A stretch of 64,000 nt of DNA from Janthinobacterium sp. 61 (GTDB lineage: Bacteria > Pseudomonadota > Gammaproteobacteria > Burkholderiales > Burkholderiaceae_D), in contig NZ_PJMQ01000001.1 of assembly GCF_002846335.1 (NCBI RefSeq), positions 2,356,001 through 2,420,000 on the forward strand, given 5' to 3'. The notes under the pieces are model-generated. The model ran no database searches. It saw nothing but the letters and a program-made list of their open reading frames with translations, and had not been told where the DNA came from. Below, in pieces: positions 1 to 64,000 of the stretch (positions are counted from its first letter, which is position 1; the number at the start of each line of letters is the position of its first letter). The position numbers were made by a program, and so were the translations under genes.

Positions 1-990
1 GGGCAATTCCAGCGACACCTCATAGCCATTCTCGCGCGGCGCCTCGCTCGTGCTCTTGTTGGTATAGCCCACGTCGAGCACATTGACGAAACCCGTGACC
101 TTGGCCAGGCCCAGTGCGTCGGCCGTGGCATGCGCATCAAGTTTCGCTCTTTGCACGTCGAGGCGCTGTTCCATGGCCTGCGCCTCGATATTGCCCGCCT
201 CCACCGCCTGGGCCGGCAAGTCGGGCAGGCGCGACGGTAAAGTAAAGCTGGCCTGCTTGCCCCACAGGCCCAGCAGACGCGTCAGGTGCTCACGCGTCAC
301 CAATGCCTGATGGCGCGCGCGGGCCAGGTCGCCGACAGCATCGGCATAAAACACTTGCTGGCGCGCCTGGTCGAGGCGGCTCCAGTTGCCCGCCTGCTGC
401 AAGCGCGTGGCCAGCTCGGCACCCGCCTCGGCCGACAGCAGTGCCCGCTGCATGAAAGCTTCCGTCTGCACGGCGGCGACAGCATTGAAGTAGGCGCGAC
501 GCGTGTCCGACGCCAGTTGCACGGCGCTGATGGCTGCCTGCAGCTTGGCTTGCTCGAAACGGCCCCGCTCGATATTCACGCGCATCGGCATGGTCAGCAG
601 GCCGGCCAGGTCGAAACTGACGCCCCGGTCGATTTCATTGCCATGGCTACCATGCGAGCGGCCGAATGACAGGCCGGGATTGCGCAAGCGCCCCGCCTGT
701 ACCAGGTCCGCCTCGGACGCGCCAAGTTCGGCCAGCGCCACTTTCATGCCGTGGTTGTTCATCAGGGCGATGCGCACGGCGCTGTCGGCGTCCAGGGGTT
801 GGGCCAGCAATTGCGCCAGCCTGTCTTCGCCTTTGTCAGCCAGCGCTGCGGGGACACCCGTGCGGGCGTCGGCCAGCGCGGACACCGTTTGCATGCCGCC
901 ATCCGGGCTGAAGCTGGCGCAGCCACTGAGCAGCAGGACGGCCGCCAGCGCCAGCGGCGTGAGGCAAGTTGATTTTGTGAAACGGGCCAT
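1..990 (-). CDS. TolC-family outer-membrane efflux lipoprotein (3' end outside window)
   Basis: The reading frame is open from an ATG at 990 to the window edge, giving 330 residues with no stop, so the C-terminus is missing. The N-terminus is a lipoprotein signal: a hydrophobic stretch followed by LLLSGC, with the lipidated Cys near residue 24. The visible body has TolC/OEP features: long Ala/Leu/Gln/Arg-rich helical stretches, the segment DADSAVRIALMNNHGMKVAL near the start, and VLDVGYTNKSTSEAPRENGY before the edge. The family forms the trimeric outer-membrane duct of tripartite or RND efflux systems. An AAGGA Shine-Dalgarno lies 7 nt before the ATG. The stop of the upstream Met/His-rich gene is 1 bp away, so the genes are probably translationally coupled. 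Copper export is inferred from these neighbours. Confidence 0.85.
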   Translation of the reverse strand, partial: MARFTKSTCLTPLALAAVLLLSGCASFSPDGGMQTVSALADARTGVPAALADKGEDRLAQLLAQPLDADSAVRIALMNNHGMKVALAELGASEADLVQAGRLRNPGLSFGRSHGSHGNEIDRGVSFDLAGLLTMPMRVNIERGRFEQAKLQAAISAVQLASDTRRAYFNAVAAVQTEAFMQRALLSAEAGAELATRLQQAGNWSRLDQARQQVFYADAVGDLARARHQALVTREHLTRLLGLWGKQASFTLPSRLPDLPAQAVEAGNIEAQAMEQRLDVQRAKLDAHATADALGLAKVTGFVNVLDVGYTNKSTSEAPRENGYEVSLELP

Positions 991-991
991 G

Positions 992-1339
992 TCAATGTCC
1001 TTCATGCTGGTGTTGCGGAGCCGGCTGGGGGGCCGGCTTGGCACTGGGCTTAGCCATTGGCGTCTTGTGGCCTTCCATCTTGTGGCCCTCCATCTTCATC
1101 ATGCCCATGTGGCCGCCCGCCTTGCCGACTTTCTCGTTGAGGGCACGCCAGGCCTGGTCGGGCGTGGCGTCGTCTTCGGCGGCGGGTCGGTAGCCCGCGA
1201 AGGCGGAGCGGTATGTGGTGGCAGGCACGGGCGCTTGCGCCTCTTGCGGGGCGGATGGAACTGGCGTCGATGCGGCAGGGCTGGCAGCACTGGCGGCCAG
1301 CGGCAGCACGGCCAGCGCGAGGCTGAACAGGTGTTTCAT
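992..1339 (-). CDS. Small secreted Met/His-rich protein, probable periplasmic copper-binding protein
   Basis: This 115-residue protein has a clear Sec signal peptide (KHLFSLALAVLPLAASA). Its C-terminal half carries a metal-ligand-rich tract, GGHMGMMKMEGHKMEGHK, and it ends in PQHQHEGH. Such Met/His tracts are typical of periplasmic copper chaperones or buffers, which bind Cu(I) and Cu(II) through thioether and imidazole ligands. No catalytic domain is recognisable. It lies between another Met/His-rich secreted protein and a TolC-like lipoprotein, and its stop is 1 bp from the TolC start. A role in copper or silver tolerance is inferred from composition and context, not from a named family. 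Confidence 0.7.
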   Translation of the reverse strand: MKHLFSLALAVLPLAASAASPAASTPVPSAPQEAQAPVPATTYRSAFAGYRPAAEDDATPDQAWRALNEKVGKAGGHMGMMKMEGHKMEGHKTPMAKPSAKPAPQPAPQHQHEGH

Positions 1340-1465
1340 GGTATTCCTTGATTGACAGGGTATGGCGCGGCAGGCGCGCTACTGGAACGCTGGCGCGGCC
1401 GGTGCAAGCTGCAGGATCAAGATGCAGGGACGTGCGACGGCGGCACCGCCAGGTTCAACGGGCGG

Positions 1466-1900
1466 TCAGGCGGAGTGCGTGCTTCTCGGGGGACGTTCGG
1501 GACCAAGCGGGATATGCCCGGCGAACAGGGAATCGGGCGCCAGCGCGGGAGGCGGCGCGCGCAGGGTCAAGGCGTGCAAGACTGGCATGCCGGGCGGCGC
1601 CGTGGCGCCCACGGTACACGCCCCATGGTTGCTGCAATCGTGGCCATGGTGCGTGGCGCCGCCATCGTCCATGGCCATTTTCATGGGCTGGTCCGTCATC
1701 CGCATGTCGGCCATATTGCCCATATTGCCCATATCGTGGCACTGGGGTGCCTGCACCTGCGCTGCCACGACGGTGACCGCCGCCGCCAGCTCGCCCACAC
1801 AGCAGCTGCGCATGGCCGACGCAAAGCCCTGCAAGGGCAGCGTGACGGCCAGCAGCCAGAGCAGCGAGCGGGCGAGAAAGCGGAAAAAGGCGTGGTTCAT
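1466..1900 (-). CDS. Secreted Met/His/Cys-rich protein, DUF2946-like copper-associated protein
   Basis: The 144-residue protein has an N-terminal signal peptide or anchor (FFRFLARSLLWLLAVTLPLQG), then a CC pair, a CHDMGNMGNMADMRM tract, and HHGHDCSNHGAC. The layout (short hydrophobic leader, Cys/His/Met cluster in the middle, Pro-rich tail) resembles the small DUF2946-type proteins that often open copper-resistance operons in Burkholderiales. It is the first gene of the minus-strand operon that continues into the 992-1339 and TolC genes, so the promoter should lie between 1901 and 1944. The 126 bp after it (1340-1465) hold no gene I can support. Function is inferred; only the metal-ligand composition is seen directly. 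Confidence 0.6.
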   Translation of the reverse strand: MNHAFFRFLARSLLWLLAVTLPLQGFASAMRSCCVGELAAAVTVVAAQVQAPQCHDMGNMGNMADMRMTDQPMKMAMDDGGATHHGHDCSNHGACTVGATAPPGMPVLHALTLRAPPPALAPDSLFAGHIPLGPERPPRSTHSA

Positions 1901-1944
1901 GACAGGACTATAAACCTTCCCACATGAGGAAGGTCAAGTCCCTG

Positions 1945-2478
1945 TCAAGCTCGGCGGCCGTGCGTCAGCCAGATCACGTACACGCCGTAGTAGCCCTGCC
2001 CCTCCAATATGACCTGGCCATCGGCAAAATGGATTTTCTCCACTTTATTGACGGTGAAATACGCGCGGCCATCGGACGCCTCCACGTCGCCCCGGTAACG
2101 GGCGCGGGGCCGGCAGTAGCCGCTGGCGCGCCCGATGGCCCACATCAGGTCGCCGATCATGAAGTCGTCAATCATTTCGGCCAGCAGCGGCCGGTGGCCC
2201 GCCAGCATGCCCGTGATGTCGGGGTAGCCGGCGTCTCTGAGCGCGGGCAAGTCGCTTTCCTCGTATTGCAGGTCGTCTTCGCGGCAATCCTGCACGAAAC
2301 TGTTGAACGGTTCGTCGAGCAGTCCCGCGAGCGCCGTTTCCGGCACGCTCAGGCGGAACGGATGCAGCGGCAGCACGCTGTGCTGGCCATAATTGAGTTC
2401 GCGGCAACCGAGATAGGCCAGCGGGTGCAGCTGGCCATTGACCTCGCAGCGGATGCCAAGTTCTTGCTCAAACGTCAT
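1945..2478 (-). CDS. Hypothetical protein, no family recognised
   Basis: This is a 177-residue, apparently cytosolic protein with no signal peptide or membrane segment. It is acidic in the middle (DCREDDLQYEESDLPALRD) and ends with a beta-rich stretch containing YGVYVIWLTHG. I do not recognise a family. The first in-frame start is a TTG at 2481; the ATG at 2478 is preferred because a GGGATGAG element lies just upstream. The genes on either side are unrelated (copper operon downstream, diguanylate cyclase upstream). Codon use matches the surroundings, so it is probably a real gene. Confidence 0.6.
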   Translation of the reverse strand: MTFEQELGIRCEVNGQLHPLAYLGCRELNYGQHSVLPLHPFRLSVPETALAGLLDEPFNSFVQDCREDDLQYEESDLPALRDAGYPDITGMLAGHRPLLAEMIDDFMIGDLMWAIGRASGYCRPRARYRGDVEASDGRAYFTVNKVEKIHFADGQVILEGQGYYGVYVIWLTHGRRA

Positions 2479-2624
2479 CAATACTCATCCCTGCCATTTC
2501 TGCCATGCCCATTACTCTCTCGTTGCACCTTATCTTGGCCTCATGGTAAGCGCTGGCGGGCAAACCGGACAGACTCAGATTCAACAAAAAACAGCGGATC
2601 AGTTTATGCCGCACGGCACGCCTG

Positions 2625-4199
2625 TCAGGCCGGCTCGGCGAGACCCACCCGGTTGCGCCCATTTTCCTTGGCCACATACAGGGCCGCGTCGGCCGCCAGC
2701 AGCACGGCGTCCGCGCCGCGCTCCCCGTGCGCCGACGAGACCACGCCCAGCGAGACCGTAACGGCGCCCGCGCCGGGAATCACGGCGGCGGCCACCTTGG
2801 CGCGCAGGCGCTCGGCCACCTGCATGGCCACGTCCAGGTCGGCATCGGGCAACAGCATGATGAATTCATCGCCGCCATTGCGGCACAGCACGTCGGCATC
2901 GCGCGAACAGGCGCGCATCAGCTGCGCCAGGCGCAGGATGACGTCGTCGCCCACGGCATGGCCCCACTGGTCGTTGACTTGCTTGAAATGGTCGATGTCG
3001 ATGGCGATGACGGAAAACGGCCGCGCCTGCGCCTGCCACTCTTCCAGCGCTGCCGCCATGCCACGCCGGTTCGACAGGCCCGTCAGCGGGTCCGTCTGCA
3101 CGTCGGTCTTCAGCTTGCCGATCTTATTCTGCAGCAACGCCAAGCCTTTCAACAGAGCCTTCTTGATCTGTGCCGCCTCCACATACCAGGAGCGGATGGC
3201 GGCAATGTGCTCGGCCGTGCCCGCTGCATCCATGCGCCGTGCGCTCTCGGCCAGCTGCACCAGGGGCCGCGATATCAGACTGGCCAGCCACCAGATGAAT
3301 GGCAAGCTCAGCAAGGCGATCGGCAGGGAATACCATATCGTATTGGCCATCAGCTGGTTCAGCGGTGCCAGGGTCATCGCCGTCGGCCGCTGCGCCACGA
3401 TGCCCCAGCCCGTCGACGGCATGACGGCGTAGCCGGCCAGCATATCCACGCCCAGGCTGTTATGCATGCGCCGGCTGCCACCGCCCTGCTGCGCGATGAT
3501 GGTGTCGATGACATCGTTGCTGCCAGCCACGTCGCCCAGGCGCTCGGGGTCCGGGTGGTACAGCAGGCGCCGGTTCTGGTCCACCACGTACAGATACGAG
3601 CCATCGCGGTAGTAATGCTGGCCCAGCATGGTGTACAGGATGTTTTTCTGTTTCAGGTAGATGCTGCCGCCCACATAGCCCAGGTAGCGGCCATCCTTGT
3701 CCACGATGGGATGGGAAATGAAGACCACCAGGTTGCCGGCAGAGGACATGTACGGCTGCGTCACCAGCGGACGCCGCTCGCGCAGCGCCTGCACGGCGCC
3801 AGCCGAATCGAGCGTGCGGTACTTGAGGGCCAGGGTTTCCGGCGACACCCCCAGCACCTTGCCCTGGGCGTCGACGATGAGCACGGAGTTGAAGCTGTTC
3901 GTTTGCAGGCGCAGGCGCTGCGCCTCGTCCGTCAGCCAGGCGTCATCCCCCATGCGCGGCGCCAGGCCGCCAGCGCTGTAGGCCAGCTGCTGGCGCGCCG
4001 ACTGCAGGAAATCCTCGGCCGTGCTGGCCAACTTGCTCGCGTAGGCGTGGTTCGCTTCCAGCGTGGTATCGATCAGCAACTGGCGCTGCACGCTGTAGCT
4101 GGCAAAGAACGTATTGGCCAGGGACACCAGGGCGCTGGCAAAGGCCACGAGCACGATCAAACGGCGCAAATTCATGCGCAGAACAGGTTTAGTCCACAT
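2625..4199 (-). CDS. Membrane-bound diguanylate cyclase with periplasmic Cache sensor
   Basis: The 524-residue protein should make cyclic di-GMP from two GTP in response to an extracytoplasmic signal. A first transmembrane helix lies at about residues 14-33 (LVAFASALVSLANTFFASYS). A dCache-type periplasmic domain follows to about residue 280, and a second helix lies at about 285-310 (SLPIALLSLPFIWWLASLI). The catalytic domain begins near DPLTGLSNRRG. It has an intact GGDEF motif near residue 443 (CRNGGDEF) and an RxxD inhibitory site (RDAD) five residues before it, so it is predicted to be active and product-inhibited. No EAL domain is present. It appears to be a single-gene unit; a TATAAT box lies about 45 bp upstream. 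An internal ATG at 4175 is a possible alternative start. Confidence 0.9.
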   Translation of the reverse strand: MWTKPVLRMNLRRLIVLVAFASALVSLANTFFASYSVQRQLLIDTTLEANHAYASKLASTAEDFLQSARQQLAYSAGGLAPRMGDDAWLTDEAQRLRLQTNSFNSVLIVDAQGKVLGVSPETLALKYRTLDSAGAVQALRERRPLVTQPYMSSAGNLVVFISHPIVDKDGRYLGYVGGSIYLKQKNILYTMLGQHYYRDGSYLYVVDQNRRLLYHPDPERLGDVAGSNDVIDTIIAQQGGGSRRMHNSLGVDMLAGYAVMPSTGWGIVAQRPTAMTLAPLNQLMANTIWYSLPIALLSLPFIWWLASLISRPLVQLAESARRMDAAGTAEHIAAIRSWYVEAAQIKKALLKGLALLQNKIGKLKTDVQTDPLTGLSNRRGMAAALEEWQAQARPFSVIAIDIDHFKQVNDQWGHAVGDDVILRLAQLMRACSRDADVLCRNGGDEFIMLLPDADLDVAMQVAERLRAKVAAAVIPGAGAVTVSLGVVSSAHGERGADAVLLAADAALYVAKENGRNRVGLAEPA

Positions 4200-4244
4200 G
4201 GCGTCGGCAAGAGATAGGGAAATATTGCGCTAAAGAAAGGGCGC

Positions 4245-4250
4245 ATTATA
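4245..4250 (-). promoter_or_regulatory. Candidate -10 box for the diguanylate cyclase
   Basis: On the minus strand a perfect TATAAT lies at 4250-4245, about 45 bp before the cyclase ATG. No good -35 hexamer is found at 16-18 bp, so this is a partial match only. Confidence 0.4.
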
Positions 4251-4342
4251 CCGAGACACCCGTGCCAATATTGAAATGTTGGCATCCATAATCAAGGAAC
4301 GTGTACAAGCGGCAACGCAGAGCGCTGCCGCCTTGACCTGCA

Positions 4343-4900
4343 TCAAGCGTGGATGGCGTGCTTGCGTACCCAGTCCACATAGCGCTGCATCCAGCCCTGG
4401 AAGAAGCCCAGGCTGGCCGGGCCTATGCCGCCATGCTCGTCGAACAGGCCTTCCTTGGCCTGGATAAACATTTCGGGCTGGCCCAGCAGCGGCACATCCA
4501 GGTAAGCGAGCACGTTGCGCAAATGCTGCTGCGCCAGGGCCGTGCCCGTGGCACCCACGGAGACGCCCAGCACGGCGCCCGGCTTGCCGCCCCACACGCT
4601 CTGGCCATACGGGCGCGAGCCGTGATCGAGGGCGTTTTTCAGCACGCCGGGGATGGAACGGTTGTATTCGGGGGTGAGGAAGAGCAAGGCTTGCGACGCG
4701 GAAATGTCGGATTTGAGGCGCAGCACCTGCTCGGCCTGCGCGCCATCGTCATCCTGGTTGTACAGCGGCAAGTCGCCGATGTCGATATGTTTGAAGGAAA
4801 ACTCGGGCGGCGCCAGCTTGATGATGGCGTCGGCCAGTTTGCGGTTGAAGGAATCCTTGCGCAGGCTGCCGACGATGATTGCAACTTGATATTGGCTCAT
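4343..4900 (-). CDS. NADPH-dependent FMN reductase / quinone reductase (ChrR/YieF type)
   Basis: This is a 185-residue flavodoxin-fold reductase. The N-terminal FMN phosphate-binding loop reads VGSLRKDSFNRKLA, and the second hallmark is TPEYNRSIPGVLKNALDHGSR, both typical of the NADPH_FMN_red family that includes E. coli ChrR/YieF. Such enzymes reduce quinones, flavins and, in vitro, chromate by two-electron transfer, protecting against redox cycling. The protein is cytosolic and full length for the family. A GGGGAC element precedes the ATG. A minus-strand intrinsic terminator lies only about 20-55 bp upstream, which leaves little room for a private promoter. A chromate transporter is also in the window (59108-60276), but too far away to imply linkage. 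Confidence 0.88.
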   Translation of the reverse strand: MSQYQVAIIVGSLRKDSFNRKLADAIIKLAPPEFSFKHIDIGDLPLYNQDDDGAQAEQVLRLKSDISASQALLFLTPEYNRSIPGVLKNALDHGSRPYGQSVWGGKPGAVLGVSVGATGTALAQQHLRNVLAYLDVPLLGQPEMFIQAKEGLFDEHGGIGPASLGFFQGWMQRYVDWVRKHAIHA

Positions 4901-4920
4901 GAAAGTCCCCGATAACGGTT

Positions 4921-4956
4921 AAAAGAAAGCCCTGGAGTGAAGCTCATACCAGGGCT
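4921..4956 (-). terminator. Intrinsic terminator between dadX and the FMN reductase gene
   Basis: Perfect 8-bp arms AGCCCTGG/CCAGGGCT at 4956-4949 and 4935-4928 (minus strand) enclose a 13-nt loop and are followed by TTCTTTT. It probably ends the dadA-dadX transcript. It sits about 20 bp before the FMN reductase start, so it could also attenuate read-through into that gene. Confidence 0.65.
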
Positions 4957-5034
4957 ATCTTGCCACACAATCATCGGTTTTGCGCTGCCTAGCGTGCGAA
5001 GTCAGCGCGCCTGAAAAAATGCTCAGGGCCAGGC

Positions 5035-5069
5035 GCCTTGCCGAAGACAGTACGAATGTACGGCAAGGC
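5035..5069. repeat. Inverted repeat downstream of dadX
   Basis: Perfect 9-bp arms GCCTTGCCG (5035-5043) and CGGCAAGGC (5061-5069) flank a 17-nt spacer that contains a second small dyad (GTAC-GAAT-GTAC). No T tract follows on either strand, so it is not a standard terminator. It lies just after the dadX stop and may stabilise the mRNA 3' end or be a REP-like element. Confidence 0.5.
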
Positions 5070-5104
5070 AAGGCAACAACGCCATGGGCGTTTTGGCAGG
5101 TTCG

Positions 5105-6226
5105 CTAACGTGCCAAGCCCCGGTATTCGCGGTAGTAACGCCCGCCCAGGTTGGTCAGCACCTCATAGCCGATGGTATTGGCCATGGCCGCCACCGCGTC
5201 AACCGGGTGTTCGGCGCAGATCAGGTCGACCAGGCTGCCCGGCGCGACACGCTCCTCGGCGATGGCGCTGACGTCCAGGGTAATGGAATCCATGGAAATG
5301 GCGCCGATCTGCGGCACTTTCACGCCATCGACGATGGCCAGGCCCTGGTTGCTCATGCTGCGCAGCCAGCCATCGGCATAGCCGACGGAAATAGTCGCCA
5401 CCTGGCGCGGCTCGCTGGCCGTGTAGCGGCGGCTGTAGCCCACGTGGTCGCCGGCGGCAATCGTGCGCGTCTGCATGACCTTGCCTTGCAGGCGCACCAC
5501 GGAACGCAGGGGATTGGGCTCGCCGCCCTGCGGCGCGATGCCGTACAGGGCCGCACCGGGGCGCACCAGGTCAAAGTGAAAATCGGGCGACAGGAAAATG
5601 CCCGAGGAATTGGCCAGGCTGGCGCGGTATTGCGTCAAACGGGTGCGGATGGCGATGAAACGGGCCAGTTGCTCGCCATTCATGGGGTTGTTGCGCTCGT
5701 CGGCACACGCCAGGTGGCTCATGATGTAGCGAACGTTGATGCCGTCAAGAAAGTGTGCATCATCCAGCCAGGCGTCGATTTCCTGCGGCGACAAGCCCAT
5801 GCGCGACATGCCCGTATCGACCTGCACGACGGCGTTCAGGGTGGTGCCCAGTGCTTGCGCATGTTTGCGCCAGCCCGCCACCTGCGGCTCGCTGTTGAGC
5901 ACTGGCGTCAGGCCGTGGGCCGTGAATTCAGCTTCCGTATCGACGGGCGGGCCATGCAGCACGAAGATTTCCGCGTCCGGCGCCACATGCGGGCGCAGGC
6001 TGATGCCCTCTTCCAGGTGGGCCACGAAGAAATGGCGGCAACCCTCTTCATACAGGGCCGCGCCCACTTGCGCGGCGCCCAGGCCATACGCGTCGGACTT
6101 CACCACAGCCGAGCAGGCGGCCGGGTGCGCCTTGTCGCGCAGCAAGCGGTAGTTGGCGCGCACGGCGTCCAGGTCGACCGTCAGGATGGCGCCGCTACGC
6201 TCCTTGGCAGGCATGCTACCGGCCAT
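5105..6226 (-). CDS. dadX: Alanine racemase, catabolic type
   Basis: The 373-residue PLP enzyme interconverts L- and D-alanine. The PLP-binding lysine is K43 in AVVKSDAYGLG, the family signature. The C-terminal beta domain has VGYSRRYTAS and SVGYADGWLR, with the substrate-facing Tyr and the IGAISMDSITLDV stretch. Length is normal. The start ATG at 6226 lies 1 bp after the dadA stop (TGA-G-ATG), so the two are co-translated. Pairing with D-amino-acid dehydrogenase assigns it to alanine catabolism: racemase makes D-alanine, DadA oxidises it to pyruvate and ammonia. The biosynthetic paralogue Alr, if any, is not in the window. The downstream terminator at 4921-4956 closes the unit. Confidence 0.93.
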   Translation of the reverse strand: MAGSMPAKERSGAILTVDLDAVRANYRLLRDKAHPAACSAVVKSDAYGLGAAQVGAALYEEGCRHFFVAHLEEGISLRPHVAPDAEIFVLHGPPVDTEAEFTAHGLTPVLNSEPQVAGWRKHAQALGTTLNAVVQVDTGMSRMGLSPQEIDAWLDDAHFLDGINVRYIMSHLACADERNNPMNGEQLARFIAIRTRLTQYRASLANSSGIFLSPDFHFDLVRPGAALYGIAPQGGEPNPLRSVVRLQGKVMQTRTIAAGDHVGYSRRYTASEPRQVATISVGYADGWLRSMSNQGLAIVDGVKVPQIGAISMDSITLDVSAIAEERVAPGSLVDLICAEHPVDAVAAMANTIGYEVLTNLGGRYYREYRGLAR

Positions 6227-6227
6227 C

Positions 6228-7517
6228 TCAGGCTCCCGCGTATTGCAATTTGCCGCCGCGCTGCGCGCCGCTGTAGCGGCTGACAGACAGGTCGTCGGCC
6301 AAAATGGCCGGCTGTTTCGACGACATCAGGTCGGCCAGCAATTGCGCCGAACCGCAGGACATGGTCCAGCCCAGGGTGCCGTGGCCCGTGTTGAGGAACA
6401 GGTTGCGCAGCGGCGTGCGGCCGACGATCGGCGTGCCGTCCGGCGTCATCGGGCGCAGACCAGTCCAGAAGGTGGCTTCCGCCGTGTTGCCGCCGCCGGG
6501 GAACAGGTCGTTGACGACCATTTCCAGGGTTTCGCGGCGGCGCGGATTCAGGTTCAGGTTGTAGCCGGCGATTTCCGCCATGCCGCCCACGCGGATGCGG
6601 TTGTCGAAACGCGTCACGGCAATCTTGTACGTTTCATCGAGGATGGTCGACACGGGCGCCTTCGCCGCGTTGACGATAGGCACGGTGATCGAATAGCCCT
6701 TCAGCGGATACACGGGAATATCCAGCAGCGGTTTCATGAAGCCCGTCGAGTAGGAACCCAGGGCCACCACATAGGAATCGGCCTTGACGATTTCCGCGCC
6801 GCATTGCACACCAGCGATTTCATCTCCCTGCGTGAGCAAGGCATCGATCGACACGCCGTAACGGAACTTCACGCCCAGCGCCTCGGCCATCTCGGACAGG
6901 CGGGTGGTAAACAGCTGGCAATCGCCCGTTTCATCGTTGGGCAGGCGCAAGCCGCCGAACAGTTTTTCCTTGACCGCTTCCAGGGCCGGCTCGGCACGCG
7001 ACAGCTCGTTGCGCTGCAGCACTTCATACGGCACGCCCGCGTCTTTCAATACTTCGATATCCTTGGCGGCGTCGTTGTATTGCTTTTCGGTACGGAACAA
7101 TTGCATCGTGCCTTGCTGGCGGCCTTCATAGGTGATGCCGGCCTCCGCGCGCAGCACTTTAAAGCAGTCGCGGCTGTATTCAGCCAGGCGCACCATGCGT
7201 TCCTTGTTCACCGCATACGCTTCCGGTGTGCAATTACGCAACATCTGCCACATCCATTTGAGCTGGGCGGCGCTGCCGTCGAGCGAGATGGCCAGTGGCG
7301 CGTGGCGCTGCATCATCCACTTCACGGCTTTCAGGGGAATGCCGGGCGCGGCCCATGGCGAAGCGTAGCCGGGCGAGATTTGCCCCGCATTCGCGAAGCT
7401 GGTTTCCAGTGCCGGGCCCGGCTGGCGGTCGATGACGGTCACCTCATGTCCTGCCTTGGCCAGATAGTAAGCACTGGTGACGCCGATGACGCCGCTACCC
7501 AGAATCACGATACGCAT
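6228..7517 (-). CDS. dadA: D-amino acid dehydrogenase, small subunit type
   Basis: The 429-residue FAD flavoprotein of the DAO/DadA family begins with the dinucleotide-binding loop [21 protein letters not shown] conserved substrate-domain segment reads [20 protein letters not shown], and the C-terminal FAD contact is [17 protein letters not shown]. The enzyme oxidises D-alanine and other D-amino acids at the inner membrane, passing electrons to quinone and releasing the 2-oxo acid and ammonia. Length is typical. It is the first gene of a two-gene operon with dadX. The divergent Lrp-type gene starts 105 bp away, so the control region is 7518-7622. Confidence 0.93.
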
Positions 7518-7622
7518 AGTTTCCTCATTATATTTTTTAGGCTGGTGCCAGATTAACCGCTATCATATTGGGAAAGAGCCAGTATTTGTTCACGTATAAA
7601 TCGAGATATTCAGCAATAAATC

Positions 7623-8123
7623 ATGAGAATCCTTAAAGAATCGGCACGTGGCCTCGACAAGCTGGACCGCCACATCCTGCGCATCCTGCAACAGGATGGC
7701 CGCATCTCGATGAAAGACCTGGGCGAACAGGTGGGCCTGTCGATCACGCCCTGCATCGAGCGGGTCAAGCGCATGGAGCGCGACGGCGTCATCACGGGCT
7801 ACCACGCCAAGGTGAACCCGGCCGCGCTGGGCGCCAAGCTGCTCGTCTTTGTGGAGATTACGCTCAATCAAAAATCGGCGTCTGCCTTCGAACAATTCCG
7901 CCGCGAAGTGCTGCAAATTCCCGAAGTGCAGGAATGCCACCTGGTGTCGGGCGACTTCGATTACCTGATCAAGGCGCGCATCCATGAAATGGCCGAGTAC
8001 CGCAAGCTGCTGGGCGACATGCTGTTGCAACTGCCGGGCGCCGCGCAATCGAAAAGCTATGTGGTGATGGAAGAAATCAAGGAAACCCTGGCGCTCTCGA
8101 CCGACGTATTGCAGAGCAGGTAA
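7623..8123 (+). CDS. Lrp/AsnC-family transcriptional regulator of the dad genes
   Basis: The 166-residue protein has an N-terminal winged helix-turn-helix (LDRHILRILQQDGRISMKDLG, then VGLSITPCIERVKRMERDG) and a C-terminal RAM ligand-binding domain (VFVEITLNQ, VQECHLVSGDFDYLI). It matches the Lrp/DadR group, which senses alanine or leucine and activates D-alanine catabolism. Divergent transcription from dadA over a 105-bp shared region supports that role. Position is the main reason to prefer DadR-like over global Lrp; both are possible. Just after the stop, at 8136-8147, is a perfect 12-bp palindrome GCCGGTACCGGC of unclear role. Confidence 0.9.
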   Translation: MRILKESARGLDKLDRHILRILQQDGRISMKDLGEQVGLSITPCIERVKRMERDGVITGYHAKVNPAALGAKLLVFVEITLNQKSASAFEQFRREVLQIPEVQECHLVSGDFDYLIKARIHEMAEYRKLLGDMLLQLPGAAQSKSYVVMEEIKETLALSTDVLQSR

Positions 8124-8271
8124 AAAGTAGCGCCAGCCGGTACCGGCAGCATCGTTTTATGCTCCTTTGTATAATCTTGTAGCACATTCGTGGCGACCCA
8201 AGCACACTCCCTCCTGACATCACGCCCGTCCCCTCTGAGATTGGAAGCAGTGATGCACATTGGGAGTCCGT

Positions 8272-8619
8272 ATGAACACATTGATAAAACTGGCAGCTTC
8301 CTGCCTCGCGGGCCTGGCCGTGGCCATGTGCACCGCCAGTGAATACAAGGTCAACCGCGCGCCGGACAATGGCGCCATCTACCAAAACATCAAGGTCGGC
8401 AAGACCACCCGCCTCGACCTCGACGCGGCCCTGGGCAACGCCACCGTGGTCAGCTTCGATCCAGGCTATGAAGTCTGGGTCTACAAGAACCAGCTGCAAA
8501 CGCCCAAGGTGACGCGGCTGATCCCCCTGCTGGGCGAAAAAGGCACGCGCGAAGTGGCTGTCATGTTCGACCAGGCGGGTGTCGTCAGGAAATTCCGGAT
8601 ACACGAGCCACGCAAGTAG
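8272..8619 (+). CDS. Small secreted protein with a SmpA/BamE-like domain
   Basis: The 115-residue protein has an N-terminal export signal (IKLAASCLAGLAVAMC). The Cys resembles a lipobox Cys, but Met at -1 is unusual, so lipidation is uncertain. The mature part, with IKVGKTTRLDLDAALGNATV and later VWVYKNQLQTPKV, resembles the BamE/SmpA-OmlA fold, in which a 'G-x-T-x-x-x-L-x-x-x-L-G' helix is followed by a strand carrying a W-Y pair. GGGAG lies 5 nt before the ATG at 8272; an upstream TTG at 8260 is less likely. A TATAAT box is at 8170-8175. The 3' end overlaps the convergent exporter gene by 35 bp. Exact function is unknown. Confidence 0.65.
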   Translation: MNTLIKLAASCLAGLAVAMCTASEYKVNRAPDNGAIYQNIKVGKTTRLDLDAALGNATVVSFDPGYEVWVYKNQLQTPKVTRLIPLLGEKGTREVAVMFDQAGVVRKFRIHEPRK

Positions 8620-9529
8620 GCGGCCGATGCGCCGCAGCGCAAGCCACCACGCCCGCCAGTAACAGCATGCTGGCCGCAGCCTCGGCAAGCGTGGGCCAGC
8701 GCTGCTCCCACAGATAGCCGTACAGCAAGGCAAACAGGAATTCAAACACAATCATCTGCCCCATCAGGGTCAGCGGCAAGACCCGGCTGGCATGGTTCCA
8801 CAAGCCATTGCCAACGACGGAACACAGCAGCGCGACACCCGTGACAACGCCGGCAAACTGCAGCCAGGCCATGTCGGCATGCGCGGCGGGCGCGGCAAGT
8901 GCGACGGGAATGGCCAGCAGCAGCGCGGCACCACCCGTGACCACGCCCGTCAGCAAATTCCACTCCTGCGCCGAGACCGAGCGCAACCGCCCCAGCCAGC
9001 GGCTGTTACCGACCGCATACACCGTCCACGACAGCAGCGCAGCCAGCGCACACAGCAAACCCAACAGGGATGCATGGCCCGCATGCCCGAGCGACTGCCA
9101 GCTAATGCAGGCCAACCCGGCTGCGCTCAGCAGTAGCGAGGGAAGCAGGCGCCGTAACGGCACGGCATGCCGGTCGCGGCTGCCCACGAGCGTGACGACC
9201 AGCGGCAGCAAGCCGATCACCATCGACGTCATGGCCACGCCACCGGCCTGCACGGCGCTGGCCAGCAGCACGTAATACACGATATTGCCTGTCAGGCTGA
9301 GCCAGATCAGCCCGCGCCATTCGCGCCAGGTCAGTACGCGCAGCAGGCGCCGCCACGACGGCGCGACCAGCACGGCCGCGATCAGGCCATACGCGAGGTA
9401 GCGGCCCACGGACAGTTCCAGCGGCTGGAAGGCGGGGATCAGCGCCGGCGCCAGGAACACCAGCCCCCATAGCGCGCCCGCGGCTATGCCGGCCAGCATG
9501 CCCAGCAGGCTCTTGTTTTCTTGATGCAT
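8585..9529 (-). CDS. EamA/DMT-family inner-membrane transporter
   Basis: The 314-residue protein has ten predicted hydrophobic helices in two EamA repeats. The first begins LLGMLAGIAAGALWGLVFLA, and the second includes LLGLLCALAALLSWTVYAVG. Such proteins export metabolites or amino acids by proton antiport, but the substrate cannot be read from sequence. The open frame extends upstream, but the ATG at 9529 has AGGAG 7 nt before it and is chosen as the start. That Shine-Dalgarno sits in the 3' arm of a perfect inverted repeat (9533-9554). An AraC-type regulator lies 58 bp upstream on the same strand and probably controls or is co-transcribed with it. Confidence 0.85.
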   Translation of the reverse strand: MHQENKSLLGMLAGIAAGALWGLVFLAPALIPAFQPLELSVGRYLAYGLIAAVLVAPSWRRLLRVLTWREWRGLIWLSLTGNIVYYVLLASAVQAGGVAMTSMVIGLLPLVVTLVGSRDRHAVPLRRLLPSLLLSAAGLACISWQSLGHAGHASLLGLLCALAALLSWTVYAVGNSRWLGRLRSVSAQEWNLLTGVVTGGAALLLAIPVALAAPAAHADMAWLQFAGVVTGVALLCSVVGNGLWNHASRVLPLTLMGQMIVFEFLFALLYGYLWEQRWPTLAEAAASMLLLAGVVACAAAHRPPTCVARVSGIS

Positions 9530-9532
9530 GTT

Positions 9533-9554
9533 CAATCTCCTGAAAAGGAGATTG
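9533..9554 (-). promoter_or_regulatory. Hairpin that sequesters the transporter ribosome-binding site
   Basis: On the minus strand the leader reads CAATCTCC, TTTTCA, GGAGATTG and then AAC before ATG. The 8-bp arms are perfect and the loop is 6 nt. The 3' arm contains the GGAG Shine-Dalgarno, so folding would pair it with CTCC in the 5' arm and block initiation at 9529. Confidence 0.6.
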
Positions 9555-9587
9555 TGGCAAGTCTGCCGCGTCCATTCTTGGCACCAG

Positions 9588-10352
9588 CTACTGCCTTGTT
9601 GACCGTTTCTCGCGACATGCGCGCCGGTAGGCGGCAGGCGTGACATCCATGCTGTCGCGCATGGCCCGCGTCAGCGCGCTCTGCTCGGAAAAGCCGGCCG
9701 CCAGCGCGATCCCGGCTAGGCTGGCGTCGCTGGCGGCAAGCAGTTCGCAAGCGCGCGCCATGCGCTGCTGCAACAGCCAGGCATGTGGACTGGCACCCAT
9801 TTCCTCGCGGAACAACGCGTGCAGGCGGCTGACACTGAGGTTGGCGAAGCGCGCCATCGACGCCGTCGACCAGGGCAAGCCAGGCTCGGCTTGCACACGG
9901 GCAATGAGCGCCCCCAGGCGCGAACGGGGCTGCGGGTCTCCCACCAGCAAGGTATCGAGCAATAGCGGCGTCCAGGCCGTGACGATGGCCGGCGTCAGCG
10001 CCTCCTGCTGCGCCATCAGGCCCAGGTATTCGATCAGCTTGCGGGCGCCCGGCCCGATCGCCGTATAGGGACGCTCCAGCAGCAACTGCCAGCAGCCCCT
10101 GGCCACGGTGGCCGCATCCACATCGAGGATGATGGAGTGGTTGGCCACCTGGCTATGCTGGGCATGCCATGTATTGGCCGGGATCACCACGCCCAGCTGC
10201 GTATCCACCTTCCCCGGCCTGCCGTCGATGTCCAGCAACAGCTGGCCATGCAGGGGCAGCACCAGTTGCACGAAATCGTGCCGGTTCGGCGCGCCGATTT
10301 CCGCATAGCTGCGAAAGCTGAAGTCGATGGCAGAGTGTGGTGTGCTGGACAT
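9588..10352 (-). CDS. AraC-family transcriptional regulator with N-terminal cupin domain
   Basis: The 254-residue protein has an AraC-type cupin sensor at the N-terminus (LVLPLHGQLLLDIDGR and later PANTWHAQHSQVANH, which reads as the cupin His region). The C-terminal pair of helix-turn-helix motifs reads SMARFANLSVSRLHALFREE and SLAGIALAAGFSEQSALTRA. The start at 10352 (MSSTPHSA) fits family N-termini; the frame stays open for 26 further codons upstream. The gene lies directly before the EamA transporter on the same strand, a common arrangement for local regulator and exporter pairs. Ligand unknown. Confidence 0.85.
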   Translation of the reverse strand: MSSTPHSAIDFSFRSYAEIGAPNRHDFVQLVLPLHGQLLLDIDGRPGKVDTQLGVVIPANTWHAQHSQVANHSIILDVDAATVARGCWQLLLERPYTAIGPGARKLIEYLGLMAQQEALTPAIVTAWTPLLLDTLLVGDPQPRSRLGALIARVQAEPGLPWSTASMARFANLSVSRLHALFREEMGASPHAWLLQQRMARACELLAASDASLAGIALAAGFSEQSALTRAMRDSMDVTPAAYRRACREKRSTRQ

Positions 10353-10466
10353 GGCGAGGCCGCCTGGGCGAAGAATCCCCCATTTTATCAGCAGGCAGGT
10401 GCACCGAGACGCGCGCCTGGCGCTGCCCACTTGCCCTACACTGGCATTTTATCTTTCCCTACCTCC

Positions 10467-11327
10467 ATGCAACGACCTGCGAACCTCGCCCACATTTCGG
10501 TGGAAAAAGACTGGCAACACACCACAGCGTATCCACCGCTCGGCTTCGCCCCCTTCTTCGAAGGTGCGCTGGGCAATGGCGACACCTTCGGCCTGTACTG
10601 GCCCATCGGCCGCGAAGGGGCCGAACCGATCGTCGTCGAAACCTGGCACGACGAATGGCGTATCCAGCCGCACTTTTCCAGCCTGGCGGCGTTTTTGCAA
10701 GCCCATGCGGCTGCGGAGGACGAGTACGTCGCCACGCCCTCGCTGGCCGACGACCCCGCCTCGCCGCGCGCCGCCTTCCTGGCGGCCAAGGAACAGATCG
10801 CCCAGCGCAACCCGGACGAGGCCATCGCCCTGCTGGAAGCGGCGCTGGCCATCGTTCCCGAATATACGGATGCGCTGGTACTGCTGCATGGCCAGTATGT
10901 GCGCGCGGGAAGAACCGATGCAGCCGTCAAGGTGGCCATCCAGGCGATCATATCGCCACCGTCCTTTGGCGGCCCGCCATTCAAGGCCTTGCAATGGCTG
11001 CGCACGCAGCCGGTGCCGGATGGGGAACTTGATCCCATCTGGCGCGCCTGCGGGCAGCTGTCGTTCAACTTTGGCGGCAGCAAGGAGAATACGGACTACC
11101 CCGTGCTGCTGGCCGCCATAGAAAGCTATCTGGAGCACGGCAACTACCGTTGCGCCTCGACCCTGATGCAGACGTATGCGGAACTGATGAGCGCGGAAAC
11201 CGTGTCCTTCCAGGAGCGCTACGCTTTCGAGCCGGCCGCCTTCATTGCACGGCAAATCGCCGTCAGCGCGAGGCTGCCCCAGGGCAGCCGCGACCCGGCA
11301 GCGCTATGGTTGTCGGGCATGGCTTAG
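10467..11327 (+). CDS. SMI1/KNR4 (SUKH)-like protein with TPR-like region
   Basis: The 286-residue cytosolic protein seems to have two parts. The first ~100 residues resemble the SMI1/KNR4 (SUKH) fold: YPPLGFAPFFEGALGNGDTF, then YWPIGREGAEP and VVETWHDEWRI, then a helix ending SLAAFLQAH. After that come alpha-helical repeats (NPDEAIALLEAALAIVPEYT, DAAVKVAIQAII) that look like TPR units. SUKH proteins include immunity proteins to polymorphic toxins and many housekeeping paralogues; no toxin gene is adjacent here, so immunity is not claimed. The ATG at 10467 is chosen because upstream codons overlap the divergent regulator. The 3' end overlaps the convergent GlxA-type regulator by 24 bp. Confidence 0.65.
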   Translation: MQRPANLAHISVEKDWQHTTAYPPLGFAPFFEGALGNGDTFGLYWPIGREGAEPIVVETWHDEWRIQPHFSSLAAFLQAHAAAEDEYVATPSLADDPASPRAAFLAAKEQIAQRNPDEAIALLEAALAIVPEYTDALVLLHGQYVRAGRTDAAVKVAIQAIISPPSFGGPPFKALQWLRTQPVPDGELDPIWRACGQLSFNFGGSKENTDYPVLLAAIESYLEHGNYRCASTLMQTYAELMSAETVSFQERYAFEPAAFIARQIAVSARLPQGSRDPAALWLSGMA

Positions 11328-12302
11328 TTGCTGCCGGAACAGCTTGCGATACGCCGAAGGCGACGTCTGCAGGCTGGCGCGGAAATGCTGGCGCAGGGAC
11401 AGGGCCGTGCCGAAGCCGGCCTCTTGCGCCACGACATCGATCGAGGCGGCGCTTTTTTCCAGCAAGCCTTGCGCATGCGCCAGGCGCTGGCTCAGCAGCC
11501 ACTGCTTGAACGAGGTACCCATGGCCTGGCGGAAGTGGCGCGTGAAGTTGCGCCGGCTCATGGCAGCCTGTTCGGCCAGCGCGTCGATGCTGTGCGCCTG
11601 GTCCAGCTTGGCGGTCACGCTAGCGAGCACGTCGGCAAAGCGCCCTTCGCTGCCGGACACGGGCAGCGGGCGCTCGATGAATTGCGCCTGCCCGCCCTGG
11701 CGGTGCGGCGCCACCAGCAAGCGGCGCGCCACCCTGTTGGCCACCTCGGCGCCCGCCAGCTGGCGCAACAGATGCAGGCAGCAATCGAGGCCGGCCGCTA
11801 CGCCGGCCGACGTCAGCACGGCGCCATCGTCCACATACAGCACTTCCCGGTCCACCCTGACCTTGGGATAACGGGCCGCCAGCCGCTCCGCCATGCCCCA
11901 ATGTGTGGCCGCGCGCTTGCCATCCAACAAGCCTGCCTGCGCCAGGGGAAACGCGCCCAGGCACAGTCCCACCATGCGCGCCCCGCGCCGGCCGGCCGCC
12001 TGCAGCGCCGCGACCAGGGGCTGCGGCGCATCGCGGCAATCGTCGTGCCAGGCCGGCATGATGACGATATCGGCGCCCTCCAGCCCTTCCAGTCCGAACT
12101 CGGGCGTAATGGCAAAGCCGGCCGTCGTGCGCAAGGGCGCGGGATCGGCGGCGCACACGCGCACATGAAACTGCGGCAGATCGGCCTCGTCCGTCTGGGC
12201 GCCAAACACGAGGCAAGGCACGGACAGGTGAAATGGCGTCATGCCGTCGAAAGCGATCACGGCGATGCTCAAGGGAGCGGAAGAAGCGGGAATAGTAGGC
12301 AT
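11304..12302 (-). CDS. GlxA-family regulator: DJ-1/PfpI domain plus AraC-type HTH
   Basis: The 332-residue protein carries an N-terminal DJ-1/PfpI amidotransferase-like domain (IAVIAFDGMTPFHLSVPCLV; nucleophile-elbow region VGLCLGAFPLAQAG with Cys kept) and a C-terminal AraC DNA-binding domain (LAEQAAMSRRNFTRHFRQAM; VAQEAGFGTALSLRQHFRAS). The GlxA/FtrA/ArgR-type group usually regulates neighbouring catabolic genes and has no proven enzymatic activity. It is divergent from the isochorismatase-like gene at 12416, with a 113-bp shared region, so that hydrolase is its likely target. Length is normal for the group. Confidence 0.88.
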   Translation of the reverse strand: MPTIPASSAPLSIAVIAFDGMTPFHLSVPCLVFGAQTDEADLPQFHVRVCAADPAPLRTTAGFAITPEFGLEGLEGADIVIMPAWHDDCRDAPQPLVAALQAAGRRGARMVGLCLGAFPLAQAGLLDGKRAATHWGMAERLAARYPKVRVDREVLYVDDGAVLTSAGVAAGLDCCLHLLRQLAGAEVANRVARRLLVAPHRQGGQAQFIERPLPVSGSEGRFADVLASVTAKLDQAHSIDALAEQAAMSRRNFTRHFRQAMGTSFKQWLLSQRLAHAQGLLEKSAASIDVVAQEAGFGTALSLRQHFRASLQTSPSAYRKLFRQQLSHARQP

Positions 12303-12415
12303 GGCCCGATTTTATCGCATAAAGTCCTTTGGGCCACTTTTTGTTTGCATCGCGCGGCCTGACAATGGCCTTATCGAGGAGCTAATTCCTCCTTTCAACC
12401 TTGCCAGGAGAACCC

Positions 12416-13060
12416 ATGTCCACCGAAATATCCACCACCGCGCGCCGCGCCCTGCTCGTCATCGATGTGCAAAATGAATACTTCACGGGCGACATGCCCA
12501 TCGAATATCCGTCCGTCGAGATATCCCTGCCGAATATCGTCACCGCCATGGCCGCCGCCCGCGCCGCCGGCGTGCCCGTGATCGTCGTCCAGCACGACGC
12601 GCCGGAAGCCTCCCCCATCTTTGCCAAAGGCAGCGATGGCTGGCTGCTGCATCCGCAAGTGGCCGCCTTCCCCGCCAACCACCGCATCAACAAGACCATG
12701 GGCAGCGCCTTTGCGGGTACGGACTTGCGCGCCTGGCTGGAGGACCATGGCATCGATACCCTAACGGTAATCGGCTACATGACCCACAACTGCGACGCCG
12801 CCACCATCTACCACGCCGCGCACGACGGCTTGCAGGTGGAATTCCTGCAAGACGCCACCGGCACCCTGTCCTACGCCAACGCGGGCGGCACGGCCAGCGC
12901 CGAGGAAATCCACCGCGTCTTCAGCACCGTGTTTCATTCGAATTTCGCCGCCGTCGTCAGCACGCAGGACTGGCTGGCTGCCGTGCGAGAAGGCAAGCCG
13001 CTGGAAAAGGACAATATTTATCTGTCGAACCAGCGCGCGCGCAAGGCGCAGGCGAACTGA
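12416..13060 (+). CDS. Isochorismatase-family cysteine hydrolase
   Basis: This 214-residue protein has the catalytic triad of the isochorismatase/nicotinamidase superfamily: Asp in LLVIDVQNEYFTG, Lys in INKTMGSAFAGT, and Cys in VIGYMTHNCDAATIYHA. Members hydrolyse amides, ureides or isochorismate. The substrate here is unknown; the full set of motifs argues for an active enzyme. AGGAG lies 6 nt before the ATG at 12416; a TTG at 12401 is rejected. The gene is transcribed away from a GlxA-type regulator. It ends 54 bp before the DUF218 gene, with which it may be co-transcribed. Confidence 0.88.
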   Translation: MSTEISTTARRALLVIDVQNEYFTGDMPIEYPSVEISLPNIVTAMAAARAAGVPVIVVQHDAPEASPIFAKGSDGWLLHPQVAAFPANHRINKTMGSAFAGTDLRAWLEDHGIDTLTVIGYMTHNCDAATIYHAAHDGLQVEFLQDATGTLSYANAGGTASAEEIHRVFSTVFHSNFAAVVSTQDWLAAVREGKPLEKDNIYLSNQRARKAQAN

Positions 13061-13114
13061 CGCCGGCGGGAATGGACGGGTATCATGCGTCCATTCCCTA
13101 CTTGACGATGAACA

Positions 13115-13678
13115 ATGCGAAAAATAACTGTGCTGGGCTTAACGACTGCGGGGGTTTTCCTGCTGGCCACGACAGCGCTGGTGCTGGCGGGACTCAACGA
13201 CAAGCTGGCGCCCGCCGACGTGATCGTCGTGCCCGGCAATACGATCATGCCGGACGGCACGCCCAGTCCCCGCCTGCAGGCGCGGCTCGACGTGGCGCTC
13301 AAGCAGTTCCAGCAACACAGGGCGCCGCGCATCCTTGTCAGCGGTGCGACGGGCAAGGAAGGGTTCGACGAAGCGGCTTCCATGGCCCGCTACCTGGTCA
13401 AGCACGGCGTGCCGGCCAGCGCCATCATCGAGGATAATCAAGGCTGGACCACGGATGCCACGGCGCGCAATACGGCGCTTCTCATGCGCGCGCACGGCTG
13501 GAAGACAGCCATGGTAGCCACGCAATACTTTCACGTGCCCCGCTTCCGGCTGGCTCTGGCGCGGGCCGGCATAGCCGTCAGCGGCAATGTGCATGCGCCC
13601 TATTTTGAGCTGCGCGATTTATATTCAATTCCCCGGGAAACGGCAGGCTATGCAGTGTATTATTCTTTTCACCACTAA
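13115..13678 (+). CDS. YdcF-like DUF218-domain membrane-anchored protein
   Basis: The 187-residue protein has one N-terminal hydrophobic segment (VLGLTTAGVFLLATTALVLAG) followed by a DUF218 domain: ADVIVVPGNTIMPDGTPSPR, PRILVSGATGKEG, and the acidic/basic motif MARYLVKHGVPASAIIEDNQ with WTTDATARNTA. In related proteins (SanA, YdcF, ElyC) this fold is linked to cell-envelope maintenance or vancomycin sensitivity, though the chemistry is not settled. The domain most likely faces the periplasm. The next gene starts 20 bp on, which suggests an operon with the secreted esterase-like protein. Confidence 0.82.
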   Translation: MRKITVLGLTTAGVFLLATTALVLAGLNDKLAPADVIVVPGNTIMPDGTPSPRLQARLDVALKQFQQHRAPRILVSGATGKEGFDEAASMARYLVKHGVPASAIIEDNQGWTTDATARNTALLMRAHGWKTAMVATQYFHVPRFRLALARAGIAVSGNVHAPYFELRDLYSIPRETAGYAVYYSFHH

Positions 13679-13698
13679 TTATAAAGGGGATGGAATAC

Positions 13699-14883
13699 AT
13701 GCGGAAATTGCTACTGGTTTTTTCTTTTATTGCCGCCTGCGGCGTCCTCAATTCCGGCTTTGCCCAGAAAATAGAAGAAATCGCCTTGCGCGATTTCACG
13801 AAATGCAGCGCCGACAATAAAAGCACGGGTTATGCCACACCGTGCAAAGATGCGCTGGCCAGCACGGATGTGGAAAAAGCGCTGGCATTGTCCGCAAAAC
13901 AAAACTTTTCACTCCATATTGAAGGCGATACGCTGTTGCTTGCCGCGAAGGTCGTCTCCGGCGATATTCAGTACGCAGGCAAGCCTTATCTGTGCTGCGA
14001 CATACAGGCTTATCTCGACCCCATCGCCGATGGCATCTATGCAGCGAAGTTTCGCTGGAAAGAGATGGACAAATCGCTGCTGGAACTATCCCTAATGAAT
14101 GTAGCCCAACCTTCCAGCCGTAGCATTACCTACAATGGCAGCGGGCAATTTCCTGACCCACTCAGCAACATAGATAAATCCGTGCTCAAGAATGCGGGCA
14201 TGGAACTGACCGAACACGCATTTGAAATCAACCAGGAATTCGGCATGCGCAAGATCACCGTCATCAAAGGTGATGCATGCCTGCTAAGCGTAGCGCCATG
14301 CCAGGTAATTTACACGGCCGATGGCAAGTCACTCGAATTCATGGTCAAAAGAGCACTGCTCGATAAACGCGATTTGAGCCGATTTGTTTTTGTGGGCATT
14401 CATGCATCGGAGGATAAGGAACATGCGATTAACATCCGCATTGAAGAATTATTATTTGGCTACAATCCGGCCCGTTATGACGCCTTCATGCACTTTGTCA
14501 CAGTCACGCTGGTGCAGCAGATAGAAAGACAGGCTGCTCCGCTAGCGCGCTACAGCGCAGGCTATTCGAATGGCGGCGCGTGGGCACTCGATATGCTACT
14601 GGACAAGCCCGATGTATTCAGTGGCGCCATTATCATGTCGCCGGCGCAGTGGCAATCGCGCACGGATACCCGCCTGCCGGCGCGCCGCGTCTTCGTAGGC
14701 GCCGGCCTGCTAGAAACGTCCTACCATGTCAATGCGCGTACCGTGACCACGAACCTGCGCGCACGCGGCGCCCTGGTGCAGGAAACCTACGTGCCCAGCG
14801 GTCATAGCATGAATACGTGGAGCAATGTCTGGAGCCGCTCACTGCTGGCCCTGTCGCAAGATGCACCGGTGCAGCGCCCATGA
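13699..14883 (+). CDS. Secreted esterase-like alpha/beta hydrolase (enterochelin-esterase/PF00756 type)
   Basis: The 394-residue protein begins with a signal peptide (RKLLLVFSFIAACGVLNSGFAQ). The N-terminal ~200 residues are beta-rich and Cys-containing, with no family I recognise. The C-terminal part is an alpha/beta hydrolase resembling D-type putative esterases: the nucleophile elbow GYSNGGAW supplies Ser, VFSGAIIMSPAQW follows, and the likely His is in YVPSGHSMNTW. Substrate unknown. AAGGGG is 9 nt before the ATG at 13699, favoured over the ATG at 13690. The gene is visibly AT-richer and less codon-biased than its neighbours, suggesting recent acquisition. Its stop overlaps the next start (ATGA). 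Confidence 0.7.
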   Translation: MRKLLLVFSFIAACGVLNSGFAQKIEEIALRDFTKCSADNKSTGYATPCKDALASTDVEKALALSAKQNFSLHIEGDTLLLAAKVVSGDIQYAGKPYLCCDIQAYLDPIADGIYAAKFRWKEMDKSLLELSLMNVAQPSSRSITYNGSGQFPDPLSNIDKSVLKNAGMELTEHAFEINQEFGMRKITVIKGDACLLSVAPCQVIYTADGKSLEFMVKRALLDKRDLSRFVFVGIHASEDKEHAINIRIEELLFGYNPARYDAFMHFVTVTLVQQIERQAAPLARYSAGYSNGGAWALDMLLDKPDVFSGAIIMSPAQWQSRTDTRLPARRVFVGAGLLETSYHVNARTVTTNLRARGALVQETYVPSGHSMNTWSNVWSRSLLALSQDAPVQRP

Positions 14884-15254
14884 TCGCCTTCAGCCTCGGT
14901 TTCATCCTGACGAGCTTGCTTGCCGTGCCGTCGTTGGCCGCCGCCGATGCGGAGCCGATTGGCGCCGCTGCAAGCCTGTATCTGTTTGGCGTGCTGATGC
15001 TGGGGGTGTGCATCGCCGCCTTTGGCGCGCTGGCGCGGCGTGTGGACGTGGCGCATGGCCACTGGCTGTCGTCCTGCGCGGGCGCGCTGTGCGGCGCGGT
15101 GCTGTATGGCAGTTTCGCGCTGGCATTTGCAACGCCATCGATCACAGCGAGCATAGCCTATGCCGCCAGCGCCCTGTGTGCCGCAGGCGCGGCCCTGTTG
15201 CTGCCGGGCCTGCTGAAGCGTGTAGCAAGGCTTATGACAAGGCCAGGCCAGTAA
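14880..15254 (+). CDS. Small integral membrane protein, function unknown
   Basis: The 124-residue protein has about four hydrophobic helices (FSLGFILTSLLAVPSLAAAD; LYLFGVLMLGVCIAAFGALA; LSSCAGALCGAVLYGSFALA; ASIAYAASALCAAGAALLLP). I recognise no family. Its ATG overlaps the stop of the esterase-like gene by 4 bp (ATGA), so it is translationally coupled to it and the two products probably act together. It ends 4 bp before the convergent glpK stop, with no terminator between. Confidence 0.6.
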   Translation: MIAFSLGFILTSLLAVPSLAAADAEPIGAAASLYLFGVLMLGVCIAAFGALARRVDVAHGHWLSSCAGALCGAVLYGSFALAFATPSITASIAYAASALCAAGAALLLPGLLKRVARLMTRPGQ

Positions 15255-15258
15255 GCCG

Positions 15259-16752
<1,494 letters not shown>

Positions 16753-16779
16753 GGTCGCTACTACGTCTTTACAGTGAAA

Positions 16780-16805
16780 GGGGCACAGGCAAACGCCCGT
16801 GCCCC
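16780..16805 (-). promoter_or_regulatory. Intergenic hairpin between glpV and glpK
   Basis: Arms GGGGCAC/GTGCCCC (16805-16799 and 16786-16780 on the minus strand) enclose an inner GGC/GCC stem and are followed by a short TTTC. It is too weak in U residues to be a sure terminator. Hairpins after binding-protein genes often protect the upstream mRNA and lower downstream expression. Confidence 0.45.
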
Positions 16806-16833
16806 GGGACAACGGCGGCGGAAGTTTACACGA

Positions 16834-18561
16834 CTACCTTACCTTGCCTTCTTTCCAAGCCTGCAATAATTTATCGTAGGCAATCGTTTCACCCTTCGGC
16901 TTTTCATTCGCCAGCTTTTTCCATGGGGCATGCTGATCCGACAAGTACTGGTTCGGATCGCCCTTGGCATTGAGCTTGGGCGCGCAGGCCTTCATGCCGG
17001 CCCGCTGCAGGCGCGCCATGACCTGGTCCATTTCCTCGGCCAGGTTATCCATGGCGGCTTGCGGCGTTTTTTCCGCCGTGATGGCCGTGGCCACGTTTTT
17101 CCACCACAACTGCGCCAGCTTCGGATAGTCGGGCACGTTGTTGCCCGTCGGTGTCCATGCCACGCGGGCCGGGCTGCGATAGAACTCGATCAAGCCGCCG
17201 TATTCGTTCGCGTGCTTCGTGAAGTAATCGTGGCGAATGTCGGAATCGCGAATGAAAGTCAGGCCGACAATCGATTTCTTCAGCGACACGGTTTTCGACG
17301 TGACGAATTGCGCGTACAGCCAGGCGGCTGCCTTGCGGTCGTCCGGCGTGGACTTGAACAGGAACCAGGAACCGACGTCCTGGTAGCCATTCTGCATGCC
17401 CTCTTTCCAGTACGGGCCGTGGGGCGACGGCGCCATGCGCCATTTCGGCGTGCCGTCCTTGTTGACCACTGGCAAGCCAGGTTTCGTCATGCCAGCCGTA
17501 AATGCCGTGTACCAGAAGATTTGCTGGGCAATTTCGCCCTGCGCCGGCACGGGGCCCGATTCCGAGAAATTCATGCCGTTCGCCTGCGGCGGCGCATATT
17601 TCTTCATCCAGTCGATATATTTCGTCAGCGCAAACACGGCCGCCGGCGAATTGGTGGCACCGCCGCGCGACATCGATGCGCCCACGGGCGTGCACTTGTC
17701 GGCCGCCACCTTGATGCCCCACTCGTCAACCGGCATGCCGTTCGGAATGCCCTTGTCGGCTGCGCCAGCCATCGACAGCCAGGCATCGGTGAAACGCCAG
17801 CCCAGGGACGGATCTTTCTTGCCATAATCCATGTGGCCATAGACTTTCTTGCCGTCCAGTTCCTTCACGTCATTGGTAAAAAAGTCGGCGATATCTTCAT
17901 ACGCGGACCAGTTTTGCGGCACGCCCAGCTCGTAGCCATACTTGGCCTTGAACTTGGCTTGCAAGTCCTTGCGCGCGAACCAGTCGGCACGGAACCAGTA
18001 CAGATTGGCAAATTGCTGATCGGGCAATTGATACACCTTGCCGTCCGGCGCCGTGGTAAAACTGATGCCGATGAAATCCTTCAAGTCCAGGCCCGGGTTC
18101 GTGAATTCCTTGCCCTTGGCTGCCATGTAGTCGGACAGCGGTTCGACTGCGCCGTAGCGGTAATGCGTGCCGATCAGGTCGGAATCGGAAATCCAGCCGT
18201 CATAGATGCTCTTGCCCGACTGCATGGACGTTTGCAGCTTTTCCACCACATCGCCTTCCTGGATGATGTCGTGGCGCACCTTGATGCCCGTGATTTCCTC
18301 GAATGCCTTGGCCAAGGTCTTCGATTCGTAGACGTGGGTGTCGATGGTTTCCGAGACCACGGAAATTTCCTTGATGCCCTTGGCTTTCAGCTTGGCCGCC
18401 GCATCGATGAACCATTTCATTTCAGCAAGCTGTTGCTGCTTGCTCAGGCTGGATGGCTGGAATTCCTTGTCGATCCAGGTTTGCGCCTGCTTGGCGTCCG
18501 CCAGGGCCGCATTCGACACGAGCATGGCCGCAGCCGCGAAGACCGTGAACTTCAATTTCAT
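16834..18561 (-). CDS. glpV: Glycerol ABC transporter substrate-binding protein
   Basis: The 575-residue periplasmic binding protein has a signal peptide (KLKFTVFAAAAMLVSNAALA) and a large extracellular domain of the family-1 (sugar-type) binding-protein fold. It is longer than most sugar binding proteins, as is GlpV of the Rhizobium GlpSTPQV glycerol importer. Recognisable stretches include GIKVRHDIIQEGDVVEKLQT, GWRFTDAWLSMAG and GGATNSPAAVFALTKYI. Glycerol specificity is inferred from the surrounding glpD, glpK, glpS/T/P/Q and glpR. AGGAG lies 7-8 nt before the ATG at 18561. It is the penultimate gene of the cluster. Confidence 0.92.
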   Translation of the reverse strand: MKLKFTVFAAAAMLVSNAALADAKQAQTWIDKEFQPSSLSKQQQLAEMKWFIDAAAKLKAKGIKEISVVSETIDTHVYESKTLAKAFEEITGIKVRHDIIQEGDVVEKLQTSMQSGKSIYDGWISDSDLIGTHYRYGAVEPLSDYMAAKGKEFTNPGLDLKDFIGISFTTAPDGKVYQLPDQQFANLYWFRADWFARKDLQAKFKAKYGYELGVPQNWSAYEDIADFFTNDVKELDGKKVYGHMDYGKKDPSLGWRFTDAWLSMAGAADKGIPNGMPVDEWGIKVAADKCTPVGASMSRGGATNSPAAVFALTKYIDWMKKYAPPQANGMNFSESGPVPAQGEIAQQIFWYTAFTAGMTKPGLPVVNKDGTPKWRMAPSPHGPYWKEGMQNGYQDVGSWFLFKSTPDDRKAAAWLYAQFVTSKTVSLKKSIVGLTFIRDSDIRHDYFTKHANEYGGLIEFYRSPARVAWTPTGNNVPDYPKLAQLWWKNVATAITAEKTPQAAMDNLAEEMDQVMARLQRAGMKACAPKLNAKGDPNQYLSDQHAPWKKLANEKPKGETIAYDKLLQAWKEGKVR

Positions 18562-18633
18562 CGTGAATCTCCTTTTATTGTATTGCCGGCCGCCTGCTGA
18601 CGGTCCGGCCTCCATCAACACCGGCAAGCCGGC

Positions 18634-18936
18634 TCACCCCCAACGCATTACCACTAATAAAAGTACAAAACTGATGGCAGCCCCGATGGCCTGCTGCATT
18701 TCCGTGAAACCGGCCCACGCCAGGTTGACATAGGCGGCCGTAAGCAAGCCGATGAACAGCCGGTCGCCGCGCGTGGTCGGCATGGGCAAAAAGCCCTTGC
18801 GCTCTATGCTGGGCGAGCGGATTTGCCACACCGTCATGCCGGCCAGCATCAAGCCGATGCAAATGAAAAAGATGGCCACTTCCGGCGTCCAGGCCATCCA
18901 GCCGAACAGGCTGGCCGTGCTATCGGTATTTTCCAT
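18634..18936 (-). CDS. DUF2160-type small membrane protein of the glycerol importer
   Basis: The 100-residue protein has three hydrophobic segments (VAIFFICIGLMLAGMTVW; RLFIGLLTAAYVNLAWAGF; AIGAAISFVLLLVVMRWG) joined by a basic loop that includes RKGFLPMPTTRGDR. It matches the small DUF2160 membrane proteins found between glpQ and glpV in glycerol ABC-transporter clusters. Its ATG lies 1 bp after the glpQ stop (TGA-C-ATG), so it is co-translated with the permease. Its role is unknown; an accessory subunit or assembly factor of the importer is the simplest inference. Confidence 0.78.
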   Translation of the reverse strand: MENTDSTASLFGWMAWTPEVAIFFICIGLMLAGMTVWQIRSPSIERKGFLPMPTTRGDRLFIGLLTAAYVNLAWAGFTEMQQAIGAAISFVLLLVVMRWG

Positions 18937-18937
18937 G

Positions 18938-19744
18938 TCACACCCTCCCCATCGCAAAACCCTTGGCAATGTAATGCCGCACGAACCAGATCACCAGCGC
19001 ACCGGGCACGATGGTCAGCACGCCCGCGGCCGCCAGCACGCCCCAATCCATGCCGGCAGCCGACACGGTACGCGTCATGGTGGCGGCAATCGGCTTGGCA
19101 TTGACGGAAGTCAAGGTGCGCGCCAGCAGCAATTCCACCCAGCTGAACATGAAGCAGAAGAAGGCCGTCACGCCCACGCCCGACTTGATCATCGGCAAGA
19201 AGATGCGGATGAAGAAACGGGGAAAGCTGTAGCCGTCGATATACGCCGTCTCGTCGATTTCCTTCGGCACGCCGGACATGAAGCCTTCCAGTATCCACAC
19301 GGCCAGCGGCACGTTGAAGACCATGTGCGCCAGCGCCACGGCCAGGTGCGTATCCATCAGGCCCACCGTCGAATACAGCTGGAAGAAGGGCACGAGGAAG
19401 ACGGCGGGCGGCGTCATGCGGTTGGTCAACAGCCAGAAGAACAGATGCTTGTCGCCGACAAAGTTGTAGCGCGAAAACGCATACGCGGCCGGCAAGGCGA
19501 CAGTGACCGACATCACCATGTTCAAGGCCACGTAAATCATGGAATTGATGTAGCCGCTGTACCAGGACCGGTCCGTGAAGATCGTGTGGTAGTTGGCGAA
19601 CGTCAGTTGCCGGGGCCACAGGCTCAAGACCCCCACGATTTCCTCGTTGGTCTTGAGCGACATGTTGAGCATCCAGTAGATGGGCAACAGGGACGCGAGC
19701 AAAAAGACGGCGAGGATGGCGCTGCTCATTTTCTTGTGCATCAT
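18938..19744 (-). CDS. glpQ: Glycerol ABC transporter permease
   Basis: This 268-residue MalG-type permease has about six transmembrane helices, starting with SAILAVFLLASLLPIYWMLN. The EAA-like coupling loop that docks on the ATPases reads VPKEIDETAYIDGYSFPRFF. Length is normal for the family. The ATG at 19744 overlaps the glpP stop by four bases; a second ATG at 19741 is possible. It forms the membrane channel with GlpP, powered by GlpS/GlpT and fed by GlpV. Confidence 0.92.
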   Translation of the reverse strand: MMHKKMSSAILAVFLLASLLPIYWMLNMSLKTNEEIVGVLSLWPRQLTFANYHTIFTDRSWYSGYINSMIYVALNMVMSVTVALPAAYAFSRYNFVGDKHLFFWLLTNRMTPPAVFLVPFFQLYSTVGLMDTHLAVALAHMVFNVPLAVWILEGFMSGVPKEIDETAYIDGYSFPRFFIRIFLPMIKSGVGVTAFFCFMFSWVELLLARTLTSVNAKPIAATMTRTVSAAGMDWGVLAAAGVLTIVPGALVIWFVRHYIAKGFAMGRV

Positions 19745-20625
19745 TTCTGGTCTCCCGTGCCGACGCGCTGCATCCACGTGTACAGCACAAAGCAGAACAG
19801 CAGGATGATAAGGAAATAGATCAGGGAAAAGGCGGAAGCCGGCCCCAGGTCGAACTGGCCCACGGCCTTTTGCGTCAGGTATTGCGACAAAAAGGTGGTG
19901 GCATTGCCCGGCCCGCCGCCCGTCAGCACGAACGGTTCCGTGTAAATCATGAAACTGTCCATGAAGCGCAGCAACACGGCGATCATCAGCACATTGCGCA
20001 GTTTGGGCAGCTGAATGTAGCGGAACACGGCCAGGCGCGAAGCGCCGTCGATGCGGGCCGCCTGGTAATACGCGTCGGGAATGGCGCGCAAGCCCGCATA
20101 GCACAGCAGCACCACCAAGGGCGTCCAGTGCCAGATATCCATCACCATCACCGTCAGCCAGGCGTCGAGCGAATTACCGTTGTAGTTGTAATCAAAGCCC
20201 AGCTGGTTCAGGGTATAGCCCATCAGGCCGATGTCGCCGCGGCCGAAGATTTGCCAGATGGTGCCCACCACGTTCCAGGGAATCAGGAGCGGCAGCGCGA
20301 TCAGCACCAGCGCCAGCGACGCCTTCCAGCCATCGGCCGGCATGCACAGGGCGATCAGAATGCCCAGCGGAATCTGGATCGCCAGCACGGAGCCGGAAAA
20401 CAGCAGCTGGCGCAGCAAGGCGCTGTGCAAGTCGCCGTCCAGCATGACCATGCGGAACCACTCGGTGCCTACAAATACCTTTTGCGTGGGGCTCAGGATA
20501 TCCTGCACGGAATAGTTCACCACGGTCATCAAAGGCAGGATGGCGGAAAAGGCCACGCACAGCAGCACTGGCAGGATCAATAACCAGGCGCGGCGGTTGT
20601 TATCGGTTTTACCATTATGTATCAT
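19741..20625 (-). CDS. glpP: Glycerol ABC transporter permease
   Basis: This 294-residue MalF/UgpA-type permease has six predicted helices, beginning WLLILPVLLCVAFSAILPLM. The EAA loop is IPDAYYQAARIDGASRLAVF followed by RYIQLPKL, the classical coupling-helix pattern. A typical family segment, YTEPFVLTGGGPGNATTFLS, is also present. Its ATG overlaps the glpT stop and its stop overlaps the glpQ start, so the transporter genes form one tightly coupled unit. Confidence 0.93.
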   Translation of the reverse strand: MIHNGKTDNNRRAWLLILPVLLCVAFSAILPLMTVVNYSVQDILSPTQKVFVGTEWFRMVMLDGDLHSALLRQLLFSGSVLAIQIPLGILIALCMPADGWKASLALVLIALPLLIPWNVVGTIWQIFGRGDIGLMGYTLNQLGFDYNYNGNSLDAWLTVMVMDIWHWTPLVVLLCYAGLRAIPDAYYQAARIDGASRLAVFRYIQLPKLRNVLMIAVLLRFMDSFMIYTEPFVLTGGGPGNATTFLSQYLTQKAVGQFDLGPASAFSLIYFLIILLFCFVLYTWMQRVGTGDQK

Positions 20626-21716
20626 CAGGCCACCCGCTTATCGTTGACATAGAACAAGGTGCGTTGCGGCGGAAAGCGCAGCCGCACAGCATTCCCGACG
20701 ACAGCGTCGATGGCGCGCAGCTTGGCCGCCACCATCGCGCCACCCAGCTGGAATTCCGCCAGGTAATGCGTGCCCATATTGCGTACGGCCGTGACCGTCG
20801 CGTCCAGGCAGTGCTCGCTACCCTCGCCTGCCGGCAGGCATTCAACGAATTCAGGCCGCACACCGAGCGTGATTTTCCCTTGCGCCCCTAGCAGAGCCGC
20901 GCGGGCGGCGGCGGACACCGACAGTGCCTGTCCCGCCACGCGCAAGCCGCCATCGTCCAGCGCGCAATCGAGCAAGTTCATGCCCGGGTTGCCGATGAAA
21001 TAGCCGACAAACGTATGCTCGGGCTCCTCGAACAGCGCTTGCGCGCTGCCCGTCTGCACCACTTCACCCTGCGTCATGACGACAACCTGGTCGGCAAAGG
21101 TCAAGGCTTCCACCTGGTCGTGCGTGACGTAGATCAATGACAATTTCAGTTCGTGGTGGATTTCCTTCAACTTTCTGCGCAGCAGCCATTTCAAATGCGG
21201 GTCGATCACCGTCAGCGGTTCGTCGAAGAGCACGGCCGCCACGTCAGGGCGCACGAGGCCACGTCCCAGGGAAATCTTTTGCTTGGCGTCCACGGACAGA
21301 CCACTGGCGCGCAATTTCAAGTCGCCCGTCAACTCCAGCATTTGCGCTACCTGCTGCACGCGCTTTTTCACGTCAATCTCTTTCCAGCCGCGATTGCGCA
21401 GCGGAAACGCCAGGTTGTCGTGCACGGTCATGGTGTCGTAGATGACGGGAAACTGGAACACTTGCGCGATATTCCGCGCCTCGGTGGGCAGCTGCGTCAC
21501 ATCCTTGCCGTCGAACAGCACCTTGCCATGCGACGGTTTGACCAGGCCGGAGATGATATTGAGCAAGGTCGTCTTGCCGCAGCCGGATGGTCCCAGCAAG
21601 GCATAGGCACCGCCGTCATGCCACGCCATGCTCATGGGCCGCAGCGCGTAGTCGGTGGGTTCCGTCGGGTTCGGTTTGTAGGCGTGGGCCAGGTCGACCA
21701 GTTCAATGCGCGCCAT
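20625..21716 (-). CDS. glpT: Glycerol ABC transporter ATPase with degenerate signature motif
   Basis: The 363-residue sugar-type ATPase has a C-terminal TOBE/MalK-like regulatory domain. Walker A is canonical (GPSGCGKTTLL, near residue 42), Walker B is AAVLFDEPL, and the H-loop His is present in YVTHDQVEAL. The ABC signature is not: LSGGQ is replaced by LSVDAKQKISLGRGL. The same position is altered in known GlpT proteins, so this is a family trait rather than decay. Paired with GlpS, which has the opposite defects, it should give a heterodimer with one good ATP site. Its ATG follows the glpS stop by 1 bp. It must not be confused with the E. coli antiporter also called GlpT. Confidence 0.92.
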   Translation of the reverse strand: MARIELVDLAHAYKPNPTEPTDYALRPMSMAWHDGGAYALLGPSGCGKTTLLNIISGLVKPSHGKVLFDGKDVTQLPTEARNIAQVFQFPVIYDTMTVHDNLAFPLRNRGWKEIDVKKRVQQVAQMLELTGDLKLRASGLSVDAKQKISLGRGLVRPDVAAVLFDEPLTVIDPHLKWLLRRKLKEIHHELKLSLIYVTHDQVEALTFADQVVVMTQGEVVQTGSAQALFEEPEHTFVGYFIGNPGMNLLDCALDDGGLRVAGQALSVSAAARAALLGAQGKITLGVRPEFVECLPAGEGSEHCLDATVTAVRNMGTHYLAEFQLGGAMVAAKLRAIDAVVGNAVRLRFPPQRTLFYVNDKRVA

Positions 21717-21717
21717 G

Positions 21718-22836
21718 TCAAGCTCCTCCCGACGTAGCGACGCCCGACGCTACGGCGCCTGGAGCGAACAGCAAACCGCCATCGTCCGCGAATATCAGCA
21801 AGGCATGCGGCTGGCAATACACAGTGCAGGCGCTGCCGATGTCCAGGTTGTGCACGCCACCGAGCTGCGCCACCAGAGCCAGCTCGCCGCGGCGCGCGTG
21901 CACATAGGTTTCCGAGCCGCTGATTTCTGCCAGGTCCACCTGTGCCGCGATGGCCACGTCGCCATCGGACTGGGGAGATAAATGCAGGCTGTGGGCGCGC
22001 ACGCCGAGAATCACGTCGCGGCTGTCGCCCAGGCGGGCGCGCTGCTCGCCGCTCAGGTGAATCGCCAGACCATCAGCCGCCTGCGCCACGCCCTGCGCAT
22101 CCACGCGCGCAGGAATCAGGTTGATCGGCGGATCGCTGAAGGTGCGCGCCACGGCGATGGAATTGGGGGCGTTGAAGACGTCCAGGGTCGGCCCCTGCTG
22201 CAGCAGCCGTCCCTCGTGCAGCACGGCCACGTGACCGCCCAGCTGCAGCGCTTCCAGCGGTTCCGTGGTGGCATACACGACCGTCGTGCTGCCGCTGGAA
22301 AACAGTTCCGTCAATTCACGGCGCAGTTCCTCGCGCAGTTTGTAATCGAGGTTGACGAGCGGCTCATCGAGCAGCAGCAGCGAGGCATCCTTGATCAGCG
22401 CGCGTCCCAGCGCCGTGCGCTGCTGCTGGCCGCCCGACAGTTCGCCGGGCGTGCGCTGCAGATACGGGGTGATATGCAGGCGCTCGGCCAGCGCCAGCAC
22501 TTTCGCGCGGATCTGTTCCTCGGGCACCTTGCGCAGGCGCAAGGGCGAGGCGATATTGTCGTAGACGGTGAAGGCCGGATAGTTGATGAATTGCTGGTAC
22601 ACCATGGCCAGATTGCGGCGGCTGACGGGCACGCCCGTCACGTCGACGCCGTCGGCAGTCACTGTGCCCCCGCTGGGCTTGTCCAGGCCCGCCATCACGC
22701 GCATCAGGGTCGTCTTGCCGGCACGCGTGGTGCCCAGCAAGACGTTGATGGCGCCCGGCACCAGCGCCAGCGACATCGGATATAAAAAGTCGTCAGCCCC
22801 CTGCTTCCTGCTGATCTTGTCCAGTACCAGTTGCAC
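21718..22836 (-). CDS. glpS: Glycerol ABC transporter ATPase lacking the H-loop histidine
   Basis: The 372-residue MalK-like ATPase has a variant Walker A (GTTRAGKTTLM near residue 35, with Thr-Thr-Arg in place of the usual Pro-Ser-Gly), a canonical signature LSGGQQQRTALGRAL and Walker B LLLLDEPLVNLD. The switch histidine is replaced by Thr (VVYATTEPLEAL). The C-terminal ~130 residues are a TOBE-like domain. The start is GTG at 22836, with GGAGGAG 6 nt upstream. It is separated from glpD by 81 bp. It is the partner of GlpT in the heterodimeric ATPase of the glycerol importer. Confidence 0.92.
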   Translation of the reverse strand: MQLVLDKISRKQGADDFLYPMSLALVPGAINVLLGTTRAGKTTLMRVMAGLDKPSGGTVTADGVDVTGVPVSRRNLAMVYQQFINYPAFTVYDNIASPLRLRKVPEEQIRAKVLALAERLHITPYLQRTPGELSGGQQQRTALGRALIKDASLLLLDEPLVNLDYKLREELRRELTELFSSGSTTVVYATTEPLEALQLGGHVAVLHEGRLLQQGPTLDVFNAPNSIAVARTFSDPPINLIPARVDAQGVAQAADGLAIHLSGEQRARLGDSRDVILGVRAHSLHLSPQSDGDVAIAAQVDLAEISGSETYVHARRGELALVAQLGGVHNLDIGSACTVYCQPHALLIFADDGGLLFAPGAVASGVATSGGA

Positions 22837-22917
22837 GCGCTTCTCCTCCAGTGATGGTTTCTTATTCTTCGCCGCACCCTCTGCGGGGCGCGGTCGCCAA
22901 CGTATTCTGCGCTCTTC

Positions 22918-24489
22918 TTACGACACCAACGGATGCTGCAACAGCCAGGCGTCGAGCCTGCCCGCCGTCTCGCGCGGCAGGTGCAGGCCCAGCTTGGAGC
23001 GCCGCCACAGGATGTCGGCCGCGCTGACGGCCCATTCATGGCGCCGCAAATAATTGACTTCCGCCGCGTACAGGCCGGCGGCGATTTCCTCGCCCATGGC
23101 CGCCACGTTCTTGCACCCATCGAGCAGCACATGGATGCGCGTGCCGTAGGCGCGCGCATAGCGCGCCACCAGCGCCGCCGGCAGCCAGGGGTACTCGCCC
23201 TGCAAGCCTTGCACGAACTGGTCGAACTCGCGCACCGACCTGTTCTGCGGCGTGCTGCCGAACACATCGCCGCCGGGCAGGCAGGCGTTAGCCGTCCAGG
23301 CTGGCCGCGTATTGCCCAGCAAGGGCGCCAGCAGATCGAGTGCTTCCTCGGCCAGCTTGCGGAAGGTCGTGATCTTGCCGCCGAAAACACTAAGCAGCGG
23401 TGCACCGCCCTGCTCCAGCTCGAAGCGGTAATCGCGCGTGACGGCCTTGGCATCGGCCGCCGCGTCTTCCACCAGCGGACGCACGCCTGCATACGTCCAG
23501 ACCACGTCGGCAGGCACGACGGGCTTGCTGAAATAGTAACTGGAAAGCTCGCACAAGTAACGAATTTCCTCGTCATCGATTTCCACCTTGCCGCTATCGC
23601 CGTGGTAATCGAGATCTGTGGTGCCGATCAGGGTGAAATCATGCTCGTAAGGAATGGCAAACACGATGCGTCCGTCCGGATGCTGGAAGATATACGCATG
23701 ATCATGCGCGAACAGGCGCTTGACGACGATATGGCTACCTTTGATCAAGCGCAAATGGCGGCCCGTACCACCGGGCGCCGCCTGCTGCAGGAACTCGGCC
23801 GTCCATGGCCCGGCCGCATTCACGACGCTGCGCGCGCGCACCAGCGTCTGCCTGCCGCCGGCGTGTTGCAAGGTGGCCAGCCAGGTTTCGTTCTCGCCCG
23901 CACCCTCGCGTGAGAGGGCCGTGCAGCGCGTCTGCGTCAGTACGTGCGCGCCCTTGTCTGCCGCATCGATGGCGTTGAGCACCACCAGGCGCGCATCGTC
24001 GACCCAGCCATCGGAATACACGAAGCCGCGCTTGAACTGGGGTTTTAACGGTTTTCCCGCCGCGTGGCGCTCAAGGTCGATGCCGTGCGAGGCAGGCAGG
24101 ATTTCGCGCTTTGCCAGCATGTCGTAGAGAAACAGGCCGGCACGTATCAGCCAGGCCGGGCGCTGGCCCTGCGCATGCGGCATGACAAAGCGCAGCGGCC
24201 ACATGATGTGCGGCGCCGAGCGCAGCAGCACTTCACGCTCGATCAGCGCCTTGCGCACGAGGCCGAACTCATAGTATTCGAGGTAGCGCAGGCCGCCGTG
24301 TATCAGCTTGGTGGAAGCGGACGAGGTGTGGGCAGCGAGGTCGTCTTTTTCGCACAGCACCACGGACAGGCCCCGCCCGGCCGCGTCGCGCGCGATGCCG
24401 GCCCCGTTGATGCCGCCGCCCACCACCAGCAGGTCGCATGCCATCGCCGGCTCCGGCACTGCGTCGATTCCCTGCTGTACTGAAGCCAT
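22918..24489 (-). CDS. glpD: Glycerol-3-phosphate dehydrogenase (aerobic, FAD)
   Basis: The 523-residue flavoprotein oxidises sn-glycerol 3-phosphate to dihydroxyacetone phosphate and feeds electrons into the quinone pool at the inner membrane. The FAD-binding loop is LLVVGGGINGAGIARDAAGR. The family signature STKLIHGGLRYLEYYEFGLV follows, then LIKGSHIVVKRLF, FTLIGTTDLDYHGD and SVFGGKITTFRKLAEE. GGAGT precedes the ATG at 24489. It is the first gene of the cluster, with the divergent glpR 194 bp away, so it should respond most directly to glycerol 3-phosphate. Length is normal. Confidence 0.96.
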   Translation of the reverse strand: MASVQQGIDAVPEPAMACDLLVVGGGINGAGIARDAAGRGLSVVLCEKDDLAAHTSSASTKLIHGGLRYLEYYEFGLVRKALIEREVLLRSAPHIMWPLRFVMPHAQGQRPAWLIRAGLFLYDMLAKREILPASHGIDLERHAAGKPLKPQFKRGFVYSDGWVDDARLVVLNAIDAADKGAHVLTQTRCTALSREGAGENETWLATLQHAGGRQTLVRARSVVNAAGPWTAEFLQQAAPGGTGRHLRLIKGSHIVVKRLFAHDHAYIFQHPDGRIVFAIPYEHDFTLIGTTDLDYHGDSGKVEIDDEEIRYLCELSSYYFSKPVVPADVVWTYAGVRPLVEDAAADAKAVTRDYRFELEQGGAPLLSVFGGKITTFRKLAEEALDLLAPLLGNTRPAWTANACLPGGDVFGSTPQNRSVREFDQFVQGLQGEYPWLPAALVARYARAYGTRIHVLLDGCKNVAAMGEEIAAGLYAAEVNYLRRHEWAVSAADILWRRSKLGLHLPRETAGRLDAWLLQHPLVS

Positions 24490-24604
24490 CGGAACTCCAT
24501 CGTTATCAAGGACAGGCGACCAAGAAAGACTAGGCACACCCGGCGACTGTGGTTAAGATCAATACTGATGTCATACGAATTCAATATGGATAAGATTACG
24601 CCAT

Positions 24605-24656
24605 AAATCGAACTCATAGCAACATATTTTTACCCGCATTTGTTCGATTTTGTTCG
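24605..24656. promoter_or_regulatory. Candidate GlpR operator half-sites in the glpD-glpR intergenic region
   Basis: Two direct copies of TTTGTTCG lie at 24639-24646 and 24649-24656, exactly 10 bp apart. The segment GTTCGATTT at 24642-24650 has a perfect inverted partner AAATCGAAC at 24605-24613. TGTTCG-type half-sites are the core of known GlpR operators. The placement between the divergent glpD and glpR starts supports autoregulation and control of glpD. Confidence 0.5.
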
Positions 24657-24683
24657 TTTGTGAAATTTTAAAGAGACACGCTC

Positions 24684-25442
24684 ATGAATTTGAATCCCCG
24701 CCAGCGCCGCTTGCTTGAAGTGGTGCGCCAGAAAGTCACCATGTCGGTAGAGGAGTTGGCCCAGCAACTCGACGTCACTCCGCAAACCGTGCGGCGCGAC
24801 GTCAAGCAGATGGAAGAGGCGCGCCTGCTGGCCCGCTATCACGGTGGCGTGGGCTTGCCCTCGTCCGTGGAAAATATCGATTACAACCAGCGCCAGGTAT
24901 TCAACAGCGAAGCCAAGCGGCGCATCGCCGCCGCCGTGGCGGCGCAAGTGCCGCATGGCTGTTCGCTCCTGATCAATATCGGCACCACTACCGAGGAAGT
25001 GGCGCGCGCGCTGGGCCGGCACACGGGCTTGCACGTGGTGACGAACAACCTGAACGTGGCGGCCATCCTGGCCGACAATGCCGCCTGCGAAGTCATCGTG
25101 GCGGGCGGCGTGGTGCGCGGGCGCGACCGCGGCATCGTGGGCGAAGCCACCATCGACTTCATCCGCCAGTTCAAGGTCGACATCGGCATCATCGGCATTT
25201 CCAGCATCGACGAAGACGGCAGCTTGCGTGACTTCGATGCGCGTGAAGTGAAGGTGGCGCAAGCCATCATCGAGCAGTCGCGCGAAGTGTGGCTGGTAGC
25301 CGACCAGCATAAATTCGGCCGCAAGGCGCTGGTGCGACTGGCCGACCTCGCGCAAATCGATATCTTGTTTACGGATGCGCCTCCGCCGGCCCGCTTTACC
25401 GACGTACTGCGCGACGCAGGCGTGAAGCTGGTGGTGGCCTGA
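24684..25442 (+). CDS. glpR: DeoR-family repressor of the glycerol regulon
   Basis: The 252-residue protein has an N-terminal DeoR winged helix (RQRRLLEVVRQKVTMSVEEL; LDVTPQTVRRDVKQMEEARL) and a C-terminal sugar-phosphate-binding DeoRC domain (LLINIGTTTEEVARALGRHT; ADQHKFGRKALVRLADLAQI). It should bind the shared promoter region and release it on binding glycerol 3-phosphate. The ATG at 24684 follows an AAGAGAC stretch. Divergent orientation from the eight-gene glycerol cluster and the half-sites in between support the assignment. Confidence 0.92.
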   Translation: MNLNPRQRRLLEVVRQKVTMSVEELAQQLDVTPQTVRRDVKQMEEARLLARYHGGVGLPSSVENIDYNQRQVFNSEAKRRIAAAVAAQVPHGCSLLINIGTTTEEVARALGRHTGLHVVTNNLNVAAILADNAACEVIVAGGVVRGRDRGIVGEATIDFIRQFKVDIGIIGISSIDEDGSLRDFDAREVKVAQAIIEQSREVWLVADQHKFGRKALVRLADLAQIDILFTDAPPPARFTDVLRDAGVKLVVA

Positions 25443-25797
25443 GCGGCCGGCATATCGGCATGAAAACACGCACTGTCGCGCAGCCAATACGGCAGGTAGA
25501 GGCAAGCGCAGCGAATGATATGAAATATTTATCAATTCAGTAAAAAAGCTGTTACCATTGAGGCAACATGAGTTATTTTTTTAATCTTCCTCTCCGGCAA
25601 TACGATTATTTGCTTGATATTGCTTTTTATCTATCCAGAGCAAGGAAATAAGGAAAAACTCTTTGCCGGTCGGTGATTTCCTGTGAAAACAGTGTTAGAA
25701 CTACCTCAAGCACGATGATTGTTCCCAAACAAACCACTCGACAGCAAGCGTGAAGGCCTTGACCATGCCCGTAACGCCGCCCAGTGAAGGAAATAAA
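25443..25797. other. 355-bp intergenic region between glpR and the MarR gene
   Basis: No gene is supported here. The middle (about 25515-25660) is much AT-richer than its surroundings, with runs of A and T, which suits a promoter region for the MarR gene. A GAAGG element lies just before the MarR ATG. I see no convincing terminator or RNA gene. Confidence 0.5.
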
Positions 25798-26301
25798 ATG
25801 AGCCATAGTTTTGAAACGGCCGCCTCGCCGCAAGCCGCCCACCCCAACAGCGTTCCCGTCAGCGAACTGGAAGCCCATCTCGGTTACTGGCTGCGTTTCG
25901 TGTCCAACCACGTTTCCCACAGCTTCCAGAAAAAAGCGGAAGCCAATGGCGTGACGGTGTCCGAATGGGTGGTGCTGCGTGAAATGTTCCGCCTGGGCTG
26001 CACCTCGCCCACGGTGCTGGCGCAAGTGTCCGGCATGAGCAAGGGCGCCGTGTCGAAGCTGATCGACCGCCTGGAAAGCAAGGGCATGGTCAGCAAGTCG
26101 ATCCTGCTGGCGGACCGCCGTCAGCATTCGATCGAACTGACCACGGAAGGTGAAGCGCTGGTGCCCGTGCTGGCCGAGATGGCAGACCAGAACGACGAGG
26201 AATTCTTCGGCAAGCTGCCGCGCCAGCTGCGCGACGACCTGCTCGAAGCGATGAAGGAAGTGGCGCGCACACATCAGCTCAAGAGCGCACCCCTGAATTA
26301 A
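25798..26301 (+). CDS. MarR-family transcriptional regulator
   Basis: The 167-residue protein has the MarR winged-helix core: LGYWLRFVSNHVSHSFQKKA, VTVSEWVVLREMFRLGCTS, recognition-helix region VLAQVSGMSKGAVSKLIDRL, and wing LLADRRQHSIELTTEGEAL. The ATG at 25798 (MSHSFE) has GAAGGA upstream and is preferred over an in-frame start 48 bp earlier. It lies 78 bp before the dehydratase-like gene on the same strand and may regulate it, but MarR proteins more often regulate themselves and a nearby efflux or detoxification gene. Ligand unknown. Confidence 0.88.
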   Translation: MSHSFETAASPQAAHPNSVPVSELEAHLGYWLRFVSNHVSHSFQKKAEANGVTVSEWVVLREMFRLGCTSPTVLAQVSGMSKGAVSKLIDRLESKGMVSKSILLADRRQHSIELTTEGEALVPVLAEMADQNDEEFFGKLPRQLRDDLLEAMKEVARTHQLKSAPLN

Positions 26302-26379
26302 AGCGACTTGGGCAAGGGTGAGACGGTAGCTCGGGCGCTTCGGCTATGATGCTGGCCTGACCGTCTACCAGGAACACGC

Positions 26380-27297
26380 ATGGCCCTGCACATCGAAACC
26401 CCTCTGCTCAACTCGCGCGCCCTGAGCCTGCACAGCGAACGCGCGATCTGGCTCAAGCTCGAAGCCTTGCAGCCCCCCGGCTCCTTCAAGATCCGCGGCA
26501 TCGGCCTCGCCTGCGAAGAATACGCGCGGCGCGGCGCCAGTCGTTTCATCTCTTCTTCCGGTGGCAATGCCGGCATCGCCGTGGCCTACGCGGGACGCCA
26601 GCTGGGCATTCCCGTCATCGTCGTGGTGCCAGAAACGACCAGTGCGCGGGCCAGGGCTCTGATCGCGCAGGAAGGCGCCGAAGTCATCGTGCATGGCACC
26701 GCCTGGCAAGAAGCCAACGCGCTGGCGCAAGCCATGCTCACGCCGCAAGACGCTTTCCTGCATCCCTTCGATGACCCGCTGCTGTGGCAAGGCCACGCGG
26801 GCATGATCGATGAAGTGGCCAGCGCGGGCCTGAAACCGGATGCGGTCGTGCTGTCAGTGGGCGGCGGCGGTCTGCTGGCCGGCGTGGCCGAAGGCTTGCA
26901 GCGCAACGGCTGGGACGACGTGGCCCTGGTGGCCGTGGAAACCGAAGGCGCCGCCTCGCTGGCCGCCGCCGTGGCCGCGCGCGAACACGTGGCCCTTCCC
27001 GCCGTGAACAGCATCGCCACTTCGCTGGCCGCGCGCCAGGTGTGCGCGCAAGCCTACGCCATCAGCCAGACGCGTCTGCTGCACAGCGTGGTGGTCTCGG
27101 ACCGGGCCGCCGTCGATGCCTGCCAGCGCTTTATTAGCGACCAGCGCCTGGTGGTGGAGCCGGCCTGCGGCGCCGCGCTGGCCGCCGTCTACGGCAAGGC
27201 GCCGGAACTGGCGCCCTACCGCAATGTGCTGGTCATCGTCTGTGGCGGCGTCACTGCCACCACGCAGCAGCTTGACCACTGGAGCGCCGCCCTGTAA
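26380..27297 (+). CDS. PLP-dependent serine/threonine dehydratase-like enzyme
   Basis: The 305-residue fold-type II PLP enzyme resembles catabolic L-serine/L-threonine ammonia-lyases. The PLP Schiff-base lysine is in PPGSFKIRGIG. The Asn/Gly loop SSSGGNAGIAVAYAGRQLG holds the substrate carboxylate, and the tetraglycine phosphate cup is LSVGGGGLLAGVAEGL. No C-terminal ACT regulatory domain is present, as expected for the short catabolic type. The predicted reaction is L-serine to pyruvate or L-threonine to 2-oxobutyrate, plus ammonia. AGGAAC lies before the ATG. It ends 6 bp before the convergent diguanylate cyclase stop. Confidence 0.82.
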   Translation: MALHIETPLLNSRALSLHSERAIWLKLEALQPPGSFKIRGIGLACEEYARRGASRFISSSGGNAGIAVAYAGRQLGIPVIVVVPETTSARARALIAQEGAEVIVHGTAWQEANALAQAMLTPQDAFLHPFDDPLLWQGHAGMIDEVASAGLKPDAVVLSVGGGGLLAGVAEGLQRNGWDDVALVAVETEGAASLAAAVAAREHVALPAVNSIATSLAARQVCAQAYAISQTRLLHSVVVSDRAAVDACQRFISDQRLVVEPACGAALAAVYGKAPELAPYRNVLVIVCGGVTATTQQLDHWSAAL

Positions 27298-27303
27298 CGC
27301 CGC

Positions 27304-29319
27304 CTACGGCGCCGCCTCAAGCAGCGCCACGCCATCGCGGCCCTGCCCCTTGGCGGCATACAAGGCCTGGTCCGCCAGGTCCAGCAACTGCGCCGGCGTC
27401 AGCGCGCCTTCGCGGAAGATGGCGATGCCGATGCTGGTCGTCACCGGCAGCGGGCCGCTGGCCAGGTCGAAGGGGTGGCGGATGGCATCGATGATCTTCG
27501 CGCCGATCTGGCGCACTTCGGTCGCGCTGTTTACGCCTTCGAGAATGATCACGAATTCATCACCGGCCAGGCGCGCCACCAGGTCGCTGGCGCGCACGCT
27601 GCGCACCAGGCGCGCGGCAAATTCCTTCAGCACCTCGTCGCCGGCATGGTGGCCCAGGCTATCGTTGATGGCCTTGAAGCGGTCGATATCGAGATAGGCC
27701 AGCGCCATCGGCGCGCGCGCAGCGCGCGTACGCTGCATGCTTTGCGCCAGTTGTTCGTCGAAGCGGCGGCGGTTGGCGATGCCCGTCAGTATGTCGGTGG
27801 CGGCGGCAAACTGCAGCGCCGTATGCACCGCCTTGGTCTTGGTGATTTCGTGGATCAGGCCATACACGCCTTCCACCGTGCCGCTCTCGCCCACATCGGG
27901 CACATAGCTGGTCTGGAAGGCACGCTGGCCCGCCTCCCCCTCGCCATCAATGCTGAATTCATATTCGACCTCCTCGCCCGCGAAGGCGCGCTGCAGGTAG
28001 GCTTCGCGCAATTGATACGCTTCTTCGCCCAGCACATCGCGTATCGACTGCATCATGCTTTCCTTGCGCGACCGGCCGAACCATTTTTCAAACGTGGCGT
28101 TGATGAACTGGTAGCGGTGCTCGCGGTCGATGTAGACGATCACCACGGGTACATGGTCCGTCAGCAGCTTCAAGCGCCGCTCGCTGTCGCGCGTCTGCGC
28201 CTCGGCGATTTCGCGCTCGGCCACCAGCGAGTAGAAATCACGGCTCAAGTCACCGATTTCATCGCGCCGTTCGATTTGCAGCGCCTCGATGCCCAGGCGC
28301 TGGCGGCGGATCTGGTGCACCTGGCGGCGCAGGCGTTCCAGTGGCTGCAGCAAACGCAGCACCACGCGCCAGCCGGCCAATCCGGCCAGCACCGCCAGCA
28401 GCACGGCAGCCAGCAATATCTTGCTGCGCATCGCATGCAGTGGCGCGAAAGCCTGATTCATCGGATAAACCGAGGCCAGTATCCAGCCCGTGCCGGCAAT
28501 GCGGTGGTAAGCAAACAAGGCATCGACACCATGCGTGGTGGTGCCCGTCAGCCAGCCCTCGAAGCCCTGCATGGCGCGCCGGGTCGGTTCGCTGACGGGG
28601 CCATTCGCCTCGATACGCTGCATGATGCGCGACTTGTCCGGATGCTCGACGATGACGCCTTCACTGGTCATGATGTACAGGTAGCCGCCCGTGCCCGGCT
28701 TGAGCGCGCCCAGGCGCCCCAGGAAATCGGGCTGGCGCAGGTTCACGCTGGCCGCCAGCACATAGCGCATGGCGCCCTGCGCATCGAACACGGGCTGCGT
28801 CACCACCACGATGGGCATGCCGGAAATGCTGCCATTGAGCGGCGCGGAGATCACCGAGCGCCGGGTCGCCAGCGTCTGATCAAAGTAGGGACGTCCCTTC
28901 AGGTTCAGTCCCGCCTGCGGCTTGAAGGGGCTGAGGGTGGCCAGGACAACACCATCGATACCAACCACGCCGGCCGTATAAAACTCCTTGCCCAGCACCG
29001 TTTGCGCACCCAGGAAGCGCTGCAGGCTGGCGCCATCGTGCGCGCCGCTGGCCGCCAGGCTGTCCGCCATCGCGCGCAGCACATTGCGCTTGGCGTCGAG
29101 TTCTTCTTCGATGAAGACGGCGGCGCTGGCCAGCGATACGTACTGCTGGCGCCCAGTCACGTCGCGCATGCCGCGCTCGGCCACGCTCAGGGTGGCCAGC
29201 GCCAACGAGGCCACGGCAGCCAGCACGAGCAGGAAGACGACCACGCTCATGCGCGCCTTCAGGCTGGCCGGCAGGCGTCGGCGCAGCAATTTACGCAGTC
29301 TCATACGCATCGTCGCCAC
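27304..29319 (-). CDS. Diguanylate cyclase with Cache, HAMP-like, PAS and GGDEF domains
   Basis: The ~670-residue protein has a first membrane helix at about residues 25-47 (VVFLLVLAAVASLALATLSV), a periplasmic dCache domain, and a second helix near 300-320 (ILLAAVLLAVLAGLAGWRVV). A HAMP-like linker follows, then a PAS domain (LLTDHVPVVIVYIDREHRYQ) and a GGDEF domain (TGIANRRRFDEQLAQ). The catalytic motif is AGDEF (ARLAGDEF), a variant common in active cyclases; RxxD (RASD) is five residues upstream, so product inhibition is likely. The frame opens with GTG at 29319; ATG codons at 29310 and 29304 are alternatives, and no strong Shine-Dalgarno decides. The cysC stop is 4 bp upstream, suggesting co-transcription. 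Confidence 0.9.
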   Translation of the reverse strand: MATMRMRLRKLLRRRLPASLKARMSVVVFLLVLAAVASLALATLSVAERGMRDVTGRQQYVSLASAAVFIEEELDAKRNVLRAMADSLAASGAHDGASLQRFLGAQTVLGKEFYTAGVVGIDGVVLATLSPFKPQAGLNLKGRPYFDQTLATRRSVISAPLNGSISGMPIVVVTQPVFDAQGAMRYVLAASVNLRQPDFLGRLGALKPGTGGYLYIMTSEGVIVEHPDKSRIMQRIEANGPVSEPTRRAMQGFEGWLTGTTTHGVDALFAYHRIAGTGWILASVYPMNQAFAPLHAMRSKILLAAVLLAVLAGLAGWRVVLRLLQPLERLRRQVHQIRRQRLGIEALQIERRDEIGDLSRDFYSLVAEREIAEAQTRDSERRLKLLTDHVPVVIVYIDREHRYQFINATFEKWFGRSRKESMMQSIRDVLGEEAYQLREAYLQRAFAGEEVEYEFSIDGEGEAGQRAFQTSYVPDVGESGTVEGVYGLIHEITKTKAVHTALQFAAATDILTGIANRRRFDEQLAQSMQRTRAARAPMALAYLDIDRFKAINDSLGHHAGDEVLKEFAARLVRSVRASDLVARLAGDEFVIILEGVNSATEVRQIGAKIIDAIRHPFDLASGPLPVTTSIGIAIFREGALTPAQLLDLADQALYAAKGQGRDGVALLEAAP

Positions 29320-29323
29320 GCCG

Positions 29324-29854
29324 TCACAGCCGCTGCTGCAAGTACCGGCACAGGCGCTCGACCGATTCTTGCAGCGCCAGCACCTCGGTGTCGAGGCTCA
29401 GGGCGGGCGACAGCGGCGTCTCGTAGGGAGCGGAAACGCCCGTGAATTGCGCGATCTGGCCCGCGCGCGCCTGCGCATACAGGCCTTTCGGGTCACGCGC
29501 CTCACACTCGGCCAGCGGCGTGCTGACATGGACTTCGATGAAATGCGCCGCGCCGATGATGTCGGCGGCCATGGCCCGGTCGGCGCGGTACGGCGAAATG
29601 AAGGCGGCGATGACGATCAGACCGACCTCGTTCATCAGGCGCGCCACTTCGGCCGTACGGCGGATGTTTTCATGCCGGTCTTGCGGCGTAAAGCCCAGGT
29701 CGCGGTTCAAGCCATGGCGCAGCTGGTCGCCGTCGAGCAGCGCCACGGCGCGGCCCTGCGCCTTGAGCGCTTGCCCCAGCGCCAGCGCGATGCTGGTCTT
29801 GCCGGCGCCGCTCAAGCCCGTCAGCCAGACCGTGGGGTGTTGTGCTGCTGTCAT
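29324..29854 (-). CDS. cysC: Adenylylsulfate (APS) kinase
   Basis: The 176-residue P-loop kinase phosphorylates adenosine 5'-phosphosulfate to PAPS. Walker A is WLTGLSGAGKTSIALALGQA, followed by LLDGDQLRHGLNRDLGFTP and the conserved lid/APS segment RHENIRRTAEVARLMNEVG. The family stretch FIEVHVSTPLAECEARDPKG is intact. The ATG at 29854 is used; a GTG one codon earlier is possible, and GGAGAGG lies just upstream. No cysDN sulfurylase is adjacent. It sits between nasA and a diguanylate cyclase. PAPS could serve assimilation or sulfation; the sequence does not say which. Confidence 0.92.
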   Translation of the reverse strand: MTAAQHPTVWLTGLSGAGKTSIALALGQALKAQGRAVALLDGDQLRHGLNRDLGFTPQDRHENIRRTAEVARLMNEVGLIVIAAFISPYRADRAMAADIIGAAHFIEVHVSTPLAECEARDPKGLYAQARAGQIAQFTGVSAPYETPLSPALSLDTEVLALQESVERLCRYLQQRL

Positions 29855-29916
29855 CACACTGCCTCTCCATTATAGAGCTGGCAATATAACAAAGCCGTGC
29901 CGGAAAGGACAGATTT

Positions 29917-32586
29917 TCAGGCCGCGCTGCGCGCCTCAAGCAGCAACTGTCGTATCTCCGGCACGCAGGAGCCGCAATTGCCGCCCGCCTTGACGCAGGC
30001 CGTCACCTGCGCCGTCGTCGTCAGTTTTTGATCCTGGATGGCGGCGCAAATGGTGTTGCGCCCCACCCCAAAGCACGAGCACACGGTGGGGCCGGCGTCG
30101 ACGCTCTTGCCGATGGGCTGGCCCAGCAGCACACCGGCGCGATCCGCCGCATCCATTTGCGCGTGCGCAAACAGGCCCGCCAGCCAGCTGCGCGACGGCA
30201 GGTCGGGACGGGGCGAGACATACACGCACTGCGCGATGCGCCCTTCGTCCAGGTGCACGGCGCGGTACACGCCGGCGCTGGCGTCCGCATAATCGAGCCA
30301 GTCGGCGTTGTCGTCCGAGACGCCGAGCAGTGCGCGCGCCCATACGCCCAGGTCGGCAATGCGCTGGCGGCCCGCCAGCTCGTAGCGCAGGAATTGTTCG
30401 CCCTGGATGCGCGTCCAGTGCGCCACGCCGTCAAGGTTCAGGGGCGTGCGGCTCAGGACAAACGCATGCCAGTGCACGCGGAACTGCTCGATGCGCACGG
30501 GCGTGTGCTTGAACTCTGGTTCGCCCGAGACGGGATCGACCACCGGATTGACGACGGCGCCCACGCGCGCGTCGGAGGCATTCGCGTCGCTCCAGTGTAT
30601 CGGCACGAACACCTGGCCGCGCGCGATGCCGCCACCATGCACGACGCGCGCCACCATCGCGCCCCAGGCACTGGAAACGCGTGCCAGCTCGCCTTCGCGC
30701 ACGCTGTACAGCAGCGCATCCTGTGGGTGGATGTCGATGAAGGCTTCGGCGACGTGACCCGACAGCTTGGCCGCCTTGCCCGTGCGTGTCATCGTATGCC
30801 ACTGGTCGCGCACCCTGCCCGTATTCAAGATGAGTGGATAGTCCTCGTCGGGCATATTATGCGGCGCGCGCGGCGCCGTGGGCACGAAGCGCGCACGCCC
30901 GTCCGCATGCGCGAAGCGGCCGTCGCCGAACAGGCGCGCCCGGCCCTGCGGCCATTGCTGCGGCACCAGGGCGTCGTATTGCGCCGCATCAAGGTTGTCC
31001 AGGCCCGCCAGGTTGAACAGGCGCGCCGTTTCTGACGCGTTGCGGAAGGTGGACAGGCGCGCGTGTTCGTCGAAGATGGCCTGCGGCGAGGTGAAATCGA
31101 AGCCTGCGTAGCCCATGCGCGTGGCCACGTCGCACAGCACCTGCCAGTCGGCGCGCGCCTCGCCGGGCGCCGGCAAAAAAGCGCGCTGGCGCGAGATGCG
31201 CCGCTCGGAGTTCGTCACCGTGCCATCCTTCTCGCCCCAGCCCAGGGCCGGCAGCAGCACGTCGGCATACGCATTCGTGTCCGATTCGGCGCTGATGTCC
31301 GACACCACGACCAGTTCGCATTGATCCAGCGCGCGGCGCACCTGCTCGGCGTCCGGCATGCTCACCAGCGGATTGGTGGCGATGATCCACACGGCTTTCA
31401 CCTTGCCCGATTCGATCGCGTGGAACAGTTCCACGGCTTTCAAGCCAGGTTTGCCGGCGATGCGGGGAGAGTCCCAGAACGTTTGCACGGTGTCACGGTG
31501 CAACGGGTTGTCCAGCTCCAGGTGCGCCGCCAGCATGTTGGCCAGGCCCCCTACCTCACGCCCGCCCATGGCGTTCGGCTGCCCCGTCAGGGAAAACGGC
31601 CCCATGCCGGGCTGGCCGATGCGGCCCGTCGCCAGGTGGCAGTTGATGATGCTGTTGACCTTGTCCGTGCCGGAGGAGGACTGGTTTACGCCCTGCGAAA
31701 AGGCCGTGACGACCTTGCGCGTGGCGGCAAAGGCCTGGTAAAACGCCAGCAAGGCCTGCGGGTCGACCTTGCAGATGCGCGCCACCTGCAGCGGGTCGCC
31801 GCACTCCACATGCGCGGCGGCCAGCGCCTCATCGAGACCGCGGCTGTGCCGCGTGACGAAAGCGTCGTCGATCACGCCTTCTTTCGCCAGGTGGCACAGC
31901 AAGCCATTGAACAGCCATACGTCAGTGCCTGGCTTCACGGGCAGGTGCAAATCGGCCAGCTCGCACGTGGCCGTGCGGCGCGGGTCGATCACCACCAGTT
32001 TGACGCCTGGCCGGCTTTCCTTGAGGCGCGCGATGCGCTGGAACAGGATCGGGTGGCACCAGGCCGTGTTCGAGCCCACCAGCACCACCATGTCGGCCAG
32101 TTCCAGGTCTTCATAGCAGCCCGGCACGATATCCTCGCCAAACGCGCGCTTGTGGCCCGCCACGGCCGACGACATGCACAGGCGCGAATTGGTGTCGATA
32201 TTCGCGCTGCCCACATAGCCTTTCATGAATTTGTTGGCGATGTAATAGTCTTCCGTCAGCAGCTGGCCCGAGACATACAGGGCCACGGCGTCAGGCCCGT
32301 GTGCATCGATGATGGCGCGCAAGCCGCCAGCCACCTGATCCAGCGCAGCATCCCATGAAGCGCGCTGCAGGACGCCATCGACGCGCACCTGTGGAGTCAG
32401 CAGGCGCTTGTCGAGGCCCAAGGTGTCGCCCAGCGCCGAGCCTTTCACGCACAGGCGCCCCAGGTTGGCGGGATGGCTGATATCGCCGGCGATGCGGAGG
32501 GCGCCGTCGGGCAGGCGTATCGCTTCCACGCCGCAGCCGACGCCGCAGTACGGGCAAGTGGTTTTTACGGGCGTGCACGTGGTCAT
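29917..32586 (-). CDS. nasA: Assimilatory nitrate reductase, catalytic subunit with C-terminal BFD domain
   Basis: This 889-residue bis-MGD molybdoenzyme reduces nitrate to nitrite in the cytosol. The N-terminal [4Fe-4S] ligands are CPYCGVGCGVE and a later Cys in GRLCVKGSALG. Mo-cofactor domain stretches include NTNSRLCMSSAVAGHKRAFG and TGQPNAMGGREVGGLANML. No twin-arginine signal is present, consistent with assimilation. The C-terminal ~60 residues form a BFD-like [2Fe-2S] domain (CSCFGVGRNTIC; GGNCGSCVPEI), the electron entry point in the Klebsiella-type NasA. The ATG at 32586 (MTTCTP) gives the normal N-terminus. It is the last gene of the nitrate operon, 22 bp after the FAD oxidoreductase. 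Confidence 0.95.
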   Translation of the reverse strand: MTTCTPVKTTCPYCGVGCGVEAIRLPDGALRIAGDISHPANLGRLCVKGSALGDTLGLDKRLLTPQVRVDGVLQRASWDAALDQVAGGLRAIIDAHGPDAVALYVSGQLLTEDYYIANKFMKGYVGSANIDTNSRLCMSSAVAGHKRAFGEDIVPGCYEDLELADMVVLVGSNTAWCHPILFQRIARLKESRPGVKLVVIDPRRTATCELADLHLPVKPGTDVWLFNGLLCHLAKEGVIDDAFVTRHSRGLDEALAAAHVECGDPLQVARICKVDPQALLAFYQAFAATRKVVTAFSQGVNQSSSGTDKVNSIINCHLATGRIGQPGMGPFSLTGQPNAMGGREVGGLANMLAAHLELDNPLHRDTVQTFWDSPRIAGKPGLKAVELFHAIESGKVKAVWIIATNPLVSMPDAEQVRRALDQCELVVVSDISAESDTNAYADVLLPALGWGEKDGTVTNSERRISRQRAFLPAPGEARADWQVLCDVATRMGYAGFDFTSPQAIFDEHARLSTFRNASETARLFNLAGLDNLDAAQYDALVPQQWPQGRARLFGDGRFAHADGRARFVPTAPRAPHNMPDEDYPLILNTGRVRDQWHTMTRTGKAAKLSGHVAEAFIDIHPQDALLYSVREGELARVSSAWGAMVARVVHGGGIARGQVFVPIHWSDANASDARVGAVVNPVVDPVSGEPEFKHTPVRIEQFRVHWHAFVLSRTPLNLDGVAHWTRIQGEQFLRYELAGRQRIADLGVWARALLGVSDDNADWLDYADASAGVYRAVHLDEGRIAQCVYVSPRPDLPSRSWLAGLFAHAQMDAADRAGVLLGQPIGKSVDAGPTVCSCFGVGRNTICAAIQDQKLTTTAQVTACVKAGGNCGSCVPEIRQLLLEARSAA

Positions 32587-32608
32587 GGGCGTATCCTGTT
32601 GGTCGCTG

Positions 32609-33847
32609 TCAGGCGGCCTGGCCGCACAGGGCCTGGCCAAACAATAAATGGGAGCGCAACTGGCTGATGTCGCGGCGCTGCTGGATCAGGTCGAAATACC
32701 AGGGACCGTCCTGTACCTCGCCATACAGCACGGCGCCCACCAGGCGGTTGCCCTGCACCACCAGGCGCTTGTAGACACCGCGGCGCGGATCGCGCAGCAC
32801 CAGGTCTTCGCTGCCCTCGCCGCCGATGATGTCGCCGGCCGAATACAGGTCGATGCCCGTCACTTTCAATTTGGTGGCGCTGGCCTGCTGCACGTAGCGC
32901 CGGTGCCCGGCGCCAGCGAGGTGCGCGCCGCACACGCGCGCCTGCTCCCAGATGGGCGCCACCAGGCCGAAGGTGGCGCGGCGGTGCTGCACGCATTCGC
33001 CCACGGCGTACACGCGCGGGTCATAGCTTTGCAGACAGTCGTCGACGACGATGGCCCGTTCGCAGTGCAGGCCGGCAGCTTGCGCCAGGGCGATATTGGG
33101 GCGCACACCGGCCGTCATCACCACCAGGTCGGCGGGAATGCTGCTGCCGTCAAGAAAACGCACGCTTTCCACCCGCTCGCGGCCCGTGATCTCGGCGGTC
33201 TGCGCCTGCATCAGGAAACGCAGGCCGCGGGCCTCCAGCGCCGATTTCAACAACATCGATGCGGGCGCATCGAGCTGCTGGTTCATCAGGGCGCCGCTCA
33301 TGTGCACGACGGTGACGTCCATGCCCTGGCGCTGCAAGCCGTTGGCCGCTTCCAGTCCCAGCAAGCCGCCGCCGATGACCACCGCATGGCGGTGCGTGCG
33401 CGCCGCCTGCAGCATGGTGTCGACATCGCTGATGTCGCGAAAACCGATCACGCCTGGCAGCGCGTGGCCCGGCACGGGCACGATGAACGGCGTCGACCCG
33501 GTGGCCAGCAGCAGGCGGTCATAAGGCACCTCGATGCCCGACTGCGCCTCCACCTTGCGCGCCTGGCGGTCGATGCGCACAACGGGGTCGCCCGCGTGCA
33601 AGGTGATGCCGTGCTGCGCATACCAGGCGCGCGTGTGAAGCATGATGTCGTCCACCGTCTTTTCACCGGCGAGCACCGGGGAGAGCAAAATGCGGTTGTA
33701 ATTGCCATGCGGCTCGGCGCCGAACACGGTGATGTCGTACAGGTCAGGCGCAAGTTTCAACAGCTCCTCGACCGTGCGCATGCCAGCCATGCCGTTGCCG
33801 ACTACCACGAGCGAGGGGCGCGCAGTTGCCTTGGCTGGCGGGTTCAC
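32609..33847 (-). CDS. NAD(P)/FAD-dependent oxidoreductase, probable nitrate-reductase electron donor
   Basis: The 412-residue pyridine-nucleotide-disulfide-type flavoprotein has an FAD loop LVVVGNGMAGMRTVEELLKL, an NAD loop HAVVIGGGLLGLEAANGLQR, and the C-terminal FAD contact DPRVYAVGECVQHRR. It resembles the N-terminal half of NirB and the NasB/NasC reductases that pass NAD(P)H electrons to assimilatory nitrate reductase. It lacks a BFD domain, which NasA itself carries. The start is GTG at 33847, overlapping the nirD stop (GTGA), so it is coupled to nirD. Its place directly before nasA supports the role of NasA reductase. Confidence 0.85.
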   Translation of the reverse strand: MNPPAKATARPSLVVVGNGMAGMRTVEELLKLAPDLYDITVFGAEPHGNYNRILLSPVLAGEKTVDDIMLHTRAWYAQHGITLHAGDPVVRIDRQARKVEAQSGIEVPYDRLLLATGSTPFIVPVPGHALPGVIGFRDISDVDTMLQAARTHRHAVVIGGGLLGLEAANGLQRQGMDVTVVHMSGALMNQQLDAPASMLLKSALEARGLRFLMQAQTAEITGRERVESVRFLDGSSIPADLVVMTAGVRPNIALAQAAGLHCERAIVVDDCLQSYDPRVYAVGECVQHRRATFGLVAPIWEQARVCGAHLAGAGHRRYVQQASATKLKVTGIDLYSAGDIIGGEGSEDLVLRDPRRGVYKRLVVQGNRLVGAVLYGEVQDGPWYFDLIQQRRDISQLRSHLLFGQALCGQAA

Positions 33848-34206
33848 AGGGCCACCCACACCATGTCCGCAAACAAGCGCGCGGGCCAGGATGTGACCGA
33901 ATGCTCGGGCGCTTCCAGGCACTCGCCGCTGGCGAGGTCGAAGTGCTGCTTGTAGATGGGCGAGGCGACAACGACGCGCTCGCCGATGCTGCCCACCAGG
34001 CCACGCGACAGCACGGAAGCGCCCGCGCTCGGGTCGACATTGTCGATGGCGTACACGCGCGGCGCCGCATCGCCGACGCGAAACACGGCCACGTGGCGCC
34101 CACCCAGCAGCGCGCACACGCCCGTGTCGGGCACGATGTCAGCCAAGGGGCAGATGGCCACCCAATTGTCGGCGCTGGCGCCAGTCAGTTCATTCATCGC
34201 ATTCAT
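33844..34206 (-). CDS. nirD: Assimilatory nitrite reductase small subunit
   Basis: The 120-residue Rieske-like protein lacks the usual Cys/His Fe-S ligands, as is normal for NirD. It has WVAICPLADIVPDTGVCALL, then RVYAIDNVDPSAGASVLSRG and SPIYKQHFDLASGECLE. It is the small subunit of the NADH-dependent siroheme nitrite reductase that makes ammonia. Its start is 3 bp after the nirB stop, and its own stop overlaps the next gene's GTG. Confidence 0.93.
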   Translation of the reverse strand: MNAMNELTGASADNWVAICPLADIVPDTGVCALLGGRHVAVFRVGDAAPRVYAIDNVDPSAGASVLSRGLVGSIGERVVVASPIYKQHFDLASGECLEAPEHSVTSWPARLFADMVWVAL

Positions 34207-34209
34207 GCT

Positions 34210-36762
34210 TCACGCCTCCACGGCAAGGATGGGGATCACGGTGCTGCGGCGTTCGATGGGCGTGGCGGGCCGGATCTGGCCCCGCTCTTCCACGAACACC
34301 ACGTTTTCATCGTTTTTCTCGCTATTGACGAAGTGGCGGAAACGCTGGCGCACGGCGGGGTTGGAGATGGCTTCCTTCCACTCGCAGGCATAGGTGTCGA
34401 CCACGTGCTGCATGTCCGCTTCCAGCTCGTGGGCGATGCCCAGGCTGTCGTCGATGACGACGCGCTTGAGGTAATCGAGTCCCCCTTCCAGGTTGTCGCG
34501 CCACACACTGGTGCGCTGCAGGCGGTCGGCCGTGCGCACGTAAAACATCAAAAAGCGGTCGACATAGCGCACCAGGGTGGCTTCATCGAGATCGGACGCC
34601 AGCAATTCCGCGTGGCGCGGCTTCATGCCGCCATTGCCGCACACGTACAGGTTCCAGCCTTTTTCCGTGGCGATCAGGCCGATATCCTTGCCCTGCGCCT
34701 CGGCGCATTCGCGCGTGCAGCCGGAGACGCCGAACTTGATCTTGTGCGGCGTGCGCAAGCCCTTGTAGCGGTTCTCCAGTCGGATGGCGAAACCCACGCT
34801 GTCGGCCACGCCGTAGCGGCACCAGGTGGAACCGACGCACGATTTGACCGTACGCAAGGATTTGCCATAGGCGTGGCCCGATTCGAAGCCGGCCGCGATC
34901 AATTCTTCCCAGATGGCGGGCAACTGGTCCAAGCGGGCGCCGAACAGGTCGACCCGCTGGCCGCCCGTGATCTTGGTGTACAGGCCGTATTTCTTCGCCA
35001 CCATGCCCACGGCGATCAAGCCGTCGGCCGTCACTTCGCCGCCCGGCATGCGCGGCACCACCGAATACGTGCCATCCTTCTGGATATTGCCAAGGAAATA
35101 ATCATTACTATCCTGCAGGCTGGCGTGCACAGGCGAAAGGACGAAATCGTTCCAGCAAGACGCGAGGATATTCGCCGCCACGGGCTTGCACACGTCGCAG
35201 CCCAGGCCCTGTCCATGCGCGGACAGCAGAGCGCCGAAGCTGCGGATTTTGCCCACGCGTACCAGGTGGTGCAATTCCTGGCGCGAATATGCAAAGTGCT
35301 CGCACACGTGATTGTTGACGGCCAGGCCCCGCTTCTGCATTTCCGCCTTCATGATCTGCGTCACCAGTGGCACACAGCCGCCACACGCGGTGCCGGCCTT
35401 GGTGCAGCTTTTGAGGGCGCCGATACTCGTGGCGCCCTCGGCGACAGCGGCGCACAGCGCGCCTTTCGAGACGTCATTGCACGAGCAGATTTGCGCCGAC
35501 TCGGGCAAGGCGTCCACGCCCAGTCCCACCTTTTGCTGGCCGTCGGCCTGCGGCAAGATCAGGAATTCGGGGCATTCCGGCAGCTCGATTTTATTCAGCA
35601 TCATTTGCAGGAGCGTGCCGTATTCGCTGGCGTCGCCCACCATCACGCCACCCAGCAGGTATTTGCCGCAATCGGAGACGACGATCTTCTTGTAGATCTG
35701 CTTGCGCTCGTCCGTGAACTGGTAGGAGCGGCTGCCCGGCGCGTTGCCGTGCGGGTCGCCCAGACTGGCCACGTCCACGCCCATCAACTTGAGCTTGGTG
35801 CTCATGTCGGCGCCCTTGAACGCGGCTTCTCCCTCTTCCTGCAACACATGGCGCGCGCAAATGCGCGCCATGTCATAGCCGGGCGCCACCAGGCCAAAGA
35901 TCAAGCCGCCCCACAGCGCACATTCGCCGATGGCGTAGATATCCGGATCGGACGTGACGCAGCTGTCGTCGATGACGATGCCGCCGCGTGCTCCCACGTC
36001 CAGGCCGCAGGCGCGCGCCAGTTCGTCACGGGGGCGGATGCCGGCCGAAAAGACGATCATGTCCGCTTCCAGGTAACTGCCATCGGCAAACTGCATGCGG
36101 TGCATGGCCGCTACACCGTCGACGATGGCCAGGGTATTCTTTTGCGTGTGCACGGTCACGCCCAGTTCCTCGATCTTGCGGCGCAGGACGCGCGCGCCGC
36201 CTTCATCGACCTGCACGGCCATCAGGCGCGGGGCGAATTCCACCACGTGAGTATCGAGCTTCAAATCGCGCAAGGCCTTCGCGCATTCTAGGCCCAGCAG
36301 CCCGCCGCCGATGACCACGCCCGTGGTGGACTTGGCGCCCCAGGCCAGCATGGCTTCCAGGTCTTCGATGGTGCGATAGACGAAGCAGCCATCGCGCTCC
36401 TTGCCCGGCAGCGGCGGCACGAAAGGCGTGGAGCCGGTGGCGAACACCAGTTTGTCGTAGCGCAATACCTCGCCCGTGCTGGTCGTGACGCTCTTCGCCA
36501 GGCGGTCGATGGAGATGGCCCGCGCATTGAGCTTCAACACGACGTTGTCCTTGTCGAAGAAACCGGGCGCCACCAGCGACAGCTCTTCCGCCGATTTGCC
36601 GCTGAAAAATTCGGACAGGTGCACGCGGTCGTAGGCGGGACGCGCTTCTTCGCACAAGACCGTGACGTGCAGGTGCGGGGCGTCTTCCAATGCCAGTCGT
36701 TCGAGGAACTTATGCCCGACCATGCCATGGCCGAGGACGACGATCTTCAAAGGGTGGTTCAT
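34210..36762 (-). CDS. nirB: NAD(P)H nitrite reductase large subunit
   Basis: The 850-residue siroheme enzyme reduces nitrite to ammonium with NAD(P)H. In order it has an FAD loop (IVVLGHGMVGHKFLERLALE), an NAD loop (VVIGGGLLGLECAKALRDLK), a BFD-like [2Fe-2S] domain (ICSCNDVSKGALC; TACGGCVPLV), and the C-terminal sulfite/nitrite-reductase-like domain with the siroheme/[4Fe-4S] ligands (GVSGCTRECAEAQG, then YVCGNGG). Length is standard. The ATG at 36762 begins MNHPLKIVV; it lies 11 bp after the narK stop, so the genes form one operon driven by the narK leader. Confidence 0.96.
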   Translation of the reverse strand: MNHPLKIVVLGHGMVGHKFLERLALEDAPHLHVTVLCEEARPAYDRVHLSEFFSGKSAEELSLVAPGFFDKDNVVLKLNARAISIDRLAKSVTTSTGEVLRYDKLVFATGSTPFVPPLPGKERDGCFVYRTIEDLEAMLAWGAKSTTGVVIGGGLLGLECAKALRDLKLDTHVVEFAPRLMAVQVDEGGARVLRRKIEELGVTVHTQKNTLAIVDGVAAMHRMQFADGSYLEADMIVFSAGIRPRDELARACGLDVGARGGIVIDDSCVTSDPDIYAIGECALWGGLIFGLVAPGYDMARICARHVLQEEGEAAFKGADMSTKLKLMGVDVASLGDPHGNAPGSRSYQFTDERKQIYKKIVVSDCGKYLLGGVMVGDASEYGTLLQMMLNKIELPECPEFLILPQADGQQKVGLGVDALPESAQICSCNDVSKGALCAAVAEGATSIGALKSCTKAGTACGGCVPLVTQIMKAEMQKRGLAVNNHVCEHFAYSRQELHHLVRVGKIRSFGALLSAHGQGLGCDVCKPVAANILASCWNDFVLSPVHASLQDSNDYFLGNIQKDGTYSVVPRMPGGEVTADGLIAVGMVAKKYGLYTKITGGQRVDLFGARLDQLPAIWEELIAAGFESGHAYGKSLRTVKSCVGSTWCRYGVADSVGFAIRLENRYKGLRTPHKIKFGVSGCTRECAEAQGKDIGLIATEKGWNLYVCGNGGMKPRHAELLASDLDEATLVRYVDRFLMFYVRTADRLQRTSVWRDNLEGGLDYLKRVVIDDSLGIAHELEADMQHVVDTYACEWKEAISNPAVRQRFRHFVNSEKNDENVVFVEERGQIRPATPIERRSTVIPILAVEA

Positions 36763-36773
36763 GCTTGCTCTCC

Positions 36774-38081
36774 TCAGGCCGCAGCCATGTTCGGTTCCGC
36801 CGCCAGCCCCGTAAATCGGGCGGCGATGGCGCACAAGGCCGAGATCACCACCAGCGCGCTGAGGATGATCAGGGTCTGGCGAATGTCGCCCGTGCCCTTC
36901 ATCAGGAAACCGGCCGCCACGGCGCCCACATTGCCGCCCGCGCCGATGATGCCGGCCACGCCGCCGAGCGCACGGCTATCAATAAAGGGCACCAGCGCGT
37001 AGGTGGCGCCGCAAGCCATGTGGGTGAACAAGCCGAAGACCAGCATGGCGATGACGGCGTACGTGACGCTGTCGACTTTCGCAAACCACAGCAAACCCAC
37101 GCCTTCGCCTATCATCAGGATGAACAGCAGGGTCACGCGGCTGTTCAGGTTGCCGCGCAGGGCCAATTTATCGGACATCCAGCCACCCAGGGCACGGGCA
37201 AACAGGGCCAGCAAGCCGAAGCTGCCGGCGGCCAGGCCTGCGGATTTCAACGACAGGCCGAAATGGTCGACGTAGTACACGGCGGCGATGTTGTGGATGA
37301 AAATCTCGATGCCGAAGCAGGCGCCGTAGGTGACGAACAGCAGCCACACGCGGTAGTTGGAACTGGCGGCCTTGAAGCTGTCCCAGCCCCCGCTTTTGCC
37401 ACCACCTTTGCCACCCTCGATGGCCGCGCCAGCCTTGCGCAAGTCTGAATAATTTCCTTCCGGGCAATCCTGCGTATAGCGCCAGTAGAGGACAGCCATC
37501 AGCAGCATCAGCACGCCCGGCACCAGCAGGGCGATGCGCCAGCCCAGCGACTCGGACACGCCCAGCATCAGCACGGCGCCGAGCAGCAGCGGCATCAGCG
37601 CCTGCGCCGCGCCGCCGCCCGCATTGCCCCAGCCGGCGGCGGCCGCATTCGCCGTCCCCACCACGCGGGGCGCAAACATCACGGAGGTGTGATATTGCGT
37701 GATGACAAAGCTGGCACCGACGGCGCCGATGCCCAGGCGGAAGAACAGAAAGCTTTCATAACTTTGCGAAGCGGCTACGCCCAGCACGGGAATGGCGCCC
37801 AGCAGCAGCAAGCCCGTGTACGTCTTGCGCGGGCCGTAGCGGTCGCACAATGGCCCCACGATCAGGCGCACGAGGATGGTGATGGCGACGGCCGCGATAT
37901 TGATATTGGCCACTTGCGCCAGGGAAAGGCCGAACTCGCCCTTGATGACCGGCATCAGCGGTGCGCAGGCGAACCAGGCGAAGAAACACACGAAAAATGC
38001 CATCCACGTCAGGTGGAATGCCCGCATGGGCGGGGTGGCGAGGGAGAAGAGCGCGATGCGCGTTGCTTTTTGGCTGGCCAT
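36774..38081 (-). CDS. narK: Nitrate/nitrite transporter of the MFS (NarK/NasA type)
   Basis: The 435-residue MFS protein has twelve predicted helices. It carries the nitrate-porter patterns of NarK: the substrate-site Arg region AITILVRLIVGPLCDRYGPR, the glycine-rich nitrate signature AAAAGWGNAGGGAAQALMPL in TM5, and GVAGIIGAGGNVGAVAAGFL in TM11. It is predicted to bring nitrate (and perhaps nitrite) into the cytosol. The ATG at 38081 (MASQKATR) is used; the open frame upstream runs through the leader hairpins and is not coding. It is the first gene of the five-gene operon and is preceded by the sigma-54 promoter and antitermination leader described separately. Confidence 0.93.
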   Translation of the reverse strand: MASQKATRIALFSLATPPMRAFHLTWMAFFVCFFAWFACAPLMPVIKGEFGLSLAQVANINIAAVAITILVRLIVGPLCDRYGPRKTYTGLLLLGAIPVLGVAASQSYESFLFFRLGIGAVGASFVITQYHTSVMFAPRVVGTANAAAAGWGNAGGGAAQALMPLLLGAVLMLGVSESLGWRIALLVPGVLMLLMAVLYWRYTQDCPEGNYSDLRKAGAAIEGGKGGGKSGGWDSFKAASSNYRVWLLFVTYGACFGIEIFIHNIAAVYYVDHFGLSLKSAGLAAGSFGLLALFARALGGWMSDKLALRGNLNSRVTLLFILMIGEGVGLLWFAKVDSVTYAVIAMLVFGLFTHMACGATYALVPFIDSRALGGVAGIIGAGGNVGAVAAGFLMKGTGDIRQTLIILSALVVISALCAIAARFTGLAAEPNMAAA

Positions 38082-38108
38082 GTCAGGTTCCCGAAATATC
38101 CCGTTGAT

Positions 38109-38165
38109 AAAACAAAACGGCGCCCGCCCTCGCCGATGATAAAAATCAGCCTGGGCGGACGCCGT
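38109..38165 (-). terminator. Leader terminator (attenuator) upstream of narK
   Basis: On the minus strand, arms ACGGCGTCCGCCC (38165-38153) and GGGCGGGCGCCGT (38129-38117) form a 13-bp stem with a single G-U pair around a 23-nt loop. They are followed by TTTTGTTTT. It lies 28 bp before the narK ATG, so it would stop transcription before the operon unless disrupted. Its 5' arm shares bases with the second hexaloop hairpin. Confidence 0.82.
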
Positions 38166-38190
38166 TGTCCATGTGGTCCCACGTTGGACC
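38156..38190 (-). promoter_or_regulatory. Dual-hexaloop ANTAR target in the narK leader
   Basis: Hairpin P1 (38190-38175) is GGTCC, loop AACGTG, GGACC. Hairpin P2 (38171-38156) is TGGAC, loop AACGGC, GTCCG. A 3-nt linker separates them. Both loops are six bases long with A at position 1 and G at position 4, the established signature of RNAs bound by ANTAR-domain antiterminators such as NasR and NasT. P2 and the terminator stem cannot form at once, so ANTAR binding should favour read-through. The regulator gene is not in this window. Confidence 0.8.
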
Positions 38191-38238
38191 GTTGTGCGTT
38201 TATTCAGGGGATCGCCGTTGATCCGTATCTCTTGTGTA

Positions 38239-38253
38239 GCAAGCGCCGTGCCA
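38239..38253 (-). promoter_or_regulatory. Sigma-54 promoter of the nitrate assimilation operon
   Basis: The minus strand reads TGGCAC, GGCGC, TTGC (38253-38239), an exact match to the -24/-12 consensus with correct 5-bp spacing, followed by T. Initiation about 12 bp downstream would give a leader near 145 nt that contains both hexaloops and the terminator. Confidence 0.8.
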
Positions 38254-38303
38254 GCTTCTCCAGGGGCATGCGGCGCCAATGACACCTGCTTTGCGCCGGA
38301 TCA

Positions 38304-38341
38304 TGGTGCCTCATGGTGCAAGCACGCCACTTGCTGGTGCA
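38304..38341 (-). promoter_or_regulatory. NtrC-like binding half-sites upstream of the sigma-54 promoter
   Basis: TGCACCA occurs at 38341-38335 and 38320-38314, and GCACCA at 38309-38304 on the minus strand. This is the half-site of the NtrC consensus (GCACCA-spacer-TGGTGC). They lie roughly 75-115 bp upstream of the predicted start, a usual enhancer distance. The inverted partners are imperfect, so site strength is uncertain. Confidence 0.55.
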
Positions 38342-38404
38342 TGCGGGAACCAACGATGGCATATCTTGTCTAAACCACATTTGAAGCAGTAGCGGGAGAC
38401 TACA

Positions 38405-40114
38405 ATGGTCAATACCCTGCGATGCCGATTTTGCTCACCTTGGCCACCCTGGCCGCCATGCCTTGCTTGCATGTGCGCTGGCGTGTTGCTCCTTACATGG
38501 AGCAACAGTGCTGCCGCGCACGAGCCTAAGGAACACAGCGAACTCGACGCCACCGTCGTCGCACACTTCCGCGCCGCAGCCGGTGCGCGGACAAGCCCGG
38601 CGCACACATTTATCGTGTGGCTCGCCTATCCCGACGAGGGCCGCACCCATGCGGTGCGCTGGACATTGACACTGTCCGGCCCCGGCCCGCAAGGCGCCAT
38701 GCAGAGGCGCTGGTCAGGCACACATGAGGTGGGCGCTGGCGGCCAGAACGTCACCCTGCCCTGGGATGGCCGCGCCGACGCCGATGCGCGCGAACGGCGC
38801 GCGCGGGTTCCTGACGGCTTGTACCAGCTGCGCCTGCTGGCCGTGGCAGACGCCGGCACGCCGCAGCAGACGCAGGTGGAGCAGCAATGGCACATCCAGC
38901 TGCTGCGGGGGCGTGGCACGGCGCCCAGGGTGCCCGCCTTCCAGGCCGCCCAGCAACAACTGCCCGGCCTGGATGGCCAGGTGGACTACCGCATCGTCTA
39001 CGCCAACCTGCACAGCCAGACGCGCCACAGCGACGGCGGCGCGGCGCTCGACGCCTGCCATGGCGCACAAGACCCGCAAACGGCGCCCTACGGTCCCATC
39101 GATGCCTACCAATATGCGCAGCAACATGGGCTAGACGCGCTGCTGACGTCCGAGCACAACCATATGTATGACGGTTCTGACGGCACGAATGGCGCTGCCA
39201 CCGCTGCCGAAGCGACAGCTCTGTACCAGACGGGACTGGCCGAAGCGGCCGCCTACACGGCTGCCCACCCCGGCTTCCTCGCCCTGTACGGCATGGAATG
39301 GGGCGTCATCAACAAGGGTGGCCACCTGAATATCTTCAATAGCGAGCAGTTGCTGGGATGGGAAAGAAATGCCAGCGGCGAACTGCTGGCTGACGTGGAA
39401 ACGCCGAAGGGCGATTATGCGGGCCTGTACGCGCTGATGCGCGAACGGGGCTGGATAGCCCAATTCAACCATCCGGCGCAAGCGGGCCAGTTTCTCGTCA
39501 ACGGCCAGCCGCTGGGCTACACACCCGATGGCGACGCGGCCATGGTGCTGTGCGAAGTGATGAATACCTCCGCCTTTTCCACCAGCGACAAGGAATCGGA
39601 GACGCGGCGCAGCAATTACGAGGCCGCTTGCAACCGGGCCCTGGCGGCCGGCTACCACGTGGCTTTCAGCAGCAATCAGGACAACCACTGCGCCAACTGG
39701 GGCGCGTCGTATGGCAACCGTACGGCCGTGCTGGTGGCCAGCCCGGTCGCCGGCATGCCCTTGACACGCGACAGTTTCCTGGAGGCACTGCGCGCGCGCC
39801 GCGTTTTCGCCACCATGGACAAACATGCGCAGCTGCTGTTGACGGCCAATGGCAAGTTGATGGGCGAGCGTTTCGACAACCACGGCCCCTTGCAGCTGGT
39901 CACCCATTTCAGCAACAGGGCGGGGCGGCAAGCGGCCGCCGTCGCGGTTTTCCACGGCGTGCCGGGCGGCAATGGGTCCGTCACCCAACTGTCGGACCAG
40001 GCTGACATCACCCTCACGCCCGCGCCCGGCCCGCATTTCTATTATGCGCGGCTGACGCAGGATGACGGCAACATCATCTGGTCCGCGCCCGTGTGGGTGA
40101 ATCAGTTGCCGTGA
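38405..40114 (+). CDS. Secreted CehA/McbA-like PHP-domain metallohydrolase
   Basis: The 569-residue protein has an N-terminal signal peptide (Cys/Trp-rich leader, then AGVLLLTWSNSAAAH). About 190 residues of beta-sandwich-like sequence follow, then a PHP-type metal-binding domain: NLHSQTRHSDGG, LLTSEHNHMYDGSD, MEWGVINKGGHLNIF, IAQFNHPAQAG and SSNQDNHCANWG. These His/Asp clusters match the CehA/McbA family, whose characterised members hydrolyse esters or carbamates. The substrate here is unknown. It is transcribed away from the nitrate operon with its own short upstream region and ends 8 bp before the convergent LysR stop. No partner gene is evident. Confidence 0.75.
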   Translation: MVNTLRCRFCSPWPPWPPCLACMCAGVLLLTWSNSAAAHEPKEHSELDATVVAHFRAAAGARTSPAHTFIVWLAYPDEGRTHAVRWTLTLSGPGPQGAMQRRWSGTHEVGAGGQNVTLPWDGRADADARERRARVPDGLYQLRLLAVADAGTPQQTQVEQQWHIQLLRGRGTAPRVPAFQAAQQQLPGLDGQVDYRIVYANLHSQTRHSDGGAALDACHGAQDPQTAPYGPIDAYQYAQQHGLDALLTSEHNHMYDGSDGTNGAATAAEATALYQTGLAEAAAYTAAHPGFLALYGMEWGVINKGGHLNIFNSEQLLGWERNASGELLADVETPKGDYAGLYALMRERGWIAQFNHPAQAGQFLVNGQPLGYTPDGDAAMVLCEVMNTSAFSTSDKESETRRSNYEAACNRALAAGYHVAFSSNQDNHCANWGASYGNRTAVLVASPVAGMPLTRDSFLEALRARRVFATMDKHAQLLLTANGKLMGERFDNHGPLQLVTHFSNRAGRQAAAVAVFHGVPGGNGSVTQLSDQADITLTPAPGPHFYYARLTQDDGNIIWSAPVWVNQLP

Positions 40115-40121
40115 AGGGAGC

Positions 40122-41063
40122 TTAGCGTGGCGGCAGAAATTCCCGCGTGTCTGGCTGCAGCGGCGCCTGCTGCGCCATCAATTCGACGACCCAATCAATA
40201 AATACGCGCAGCTTCTTGCTGACATGGCGGTTGGGCGGATATGCCAGGTACAAGGGCATGGGATCGATCTGCCAGTCCCCGAACAAGGGAATCAGGGCCC
40301 CTGCCGCCACATGCGCCCTGGCCATGTAATCCGGTAGCCACAACGCGCCCAGGCCCGCCAGCCCCGCCGCCAGATAGGCATTGCCATCGTCAATCGACAG
40401 CGCATACTGGCCCTGGATCGTCACGCTCCTGCCATCGTGCCGCAGCACAGTGGAAAAGCCGTTGCCGCCACGCCCCCAGCGAAAGCGAACGATACGGTGC
40501 CGTGCCTCTTCCAGTTCCTGTGGATGGCTGGGCGTGCCTGCGCGCGCCAGGTAGCCTGGCGCGGCGTACACGGCCAGTTGCAAGTCGCCGATCTTGCGCG
40601 CCATCAAGGACTGGTCGCGCATCTCGCCGCCACGAATGACGCAATCGACATTGTCGCCAATCACATCGACCATGCGGTCGCTGGCGCCCATATCCAGCTG
40701 GATGTCCGGATAACGCGCGTAAAATTGCGGCAGCGCCGGCACCAGCAGCAGGCTGGCGAGCGGGCTGGGCACATCCACCCGCAACTGGCCACGGGGTAGC
40801 GCCGCAGCGCCGGGCAAGCTGGCTTCAATGTCGTCCAGGCTGGCCAGCACGGGCACGATGCGTTCGTAATACTCGGCGCCATCGGCCGTGACATTGACCT
40901 TGCGCGTCGTACGGTTGAGCAACTTAAGGCGCAAACGGGCCTCCAGCTGCTGCACCAGCTGCGTCACGCTGGTACGACTCATGTGCAAGGTGTCGGCCGC
41001 CTTGGTGAAGCTGCCCGTCTCGACCACCCGCACGAACGCCCGCATCGTATCCAACTTGTCCAT
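40122..41063 (-). CDS. LysR-family transcriptional regulator
   Basis: The 313-residue protein has an N-terminal winged HTH (MDKLDTMRAFVRVVETGSFT; ADTLHMSRTSVTQLVQQLEA; LKLLNRTTRKVNVTADG) and a C-terminal substrate-binding domain (GQLRVDVPSPLASLLLVPAL). GGGGAGGTGG precedes the ATG at 41063. It is divergent from the RidA-like gene at 41196 (132-bp gap), so that gene is the probable target. Effector unknown. Confidence 0.9.
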   Translation of the reverse strand: MDKLDTMRAFVRVVETGSFTKAADTLHMSRTSVTQLVQQLEARLRLKLLNRTTRKVNVTADGAEYYERIVPVLASLDDIEASLPGAAALPRGQLRVDVPSPLASLLLVPALPQFYARYPDIQLDMGASDRMVDVIGDNVDCVIRGGEMRDQSLMARKIGDLQLAVYAAPGYLARAGTPSHPQELEEARHRIVRFRWGRGGNGFSTVLRHDGRSVTIQGQYALSIDDGNAYLAAGLAGLGALWLPDYMARAHVAAGALIPLFGDWQIDPMPLYLAYPPNRHVSKKLRVFIDWVVELMAQQAPLQPDTREFLPPR

Positions 41064-41195
41064 CGCCACCTCCCCATACCGATTATTTGGATTATACAAA
41101 CAGTCTTGGGGTAGTTTGCCCCTTTATCTGCGCGCCGGGCGTGGCTAAAGTTCTGTCCAGGCCGCCGTTGGGCGGCATCACCAAAGGAGCATGCC

Positions 41196-41603
41196 ATGAA
41201 CAATGCAATGACCACCCGCGACGTCGTCTTTCCACCTGGTCGCCAGGCGCTGTATGAAAAAAACCGCTATTCCCCCGCCGTGCGGGCCAACGGCTTGCTG
41301 TTCGTCTCCGGCCAGGTGGGCAGCCGCGCCGATGGCTCGCCAGAACCGGAACTGGAAGCGCAAGTCAGGCTGGCCTTCGACAACCTCAACGCCATCCTGC
41401 AGGCCGCCCATTGCACATTCGACGACGTGGTCGACGTGACCCTCTTCCTGGTCGAACCGGAAGCGACATTCCAGCGCATCTGGGACATTGTGCTGGCCGA
41501 GTACTGGGGCGATGCACCCCACCCCACCGTCACGGCCGTGGGAGTGACGTGGCTGTACGGCTTCCAGTTTGAGATCAAGGTAGTGGCAAAGTTGCCAGCG
41601 TAG
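41196..41603 (+). CDS. RidA-family protein lacking the canonical arginine
   Basis: The 135-residue YjgF/YER057c/UK114 protein has the family segments ANGLLFVSGQVGSRADGSPE and EAQVRLAFDNLNAIL. RidA enzymes deaminate reactive 2-aminoacrylate-type imines using an Arg in a P-x-R-[ST]-x-V-E-V motif near the C-terminus. Here the aligned stretch reads HPTVTAVGVTWL, with Val in place of Arg. It is therefore more likely a member of an Rid subgroup without standard imine deaminase activity. AAAGGAG precedes the ATG. It is divergent from, and probably controlled by, the LysR gene. Confidence 0.82.
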   Translation: MNNAMTTRDVVFPPGRQALYEKNRYSPAVRANGLLFVSGQVGSRADGSPEPELEAQVRLAFDNLNAILQAAHCTFDDVVDVTLFLVEPEATFQRIWDIVLAEYWGDAPHPTVTAVGVTWLYGFQFEIKVVAKLPA

Positions 41604-41816
41604 TACTTCCCACGAAGCACGAAATTAAAACCCGTAGACACCGCCCAATGACGCAGAAAATATGGCCAACAGGATTCAAATAAAATATTATATGAAACAC
41701 ATGCCAAGTCTATCGTAATAGCGATACCACACTGGTTCCTCACAGCAATCCATGGCACCATGAACGCGCCGTTTTGCCTGCAACGCGGCCTCCATCGGAC
41801 CAACCAGGAACCCTTT

Positions 41817-43928
41817 ATGTCGTCATATCGCACCTTTGCCAGCAGCATGCTGCTCGGCCTGGCCGCAGCGGGCATCGCCCATGCACAAGCACCCGCACCC
41901 GCCGCTTCCACTTCTCCGGCCGATCCCCATTTGTGGCTGGAAGAAGTCCTCGGCGACAAGCCGCTGGCCTGGGTCAAGCAGCACAATGCCGTCACCACCA
42001 AAGAATTGGAAGCCCGGCCCGGCTTCCCGGCCCTGCAGGCGCGCCTGAAAACCATCCTCAATTCGAAGGAACGCATTCCCTACGTCAGCAAGGAAGGCGA
42101 TTTTTACTACAATTTCTGGCGCGACGCCCAGCATGTGCGTGGCATCTGGCGCCGCACCACGCTGGCGCAGTACCAGCTGGCCGAACCGACCTGGGAAACC
42201 GTAATCGACCTCGACCAGCTGGCCGCCGGCGAAAATGAAAACTGGGTCTGGGGCGGCGCTTCCTGCCTGTATCCGAAGGGCGAACGCTGCCTCATTTCCC
42301 TGTCGCGCGGCGGCGGCGATGCCAAGGTGGTGCGTGAATACGACGTGGCGAAACGCACCTTTGTCGACGGCGGCTTCACCCTGCCGGAAGCGAAGGGCAG
42401 CGCCAGCTGGATCGACCAGGATACCCTGTTCGTCTCCACCGATTTCGGCCCAGGCACGATGACCAGCTCCGGCTACCCGCGTATCATCAAAGAGTGGCGG
42501 CGCGGCACGCCGCTGGCGCAGGCGCAAACGCTGTACGAAGCCAAGGCCGACGATCTGAGCGCCGGCGCCTACAAGGACTTCACGCCTGGCTACGAACACC
42601 AGTTCATCGAGCGGCAGATCGATTTCTACAGCGGCGAAATGTTCCTGCGCGACGGCGCCAACTTGAAGAAGGTGCCAAAACCGGACGACGCGACGGCATT
42701 CACCGTGCGCGACCAGCTGGTCATCACACTGCGCTCGGACTGGAAAGTGAACGGCAAGACCTATGTGCAAGGCTCCCTGCTGGCCACCGACTTCAAGTCC
42801 TTCATGCAGGGCAAGCAAGAGCTGGAAGTACTGTACGCGCCCACGGCCACGTCTTCGCTGGACAATGTCACGCCAACGAAATCAACCATCCTCGTGACAA
42901 CCCTGGACAAGGTCAAGAACCGCCTGACGGAACTGCGCCACGTGAACGGCAAGTGGCAGCGCCGCGCCGTCGATGCGCCAAAACTGGGCACCCTGGCCGT
43001 CAGCGCGCTCGATCCCGTCGACTCGGACCAGTACTTCCTGACAGTAACGGACTTCCTCAACCCGACCACCCTGTATCTGGCCACGGCGCAAAGCGACAAG
43101 CGGACCAAAATCAAGTCGCTGCCCGCCTACTATGACGCGGCGCCGTACAAGGTGGAGCAGTTCGAATCGACGTCGAAGGATGGCACCAAGGTGCCGTATT
43201 TTGCCATCATGGGCAAGAAGACGAAGTTCAACGGCAGCAACCCTACCGTGCTGTATGGCTATGGCGGCTTCGAAGTGTCACTCAAACCGAGCTACAGCGG
43301 CACCACGGGCGTGGCCTGGCTGGAAAAGGGCGGCGTGTATGTGCTGGCGAATATCCGCGGCGGCGGCGAATTCGGCCCCCGCTGGCACCAGGCGGCGCTG
43401 AAGGAAAACCGCCAGCGCGCGTATGACGATTTCATCTCCGTGGCGCAAGACCTGATCAAGCGCAAGGTTACCAGTCCGCGCCACCTGGGCATCATGGGCG
43501 GCAGCAATGGCGGCCTGCTGACGGGCGCCGTGCTGGTGCAGCGCCCCGACCTGTTCAACGCCGTCGTCAGCCAGGTGCCGCTGCTCGACATGCGCCGCTA
43601 TAACAAGCTGCTGGCGGGCGCCTCGTGGATGGGAGAGTACGGCGACCCGGACGTGCCGGAACAATGGGCTTACATCAGCAAGTACTCGCCGTACCAGAAC
43701 GTCTTCAAGGACAAGAAATATCCACGCGTGCTGTTGACCACCTCGACGCGCGACGACCGGGTCCACCCCGGCCATGCGCGCAAGATGGTGGCGAAGATGG
43801 AAGAACAAGGCCACGACGTACTGTACTGGGAAAACACGGAAGGCGGCCATGCGGGCGCCGCCAACAACGACCAGCAGGCGCTGATGTGGGCGCTGACCTA
43901 CACCTTCCTGCTCGAGCAGCTGAAATAA
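41817..43928 (+). CDS. Secreted prolyl oligopeptidase (S9 family serine peptidase)
   Basis: The 703-residue protein has a signal peptide (FASSMLLGLAAAGIAHAQA) followed by the start of an S9A peptidase (DPHLWLEEVLGDKPLAWVKQ). A seven-bladed beta-propeller of about 330 residues comes next, then the alpha/beta hydrolase domain. The nucleophile Ser is in IMGGSNGGLLTGAVL, the Asp in TSTRDDRVHPGHARKM, and the His in ENTEGGHAGAA. It cleaves short proline-containing peptides in the periplasm or outside. AGGAA precedes the ATG at 41817. A strong terminator follows the stop, so it is monocistronic. The 213 bp before it hold AT-rich promoter-like sequence only. Confidence 0.92.
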   Translation: MSSYRTFASSMLLGLAAAGIAHAQAPAPAASTSPADPHLWLEEVLGDKPLAWVKQHNAVTTKELEARPGFPALQARLKTILNSKERIPYVSKEGDFYYNFWRDAQHVRGIWRRTTLAQYQLAEPTWETVIDLDQLAAGENENWVWGGASCLYPKGERCLISLSRGGGDAKVVREYDVAKRTFVDGGFTLPEAKGSASWIDQDTLFVSTDFGPGTMTSSGYPRIIKEWRRGTPLAQAQTLYEAKADDLSAGAYKDFTPGYEHQFIERQIDFYSGEMFLRDGANLKKVPKPDDATAFTVRDQLVITLRSDWKVNGKTYVQGSLLATDFKSFMQGKQELEVLYAPTATSSLDNVTPTKSTILVTTLDKVKNRLTELRHVNGKWQRRAVDAPKLGTLAVSALDPVDSDQYFLTVTDFLNPTTLYLATAQSDKRTKIKSLPAYYDAAPYKVEQFESTSKDGTKVPYFAIMGKKTKFNGSNPTVLYGYGGFEVSLKPSYSGTTGVAWLEKGGVYVLANIRGGGEFGPRWHQAALKENRQRAYDDFISVAQDLIKRKVTSPRHLGIMGGSNGGLLTGAVLVQRPDLFNAVVSQVPLLDMRRYNKLLAGASWMGEYGDPDVPEQWAYISKYSPYQNVFKDKKYPRVLLTTSTRDDRVHPGHARKMVAKMEEQGHDVLYWENTEGGHAGAANNDQQALMWALTYTFLLEQLK

Positions 43929-43955
43929 AACGGGCCTGACGGCACCTGGCAAGAC

Positions 43956-43996
43956 AGAACGCCTGCACCGGACTCCGGCGCAGGCGTTCTTTTTTT
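43956..43996 (+). terminator. Intrinsic terminator after the S9 peptidase gene
   Basis: Perfect 11-bp arms AGAACGCCTGC (43956-43966) and GCAGGCGTTCT (43980-43990), with an inner CCGG/CCGG dyad in the loop, are followed by a run of six T (43991-43996). It lies 28 bp after the peptidase stop. Confidence 0.9.
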
Positions 43997-44003
43997 GGGG
44001 AGC

Positions 44004-44627
44004 TTACTTCAGCTGCGCGCTGGGACGTTCGGCGATGCGGTCGCGGTAGGCCTGCAAGTGCTGCAGCCCTTCCGCGCCCGGCCGATACTTCATCAGGCCC
44101 CGTGCGAATTCCAGCGCGCAAAAGGCCGTGATGTCGGCAATCGTGAAACGATCGCCGGCGATGTAGGGCTGGCTGGCCAGCACCTGGTCCAGCCATTGCG
44201 CCGTTTCGCGCAGCTTGCCCGCCTGCGCCGTGGCGAAATCGGGAAACTGCGGGTTTTCCAGCGCCACCAGGGCCGGATGGCCGTGGCGCACCCAGTTGGC
44301 GGCGGCGCTGAACAAATGCAGTTCCACGCGGCGGTCGGCCATTTCAATGAAGGCGCGCTCCTCGAAACCCTCGCCCATCAAATTGGGCTGCGGCTGCAAA
44401 CCTTCCAAGTAGGTGCAGATGGCGCGCGTCTCGGTCAAAACGCGCCCGTCCGCCAATTCCAGCACGGGCACGCGGCCCAGCGGGTTTTTCGCCAGGAAGG
44501 CGGGATCGCGGTGCTGGCCCGCCATCAGGTCGAGCGCCACTTCCTCGATGCCGGTGATGCCCTTCTCGGCGATGAACATGGTGACGCGGCGTGGATTGGG
44601 CGTGCGGGGGCTGATAATCAGTTTCAT
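44004..44627 (-). CDS. Glutathione S-transferase family protein
   Basis: The 207-residue protein has the thioredoxin-like GST N-domain (MKLIISPRTPNPRRVTMFIA; glutathione-binding cis-Pro region GRVPVLELADGRVLTETRAI) and an all-helical C-domain (YIAGDRFTIADITAFCALEF). It resembles the bacterial GSTs with a Ser/Thr-type catalytic region. It probably conjugates or reduces electrophiles with glutathione; the substrate is unknown. The ATG at 44627 is used; the longer upstream frame is not supported. It converges on the S9 peptidase gene across the terminator. Confidence 0.88.
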   Translation of the reverse strand: MKLIISPRTPNPRRVTMFIAEKGITGIEEVALDLMAGQHRDPAFLAKNPLGRVPVLELADGRVLTETRAICTYLEGLQPQPNLMGEGFEERAFIEMADRRVELHLFSAAANWVRHGHPALVALENPQFPDFATAQAGKLRETAQWLDQVLASQPYIAGDRFTIADITAFCALEFARGLMKYRPGAEGLQHLQAYRDRIAERPSAQLK

Positions 44628-44878
44628 GGGCGTGGGTCTCGTCTCGTTGTGGTGGAAAATCAGCTGCGGGACTGGCCTGTGGCAGTACGGCCAGTCACCC
44701 ATCATACCAGCGTGCGGCAGGCAAGTGCCGCCCCGGGCGCGTTGACTTTGCCCCCGTTTCGCCTTAGATTGCTGCAGGGGAACGCTGGCCGCCAGTTCCA
44801 GCGATGTCCCCCACACGTCATCAACGCTCGCGGCCTACCCGGCTGGCGGGCGTTTTATCCATGAACCAAGGGCATACC

Positions 44879-47584
<2,706 letters not shown>

Positions 47585-48109
47585 GTGGAATTGCCGGCGC
47601 TACGGCGCCGGGAACGGATGAAAACGCAGGCAAAAAAAACCGGCTTCGCAAAGTGCGGTAGCCGGTTGAAACGCTGTTTCAGAGCGCAGGGATAAACTGG
47701 GAAAAACAAGAAAGCGGAAATCGTGCCGGTCATTGAGGTGTCCGGCAACCCTGCGCCCGGGGTTTCCGTGCACCATGACTCCACTATGCCAGCCCTTCGT
47801 TGAGACAGGCTTAGGACTTCATTAAATTCCCGCCCCATCCCTTCATTTCCCCTGCTCCGCCCTGCGATCATTACTATAAAATAAGTTTTACGTGTCTGGT
47901 GCCGATGGTTGAGCTCACCGGCTAAGCTGTTGAGTCATGCCTGCATCCTATCGCTCCCGGAACGTAGTGATCTGCGCACCGCATGCTGTGTGCCAACGAA
48001 AGCATCATAACAGCGGCATATGACGGCTGTATGACGCAGCGCTAACATTGCACGCGCGCCGACGCGCAGATCGCGTACTATTCCCCCATCGCCCCAGCCC
48101 CTTGCGCCC
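47585..48109. other. 525-bp intergenic region with an orphan minus-strand terminator
   Basis: I support no protein gene here. It contains a small hairpin just after the aminopeptidase stop (CCGGCGC/GCGCCGG, 47594-47611) and a strong minus-strand terminator (47632-47667). A TATAGT -10-like box sits on the minus strand at 47878-47873, without a good -35. A minus-strand open frame of 96 codons runs straight through the terminator and is rejected. The layout would fit a small RNA of roughly 235 nt. The rest (47900-48109) should hold the promoter of the YceI-like gene. Confidence 0.4.
47632..47667 (-). terminator. Orphan intrinsic terminator on the minus strand
   Basis: Minus-strand arms AACCGGCT (47667-47660) and AGCCGGTT (47645-47638), with an inner CGCA/TGCG pair in the loop, are followed by TTTTTT (47637-47632). 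No annotated minus-strand gene lies upstream within the intergenic region. Confidence 0.75.
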
Positions 48110-48856
48110 ATGCCCAGCCAGAAACACCGCCTGCCGTCCGCCATATGCACCACTTTTCTGCTTGCATGCACCGTGCTGGCGGCCTGCACGCCCTTGCCTC
48201 CCGCTCCTGCCCAGGCACCTGCGCCGGCCGCCCCTGCCGCCATGCCCGCGCCCGCGTGGCAACAGCCGGGCATGCGCGTCCTGCATATCGTCCCGCAGGA
48301 ATCCCTGCTGACCATCACCGTGCGGCGCGGCGGCGCGCTGGCCCGCCTGGGGCATGACCATGTGATCGCCAGCCGCACCCTGCAAGGCGTGGTGGCACCT
48401 GCGCCGGGACGCGCACAATTCCAGTTCCGGCTGGACGAGATGAGCGTGGATGAAGAGAGCTTGCGCCAGGCGGCCGGCCTGACAACGACGCCGTCGGCGG
48501 ACGCCGTCGCCGGCACGCGCCACAATATGCTGGTGCGCGTGCTCGACGCCGAGCGATATCCGTGGGTGCGTATCGAGGCCCGCCGCACGGGCGACAAGGA
48601 GGTGCTCGACGCCGACATCACCCTGCATGGGGTGACGCGCACAGTGCAGCTGCCCGTGCGGGTGGCGGAAGCGGCCGATGGGCGCGGCTTGCAGGCCAGT
48701 GGCAGCCTGCTGCTGAAACAGAGCGACTTCGGCATCGTGCCGTTCGCCGTCCTGGGCGGCGCCATGGCCGTGCAGGATCAGATGGAACTGGCGTTCCGCA
48801 TCACCGCCCGGCAGGAAGTCAGCGCGCCAGGATCAGGCGCAGGCCCAGGCCGATGA
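48110..48856 (+). CDS. YceI-like domain lipoprotein
   Basis: The 248-residue protein has a lipoprotein signal (FLLACTVLAAC, Cys near residue 25) and a Pro/Ala-rich linker. A YceI-like lipocalin-type domain follows: LTITVRRGGALARLGHDHVI, ARTLQGVV-type strands and DADITLHGVTRTVQLPVRV. YceI proteins bind isoprenoids or other amphiphiles in the periplasm. The ligand is not predictable here. The 3' end overlaps the convergent LysE gene by 38 bp. The ATG at 48110 lacks a strong Shine-Dalgarno, so the exact start is less sure. Confidence 0.75.
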   Translation: MPSQKHRLPSAICTTFLLACTVLAACTPLPPAPAQAPAPAAPAAMPAPAWQQPGMRVLHIVPQESLLTITVRRGGALARLGHDHVIASRTLQGVVAPAPGRAQFQFRLDEMSVDEESLRQAAGLTTTPSADAVAGTRHNMLVRVLDAERYPWVRIEARRTGDKEVLDADITLHGVTRTVQLPVRVAEAADGRGLQASGSLLLKQSDFGIVPFAVLGGAMAVQDQMELAFRITARQEVSAPGSGAGPGR

Positions 48857-49448
48857 AAATGGTGCCGGCCACGCGGTCCAGCCACAGGCCGGCGCGCGGG
48901 CGGCGGTTGAGCCAGAGGCCGACGGCGCCGGAAAAATAGCCGAGCAGGCCGAACAGCACGCAAGCTTGCGCCGTGAAGACCAGGCCCAGCTGCGCCGTCT
49001 GCCAGCTGGCATTGCCCTGGCCTGCGACAATGAATTGCGGCAAGAACGAGAGGAAAAACAGCACGACTTTCGGATTGATACTGTTGGCGAACAAACCCTT
49101 GCCGAACAGGCGCAGCAGCGATTCGTCGGGCAAGACAGCCGCACCGTCGACTTTCGCGCCGCCACGGCTGCGCAAGGCGCCGATGCCCAGCCATACCAGG
49201 TAGAGGCCGCCAGCTACTTTCAGCGCGGTAAAGGCGATGGGCGAGGCGGCAAGCAGGGCCGACACGCCGACGGTCGCCAGCACCGTGTGCGTGAGGCAGC
49301 CAAGGGCGCAACCCAGGCCGAACGCCATGCCCTGGCGGCGCCCGCGCGACATGCCCACGCCCAGCACCATCAGGTTGTCGGGGCCGGGACTGGCGGTAAT
49401 CAGGACGGCGGCGGCCAGGAAGGCCAGGAACTGGTCGGGACTGAGCAT
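48819..49448 (-). CDS. LysE/RhtB-family amino-acid exporter
   Basis: The 209-residue protein has about six helices and the LysE N-terminal signature FLAAAVLITASPGPDNLMVL, followed by GMAFGLGCALGCLTHTVLAT and the central NSINPKVVLFFLSFLPQFI. Members export amino acids or homoserine lactones; the substrate is unknown. The ATG at 49448 (MLSPDQFL) is the usual family start. It is a single gene with its upstream region at 49449-49604, shared with the divergent sensor kinase. Confidence 0.9.
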   Translation of the reverse strand: MLSPDQFLAFLAAAVLITASPGPDNLMVLGVGMSRGRRQGMAFGLGCALGCLTHTVLATVGVSALLAASPIAFTALKVAGGLYLVWLGIGALRSRGGAKVDGAAVLPDESLLRLFGKGLFANSINPKVVLFFLSFLPQFIVAGQGNASWQTAQLGLVFTAQACVLFGLLGYFSGAVGLWLNRRPRAGLWLDRVAGTIFIGLGLRLILAR

Positions 49449-49604
49449 GGAGGTCTCGCGGGCAAAAGGCGCCATGATACCGGAGTGTGCGCCATGCCGG
49501 CAGGACATGAAATTGTCCTTATGCCACCGAGAGTCGATTAAAATGAGTCATCTACAGCAAACGGCATTGCCGCCAGTCCCGCGCGACCATCACCACACTC
49601 ATCG

Positions 49605-52496
49605 ATGCCAGCCCACCCGCCCCCATCCCGCCACCGCGCGCCCAGCTCCCGCGTCAGCGTCTGGCTATGCGGCTGGCCGCTCCTGATCGGCCTGCTGTTC
49701 GGTCTGCTGGGGCTGACGGGCGCGGCGCAGGCGGCATCCTTGTCCCTGAGCAAGCAAGGCATCCATCACCTGGGCAGCGGCGGGCAACTATTTCTCGCCG
49801 GAAATGACAGCGCGCCCGCCGATGCCGCCGCCCTGCCCGCCTGGCTGGCGCGCCAGCGCCCGGCCGACCAGGTCGACCTGTTCGGCGGCGCCTACTGGCT
49901 GCATGCGCAAGTGCGCAACGACAGCAGCGTAGCAGCCTGGGTCATCGACCCGAACGACACCCTGATCGACCTGGTCGACCTGTACGTGTATGGCCCCGGG
50001 CCGCACACGGCGCCGCAGACCTTGCTGACGGGCTACCAGCGCCCGCACGAGTATTTATTGCACTACGGCAGGAACGTGCAACTGGCGCCTGGCGCCACGT
50101 ATGACATCCTGATCCGCTTTTCCAGTCCGTATTACGCGCGCGCCCCCCTGTTCGGCATGAAGACGCAGCAGGACTACCGCAAGCTGGTGGGCAAGGAAAA
50201 CTTCCTGATGGTGGCGTCCATCGGCGCCCTGCTGGCGCTGGGCCTGTTTAATTTCTTCATCTTTTCCATCACCCTGGACAAAGCCTCGGCCTATTACGCG
50301 CTGTACGTGCTGACCTATGGCCTGGCCTGGGCCATGACCTTCCACGTCTTTGCCGACCTGTTCGACTGGCACCAGTTGCAGTTGCATTACGTGCCGTTTT
50401 TCCTGCTGCCCGTCTTCAGCACCCTGTTCTACATGCATTTCCTGCACCTGCGCGACTACTCGCTCCTGCTGTACCGCATCAGCAAGGTCAACCTGGTGCT
50501 GCCCCTGCTGCTGCTACCCAGCTGCTTCTTCGCCCTGTCGTATGCGCACACCCTGGCCACCATCGCCATCAGCATCTGGATGCTGCTGGCGCTCATCTGC
50601 GGCATCGTCGTCTGGTGCCGCGGCTACCAGCCGGCGCGCTTCTTCGTGCTGGCCTTCGTCGCCCTGATGCTGCCCGGCTTTCTGATCCTGCCGGCCAACC
50701 TGGGCCTGATGCCGGCCATGGTGGCCAATGCCCAGCTGGTAACCCTGCTTGGCGGCACCTTCGACGGCTTGCTGCTGGCGTTTGCCCTGGCCGACCAGAT
50801 CCGTCTGCTGCGCAACAATCTGGAGCAACGCGTGCGGGAGCGGACGTTGGCGCTCACCCTCAGCAACGACGCCCTGCTGAAGGCCAAGGAGCACGCGGAA
50901 GTGGTCAGCCGCCACCGCATCGATTTCCTGTCGGCCATGAGCCACGACATCCGCACCCCGCTGGCCGGCGTGATCGGCATGCTGAAATTCGCCCTGCGCG
51001 ACCAGTCCGTCAAAGGCCGCACGCAGGAATACCTGCGCATCGGCCTGCACAATGGCGTCTCCTTATTGACCATTCTCAACGATATCCTTGATTTCTCGAA
51101 GATCGACGCGGGCAAACTGACCCTGGAAACCGTGGACTTCGACCTGCTGGCGCTAATCGGCGACGCGGCGGGCATCGTGCAGGGCCAGGCCGACGCCAAG
51201 AGCCTGCTGCTGCGCCGCGAACTGGCGCTGGACCTCCCCCGCTACGTGCGCGCCGATCCCACGCGATTGCGGCAAATCCTCATCAATCTGCTGGGGAACG
51301 CGCTGAAATTCACGGCGAATGGCGAAGTGCTGCTGGAAGTGCGGCGCGCCCGCACGCTGCCGCGCGGCGATGGCCGCAGCGACATCGAATTCATCATCAG
51401 CGACACGGGCCCTGGCATCGATGCCGACACCTTGCCGCGTTTGTTCCAGAAATTCGAGCAAGCCGACCATTCCACCACGCGCCGCTACGGCGGTACGGGC
51501 CTGGGCCTGGCCATCTGCAAGGAACTGGTCGAACTGATGAATGGCACCATCGGCGTGGAAAGCCGGGTCGGCATCGGCTCGCGCTTCCATTTCACTTTAC
51601 CGCTGCAAGACGGCAGCGCGCCGGCGGCCGACGCGCGCCGGCCAGTACGCCAGGCGCGCCATGCCTGCCGCCTGCGCATCCTGTGCGCCGAAGACGTGCG
51701 CACCAACCAGATCATCATCGGCACCCTGCTGGAGGGCATGGGCCATGACGTCACCATCGTCGAAAACGGCGAGCAGGCGCTGCGCGCGCTGGGCACAGGC
51801 GCCTACGACTGCGTGCTGATGGATGGCCGCATGCCGCTGATGGATGGCGAACAGGCCGCGCGCCTGATCCGCGACGGCGGCAACGCGCAATTCCCCATTC
51901 CCGACGCGCACATCCCCATCCTCGCGCTGACGGCCAACGCCAGCGAACATGACCGGCAACGCTATCTGGCATCCGGCATGGACGACTTCCTCAGCAAGCC
52001 CGTCGACGAAGCGCTGCTGTTCGAGAAAATCGACGCCATCATCGACCTGCTGCTGGCGCGCGGCCATGCCCTGCCGCCGGCCGCGCCCACCGAGGACGAG
52101 ACCCTGGCGCACCAGTTCGGCCTGGACGTCGCCGACGACGAACCATCCGCGCCGGCCGATCCCATGACGGCGCCCGTGCACATCCTTCCCCTGGCAGGCT
52201 TGTCGCCGCAGCACTTGCAGCGTATCGCGCAAGCGTTCCTGCTGGAAGCGCCGCGGCGCCTGGACCTGGCATGCCACGCCGTGCGCGATGGCAATGCCGG
52301 CGCGGCCGCGGCCGCCTTCCACGCCTTGAAAGGCAGCGCCGGCTACCTGAGCCGCCCCACCCTGCACAGCCTGTGCCACCAGATGGAAACCCTGGCCTCG
52401 AACGGCCAGCTCGATAACGTGGAGCAATTCCTGCCACAACTGCAGGCGGCGCTGGACGTGGCGCGACACGACCTGGAAGATCAGCCCGGAGCTTGA
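49605..52496 (+). CDS. Hybrid sensor histidine kinase: 7TMR-DISM, HisKA, HATPase, REC, HPt
   Basis: The 963-residue protein has a signal segment (~25-43), a periplasmic 7TMR-DISM extracellular domain (~45-190, ending SSPYYARAPLFG), and seven transmembrane helices (~200-395). A short coiled coil (LEQRVRERTLALTLSNDAL) leads into HisKA, with the H-box MSHDIRTPLAGVIGM near residue 445. HATPase_c carries the N-box LINLLGNALKFTANG and GTGLGLAIC. REC has the phospho-acceptor Asp in CVLMDGRMPLMDG near 740. HPt has His in AFHALKGSAGYL near 905. All phosphorelay residues are present, so a complete His-Asp-His relay can run in one chain. The output regulator is not adjacent. Its end overlaps the convergent hydrolase gene by 16 bp. 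Confidence 0.92.
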   Translation: MPAHPPPSRHRAPSSRVSVWLCGWPLLIGLLFGLLGLTGAAQAASLSLSKQGIHHLGSGGQLFLAGNDSAPADAAALPAWLARQRPADQVDLFGGAYWLHAQVRNDSSVAAWVIDPNDTLIDLVDLYVYGPGPHTAPQTLLTGYQRPHEYLLHYGRNVQLAPGATYDILIRFSSPYYARAPLFGMKTQQDYRKLVGKENFLMVASIGALLALGLFNFFIFSITLDKASAYYALYVLTYGLAWAMTFHVFADLFDWHQLQLHYVPFFLLPVFSTLFYMHFLHLRDYSLLLYRISKVNLVLPLLLLPSCFFALSYAHTLATIAISIWMLLALICGIVVWCRGYQPARFFVLAFVALMLPGFLILPANLGLMPAMVANAQLVTLLGGTFDGLLLAFALADQIRLLRNNLEQRVRERTLALTLSNDALLKAKEHAEVVSRHRIDFLSAMSHDIRTPLAGVIGMLKFALRDQSVKGRTQEYLRIGLHNGVSLLTILNDILDFSKIDAGKLTLETVDFDLLALIGDAAGIVQGQADAKSLLLRRELALDLPRYVRADPTRLRQILINLLGNALKFTANGEVLLEVRRARTLPRGDGRSDIEFIISDTGPGIDADTLPRLFQKFEQADHSTTRRYGGTGLGLAICKELVELMNGTIGVESRVGIGSRFHFTLPLQDGSAPAADARRPVRQARHACRLRILCAEDVRTNQIIIGTLLEGMGHDVTIVENGEQALRALGTGAYDCVLMDGRMPLMDGEQAARLIRDGGNAQFPIPDAHIPILALTANASEHDRQRYLASGMDDFLSKPVDEALLFEKIDAIIDLLLARGHALPPAAPTEDETLAHQFGLDVADDEPSAPADPMTAPVHILPLAGLSPQHLQRIAQAFLLEAPRRLDLACHAVRDGNAGAAAAAFHALKGSAGYLSRPTLHSLCHQMETLASNGQLDNVEQFLPQLQAALDVARHDLEDQPGA

Positions 52497-53392
52497 ACCA
52501 TCCAGTCATGCGATTGCAGCCACGCCAGCAACAGTTGCGGCCAGGCGGCCGGCTCGCTGCCCGGCTTGCCCAGGCCCCAGCCATGGCCGCCGCTCTGGAA
52601 CTGGTGCAGCTCGACGGGTACGCCCGCGCGGCGCAGAGCCGCGGCCATCAGCACACTGTTCTCGGGGGGAGAAATGGGATCGTCCAGTGCCTGCGCCAGA
52701 AACACTGGTGGCGTGCGCGCATCGACTTGCAATTCAACCGACAGCGCGTCGCGCGCCGCCTGCGTCGGATGGGCGCCCAGCAACTGCTTCTTCGCATGCG
52801 TCGTGTCGTATGGCCGCTGCATGGTCAACACGGGGTAGAGCAGTACGGCAAAGTCGGGCCGCGCGGATAAGACGTCCATCGCGTCGACAGGCGCATACAG
52901 GGCGGCGTCGGGCTGCACTGCCGTCATGCCGGCCAGGTGGGCGCCAGCGGAAAACCCGAGCATGCCGATACGCGCAGGGTCAATCCCCCACTCTGCCGCG
53001 TGCGCACGGATCACGCGCATGGCGCGCTGGCCGTCCTGGAATGGCGCGTCCACCCCGCCGCCCTCCTGCGGCAAGCGGTACACGAGTTCAAACGCCGTAA
53101 TGCCCTGCGCCTGCAGCCAGCTGGCGGCCGGGGCGCTTTCCTTGCCCGCTTCGATATGTGCATAACCGCCGCCGCTGACCAGCAGGATGGCCAGGCCGTT
53201 CGGCTGCGCAGGGCGGTGCACGATCAGATAGGGTTGTTCGACCTGCGTGAGGGAGCCCTTGGCATTATCGCGCTGCGGGCCGGGCGCCGCGCCACCGGGC
53301 GGCGCACCGGGCCACAACACAATGGCGCCAGCCGGCGCGGCGCTGGCATGCAGGTGGACAAGGACAAGACACAACAGCATCAGGCAGCGCAT
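52481..53392 (-). CDS. Secreted alpha/beta hydrolase (acetyl-xylan-esterase-like)
   Basis: The 303-residue protein has a short signal peptide (RCLMLLCLVLVHLHASAAP). The alpha/beta hydrolase fold has an oxyanion loop LLVSGGGYAHIEAGKE, nucleophile elbow MLGFSAGAHLAG, Asp in AQALDDPISPPENS and His in FQSGGHGWGLG. The pattern matches the BD-FAE/acetyl-xylan-esterase-like group annotated as lipases or xylan esterases. The ATG at 53392 lies 2 bp after the stop of the large FAD fusion gene, so the two are co-transcribed. Whether the esterase acts on a product of the fusion enzyme is unknown. Confidence 0.82.
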   Translation of the reverse strand: MRCLMLLCLVLVHLHASAAPAGAIVLWPGAPPGGAAPGPQRDNAKGSLTQVEQPYLIVHRPAQPNGLAILLVSGGGYAHIEAGKESAPAASWLQAQGITAFELVYRLPQEGGGVDAPFQDGQRAMRVIRAHAAEWGIDPARIGMLGFSAGAHLAGMTAVQPDAALYAPVDAMDVLSARPDFAVLLYPVLTMQRPYDTTHAKKQLLGAHPTQAARDALSVELQVDARTPPVFLAQALDDPISPPENSVLMAAALRRAGVPVELHQFQSGGHGWGLGKPGSEPAAWPQLLLAWLQSHDWMVQAPG

Positions 53393-53394
53393 GG

Positions 53395-56300
53395 CTAGAA
53401 GTCCTTTTCGCCCTGGATCACGGCCGGATAGCCCGTCATGGCCCGCGACGTTTGCATGCCAGCCATCACGGCCGCTTCCACGCAGCCCGCGTTGAGGCCC
53501 GTCTTGATCCAGTCGCCTGTCAGGAACAGGTTGGAAAAGCCCGACTGGTCGGTGGCCAGCCGGTACTGCGTGCTGTTCACCACCGACATCACGTAGCGCT
53601 CGGAAGGGTCGACATTGGCGCGCCAATACTGGCTGTCGAAGCGCGCCGGTCCGCTACCCGCCTTTGCGTCGACCAGCCATTGCCACGGAAACGCGCCCGG
53701 CTCGCCCGCCTCGGGCCACAGCGCGCCGATCTCGCGCTCCAGCTGGTGCAGCGCGCCCTGTTTCGCCTTGGCAGCGCAGCGGGCAGGAAAGCCCGTATCG
53801 GTGACGGGCGGGTAGCTATCGACGGGGAAGGCGCTGCAAAAGTAGGACACATTCTTCGGTTCCAGCCCCGCCGGCCAGTCTTCGTGCGCCAGCAGCTGGT
53901 CCATGGGCGCCCACGTGTCGTACGGCTCCGTGAAAGCCGACAGCACAGGTTGCTGGCCTTTCGGCTGCGTGGTCCAGCCCATCTGCGCCAGGTTTTTGTT
54001 CAGCCACACCTGGTAAGCCTGCGTGGCCACGGTTTTCACCTTGTCGGCCGCCAGTTGCAGGGCCGGGCTTTGCGCCAGCAATTGCGGACATAAAGCCTGC
54101 AGCGAGCCGATGGAAATGCCGAACACCACCTTGTCGAAATCGACGCCCTTCTGCAAGACCGTGACGGGCAGCGCGCGGCCGAACGCCTGCTGGTACTGCT
54201 GCGGCCAGTCGCTCCAGTACGATTCCAGGTTGACTTCCTGCTCTTGCAGCAGCGCCGCTTGCGCTGGATCAAGCTGCGCGTAATCGGGCGCGCTGGGCCA
54301 GCAAGCCAGGCCTTTCACATCCACCAGCGGCGCGTAGCCGGCAGCCGAATCCTTCAATTGCACCTGCTGCGTGATACGGATGCTGTCGATGTCGCCCGCG
54401 CCCGGCACCAGCTCTTCCACGCGCTGGAAGAACTTGAATTGCACGCCGCGCTTGGCGAGCACTTCGTACAGGGGCGTAAAAATCGTGTCGCCCATGCCGG
54501 CCTGCATCTTGAACATGATGCCGCCCTTGTAGGCCAGGCCGATGCGCGCCATGGCCCGCAGCAAGGTGCCCGCCTCGATATTCGGCTTGGAGAAATCGCC
54601 GCCCTCGTAGGCGAACACCAGGTCGTAAAAGCCCCGCACGGGTGCCGAGTTGACGCTGAACTGCTCGTCGCCGCCATGCTTGCGCAGCCAGGCGCGGAAA
54701 TCGATGTCGTTGATGACGTCAAAGCCGTGCTTGAACACGCCATCCTCGAACATGCCTTTCATGACCGTGATGCCCAGGTCCAGGCAGGTGAACAGGCGAC
54801 GCAATTCATCGTCGCCATCGATCAGGGTCCGGTAGCGCAGGCGCAGCCAGGCGCGGATGCCGTTCAGGGTGCTGGCCAGCAGCTGGTGGCGGGCCTGGTC
54901 GTGGCGCGTGGAATCCGGCGCCAGGTCGGCCACCAGCGCCGCCAGCGCGCCCACGGACAGGCCCACGTCCAGGCCCAGTTCATCGGCCTGGCCCACCACT
55001 TCGTCGGCCAGGCGGCGCAGCCAGCCCGGCCACACGCCCTCGCCTTGCGATGCGCTGGCGCGGACGATGCGCGCGTCGGCGTCCGCCACTTGCCGGATCT
55101 GGCGTATCCACTGCTCGATCCATCCCACCATGGCAATGGCCATCTGCCACAGGGTGATGTCTTCACCGCCCTCGCCCGGCTCGCCCGGCAAGGTGGGAAA
55201 GACGATGGACCAGTTGCGCCACTTGCCCTTCACGTCTTCCGACAGTGCCACGTAATCGTGCTGTTTAAAAGCATCGCGCCAGGTGGCCAGCGGGGCACCG
55301 GGCGGGCGCTCCAGGCTGGCGTAGGCTTCCTTGATCATCCTGAAGGCATTGGCATAGAAGCCGAACCAGATGTGCAGGCCGTGCTCCTCGATGCGCTGGC
55401 CCACTTGTGCATTGCGTCCGCTGGCGCCCTTGCCGCCCAGGCGCCAGCCCAGCTGATAGACGGTGATGGCGTGCTGGTTTTGCCAACCCGGCTGGTTCGT
55501 CAGGTAATACGCGGCCGTCATGGCCGCCACGCCGCCGCCCAGGATGGCGATCTTTTCCGGCGCGATCTGCGAATTATCGACCAGCTCCTCGCCTGGCATG
55601 GCCGTAAAGTCGAAATTCACATTGAACGGCAGGATGGCCGCCTGCGGTCCCAGCTGCAAACCCAGGGTCTGGTCCAGCGGGAAGCTGTCGAAGGCGTGCA
55701 AGGTACATTCGTATTCATAGCCGAGCAGGCGCGCACTGTGCAGACGGTTGATCTCGGCCGGTGCGGCCACCAAAGCCTGGTACACGGCTTTCACGCCCGC
55801 GCTGTCGGGAAACTGCTTGAGGAAAATCTGGTCGATGCGGGGCTTGCGCAGCAGCGACAAAATATCAGCCCAGCCGGCTTGATCCATGTCAAAGAAATCG
55901 GGAATCGACAGGAAAATCTTGAAGGCTTGCTCGATGAGTTCGAGGAAGCTGTTGACGCTCTTGTGCTGTCCCGTCTGCACGGTGGCATTGACTTCCAGCA
56001 GCGGGTGCAGGGCAAGTTTCGTTTCCGGCGAAAAATGCTGGAACCCCTTGGCGGCCACGGAACAGCGCAGCGGCTCGCTGCCGGCGGTGGGAATGTCGTA
56101 TTCGCACAGGTATTTCGGATAGCCGAACAGTTCGCGCCCGTTGATCAGGGCCATGGCATCGTCGACGAAAATATGGCAAGGGTACCAATAGATATGCGCC
56201 AGCTTGCCCGCCGCATCCATCTCGCCGACCATGATCCAGGTGACGATGTCGACTTCCGTGATCCAGCCCTTGGCCTGGTCGACGGGATTGGCGGAGTCCG

Positions 56301-56532
56301 CGTGGTTGACGCGCGTAAACGTCAGCATCACATACGGCGACAGCGCTTTCAGGGTCATTTTGCGGCCCGCCACCTGGTTCAGGGTGGTGTTCACGGTCGC
56401 TTGCAACTTCGCCAGGTCGCCCCTGACGAAATAACCGTACATTTCCGACTGTTTCAATTGCAGCGGCGAGTGCATCATCACCGAACCGCCCTGATAAATA
56501 TACGAAGGTCTTGCCGAAGGTATCGCCGTCAT
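53395..56532 (-). CDS. Fusion of acetoacetate-decarboxylase-like domain and FAD-dependent amine-oxidase/desaturase-like domain
   Basis: The 1045-residue protein has two clear parts. Residues ~20-310 resemble the acetoacetate decarboxylase (ADC) fold: WITEVDIVTWIMVGEM, IYWYPCHIFVDDAMALINGR and FGYPKYLCEYDIP. Lys140 matches the Schiff-base Lys of ADC; its usual Lys neighbour is Tyr here. Residues ~328-1045 are a flavoprotein of the amine-oxidase/phytoene-desaturase type: FAD loop IAILGGGVAAMTAAYYL, then QLGWRLGGKGASGRN, HGLHIWFGFYANAF, and the C-terminal FAD contact NLFLTGDWIKTGLNAGCVEA. No signal peptide is seen. The reaction is unknown; a linked oxidation and decarboxylation or lactone/keto-acid chemistry is only a guess. 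An esterase follows in the same operon. Internal ATGs near residue 19 are alternative starts. Confidence 0.8.
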   Translation of the reverse strand: MTAIPSARPSYIYQGGSVMMHSPLQLKQSEMYGYFVRGDLAKLQATVNTTLNQVAGRKMTLKALSPYVMLTFTRVNHADSANPVDQAKGWITEVDIVTWIMVGEMDAAGKLAHIYWYPCHIFVDDAMALINGRELFGYPKYLCEYDIPTAGSEPLRCSVAAKGFQHFSPETKLALHPLLEVNATVQTGQHKSVNSFLELIEQAFKIFLSIPDFFDMDQAGWADILSLLRKPRIDQIFLKQFPDSAGVKAVYQALVAAPAEINRLHSARLLGYEYECTLHAFDSFPLDQTLGLQLGPQAAILPFNVNFDFTAMPGEELVDNSQIAPEKIAILGGGVAAMTAAYYLTNQPGWQNQHAITVYQLGWRLGGKGASGRNAQVGQRIEEHGLHIWFGFYANAFRMIKEAYASLERPPGAPLATWRDAFKQHDYVALSEDVKGKWRNWSIVFPTLPGEPGEGGEDITLWQMAIAMVGWIEQWIRQIRQVADADARIVRASASQGEGVWPGWLRRLADEVVGQADELGLDVGLSVGALAALVADLAPDSTRHDQARHQLLASTLNGIRAWLRLRYRTLIDGDDELRRLFTCLDLGITVMKGMFEDGVFKHGFDVINDIDFRAWLRKHGGDEQFSVNSAPVRGFYDLVFAYEGGDFSKPNIEAGTLLRAMARIGLAYKGGIMFKMQAGMGDTIFTPLYEVLAKRGVQFKFFQRVEELVPGAGDIDSIRITQQVQLKDSAAGYAPLVDVKGLACWPSAPDYAQLDPAQAALLQEQEVNLESYWSDWPQQYQQAFGRALPVTVLQKGVDFDKVVFGISIGSLQALCPQLLAQSPALQLAADKVKTVATQAYQVWLNKNLAQMGWTTQPKGQQPVLSAFTEPYDTWAPMDQLLAHEDWPAGLEPKNVSYFCSAFPVDSYPPVTDTGFPARCAAKAKQGALHQLEREIGALWPEAGEPGAFPWQWLVDAKAGSGPARFDSQYWRANVDPSERYVMSVVNSTQYRLATDQSGFSNLFLTGDWIKTGLNAGCVEAAVMAGMQTSRAMTGYPAVIQGEKDF

Positions 56533-56740
56533 TGCCCTGTCCCCTTAAGTTTCAGTCAAACAAGATTTCTACAGTGTATTTGAGAAAGAACAATGAATGA
56601 TATGAAATAAATTAAAGGATTTGCCAAGATGCATAGCTTTACTTCCATCCCGGCAGCAAGGTGCTTGCGCACGGCAGCTGGGGCAAGCCCGTGCCATCGG
56701 GTGTACGATGAAACATCCTGACCGCTCCGAGCACCCTGCC

Positions 56741-57289
56741 ATGGCAATGATTACCACCGACTACGTTTCCACCTATTCCGGCAACCGTTTTTATCCCTTG
56801 CGCCCGCATATCGACAAGGTCGCCATCGAAGACATCGCCCACGGCCTGGCTTACCAGTGCCGTTTCAATGGGCAGACGCAAGTGTTTTACTCGGTCGCGC
56901 AGCACAGCCTGATCGTCGCCGAACTGGTGCCGCCCCATTTGCGCCTGGCCGCCCTGCTGCACGACGCGGCAGAAGCCTACCTGGGCGATATGGTGAAACC
57001 CCTGAAAGTGCTGTTGCCGGAATTTGCCCTGCTGGAAGACAAGGTCAGCGCCATCATCGCCACCACCTATGGCCTCGACTTTTCCGATTACGCGCCCATC
57101 AAGCGGGCCGACCTGATCGCGCTGGCCACGGAAAAGCGCGACCTGATGCCGCATTCGGCGGAACGCTGGGCTTATCTTGACGACATCGCCCCCTTGCCCG
57201 GTATAATCGAAGCCATGGGTCCGGCCGAAGCCAAGCAGCGCTTCCTGCATGCCTTTGCCCAGTTGGGCGGGCTTGGGCTTGCCGCATGA
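56741..57289 (+). CDS. HD-domain phosphohydrolase (YfbR-like)
   Basis: The 182-residue protein has the HD superfamily metal site: His in VFYSVAQHSLIVAE, the HD pair in AALLHDAAEAYLGDMVKPLK, and a distal Asp in IKRADLIALATEKRD. It resembles YfbR-type 5'-deoxynucleotidases and related uncharacterised phosphohydrolases. The ATG at 56741 (MAMITTDYVS) is used, as relatives start near there; an ATG at 56708 is possible. The 208 bp upstream (56533-56740) hold promoters for this gene and the divergent fusion gene, and no gene. No partner is evident downstream. Confidence 0.78.
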   Translation: MAMITTDYVSTYSGNRFYPLRPHIDKVAIEDIAHGLAYQCRFNGQTQVFYSVAQHSLIVAELVPPHLRLAALLHDAAEAYLGDMVKPLKVLLPEFALLEDKVSAIIATTYGLDFSDYAPIKRADLIALATEKRDLMPHSAERWAYLDDIAPLPGIIEAMGPAEAKQRFLHAFAQLGGLGLAA

Positions 57290-57340
57290 ATGCATCCACC
57301 CTGCCGCACGAACCGGCGCTAAGCCCCGGTTTTTGCACGG

Positions 57341-57486
57341 CTTTTTTAGATATCCACAGCAACTGTGGATAAAGTTGTTGATAAGCCCCTCTTGACAAGC
57401 CGCAACACCAGTATTAATGCGGGTTTCAACAATTTGCTGATTTCACAGGCAATTTTTTACCCCAATGAAATCAATGACTTAGAATC
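57341..57486 (+). repeat. Noncoding element, copy A (upstream of receiver gene)
   Basis: This AT-rich ~146-bp segment aligns almost without gaps to 58392-58538. Shared blocks include AGATATCCACA, CTGTGGATA, TTGACA (57392-57397 here), and CCCCAAT-AAATCAAT-ACTTAGAA near the end. Weaker similarity continues to a TGTGCATAA block at about 57540. It lies within the 362-bp gap 57290-57651, where I find no gene. Its start contains the palindrome described separately. Confidence 0.7.
57351..57371. promoter_or_regulatory. DnaA-box-like palindrome in copy A
   Basis: TATCCACAG (57351-57359) and CTGTGGATA (57363-57371) are perfect 9-bp arms with a CAA spacer. Positions 57364-57372 read TGTGGATAA, the exact complement of the DnaA box TTATCCACA. 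Confidence 0.55.
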
Positions 57487-57651
57487 GTGATTTTGCGCCT
57501 GAGCAAAGTTACTCTGCGAGCATGAAAATATATTTTGCTGTGCATAAGCAATCCTGCTCCACGCCGTCTTGCCTGAACCGCATTGTTTTGACAAACCCCG
57601 CAGACTGGCATAGTGTGGAATGAGCGAACACAATCAACGGTGGATAAATGC

Positions 57652-58251
57652 ATGAATATGGATAGCGACAGTGCCGCCAAGGGTGCGGACGACCCCGACT
57701 GGCTGGTCGATGAGCCACTCGGTCGGGCAGACGCGGCGGCAGAAGCACCCACCGCGGCACCATGGCGCGTGCTGATTGTCGATGATGATGTCGACGTCCA
57801 CGTGGTGACCAAATTCGCCCTCAGCCAGGCCAGCTTCCAGGGCCGCAGGCTGAGCTTTATGCATGCGTATTCTGGCGCCGAGGCGCTCGCCTTGCTGCGC
57901 AACACGCCCGATATCGCCGTGGTGCTGCTTGATGTCATCATGGAAACCCAGGATGCCGGGCTGCAAGTGGCGCGCCAGATCCGCGAAGACCTGCACAACA
58001 GCGCCGTGCGCATCATCCTGCGCACGGGCCAGCCCGGCCAGGCGCTGGAGCACCGCATCATCATCGACTACGACATCAACGATTTCTGGTGCAAGACCGA
58101 CCTGACCACGCGCAAGCTGTTTACCACCGTGATCACCTCGCTGCGCACCTACGCCACCTTGCGCGAAGCGCAGCAACAAGTCGCCGACCTCGCCGCCGCC
58201 CTGGTCCACTGCGGCGACGCGCCAGCAGAACCGGCGGACGGCAAGCCCTGA
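57652..58251 (+). CDS. Stand-alone response-regulator receiver protein (DUF3369-type REC)
   Basis: The 199-residue protein has an acidic, Ala-rich N-terminal ~35 residues and then a receiver domain. The acidic pocket is VLIVDDDVDVHVVTKFALSQ, the phospho-acceptor Asp is in VVLLDVIMETQDAGLQVARQ, and the Lys switch is in DFWCKTDLTTRKLF. The stretches ILRTGQPGQALEHRIIIDYD and LFTTVITSLRTY match the N-terminal receiver of large REC-DUF3369 regulators, but the GAF-like and output parts are absent. It therefore looks like a single-domain regulator or a truncated copy. GGTGG lies 8 nt before the ATG at 57652. It sits between two copies of a noncoding element. Confidence 0.8.
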   Translation: MNMDSDSAAKGADDPDWLVDEPLGRADAAAEAPTAAPWRVLIVDDDVDVHVVTKFALSQASFQGRRLSFMHAYSGAEALALLRNTPDIAVVLLDVIMETQDAGLQVARQIREDLHNSAVRIILRTGQPGQALEHRIIIDYDINDFWCKTDLTTRKLFTTVITSLRTYATLREAQQQVADLAAALVHCGDAPAEPADGKP

Positions 58252-58391
58252 AACGCCGCCGCTACTTTCAGTCATAAAACAAGAGCACTGGATAGGCATA
58301 CAGGCTTGTGCAATGCCCTGTTTTGGGCTGGCGCGACACTGCATTTGCAGCGCCGATCCGGTGCCACTATCTAAGTGGCGGATTGTTAAGC

Positions 58392-58538
58392 GCTTTTTCA
58401 GATATCCACACTGACTGTGGATATCTTTGTGGATAAGGGCCTATTGACAGGCCTCAAAGCCACAGCCCGTGCGGCTTTCAATAAACTGCTCAATCAAACA
58501 GCAAAAATAAACCCCAATAAAATCAATCACTTAGAAAT
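58392..58538 (+). repeat. Noncoding element, copy B (downstream of receiver gene)
   Basis: Direct-orientation diverged copy of 57341-57486, with TTGACA at 58444-58449 and CCCCAATAAAATCAATCAC before its end. It lies in the 416-bp gap 58252-58667, which holds no gene I can support. The flank to about 58600 is AT-rich and also has a TGTGCATAA block like copy A. Confidence 0.7.
58400..58436. promoter_or_regulatory. DnaA-box-like palindrome and box in copy B
   Basis: AGATATCCACA (58400-58410) and TGTGGATATCT (58416-58426) are perfect 11-bp arms with a CTGAC spacer. An exact DnaA box complement TGTGGATAA follows at 58428-58436. The arms are longer than in copy A. Confidence 0.55.
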
Positions 58539-58667
58539 TCACACATAATCACAAGAAAAATATTTCGGTATTTTCGCTAAGCCATCATTTGTGCATAACT
58601 GAGCCGAAATGATCAATCCGACAACACCGTACTCCGGCTGCCGGCAACACAGTTGCCGTGCGAATAC

Positions 58668-58889
58668 TCAATGCACGGTCTGGCGGCGCTGCTCAGGATG
58701 CAGCAGCACGCGTTCGATCAGTTCGGGGGCAACATTGTATGACTTCAGGTATTCCAGCGCACACAAGGTACTGAAGGCAGCCTGCACGGCGATGCCCAGG
58801 TTGACGATATCGGACATCTTCTGATCGAGCCGGGCATGCAGCACCACGGTATTGACGGGCATATGCAGCGTTTCTGTGGAATTAAGCAT
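58668..58889 (-). CDS. Small hypothetical protein
   Basis: The 73-residue protein starts at the ATG at 58889, with AGGAG 9 nt upstream. It contains VVLHARLDQKMSDIVNLGIA and a helical tail ending in LIERVLLHPEQRRQT. No signal peptide, membrane segment or known family is visible. The strong Shine-Dalgarno and codon use support a real gene. It lies between copy B of the noncoding element and the chromate transporter, pointing away from the transporter; the 218 bp between it and that gene (58890-59107) show no further gene. Confidence 0.55.
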   Translation of the reverse strand: MLNSTETLHMPVNTVVLHARLDQKMSDIVNLGIAVQAAFSTLCALEYLKSYNVAPELIERVLLHPEQRRQTVH

Positions 58890-59107
58890 GATGAACAACT
58901 CCTGCGAAGGGGGACGGAGGGGGAGACGGCGTAGCGGTACGCACCGCGCCAGCGCGGGCAAGAACAGCGGTCGTGTTGCCGATAAAGTATTGCTGATAAA
59001 CTCTCGATGTCAATGGCAGGGAAACATGAGCCACAGTTTTTTCTTGCTGGCACAACAGGGGGGCGAAAGCGATGGACAAGCGCAATCGGCCACGGCGATA
59101 ATCAGCG

Positions 59108-59695
59108 ATGCCCTCGCCGCCCCCCTTCCCGCCCGACCTGCCCCGCCCGCAACCGGCTTCGCTGGCCGACCTGTTTTTCTCGTTTACCTGGTTGGCCCTT
59201 CAGGGGTTTGGCGGCGTGCTGGCCGTGATCCAGCGCGAAATGGTCGAACGCAAGCGCTGGCTGACGCAAGAGGAATTCCTGGAAGACTGGGCCGTGGCAC
59301 AAATCATGCCCGGGCCAAATGTTGTCAATCTGTCGCTGATGGTGGGCGGACGCTATTTCGGCTTGCAAGGCGCGCTGACGGCGCTGGCCGGCATGCTGGC
59401 CGTGCCCCTCGTCATCGTGCTGCTGCTGGGCGTGCTGTACACGCACTATGGCGACAACCCGCAGATGGCGGGCGCCTTGCGCGGCATGGCGGCCGTCTCG
59501 GCCGGCATGATCGCTGCCACGGGCGTGAAACTTGCGGCCGCGCTGGGCAAGCATCCGCTGCCCTTGTGGCTGACTCTGCCGATCACCATGCTGGGCGTGC
59601 TGATGGTGGCCATCCTGCACTGGCCCCTGCTGTACATCCTGCTGGGCCTGGGCGGCATCGGCTGCCTGCTGACATACCGGAAGCTGTCCTCATGA
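59108..59695 (+). CDS. Chromate transporter, N-terminal half-type subunit
   Basis: The 195-residue CHR-family membrane protein has six predicted helices and the family motifs SFTWLALQGFGGVLAVIQRE, WLTQEEFLEDWAVAQIMPGP and NVVNLSLMVGGRYFGLQGAL. It corresponds to one half of long ChrA proteins. With the next gene, whose ATG overlaps its stop, it forms a two-gene short-chain (SCHR) pair that probably assembles as a heterodimer exporting chromate or a related oxyanion. Actual chromate specificity is not proven by sequence. Confidence 0.88.
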   Translation: MPSPPPFPPDLPRPQPASLADLFFSFTWLALQGFGGVLAVIQREMVERKRWLTQEEFLEDWAVAQIMPGPNVVNLSLMVGGRYFGLQGALTALAGMLAVPLVIVLLLGVLYTHYGDNPQMAGALRGMAAVSAGMIAATGVKLAAALGKHPLPLWLTLPITMLGVLMVAILHWPLLYILLGLGGIGCLLTYRKLSS

Positions 59696-60276
59696 ACCCG
59701 CCCTTGCAACTGGTCCTGAGCGCGGGCGACTGGCTGAACCTGTTCGGCCATTACCTGATGCTGTCGCTGATGTCGATCGGCGGCGCCATTTCCACCACCT
59801 CCGAAATGCACCGCTTCCTCGTCGAACAGCACGGCTGGCTGACACAGGCGCAATTCAATGAATCGATCGCCATCGCGCAAGCCGCGCCCGGCCCCAACGT
59901 GCTGTTCGTCGCCCTGATGGGCTGGAACGTGGGCATGAATGCGGGCAGCTACACGGCCGCGTACCTGGGTGTGCTGGTGACCATGGTGGGCATCATGCTG
60001 CCCAGCACCACCCTCACCTACGTGGCAGCCCAGTGGGGCTACCGCAACCGCGACCTGCGCCCCGTGCGCGCCTTCAAGCAAGGCATGGCGCCCATCGTCG
60101 TCGCCCTCCTGATTTCCACGGGCATGATTTTGGGCGGCGCCAATCACGACATCCGCACGGACTGGCCCCTGTGGAGCCTGTCCATCGTGGCCGGCCTGAT
60201 CATCTGGCGCACGAAGATCCACTTATTATGGCTGCTGGCCGCTGGCGCCGTGCTGGGCTGGCTGCAACTGGTGTAA
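59692..60276 (+). CDS. Chromate transporter, C-terminal half-type subunit
   Basis: The 194-residue CHR protein has MLSLMSIGGAISTTSEMHRF, GWLTQAQFNESIAIAQAAPG and PNVLFVALMGWNVG, the second-half counterparts of the CHR motifs. Its ATG at 59692 overlaps the stop of the first subunit (ATGA), so expression is coupled. A longer in-frame extension upstream runs through the first subunit gene and is rejected. The stop lies 2 bp before the convergent urtE stop. Confidence 0.88.
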   Translation: MNPPLQLVLSAGDWLNLFGHYLMLSLMSIGGAISTTSEMHRFLVEQHGWLTQAQFNESIAIAQAAPGPNVLFVALMGWNVGMNAGSYTAAYLGVLVTMVGIMLPSTTLTYVAAQWGYRNRDLRPVRAFKQGMAPIVVALLISTGMILGGANHDIRTDWPLWSLSIVAGLIIWRTKIHLLWLLAAGAVLGWLQLV

Positions 60277-60278
60277 GC

Positions 60279-60977
60279 CTACACGGCCAAATGCCGCTTC
60301 ACATCCTCGCCATCCATCTGTGCAGCCAGTCCGCTGGCGACGACACTGCCGCGCGACAGCACGATGAATTCGTCGGCCAGTTCGCGGGCAAAGTCGAAAT
60401 ACTGTTCGCACAGCACGATGGCCATGTCGCCCCGCTGCTTTAACAGCGCAATGACCCTCCCGATATCCTTGATGACGGAGGGCTGGATGCCTTCCGTGGG
60501 CTCGTCAAAAATGATCAGCTGCGGCTCGGCCAGCAAGGCGCGGGCGATGGCCAGCTGCTGCTGCTGCCCGCCGGACAAGTCGCCGCCGCGCCGCTGCAGC
60601 ATCTCCTTGAGTACCGGAAACAGTTCATACACGTGCGGATCGATGCGCGAGGCTTGCCTGCCCCGCTTGACGGCCATGCCCATCAGCAAGTTTTCCTCGA
60701 CCGTCAGGCGCGCAAAGATGTCGCGTCCCTGCGGTACATACGCCATCCCCAGCTTTGCCCGCGCGTGGGGCGCCAGTGTCGTGATGTCGCGCCCATCGAG
60801 CACGACTTTGCCTTGGGCCACGGGCAACACGCCCATCAGGCATTTCAGCAAGGTCGTCTTGCCGACGCCATTCCTGCCCAGCAAGGCCAAACACTCGCCC
60901 TTGCGCACGGACAGGTCGATGCCGCGCAAGGTGTGCGAGGAGCCATAGTATTGATTTAATTGTTGCACTTCCAGCAT
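60279..60977 (-). CDS. urtE: Urea ABC transporter ATP-binding protein UrtE
   Basis: The 232-residue LivF-type ATPase has Walker A LLGRNGVGKTTLLKCLMG, Q-loop AYVPQGRDIFARLTVEENLL, signature GGDLSGGQQQQLAIARALL and Walker B LIIFDEPTEGIQPSVI. In place of the usual H-loop it has VLCEQYFDFA, where UrtE/LivF proteins carry E-Q. It is the last gene of the urea importer unit, 3 bp after urtD. Confidence 0.92.
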   Translation of the reverse strand: MLEVQQLNQYYGSSHTLRGIDLSVRKGECLALLGRNGVGKTTLLKCLMGVLPVAQGKVVLDGRDITTLAPHARAKLGMAYVPQGRDIFARLTVEENLLMGMAVKRGRQASRIDPHVYELFPVLKEMLQRRGGDLSGGQQQQLAIARALLAEPQLIIFDEPTEGIQPSVIKDIGRVIALLKQRGDMAIVLCEQYFDFARELADEFIVLSRGSVVASGLAAQMDGEDVKRHLAV

Positions 60978-60980
60978 GGC

Positions 60981-61811
60981 TTACCTTCCCAGATAGACTT
61001 CGATCACGCGCTCGTCGGCTTGCACCTCATCCATGCGCCCCTGCGCCAGCACAGAGCCTTCGTGCAACACGGTGACGATGCCTTGCTGGGCAATGTCCGT
61101 GACGAAACCCATGTCGTGCTCGACCACCATGATGGAATGCTTGCCGCGCAATTCATTGAGCAACTCCGCCGTGCGCGCCGTTTCCGCGTCCGACATGCCG
61201 GCCACCGGTTCATCGAGCAATATCAGCTGCGGCTCCTGCATCAGCAGCATGCCGATTTCCAGCCACTGCTTTTGCCCGTGCGACAGCAAGCCGGCCGGCC
61301 GCGCCTCCTGGCCATTCAAGCGTATCAGGCGCAATATGGCCTCGATCCGGCCCGCCTGCTCGGACGTGAGCCGCGCAAACAGGGTCGGCGCCACGCGCTT
61401 GTCCATCTTCATGGCAAGTTCCAGGTTGTCAAACACCGTGTGCTGCTCGAACACGGTGGGGCGCTGGAACTTGCGGCCTATGCCCGCGTGGGCAATTTGC
61501 GCTTCCGTCATGGTGGCCAAATTCATGGTCTGGCCGAACCAGGCTGTGCCGGATGTGGGCCGCGTCTTGCCGGTGATCACATCCATCATCGTCGTCTTGC
61601 CTGCGCCATTCGGGCCTATGATGCAACGCAATTCACCCACGGAAATATCCAGGCTCAGCTTGTTAATAGCCTTGAAGCCGTCGAACGACACGCTGATGTC
61701 TTCCAGATACAGAATGGCGCCATGCGTCGTGTCGACGCCCTCGCCTTTCACGCGCGAATACGTGGGGCCAGCTTCGGCGCTGGCCATGCCTGGCAGCATG
61801 CGGATGCTCAT
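60981..61811 (-). CDS. urtD: Urea ABC transporter ATP-binding protein UrtD
   Basis: The 276-residue LivG-type ATPase has Walker A CIIGPNGAGKTTMMDVITGK, signature region RPAGLLSHGQKQWLEIGMLL (LSHGQ, a family-typical variant), Walker B LILLDEPVAGMSDAETAR and H-loop MVVEHDMGFV. The ATG at 61811 overlaps the urtC stop (ATGA). It pairs with UrtE to energise uptake of urea by UrtB/UrtC. Confidence 0.93.
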   Translation of the reverse strand: MSIRMLPGMASAEAGPTYSRVKGEGVDTTHGAILYLEDISVSFDGFKAINKLSLDISVGELRCIIGPNGAGKTTMMDVITGKTRPTSGTAWFGQTMNLATMTEAQIAHAGIGRKFQRPTVFEQHTVFDNLELAMKMDKRVAPTLFARLTSEQAGRIEAILRLIRLNGQEARPAGLLSHGQKQWLEIGMLLMQEPQLILLDEPVAGMSDAETARTAELLNELRGKHSIMVVEHDMGFVTDIAQQGIVTVLHEGSVLAQGRMDEVQADERVIEVYLGR

Positions 61812-62923
61812 GCGTTCTCCTCTGCCACGATGGGCTTGCGTTTGAGCTTGCTTAACACGCCCAGCATGCCTTGCTGCATGAACAGGGTGACGACGATGAA
61901 CAGCAAGCCCAGCGCGAACAGCCACAGCTCCGGCAAGGCGGCCGTGAACCAGCTTTTCAAGCCATTGACGGTAAAGGCGCCCAGGATGGGACCGAGCAAG
62001 GTGCCGCGTCCGCCCACGGCCACCCACACGACCATCTCGATGGAGTTCGCCGGCGACATTTCGGACGGGTTGATGATGCCCACCTGCGGCACGTACAGGG
62101 CGCCGGCGATGCCGCACAGCACGGCCGACAAGGTCCACACAAACAGCTTGAACCACAGTGGGTTGTAGCCGAGAAACATCAGCCGCGCCTCGCTGTCGCG
62201 CACGCCCTGCAGCACCCTGCCCAGCTTGGAGCGGACGATGGCGCGCGCGCCCACCAGCGCGGCCAGCAGGAAGGCCAGGGTCAGCAGGAACAGCACGGCG
62301 CGGGTGGCGGGTGCCGTCACACTATGGCCCAATATCGTCTTGAAATCCGTGAAACCGTTGTTGCCGCCAAAGCCGGTGTCATTGCGGAAGAACAAGAGCA
62401 TGAAGGCATACGTCATCGCTTGCGTGATGATGGAAAAATACACGCCCTTGATGCGCGAGCGAAAGGCGAAATAACCAAACACGAAGGCCAGCACGCCCGG
62501 CACCAGCACGACGAGGGCCATGCAATACCAGAAATGTTCCGTGAAGGCCCAGTACCACGGATAAGTTTTCCAGTCGAGAAAGACCATGAAGTCGGGCAAG
62601 CTGCTGTGGTACTGGCCCTGGTCGCCGATGGCGCGCATCAGATACATGCCGTGCGCATACGCGCCCAGCGCAAAGAACACGCCGTGGCCCAGGGACAGGA
62701 TGCCCGTGTAGCCCCAGACGAGGTCCAGCGCCAGCGCGGCCAGCGCATAGCACATGAACTTGCCCACCAGCGCCACCGTGTAGGCGGACACATGCAGCGC
62801 ATGCCCTTCTGCAAACGCCAGGTTAAAAATCGGCAACAGCGCCGCCAGCACCGCGCATGCGGCAATCGCCAGCCAGACGGGCCGCGTAAACAGGCCTTGC
62901 TTGGATAGACAGGAGGTAGTCAT
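61808..62923 (-). CDS. urtC: Urea ABC transporter permease UrtC
   Basis: The 371-residue LivM-type permease has about nine hydrophobic helices; family stretches include LDLVWGYTGILSLGHGVFFA, AFRSRIKGVYFSIITQAMTY and VLQGVRDSEARLMFLGYNPL. Its ATG overlaps the urtB stop. It forms the inner-membrane channel with UrtB. Urea specificity rests on the UrtB/C/D/E order and sequence type rather than a single motif. Confidence 0.93.
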   Translation of the reverse strand: MTTSCLSKQGLFTRPVWLAIAACAVLAALLPIFNLAFAEGHALHVSAYTVALVGKFMCYALAALALDLVWGYTGILSLGHGVFFALGAYAHGMYLMRAIGDQGQYHSSLPDFMVFLDWKTYPWYWAFTEHFWYCMALVVLVPGVLAFVFGYFAFRSRIKGVYFSIITQAMTYAFMLLFFRNDTGFGGNNGFTDFKTILGHSVTAPATRAVLFLLTLAFLLAALVGARAIVRSKLGRVLQGVRDSEARLMFLGYNPLWFKLFVWTLSAVLCGIAGALYVPQVGIINPSEMSPANSIEMVVWVAVGGRGTLLGPILGAFTVNGLKSWFTAALPELWLFALGLLFIVVTLFMQQGMLGVLSKLKRKPIVAEENA

Positions 62924-64000
62924 TCGACGCTGCGTCCCTTCATGGCAAACAGGCCCTGCGGCCGGCGCTGGATAAAGATGATGATGAATACGAGAATGGC
63001 GATTTTCGCCAGCACGGCGCCCGCCACCGGTTCGAGGAATTTGTTCACTTCGCCCAGGCCCAGCGCGGCGATCACGGTGCCGGCCAGCTGGCCCACGCCA
63101 CCGAGCACCACCACCATGAAGGAATCAACGATGTAGCTTTGGCCCAGGTCCGGCCCCACGTTGCCCAGCTGCGACAGGGCCACACCGCCCAGCCCCGCGA
63201 TGCCGGAACCAAGGCCGAAGGTCAGCATGTCGACCTTGCCCGTGGCCACGCCCACGCAATCGGCCATGCGGCGGTTTTGCGTTACGGCCCGCACGAACAG
63301 CCCCAGGCGCGTCTTGTTCAGGATCAACCACACTGCCACCACCACGACGATGGCGAAGGCTATGATGGCCAGGCGGTTGTACGGCAGCACGAGGCCGCCC
63401 AGCACGGTCACGCCGCCCGACATCCAGGCCGGGTTGGCCACTTCCACGTTTTGCGCGCCAAAGATCGTGCGGACAAGCTGCATGAGGATCAGGCTGATGC
63501 CCCAGGTGGCCAGCAGGGTTTCCAGCGGCCGCCCGTACAGCCAGCGGATCACGGTGCGCTCGAGCACCATGCCCACCAGTCCGGCAACAAGAAAGGCGGC
63601 CGGCAGCGCGGCCAGCAGGTAGGCCTCCTGCATGCCGGGCAGGTAGGTGCGGAAAAACAGCTGGCACAGATACGTCGTGTAGGCGCCTATCATCAGCAAT
63701 TCGCCGTGCGCCATGTTGATGATGCCCATCAAGCCGAACGTGATGGCCAGCCCCAGCGCGGCCAGCAACAGCACGCTGCCCAGTGAAATGCCATAGAACA
63801 CATTGCCGGCGAATTCCATGCGCGCCACTCTAGCCTTGATCTGGCGCATGGTCTCGATGGCGGCCAGCTGCACGGCTTCGTCCGGCTCGCCATCCTTTTC
63901 CAGCATGGCTTGCAGCACGGGCAGCAAGCGCGCATCGCTGCTGCCGGACAGCGCCTGCACGGCGGCCTTGCGCGTGGCGGCGTCCGGCGCATGCAGGTTG
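62920..64000 (-). CDS. urtB: Urea ABC transporter permease UrtB (5' end outside window)
   Basis: The frame is open from its stop at 62920 to the window edge without a credible start, so the N-terminus is missing. The visible part begins with a helical region (LLPVLQAMLEKDGEPDEAVQ), typical of the extra N-terminal domain of UrtB that LivH permeases lack. A LivH-type permease follows: SLGSVLLLAALGLAITFGLM, INMAHGELLMIGAYTTYL and GLGSGIAGLGGVALSQLGNV. The binding-protein gene urtA is expected upstream, beyond 64000. Confidence 0.92.
   Translation of the reverse strand, partial: NLHAPDAATRKAAVQALSGSSDARLLPVLQAMLEKDGEPDEAVQLAAIETMRQIKARVARMEFAGNVFYGISLGSVLLLAALGLAITFGLMGIINMAHGELLMIGAYTTYLCQLFFRTYLPGMQEAYLLAALPAAFLVAGLVGMVLERTVIRWLYGRPLETLLATWGISLILMQLVRTIFGAQNVEVANPAWMSGGVTVLGGLVLPYNRLAIIAFAIVVVVAVWLILNKTRLGLFVRAVTQNRRMADCVGVATGKVDMLTFGLGSGIAGLGGVALSQLGNVGPDLGQSYIVDSFMVVVLGGVGQLAGTVIAALGLGEVNKFLEPVAGAVLAKIAILVFIIIFIQRRPQGLFAMKGRSVE

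Follow-up and report, generated by a model that had tools for sequence, protein, structure and literature searches.

The window analysed here, a 64,000-nt stretch of the Janthinobacterium sp. 61 genome, carries a leader that is followed in order by narK, nirB, nirD, an FAD oxidoreductase gene, and nasA, which raises the question of how this leader might govern expression of the nitrate genes behind it. Nitrate genes are already known to come under ANTAR control, and in 2012 RNAs of the ANTAR type were predicted to precede nitrate and nitrite transporters (PMC3369931). A first-pass annotation of the window had read the leader as a dual-hexaloop antitermination signal served by an ANTAR regulator of the NasR or NasT type. 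Judging from the sequence comparisons presented here, it is highly probable that the narK leader is a nitrate-responsive, NasT-controlled antitermination leader that contains three hexaloop hairpins and lies behind a sigma-54-type promoter (Table 1). The initial reading is supported as largely right, with additions.

Table 1. Features of the narK leader, the downstream genes, and nasT (window positions unless a genome position is given)
Feature	Position	Strand	Sequence, match, or prediction
Sigma-54-type (-24/-12) promoter box	38239-38253	minus	TGGCACGGCGCTTGC (TGGCAC-N5-TTGC); sequence
HP1	38209-38224 (loop 38214-38219)	minus	GGATC[AACGGC]GATCC; 5-bp stem; -5.3 kcal/mol
HP2 (middle hairpin)	38175-38190 (loop 38180-38185)	minus	GGTCC[AACGTG]GGACC; 5-bp stem; -7.2 kcal/mol
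HP3 (antiterminator hairpin)	38157-38170 (loop 38161-38166)	minus	GGAC[AACGGC]GTCC; 4-bp stem; -5.5 kcal/mol
Intrinsic terminator stem	38116-38166 (5' arm 38153-38166, 3' arm 38116-38129)	minus	Predicted fold; 14 pairs; -38.7 kcal/mol
U tract	38109-38117	minus	TTTTGTTTT; sequence
narK, nitrate/nitrite MFS transporter	36774-38081	minus	TIGR00886, 1.7e-88, 297.2 bits, just below the cut-off of 311.7
nirB, nitrite reductase large subunit	34210-36834 as listed; true start probably near the narK end	minus	TIGR02374, above cut-off
nirD, nitrite reductase small subunit	33844-34206	minus	TIGR02378, above cut-off
FAD/NAD-dependent oxidoreductase	32609-34117 as listed; start uncertain	minus	Pyr_redox_2
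nasA-type assimilatory nitrate reductase	29917-32640	minus	C-terminal Fer2_BFD; under the NasC and NasA equivalog cut-offs
nasT (ANTAR)	G000 C1:800415-801065		1.6 Mb from the narK operon; next gene NMT1_2

The sigma-54 consensus consists of GG at -24 and GC at -12 with the correct spacing, and the box upstream of narK agrees with it in all three respects. The predicted transcript start lies near 38227 on the minus strand, and HP1 occupies the 5' end of the predicted transcript, just after the promoter. Both the promoter and HP1 had been missed in the first-pass annotation, so its hexaloop leader stands but the word dual does not; the two adjacent hairpins on which it was based, with loops AACGTG and AACGGC, are present on the minus strand as HP2 and HP3. 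ANTAR-target RNAs have at least two hexaloop hairpins with A at loop position 1 and G at position 4 (A1/G4) and a C:G closing pair, the last of which overlaps and excludes an intrinsic terminator. The narK leader has three such hairpins, and in the predicted folds the HP3 loop and 3' arm are contained in the terminator 5' arm, such that the two structures are mutually exclusive, as had been proposed for the second of the original hexaloops. The stem and U tract described before narK were also confirmed, except that 14 rather than 13 pairs are predicted for the stem; 27 nt separate the end of the U tract (38109) from the narK ATG (38081). From the predicted energies, the terminator should win unless HP3 is held.

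An arrangement of this kind rarely arises by chance. When the 146-nt leader was dinucleotide-shuffled 100,000 times, only 84 of the shuffles contained two hexaloops and 2 contained three (A1 and G4, on a Watson-Crick stem of 4 bp or more), and the fold z-score of a 141-nt stretch was -5.4, with none of 200 shuffles as good. The narK leader is also the only place on either strand of the window with three hexaloops within 90 nt. It should be noted that the genome contains 16 copies of the single hairpin pattern GACAAMGRCGTC versus 17 of its reversed control, and thus only tandem hexaloops are informative. Upstream of the leader, an NtrC-like site is weak, matching at 11 of 15 positions in the window, with a mean of 11.0 in 75 relatives versus 9.3 in base shuffles.

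To examine conservation, relatives were chosen by NarK alone: a scan of named genomes was reduced to the best 80 loci, the nearest being Janthinobacterium, and two of these (L152, L176) were without upstream DNA, which left 78 leaders. Under strict rules, three hexaloops, the last of them overlapped by a terminator, were counted in 62 leaders, two hexaloops in 12, and one in 2, and 2 leaders failed the terminator rule, whereas none of the 78 reverse-strand decoys from the same regions had three hexaloops plus terminator. In the leaders scored as having two, the HP2 loop often sits on a mismatched stem. When no stem rule was applied, A1/G4 was found in 77 of 78 HP1 loops, in all 78 HP3 loops, and in 74 of 78 HP2 loops (a tally that includes L202, to which both the strict scan and the alignment described below assign none), while HP2 loop positions 3, 5, and 6 vary. 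Of the 76 leaders scored for a sigma-54-type box, 73 have one at the expected distance.

Covariation was assessed in an alignment (A3) of 52 of the 78 leaders. The 26 excluded were mostly near-duplicates from Janthinobacterium, Herbaspirillum, Duganella, Rugamonas, and Massilia, but also include L196 and four others: L175, with a broken HP3 stem; L184, which fails the terminator rule; L193, which is without HP1; and L204, with a mismatched HP1 stem and a different middle hairpin. Conservation in A3 is concentrated in the promoter, the hexaloop hairpins, and the terminator, and the sigma-54 core columns are invariant. For the hairpins, 90.9% of cells were paired versus 87.4% in shuffles, with 43 double-sided changes versus 15.5. 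HP2, which holds in 48 of the 52 rows, carries most of this covariation, with double-sided changes at 5 of 8 pairs and 90.4% of cells paired; in HP1 every cell is paired and 3 of 5 pairs show double-sided changes. The four HP3 pairs are invariant and consequently uninformative either way. For the terminator, 95.0% of cells were paired versus 89.7%, with 26 double-sided changes versus 7.5, although for two of its five covariation measures some shuffles did as well (29 and 63 of 500). The comparison of homologous narK leaders suggested in the first-pass annotation gave covarying stems with near-invariant A1/G4.

Closer and more distant samples were also inspected. From NarK orthologues in 61 relatives, 30 loci were fetched, all within the genus; one (L033) was without upstream DNA, and the other 29 leaders all show three hexaloops, or three in 28 and two in L034 with a stricter parser that adds terminator and non-overlap rules. 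A further alignment (A2) is a selected set: apart from L106, its leaders were chosen for having the promoter, hexaloops, and terminator. In this set, the 5' hairpin loop violates the A1/G4 rule in L051, L093, L095, and L102, and the 5' hairpin is absent from L097 and L103. A family-level search was run at E up to 1, and as 2 of 14 control genomes also matched, many of its rows are probably due to chance.

The variation among these leaders bears upon the role of HP2. One explanation is that only two hexaloops work, either HP1 and HP3 or HP2 and HP3, with the remaining hairpin serving as a spacer or as protection of the 5' end, in which case this would be an ordinary dual-hexaloop ANTAR leader. 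Relatives with only HP2 and HP3 (L193, L097) and others without the HP2 hexaloop (L195, L202, L206, L209) are consistent with this explanation, which we regard as quite possible, although we lean somewhat against it: a mere spacer would not need A1/G4, yet HP2 retains both bases while its other loop positions vary. In the published EutV model, a dimer binds a recruitment hairpin and then passes to the antitermination hairpin, subject to a spacing limit, and the structure of EutV favors sequential over simultaneous contact with the hexaloops (PMC8934654). The EutX RNA described in the same source has an additional hexaloop beside its dual motif, which gives a third hexaloop some precedent. Our tentative alternative, in which we place distinctly less than even confidence as a combined proposal, is that a NasT dimer loads on HP1 immediately upon its emergence from polymerase and steps to HP2 and then HP3, the extra hairpin overcoming the two-hairpin spacing limit, and that the whole Rfam family RF03032 represents this type of ANTAR switch together with a sigma-54 promoter, rather than a riboswitch. 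The leaders form a natural series (HP1, HP2, and HP3; HP2 and HP3; HP1 and HP3 without the HP2 hexaloop) that could test the successive-contact model directly and thereby bear on the unsettled question of how an ANTAR dimer uses two hexaloops.

The first-pass annotation had also predicted an ANTAR gene elsewhere in the genome, and there are in fact two such loci. Accordingly, neither of the outcomes it had named as counting against it, i.e. a genome lacking ANTAR proteins or relatives keeping neither hexaloops nor terminator, was encountered. One locus, nasT, adjoins an NMT1_2 (PF13379) nitrate-binding protein gene, the arrangement expected of a NasS-NasT pair, and we take the NMT1_2 protein to be NasS; NCBIfam gave no name for either protein. 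In L003:6416-9214, these two genes are followed by a uroporphyrinogen-III C-methyltransferase gene, which lies at a distance from the nir genes and corresponds to a step in siroheme formation on which NirB would depend. In Pfam, NasT matches only ANTAR, and its receiver-like N-terminus is visible only against relatives in the PDB. Its sequence can be aligned with four ANTAR proteins whose structures are known: 6wsh and 1s8n, which are presumably EutV and Rv1626, and 4akk and 1qo0, which we take to be NasR and AmiR. At the EutV RNA-contact positions (from excerpts of PMC8934654, mapped by an apparently constant offset of 2), NasT keeps Tyr, Met, Arg, and Lys, with one Lys replaced by Arg.

Within 37 genomes of the genus, NarK and NasT orthologues were both found in 34, neither in two (G008, 99% complete and with a 35-residue NasT-like fragment, and G014, 82% complete), and NarK without NasT in one (G027, 88% complete). 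In seven of these genomes (G012, G016, G022, G023, G028, G032, G035), nasT precedes narK on the same strand at a distance of 2.2-20.6 kb; in a relative from the family (G092), the order is nasT, NMT1_2 of the NasS type, leader, and narK, directly. The separation of nasT from narK in the genome of the window may thus be derived. Of the two regulator types originally named, these sequence data point to NasS-NasT as most likely and not to NasR. The second ANTAR protein, a receiver-ANTAR encoded beside the thi genes (G000:C1:5204823-5205323), does exceed the Pfam ANTAR cut-off and might in principle be the regulator in place of NasT, but we consider this very improbable because the contact residues Tyr, Met, and Arg that NasT keeps are replaced in it by Phe, Arg, and Gly, respectively, and because a relative of it is retained in G008, where NarK and NasT orthologues are lacking. 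Its gene (L004:5737-6369) directly follows genes for ThiG, Phos_pyr_kin, and TMP-TENI, and similar proteins occur across the genus; the usual RNA-contact residues are absent from the one examined.

Searching Rfam at the gathering score gave no matches in the window. The narK leader scored 22.5 bits (E 0.052) against RF03032 (narK RNA), below the gathering cut-off of 43.2 bits, and since the curated score was not reached we do not assign the site to this family. The five other sub-threshold Rfam matches (weev_FSE on both strands, RUF6-5, SAH, and P11) were set aside, as they involve mostly the terminator stem and are all under the cut-off. By our own reading, the RF03032 consensus resembles the window leader in having a sigma-54-like 5' block and one annotated hairpin with the loop AACGGC, and an unannotated CGAC[AAAGAC]GUCG is found at its 3' end; the window leader has one hairpin more. 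Across 250 genomes of the order, a match at E up to 0.001 was obtained in 28, including 3 above the cut-off. In these leaders a sigma-54-type box is followed by a first hexaloop hairpin and then by a final one that starts the terminator (for example, GGAC[AAAGGC]GTCC), and an automatic parse gave a leader for 24 of the 28 (not for L039, L043, L052, or L062). An alignment of all 28 (A1) showed 54 cells with double-sided changes versus 16.3 in shuffles; its first helix is part of the Rfam search model, such that pairing is partly built in, while the second is independent, and the 3' hairpin is misaligned in some rows (L037, L055, L057, L062). This second helix, equivalent to the HP3 stem, covaries at the order level.

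The genomic context of these matches is consistent with ANTAR control. All 28 genomes contain an ANTAR gene, compared with 97 of the other 222 (Fisher 6.8e-10), which include the window's own genome, as the search loses weak matches. In at least 17 of the 28, the ANTAR domain is encoded on the same strand <600 bp ahead of the match, and in at least 24 it is within 10 kb. A crude rule gave the first downstream ORF for 26 leaders: NMT1_2 nitrate-binding type in 18, NarK/MFS transporter in 3, NirB or NirB-like in 2, NasA-like in 1, and in the remaining 2 an EAL-domain protein (L049) and a response-regulator C-terminus (L038). The dual-hexaloop leader of the RF03032 type before the EAL (c-di-GMP phosphodiesterase) ORF (L049:1501-2877) could reflect a link between nitrate sensing and c-di-GMP. 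A model (R1) built from the 28 leaders with the window excluded found the window site at 48.2 bits (E 1.1e-8), the next in the genome scoring 19.8 bits, and it matched in 48 of 398 phylum genomes, a count that takes in the window's own genome and at least three of the genomes used for training (G059, G092, G207). In two matches from one other family (L235, L240), the ones whose flanks were examined, a NIT-ANTAR gene stands on one side of the leader and an NMT1_2 gene on the other, which is the layout of the proven NasR-nasF switch. Three genomes (G738, G753, G515) have four R1 matches each, suggestive of NasT-type regulons of several operons.

From the leader anatomy, the ANTAR gene association, the downstream genes, and the recovery of the window site by R1, RF03032-type leaders are very probably ANTAR antiterminators, and part of the conserved sequence of the family is probably promoter DNA. 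A protein-free attenuator or nitrate riboswitch, whose hairpins sense the ligand directly, would also account for a conserved structured leader with a terminator related to a cis-regulatory family of unstated ligand, but we judge it highly unlikely given this ANTAR association and the concentration of A3 conservation in promoter, hexaloop hairpins, and terminator. The open-licence literature yielded no RF03032-ANTAR link, three-hexaloop leaders, or stated RF03032 function; within the scope of these searches, both the conserved form with three hexaloops and the assignment made for RF03032 are new. The analysis thus proposes a regulator, and in part a promoter-DNA identity, for an Rfam family.

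The NasT-controlled leader would operate as follows. Under nitrogen limitation, NtrC and sigma-54 would drive transcription from the predicted start. Without nitrate, NasS would hold NasT, the terminator would form, and the transcript would stop before narK. With nitrate or nitrite, NasS would release NasT, as is reported for P. denitrificans (PMC5424462, PMC3795266, excerpts), and NasT would bind the hexaloops as they emerge, HP1 first, with HP2 most likely a further NasT site bridging the long gap between HP1 and HP3. As the HP3 loop and 3' arm are terminator 5' arm sequence, NasT holding HP3 would block the terminator and permit read-through into narK-nirB-nirD-(FAD oxidoreductase)-nasA as one transcript. 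In favor of this reading are a hexaloop triple beyond chance that is kept in NarK-selected relatives with covarying stems; NasT and NasS in the genome, the NarK-NasT co-occurrence in the genus, and the G092 gene order; and the retained NasT contact residues, the R1 match, and the L235/L240 layout. We count against it that in Bradyrhizobium diazoefficiens, where a NasT hairpin is predicted for narK, deleting nasT nevertheless raises narK expression during denitrification (PMC6759348), and that the HP1-HP2 linker is 18 nt, when EutV antitermination was abolished once hexaloops were spaced 20 nt further apart (PMC8934654). The distance to nasT, the missed RF03032 gathering score, the weak NtrC-like site, and the two terminator covariation measures reached by shuffles likewise count against it.

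Among characterized systems, Klebsiella oxytoca NasR-nasF (PMC7496416) shares with the window leader ANTAR antitermination in response to nitrate (probable in the window), tandem A1/G4 hexaloops with a C:G closing pair, and a terminator thereafter, but it employs the one-component NasR (NIT-ANTAR) and two hairpins and targets the nasF operon. The NasS-NasT leaders of Paracoccus nasA and Bradyrhizobium nosR (PMC5424462, PMC6759348, excerpts) have the regulator pair and, presumably, the logic in common with the window, whereas the Paracoccus hairpins HI and HII adjoin nasTS and the window has three hexaloops with nasTS 1.6 Mb away. Enterococcus EutV-eutP likewise has mutually exclusive hexaloop and terminator, and NasT largely keeps the EutV contact residues, but that system responds to ethanolamine via phosphorylated EutV and has two hexaloops. 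Its E. faecalis eut linkers of 5-12 nt (PMC3369931), which is not known to be a general range, compare with 4 nt between HP2 and HP3 and 18 nt between HP1 and HP2 in the window.

Two further ORFs border the nitrate genes. A 569-aa ORF without a Pfam match (38405-40114, plus strand) is divergent from the narK leader, and nasA is followed on its own strand, after ~60 nt, by an APS-kinase-family ORF (29324-29857, minus strand) that is a possible further member of the nitrate operon.
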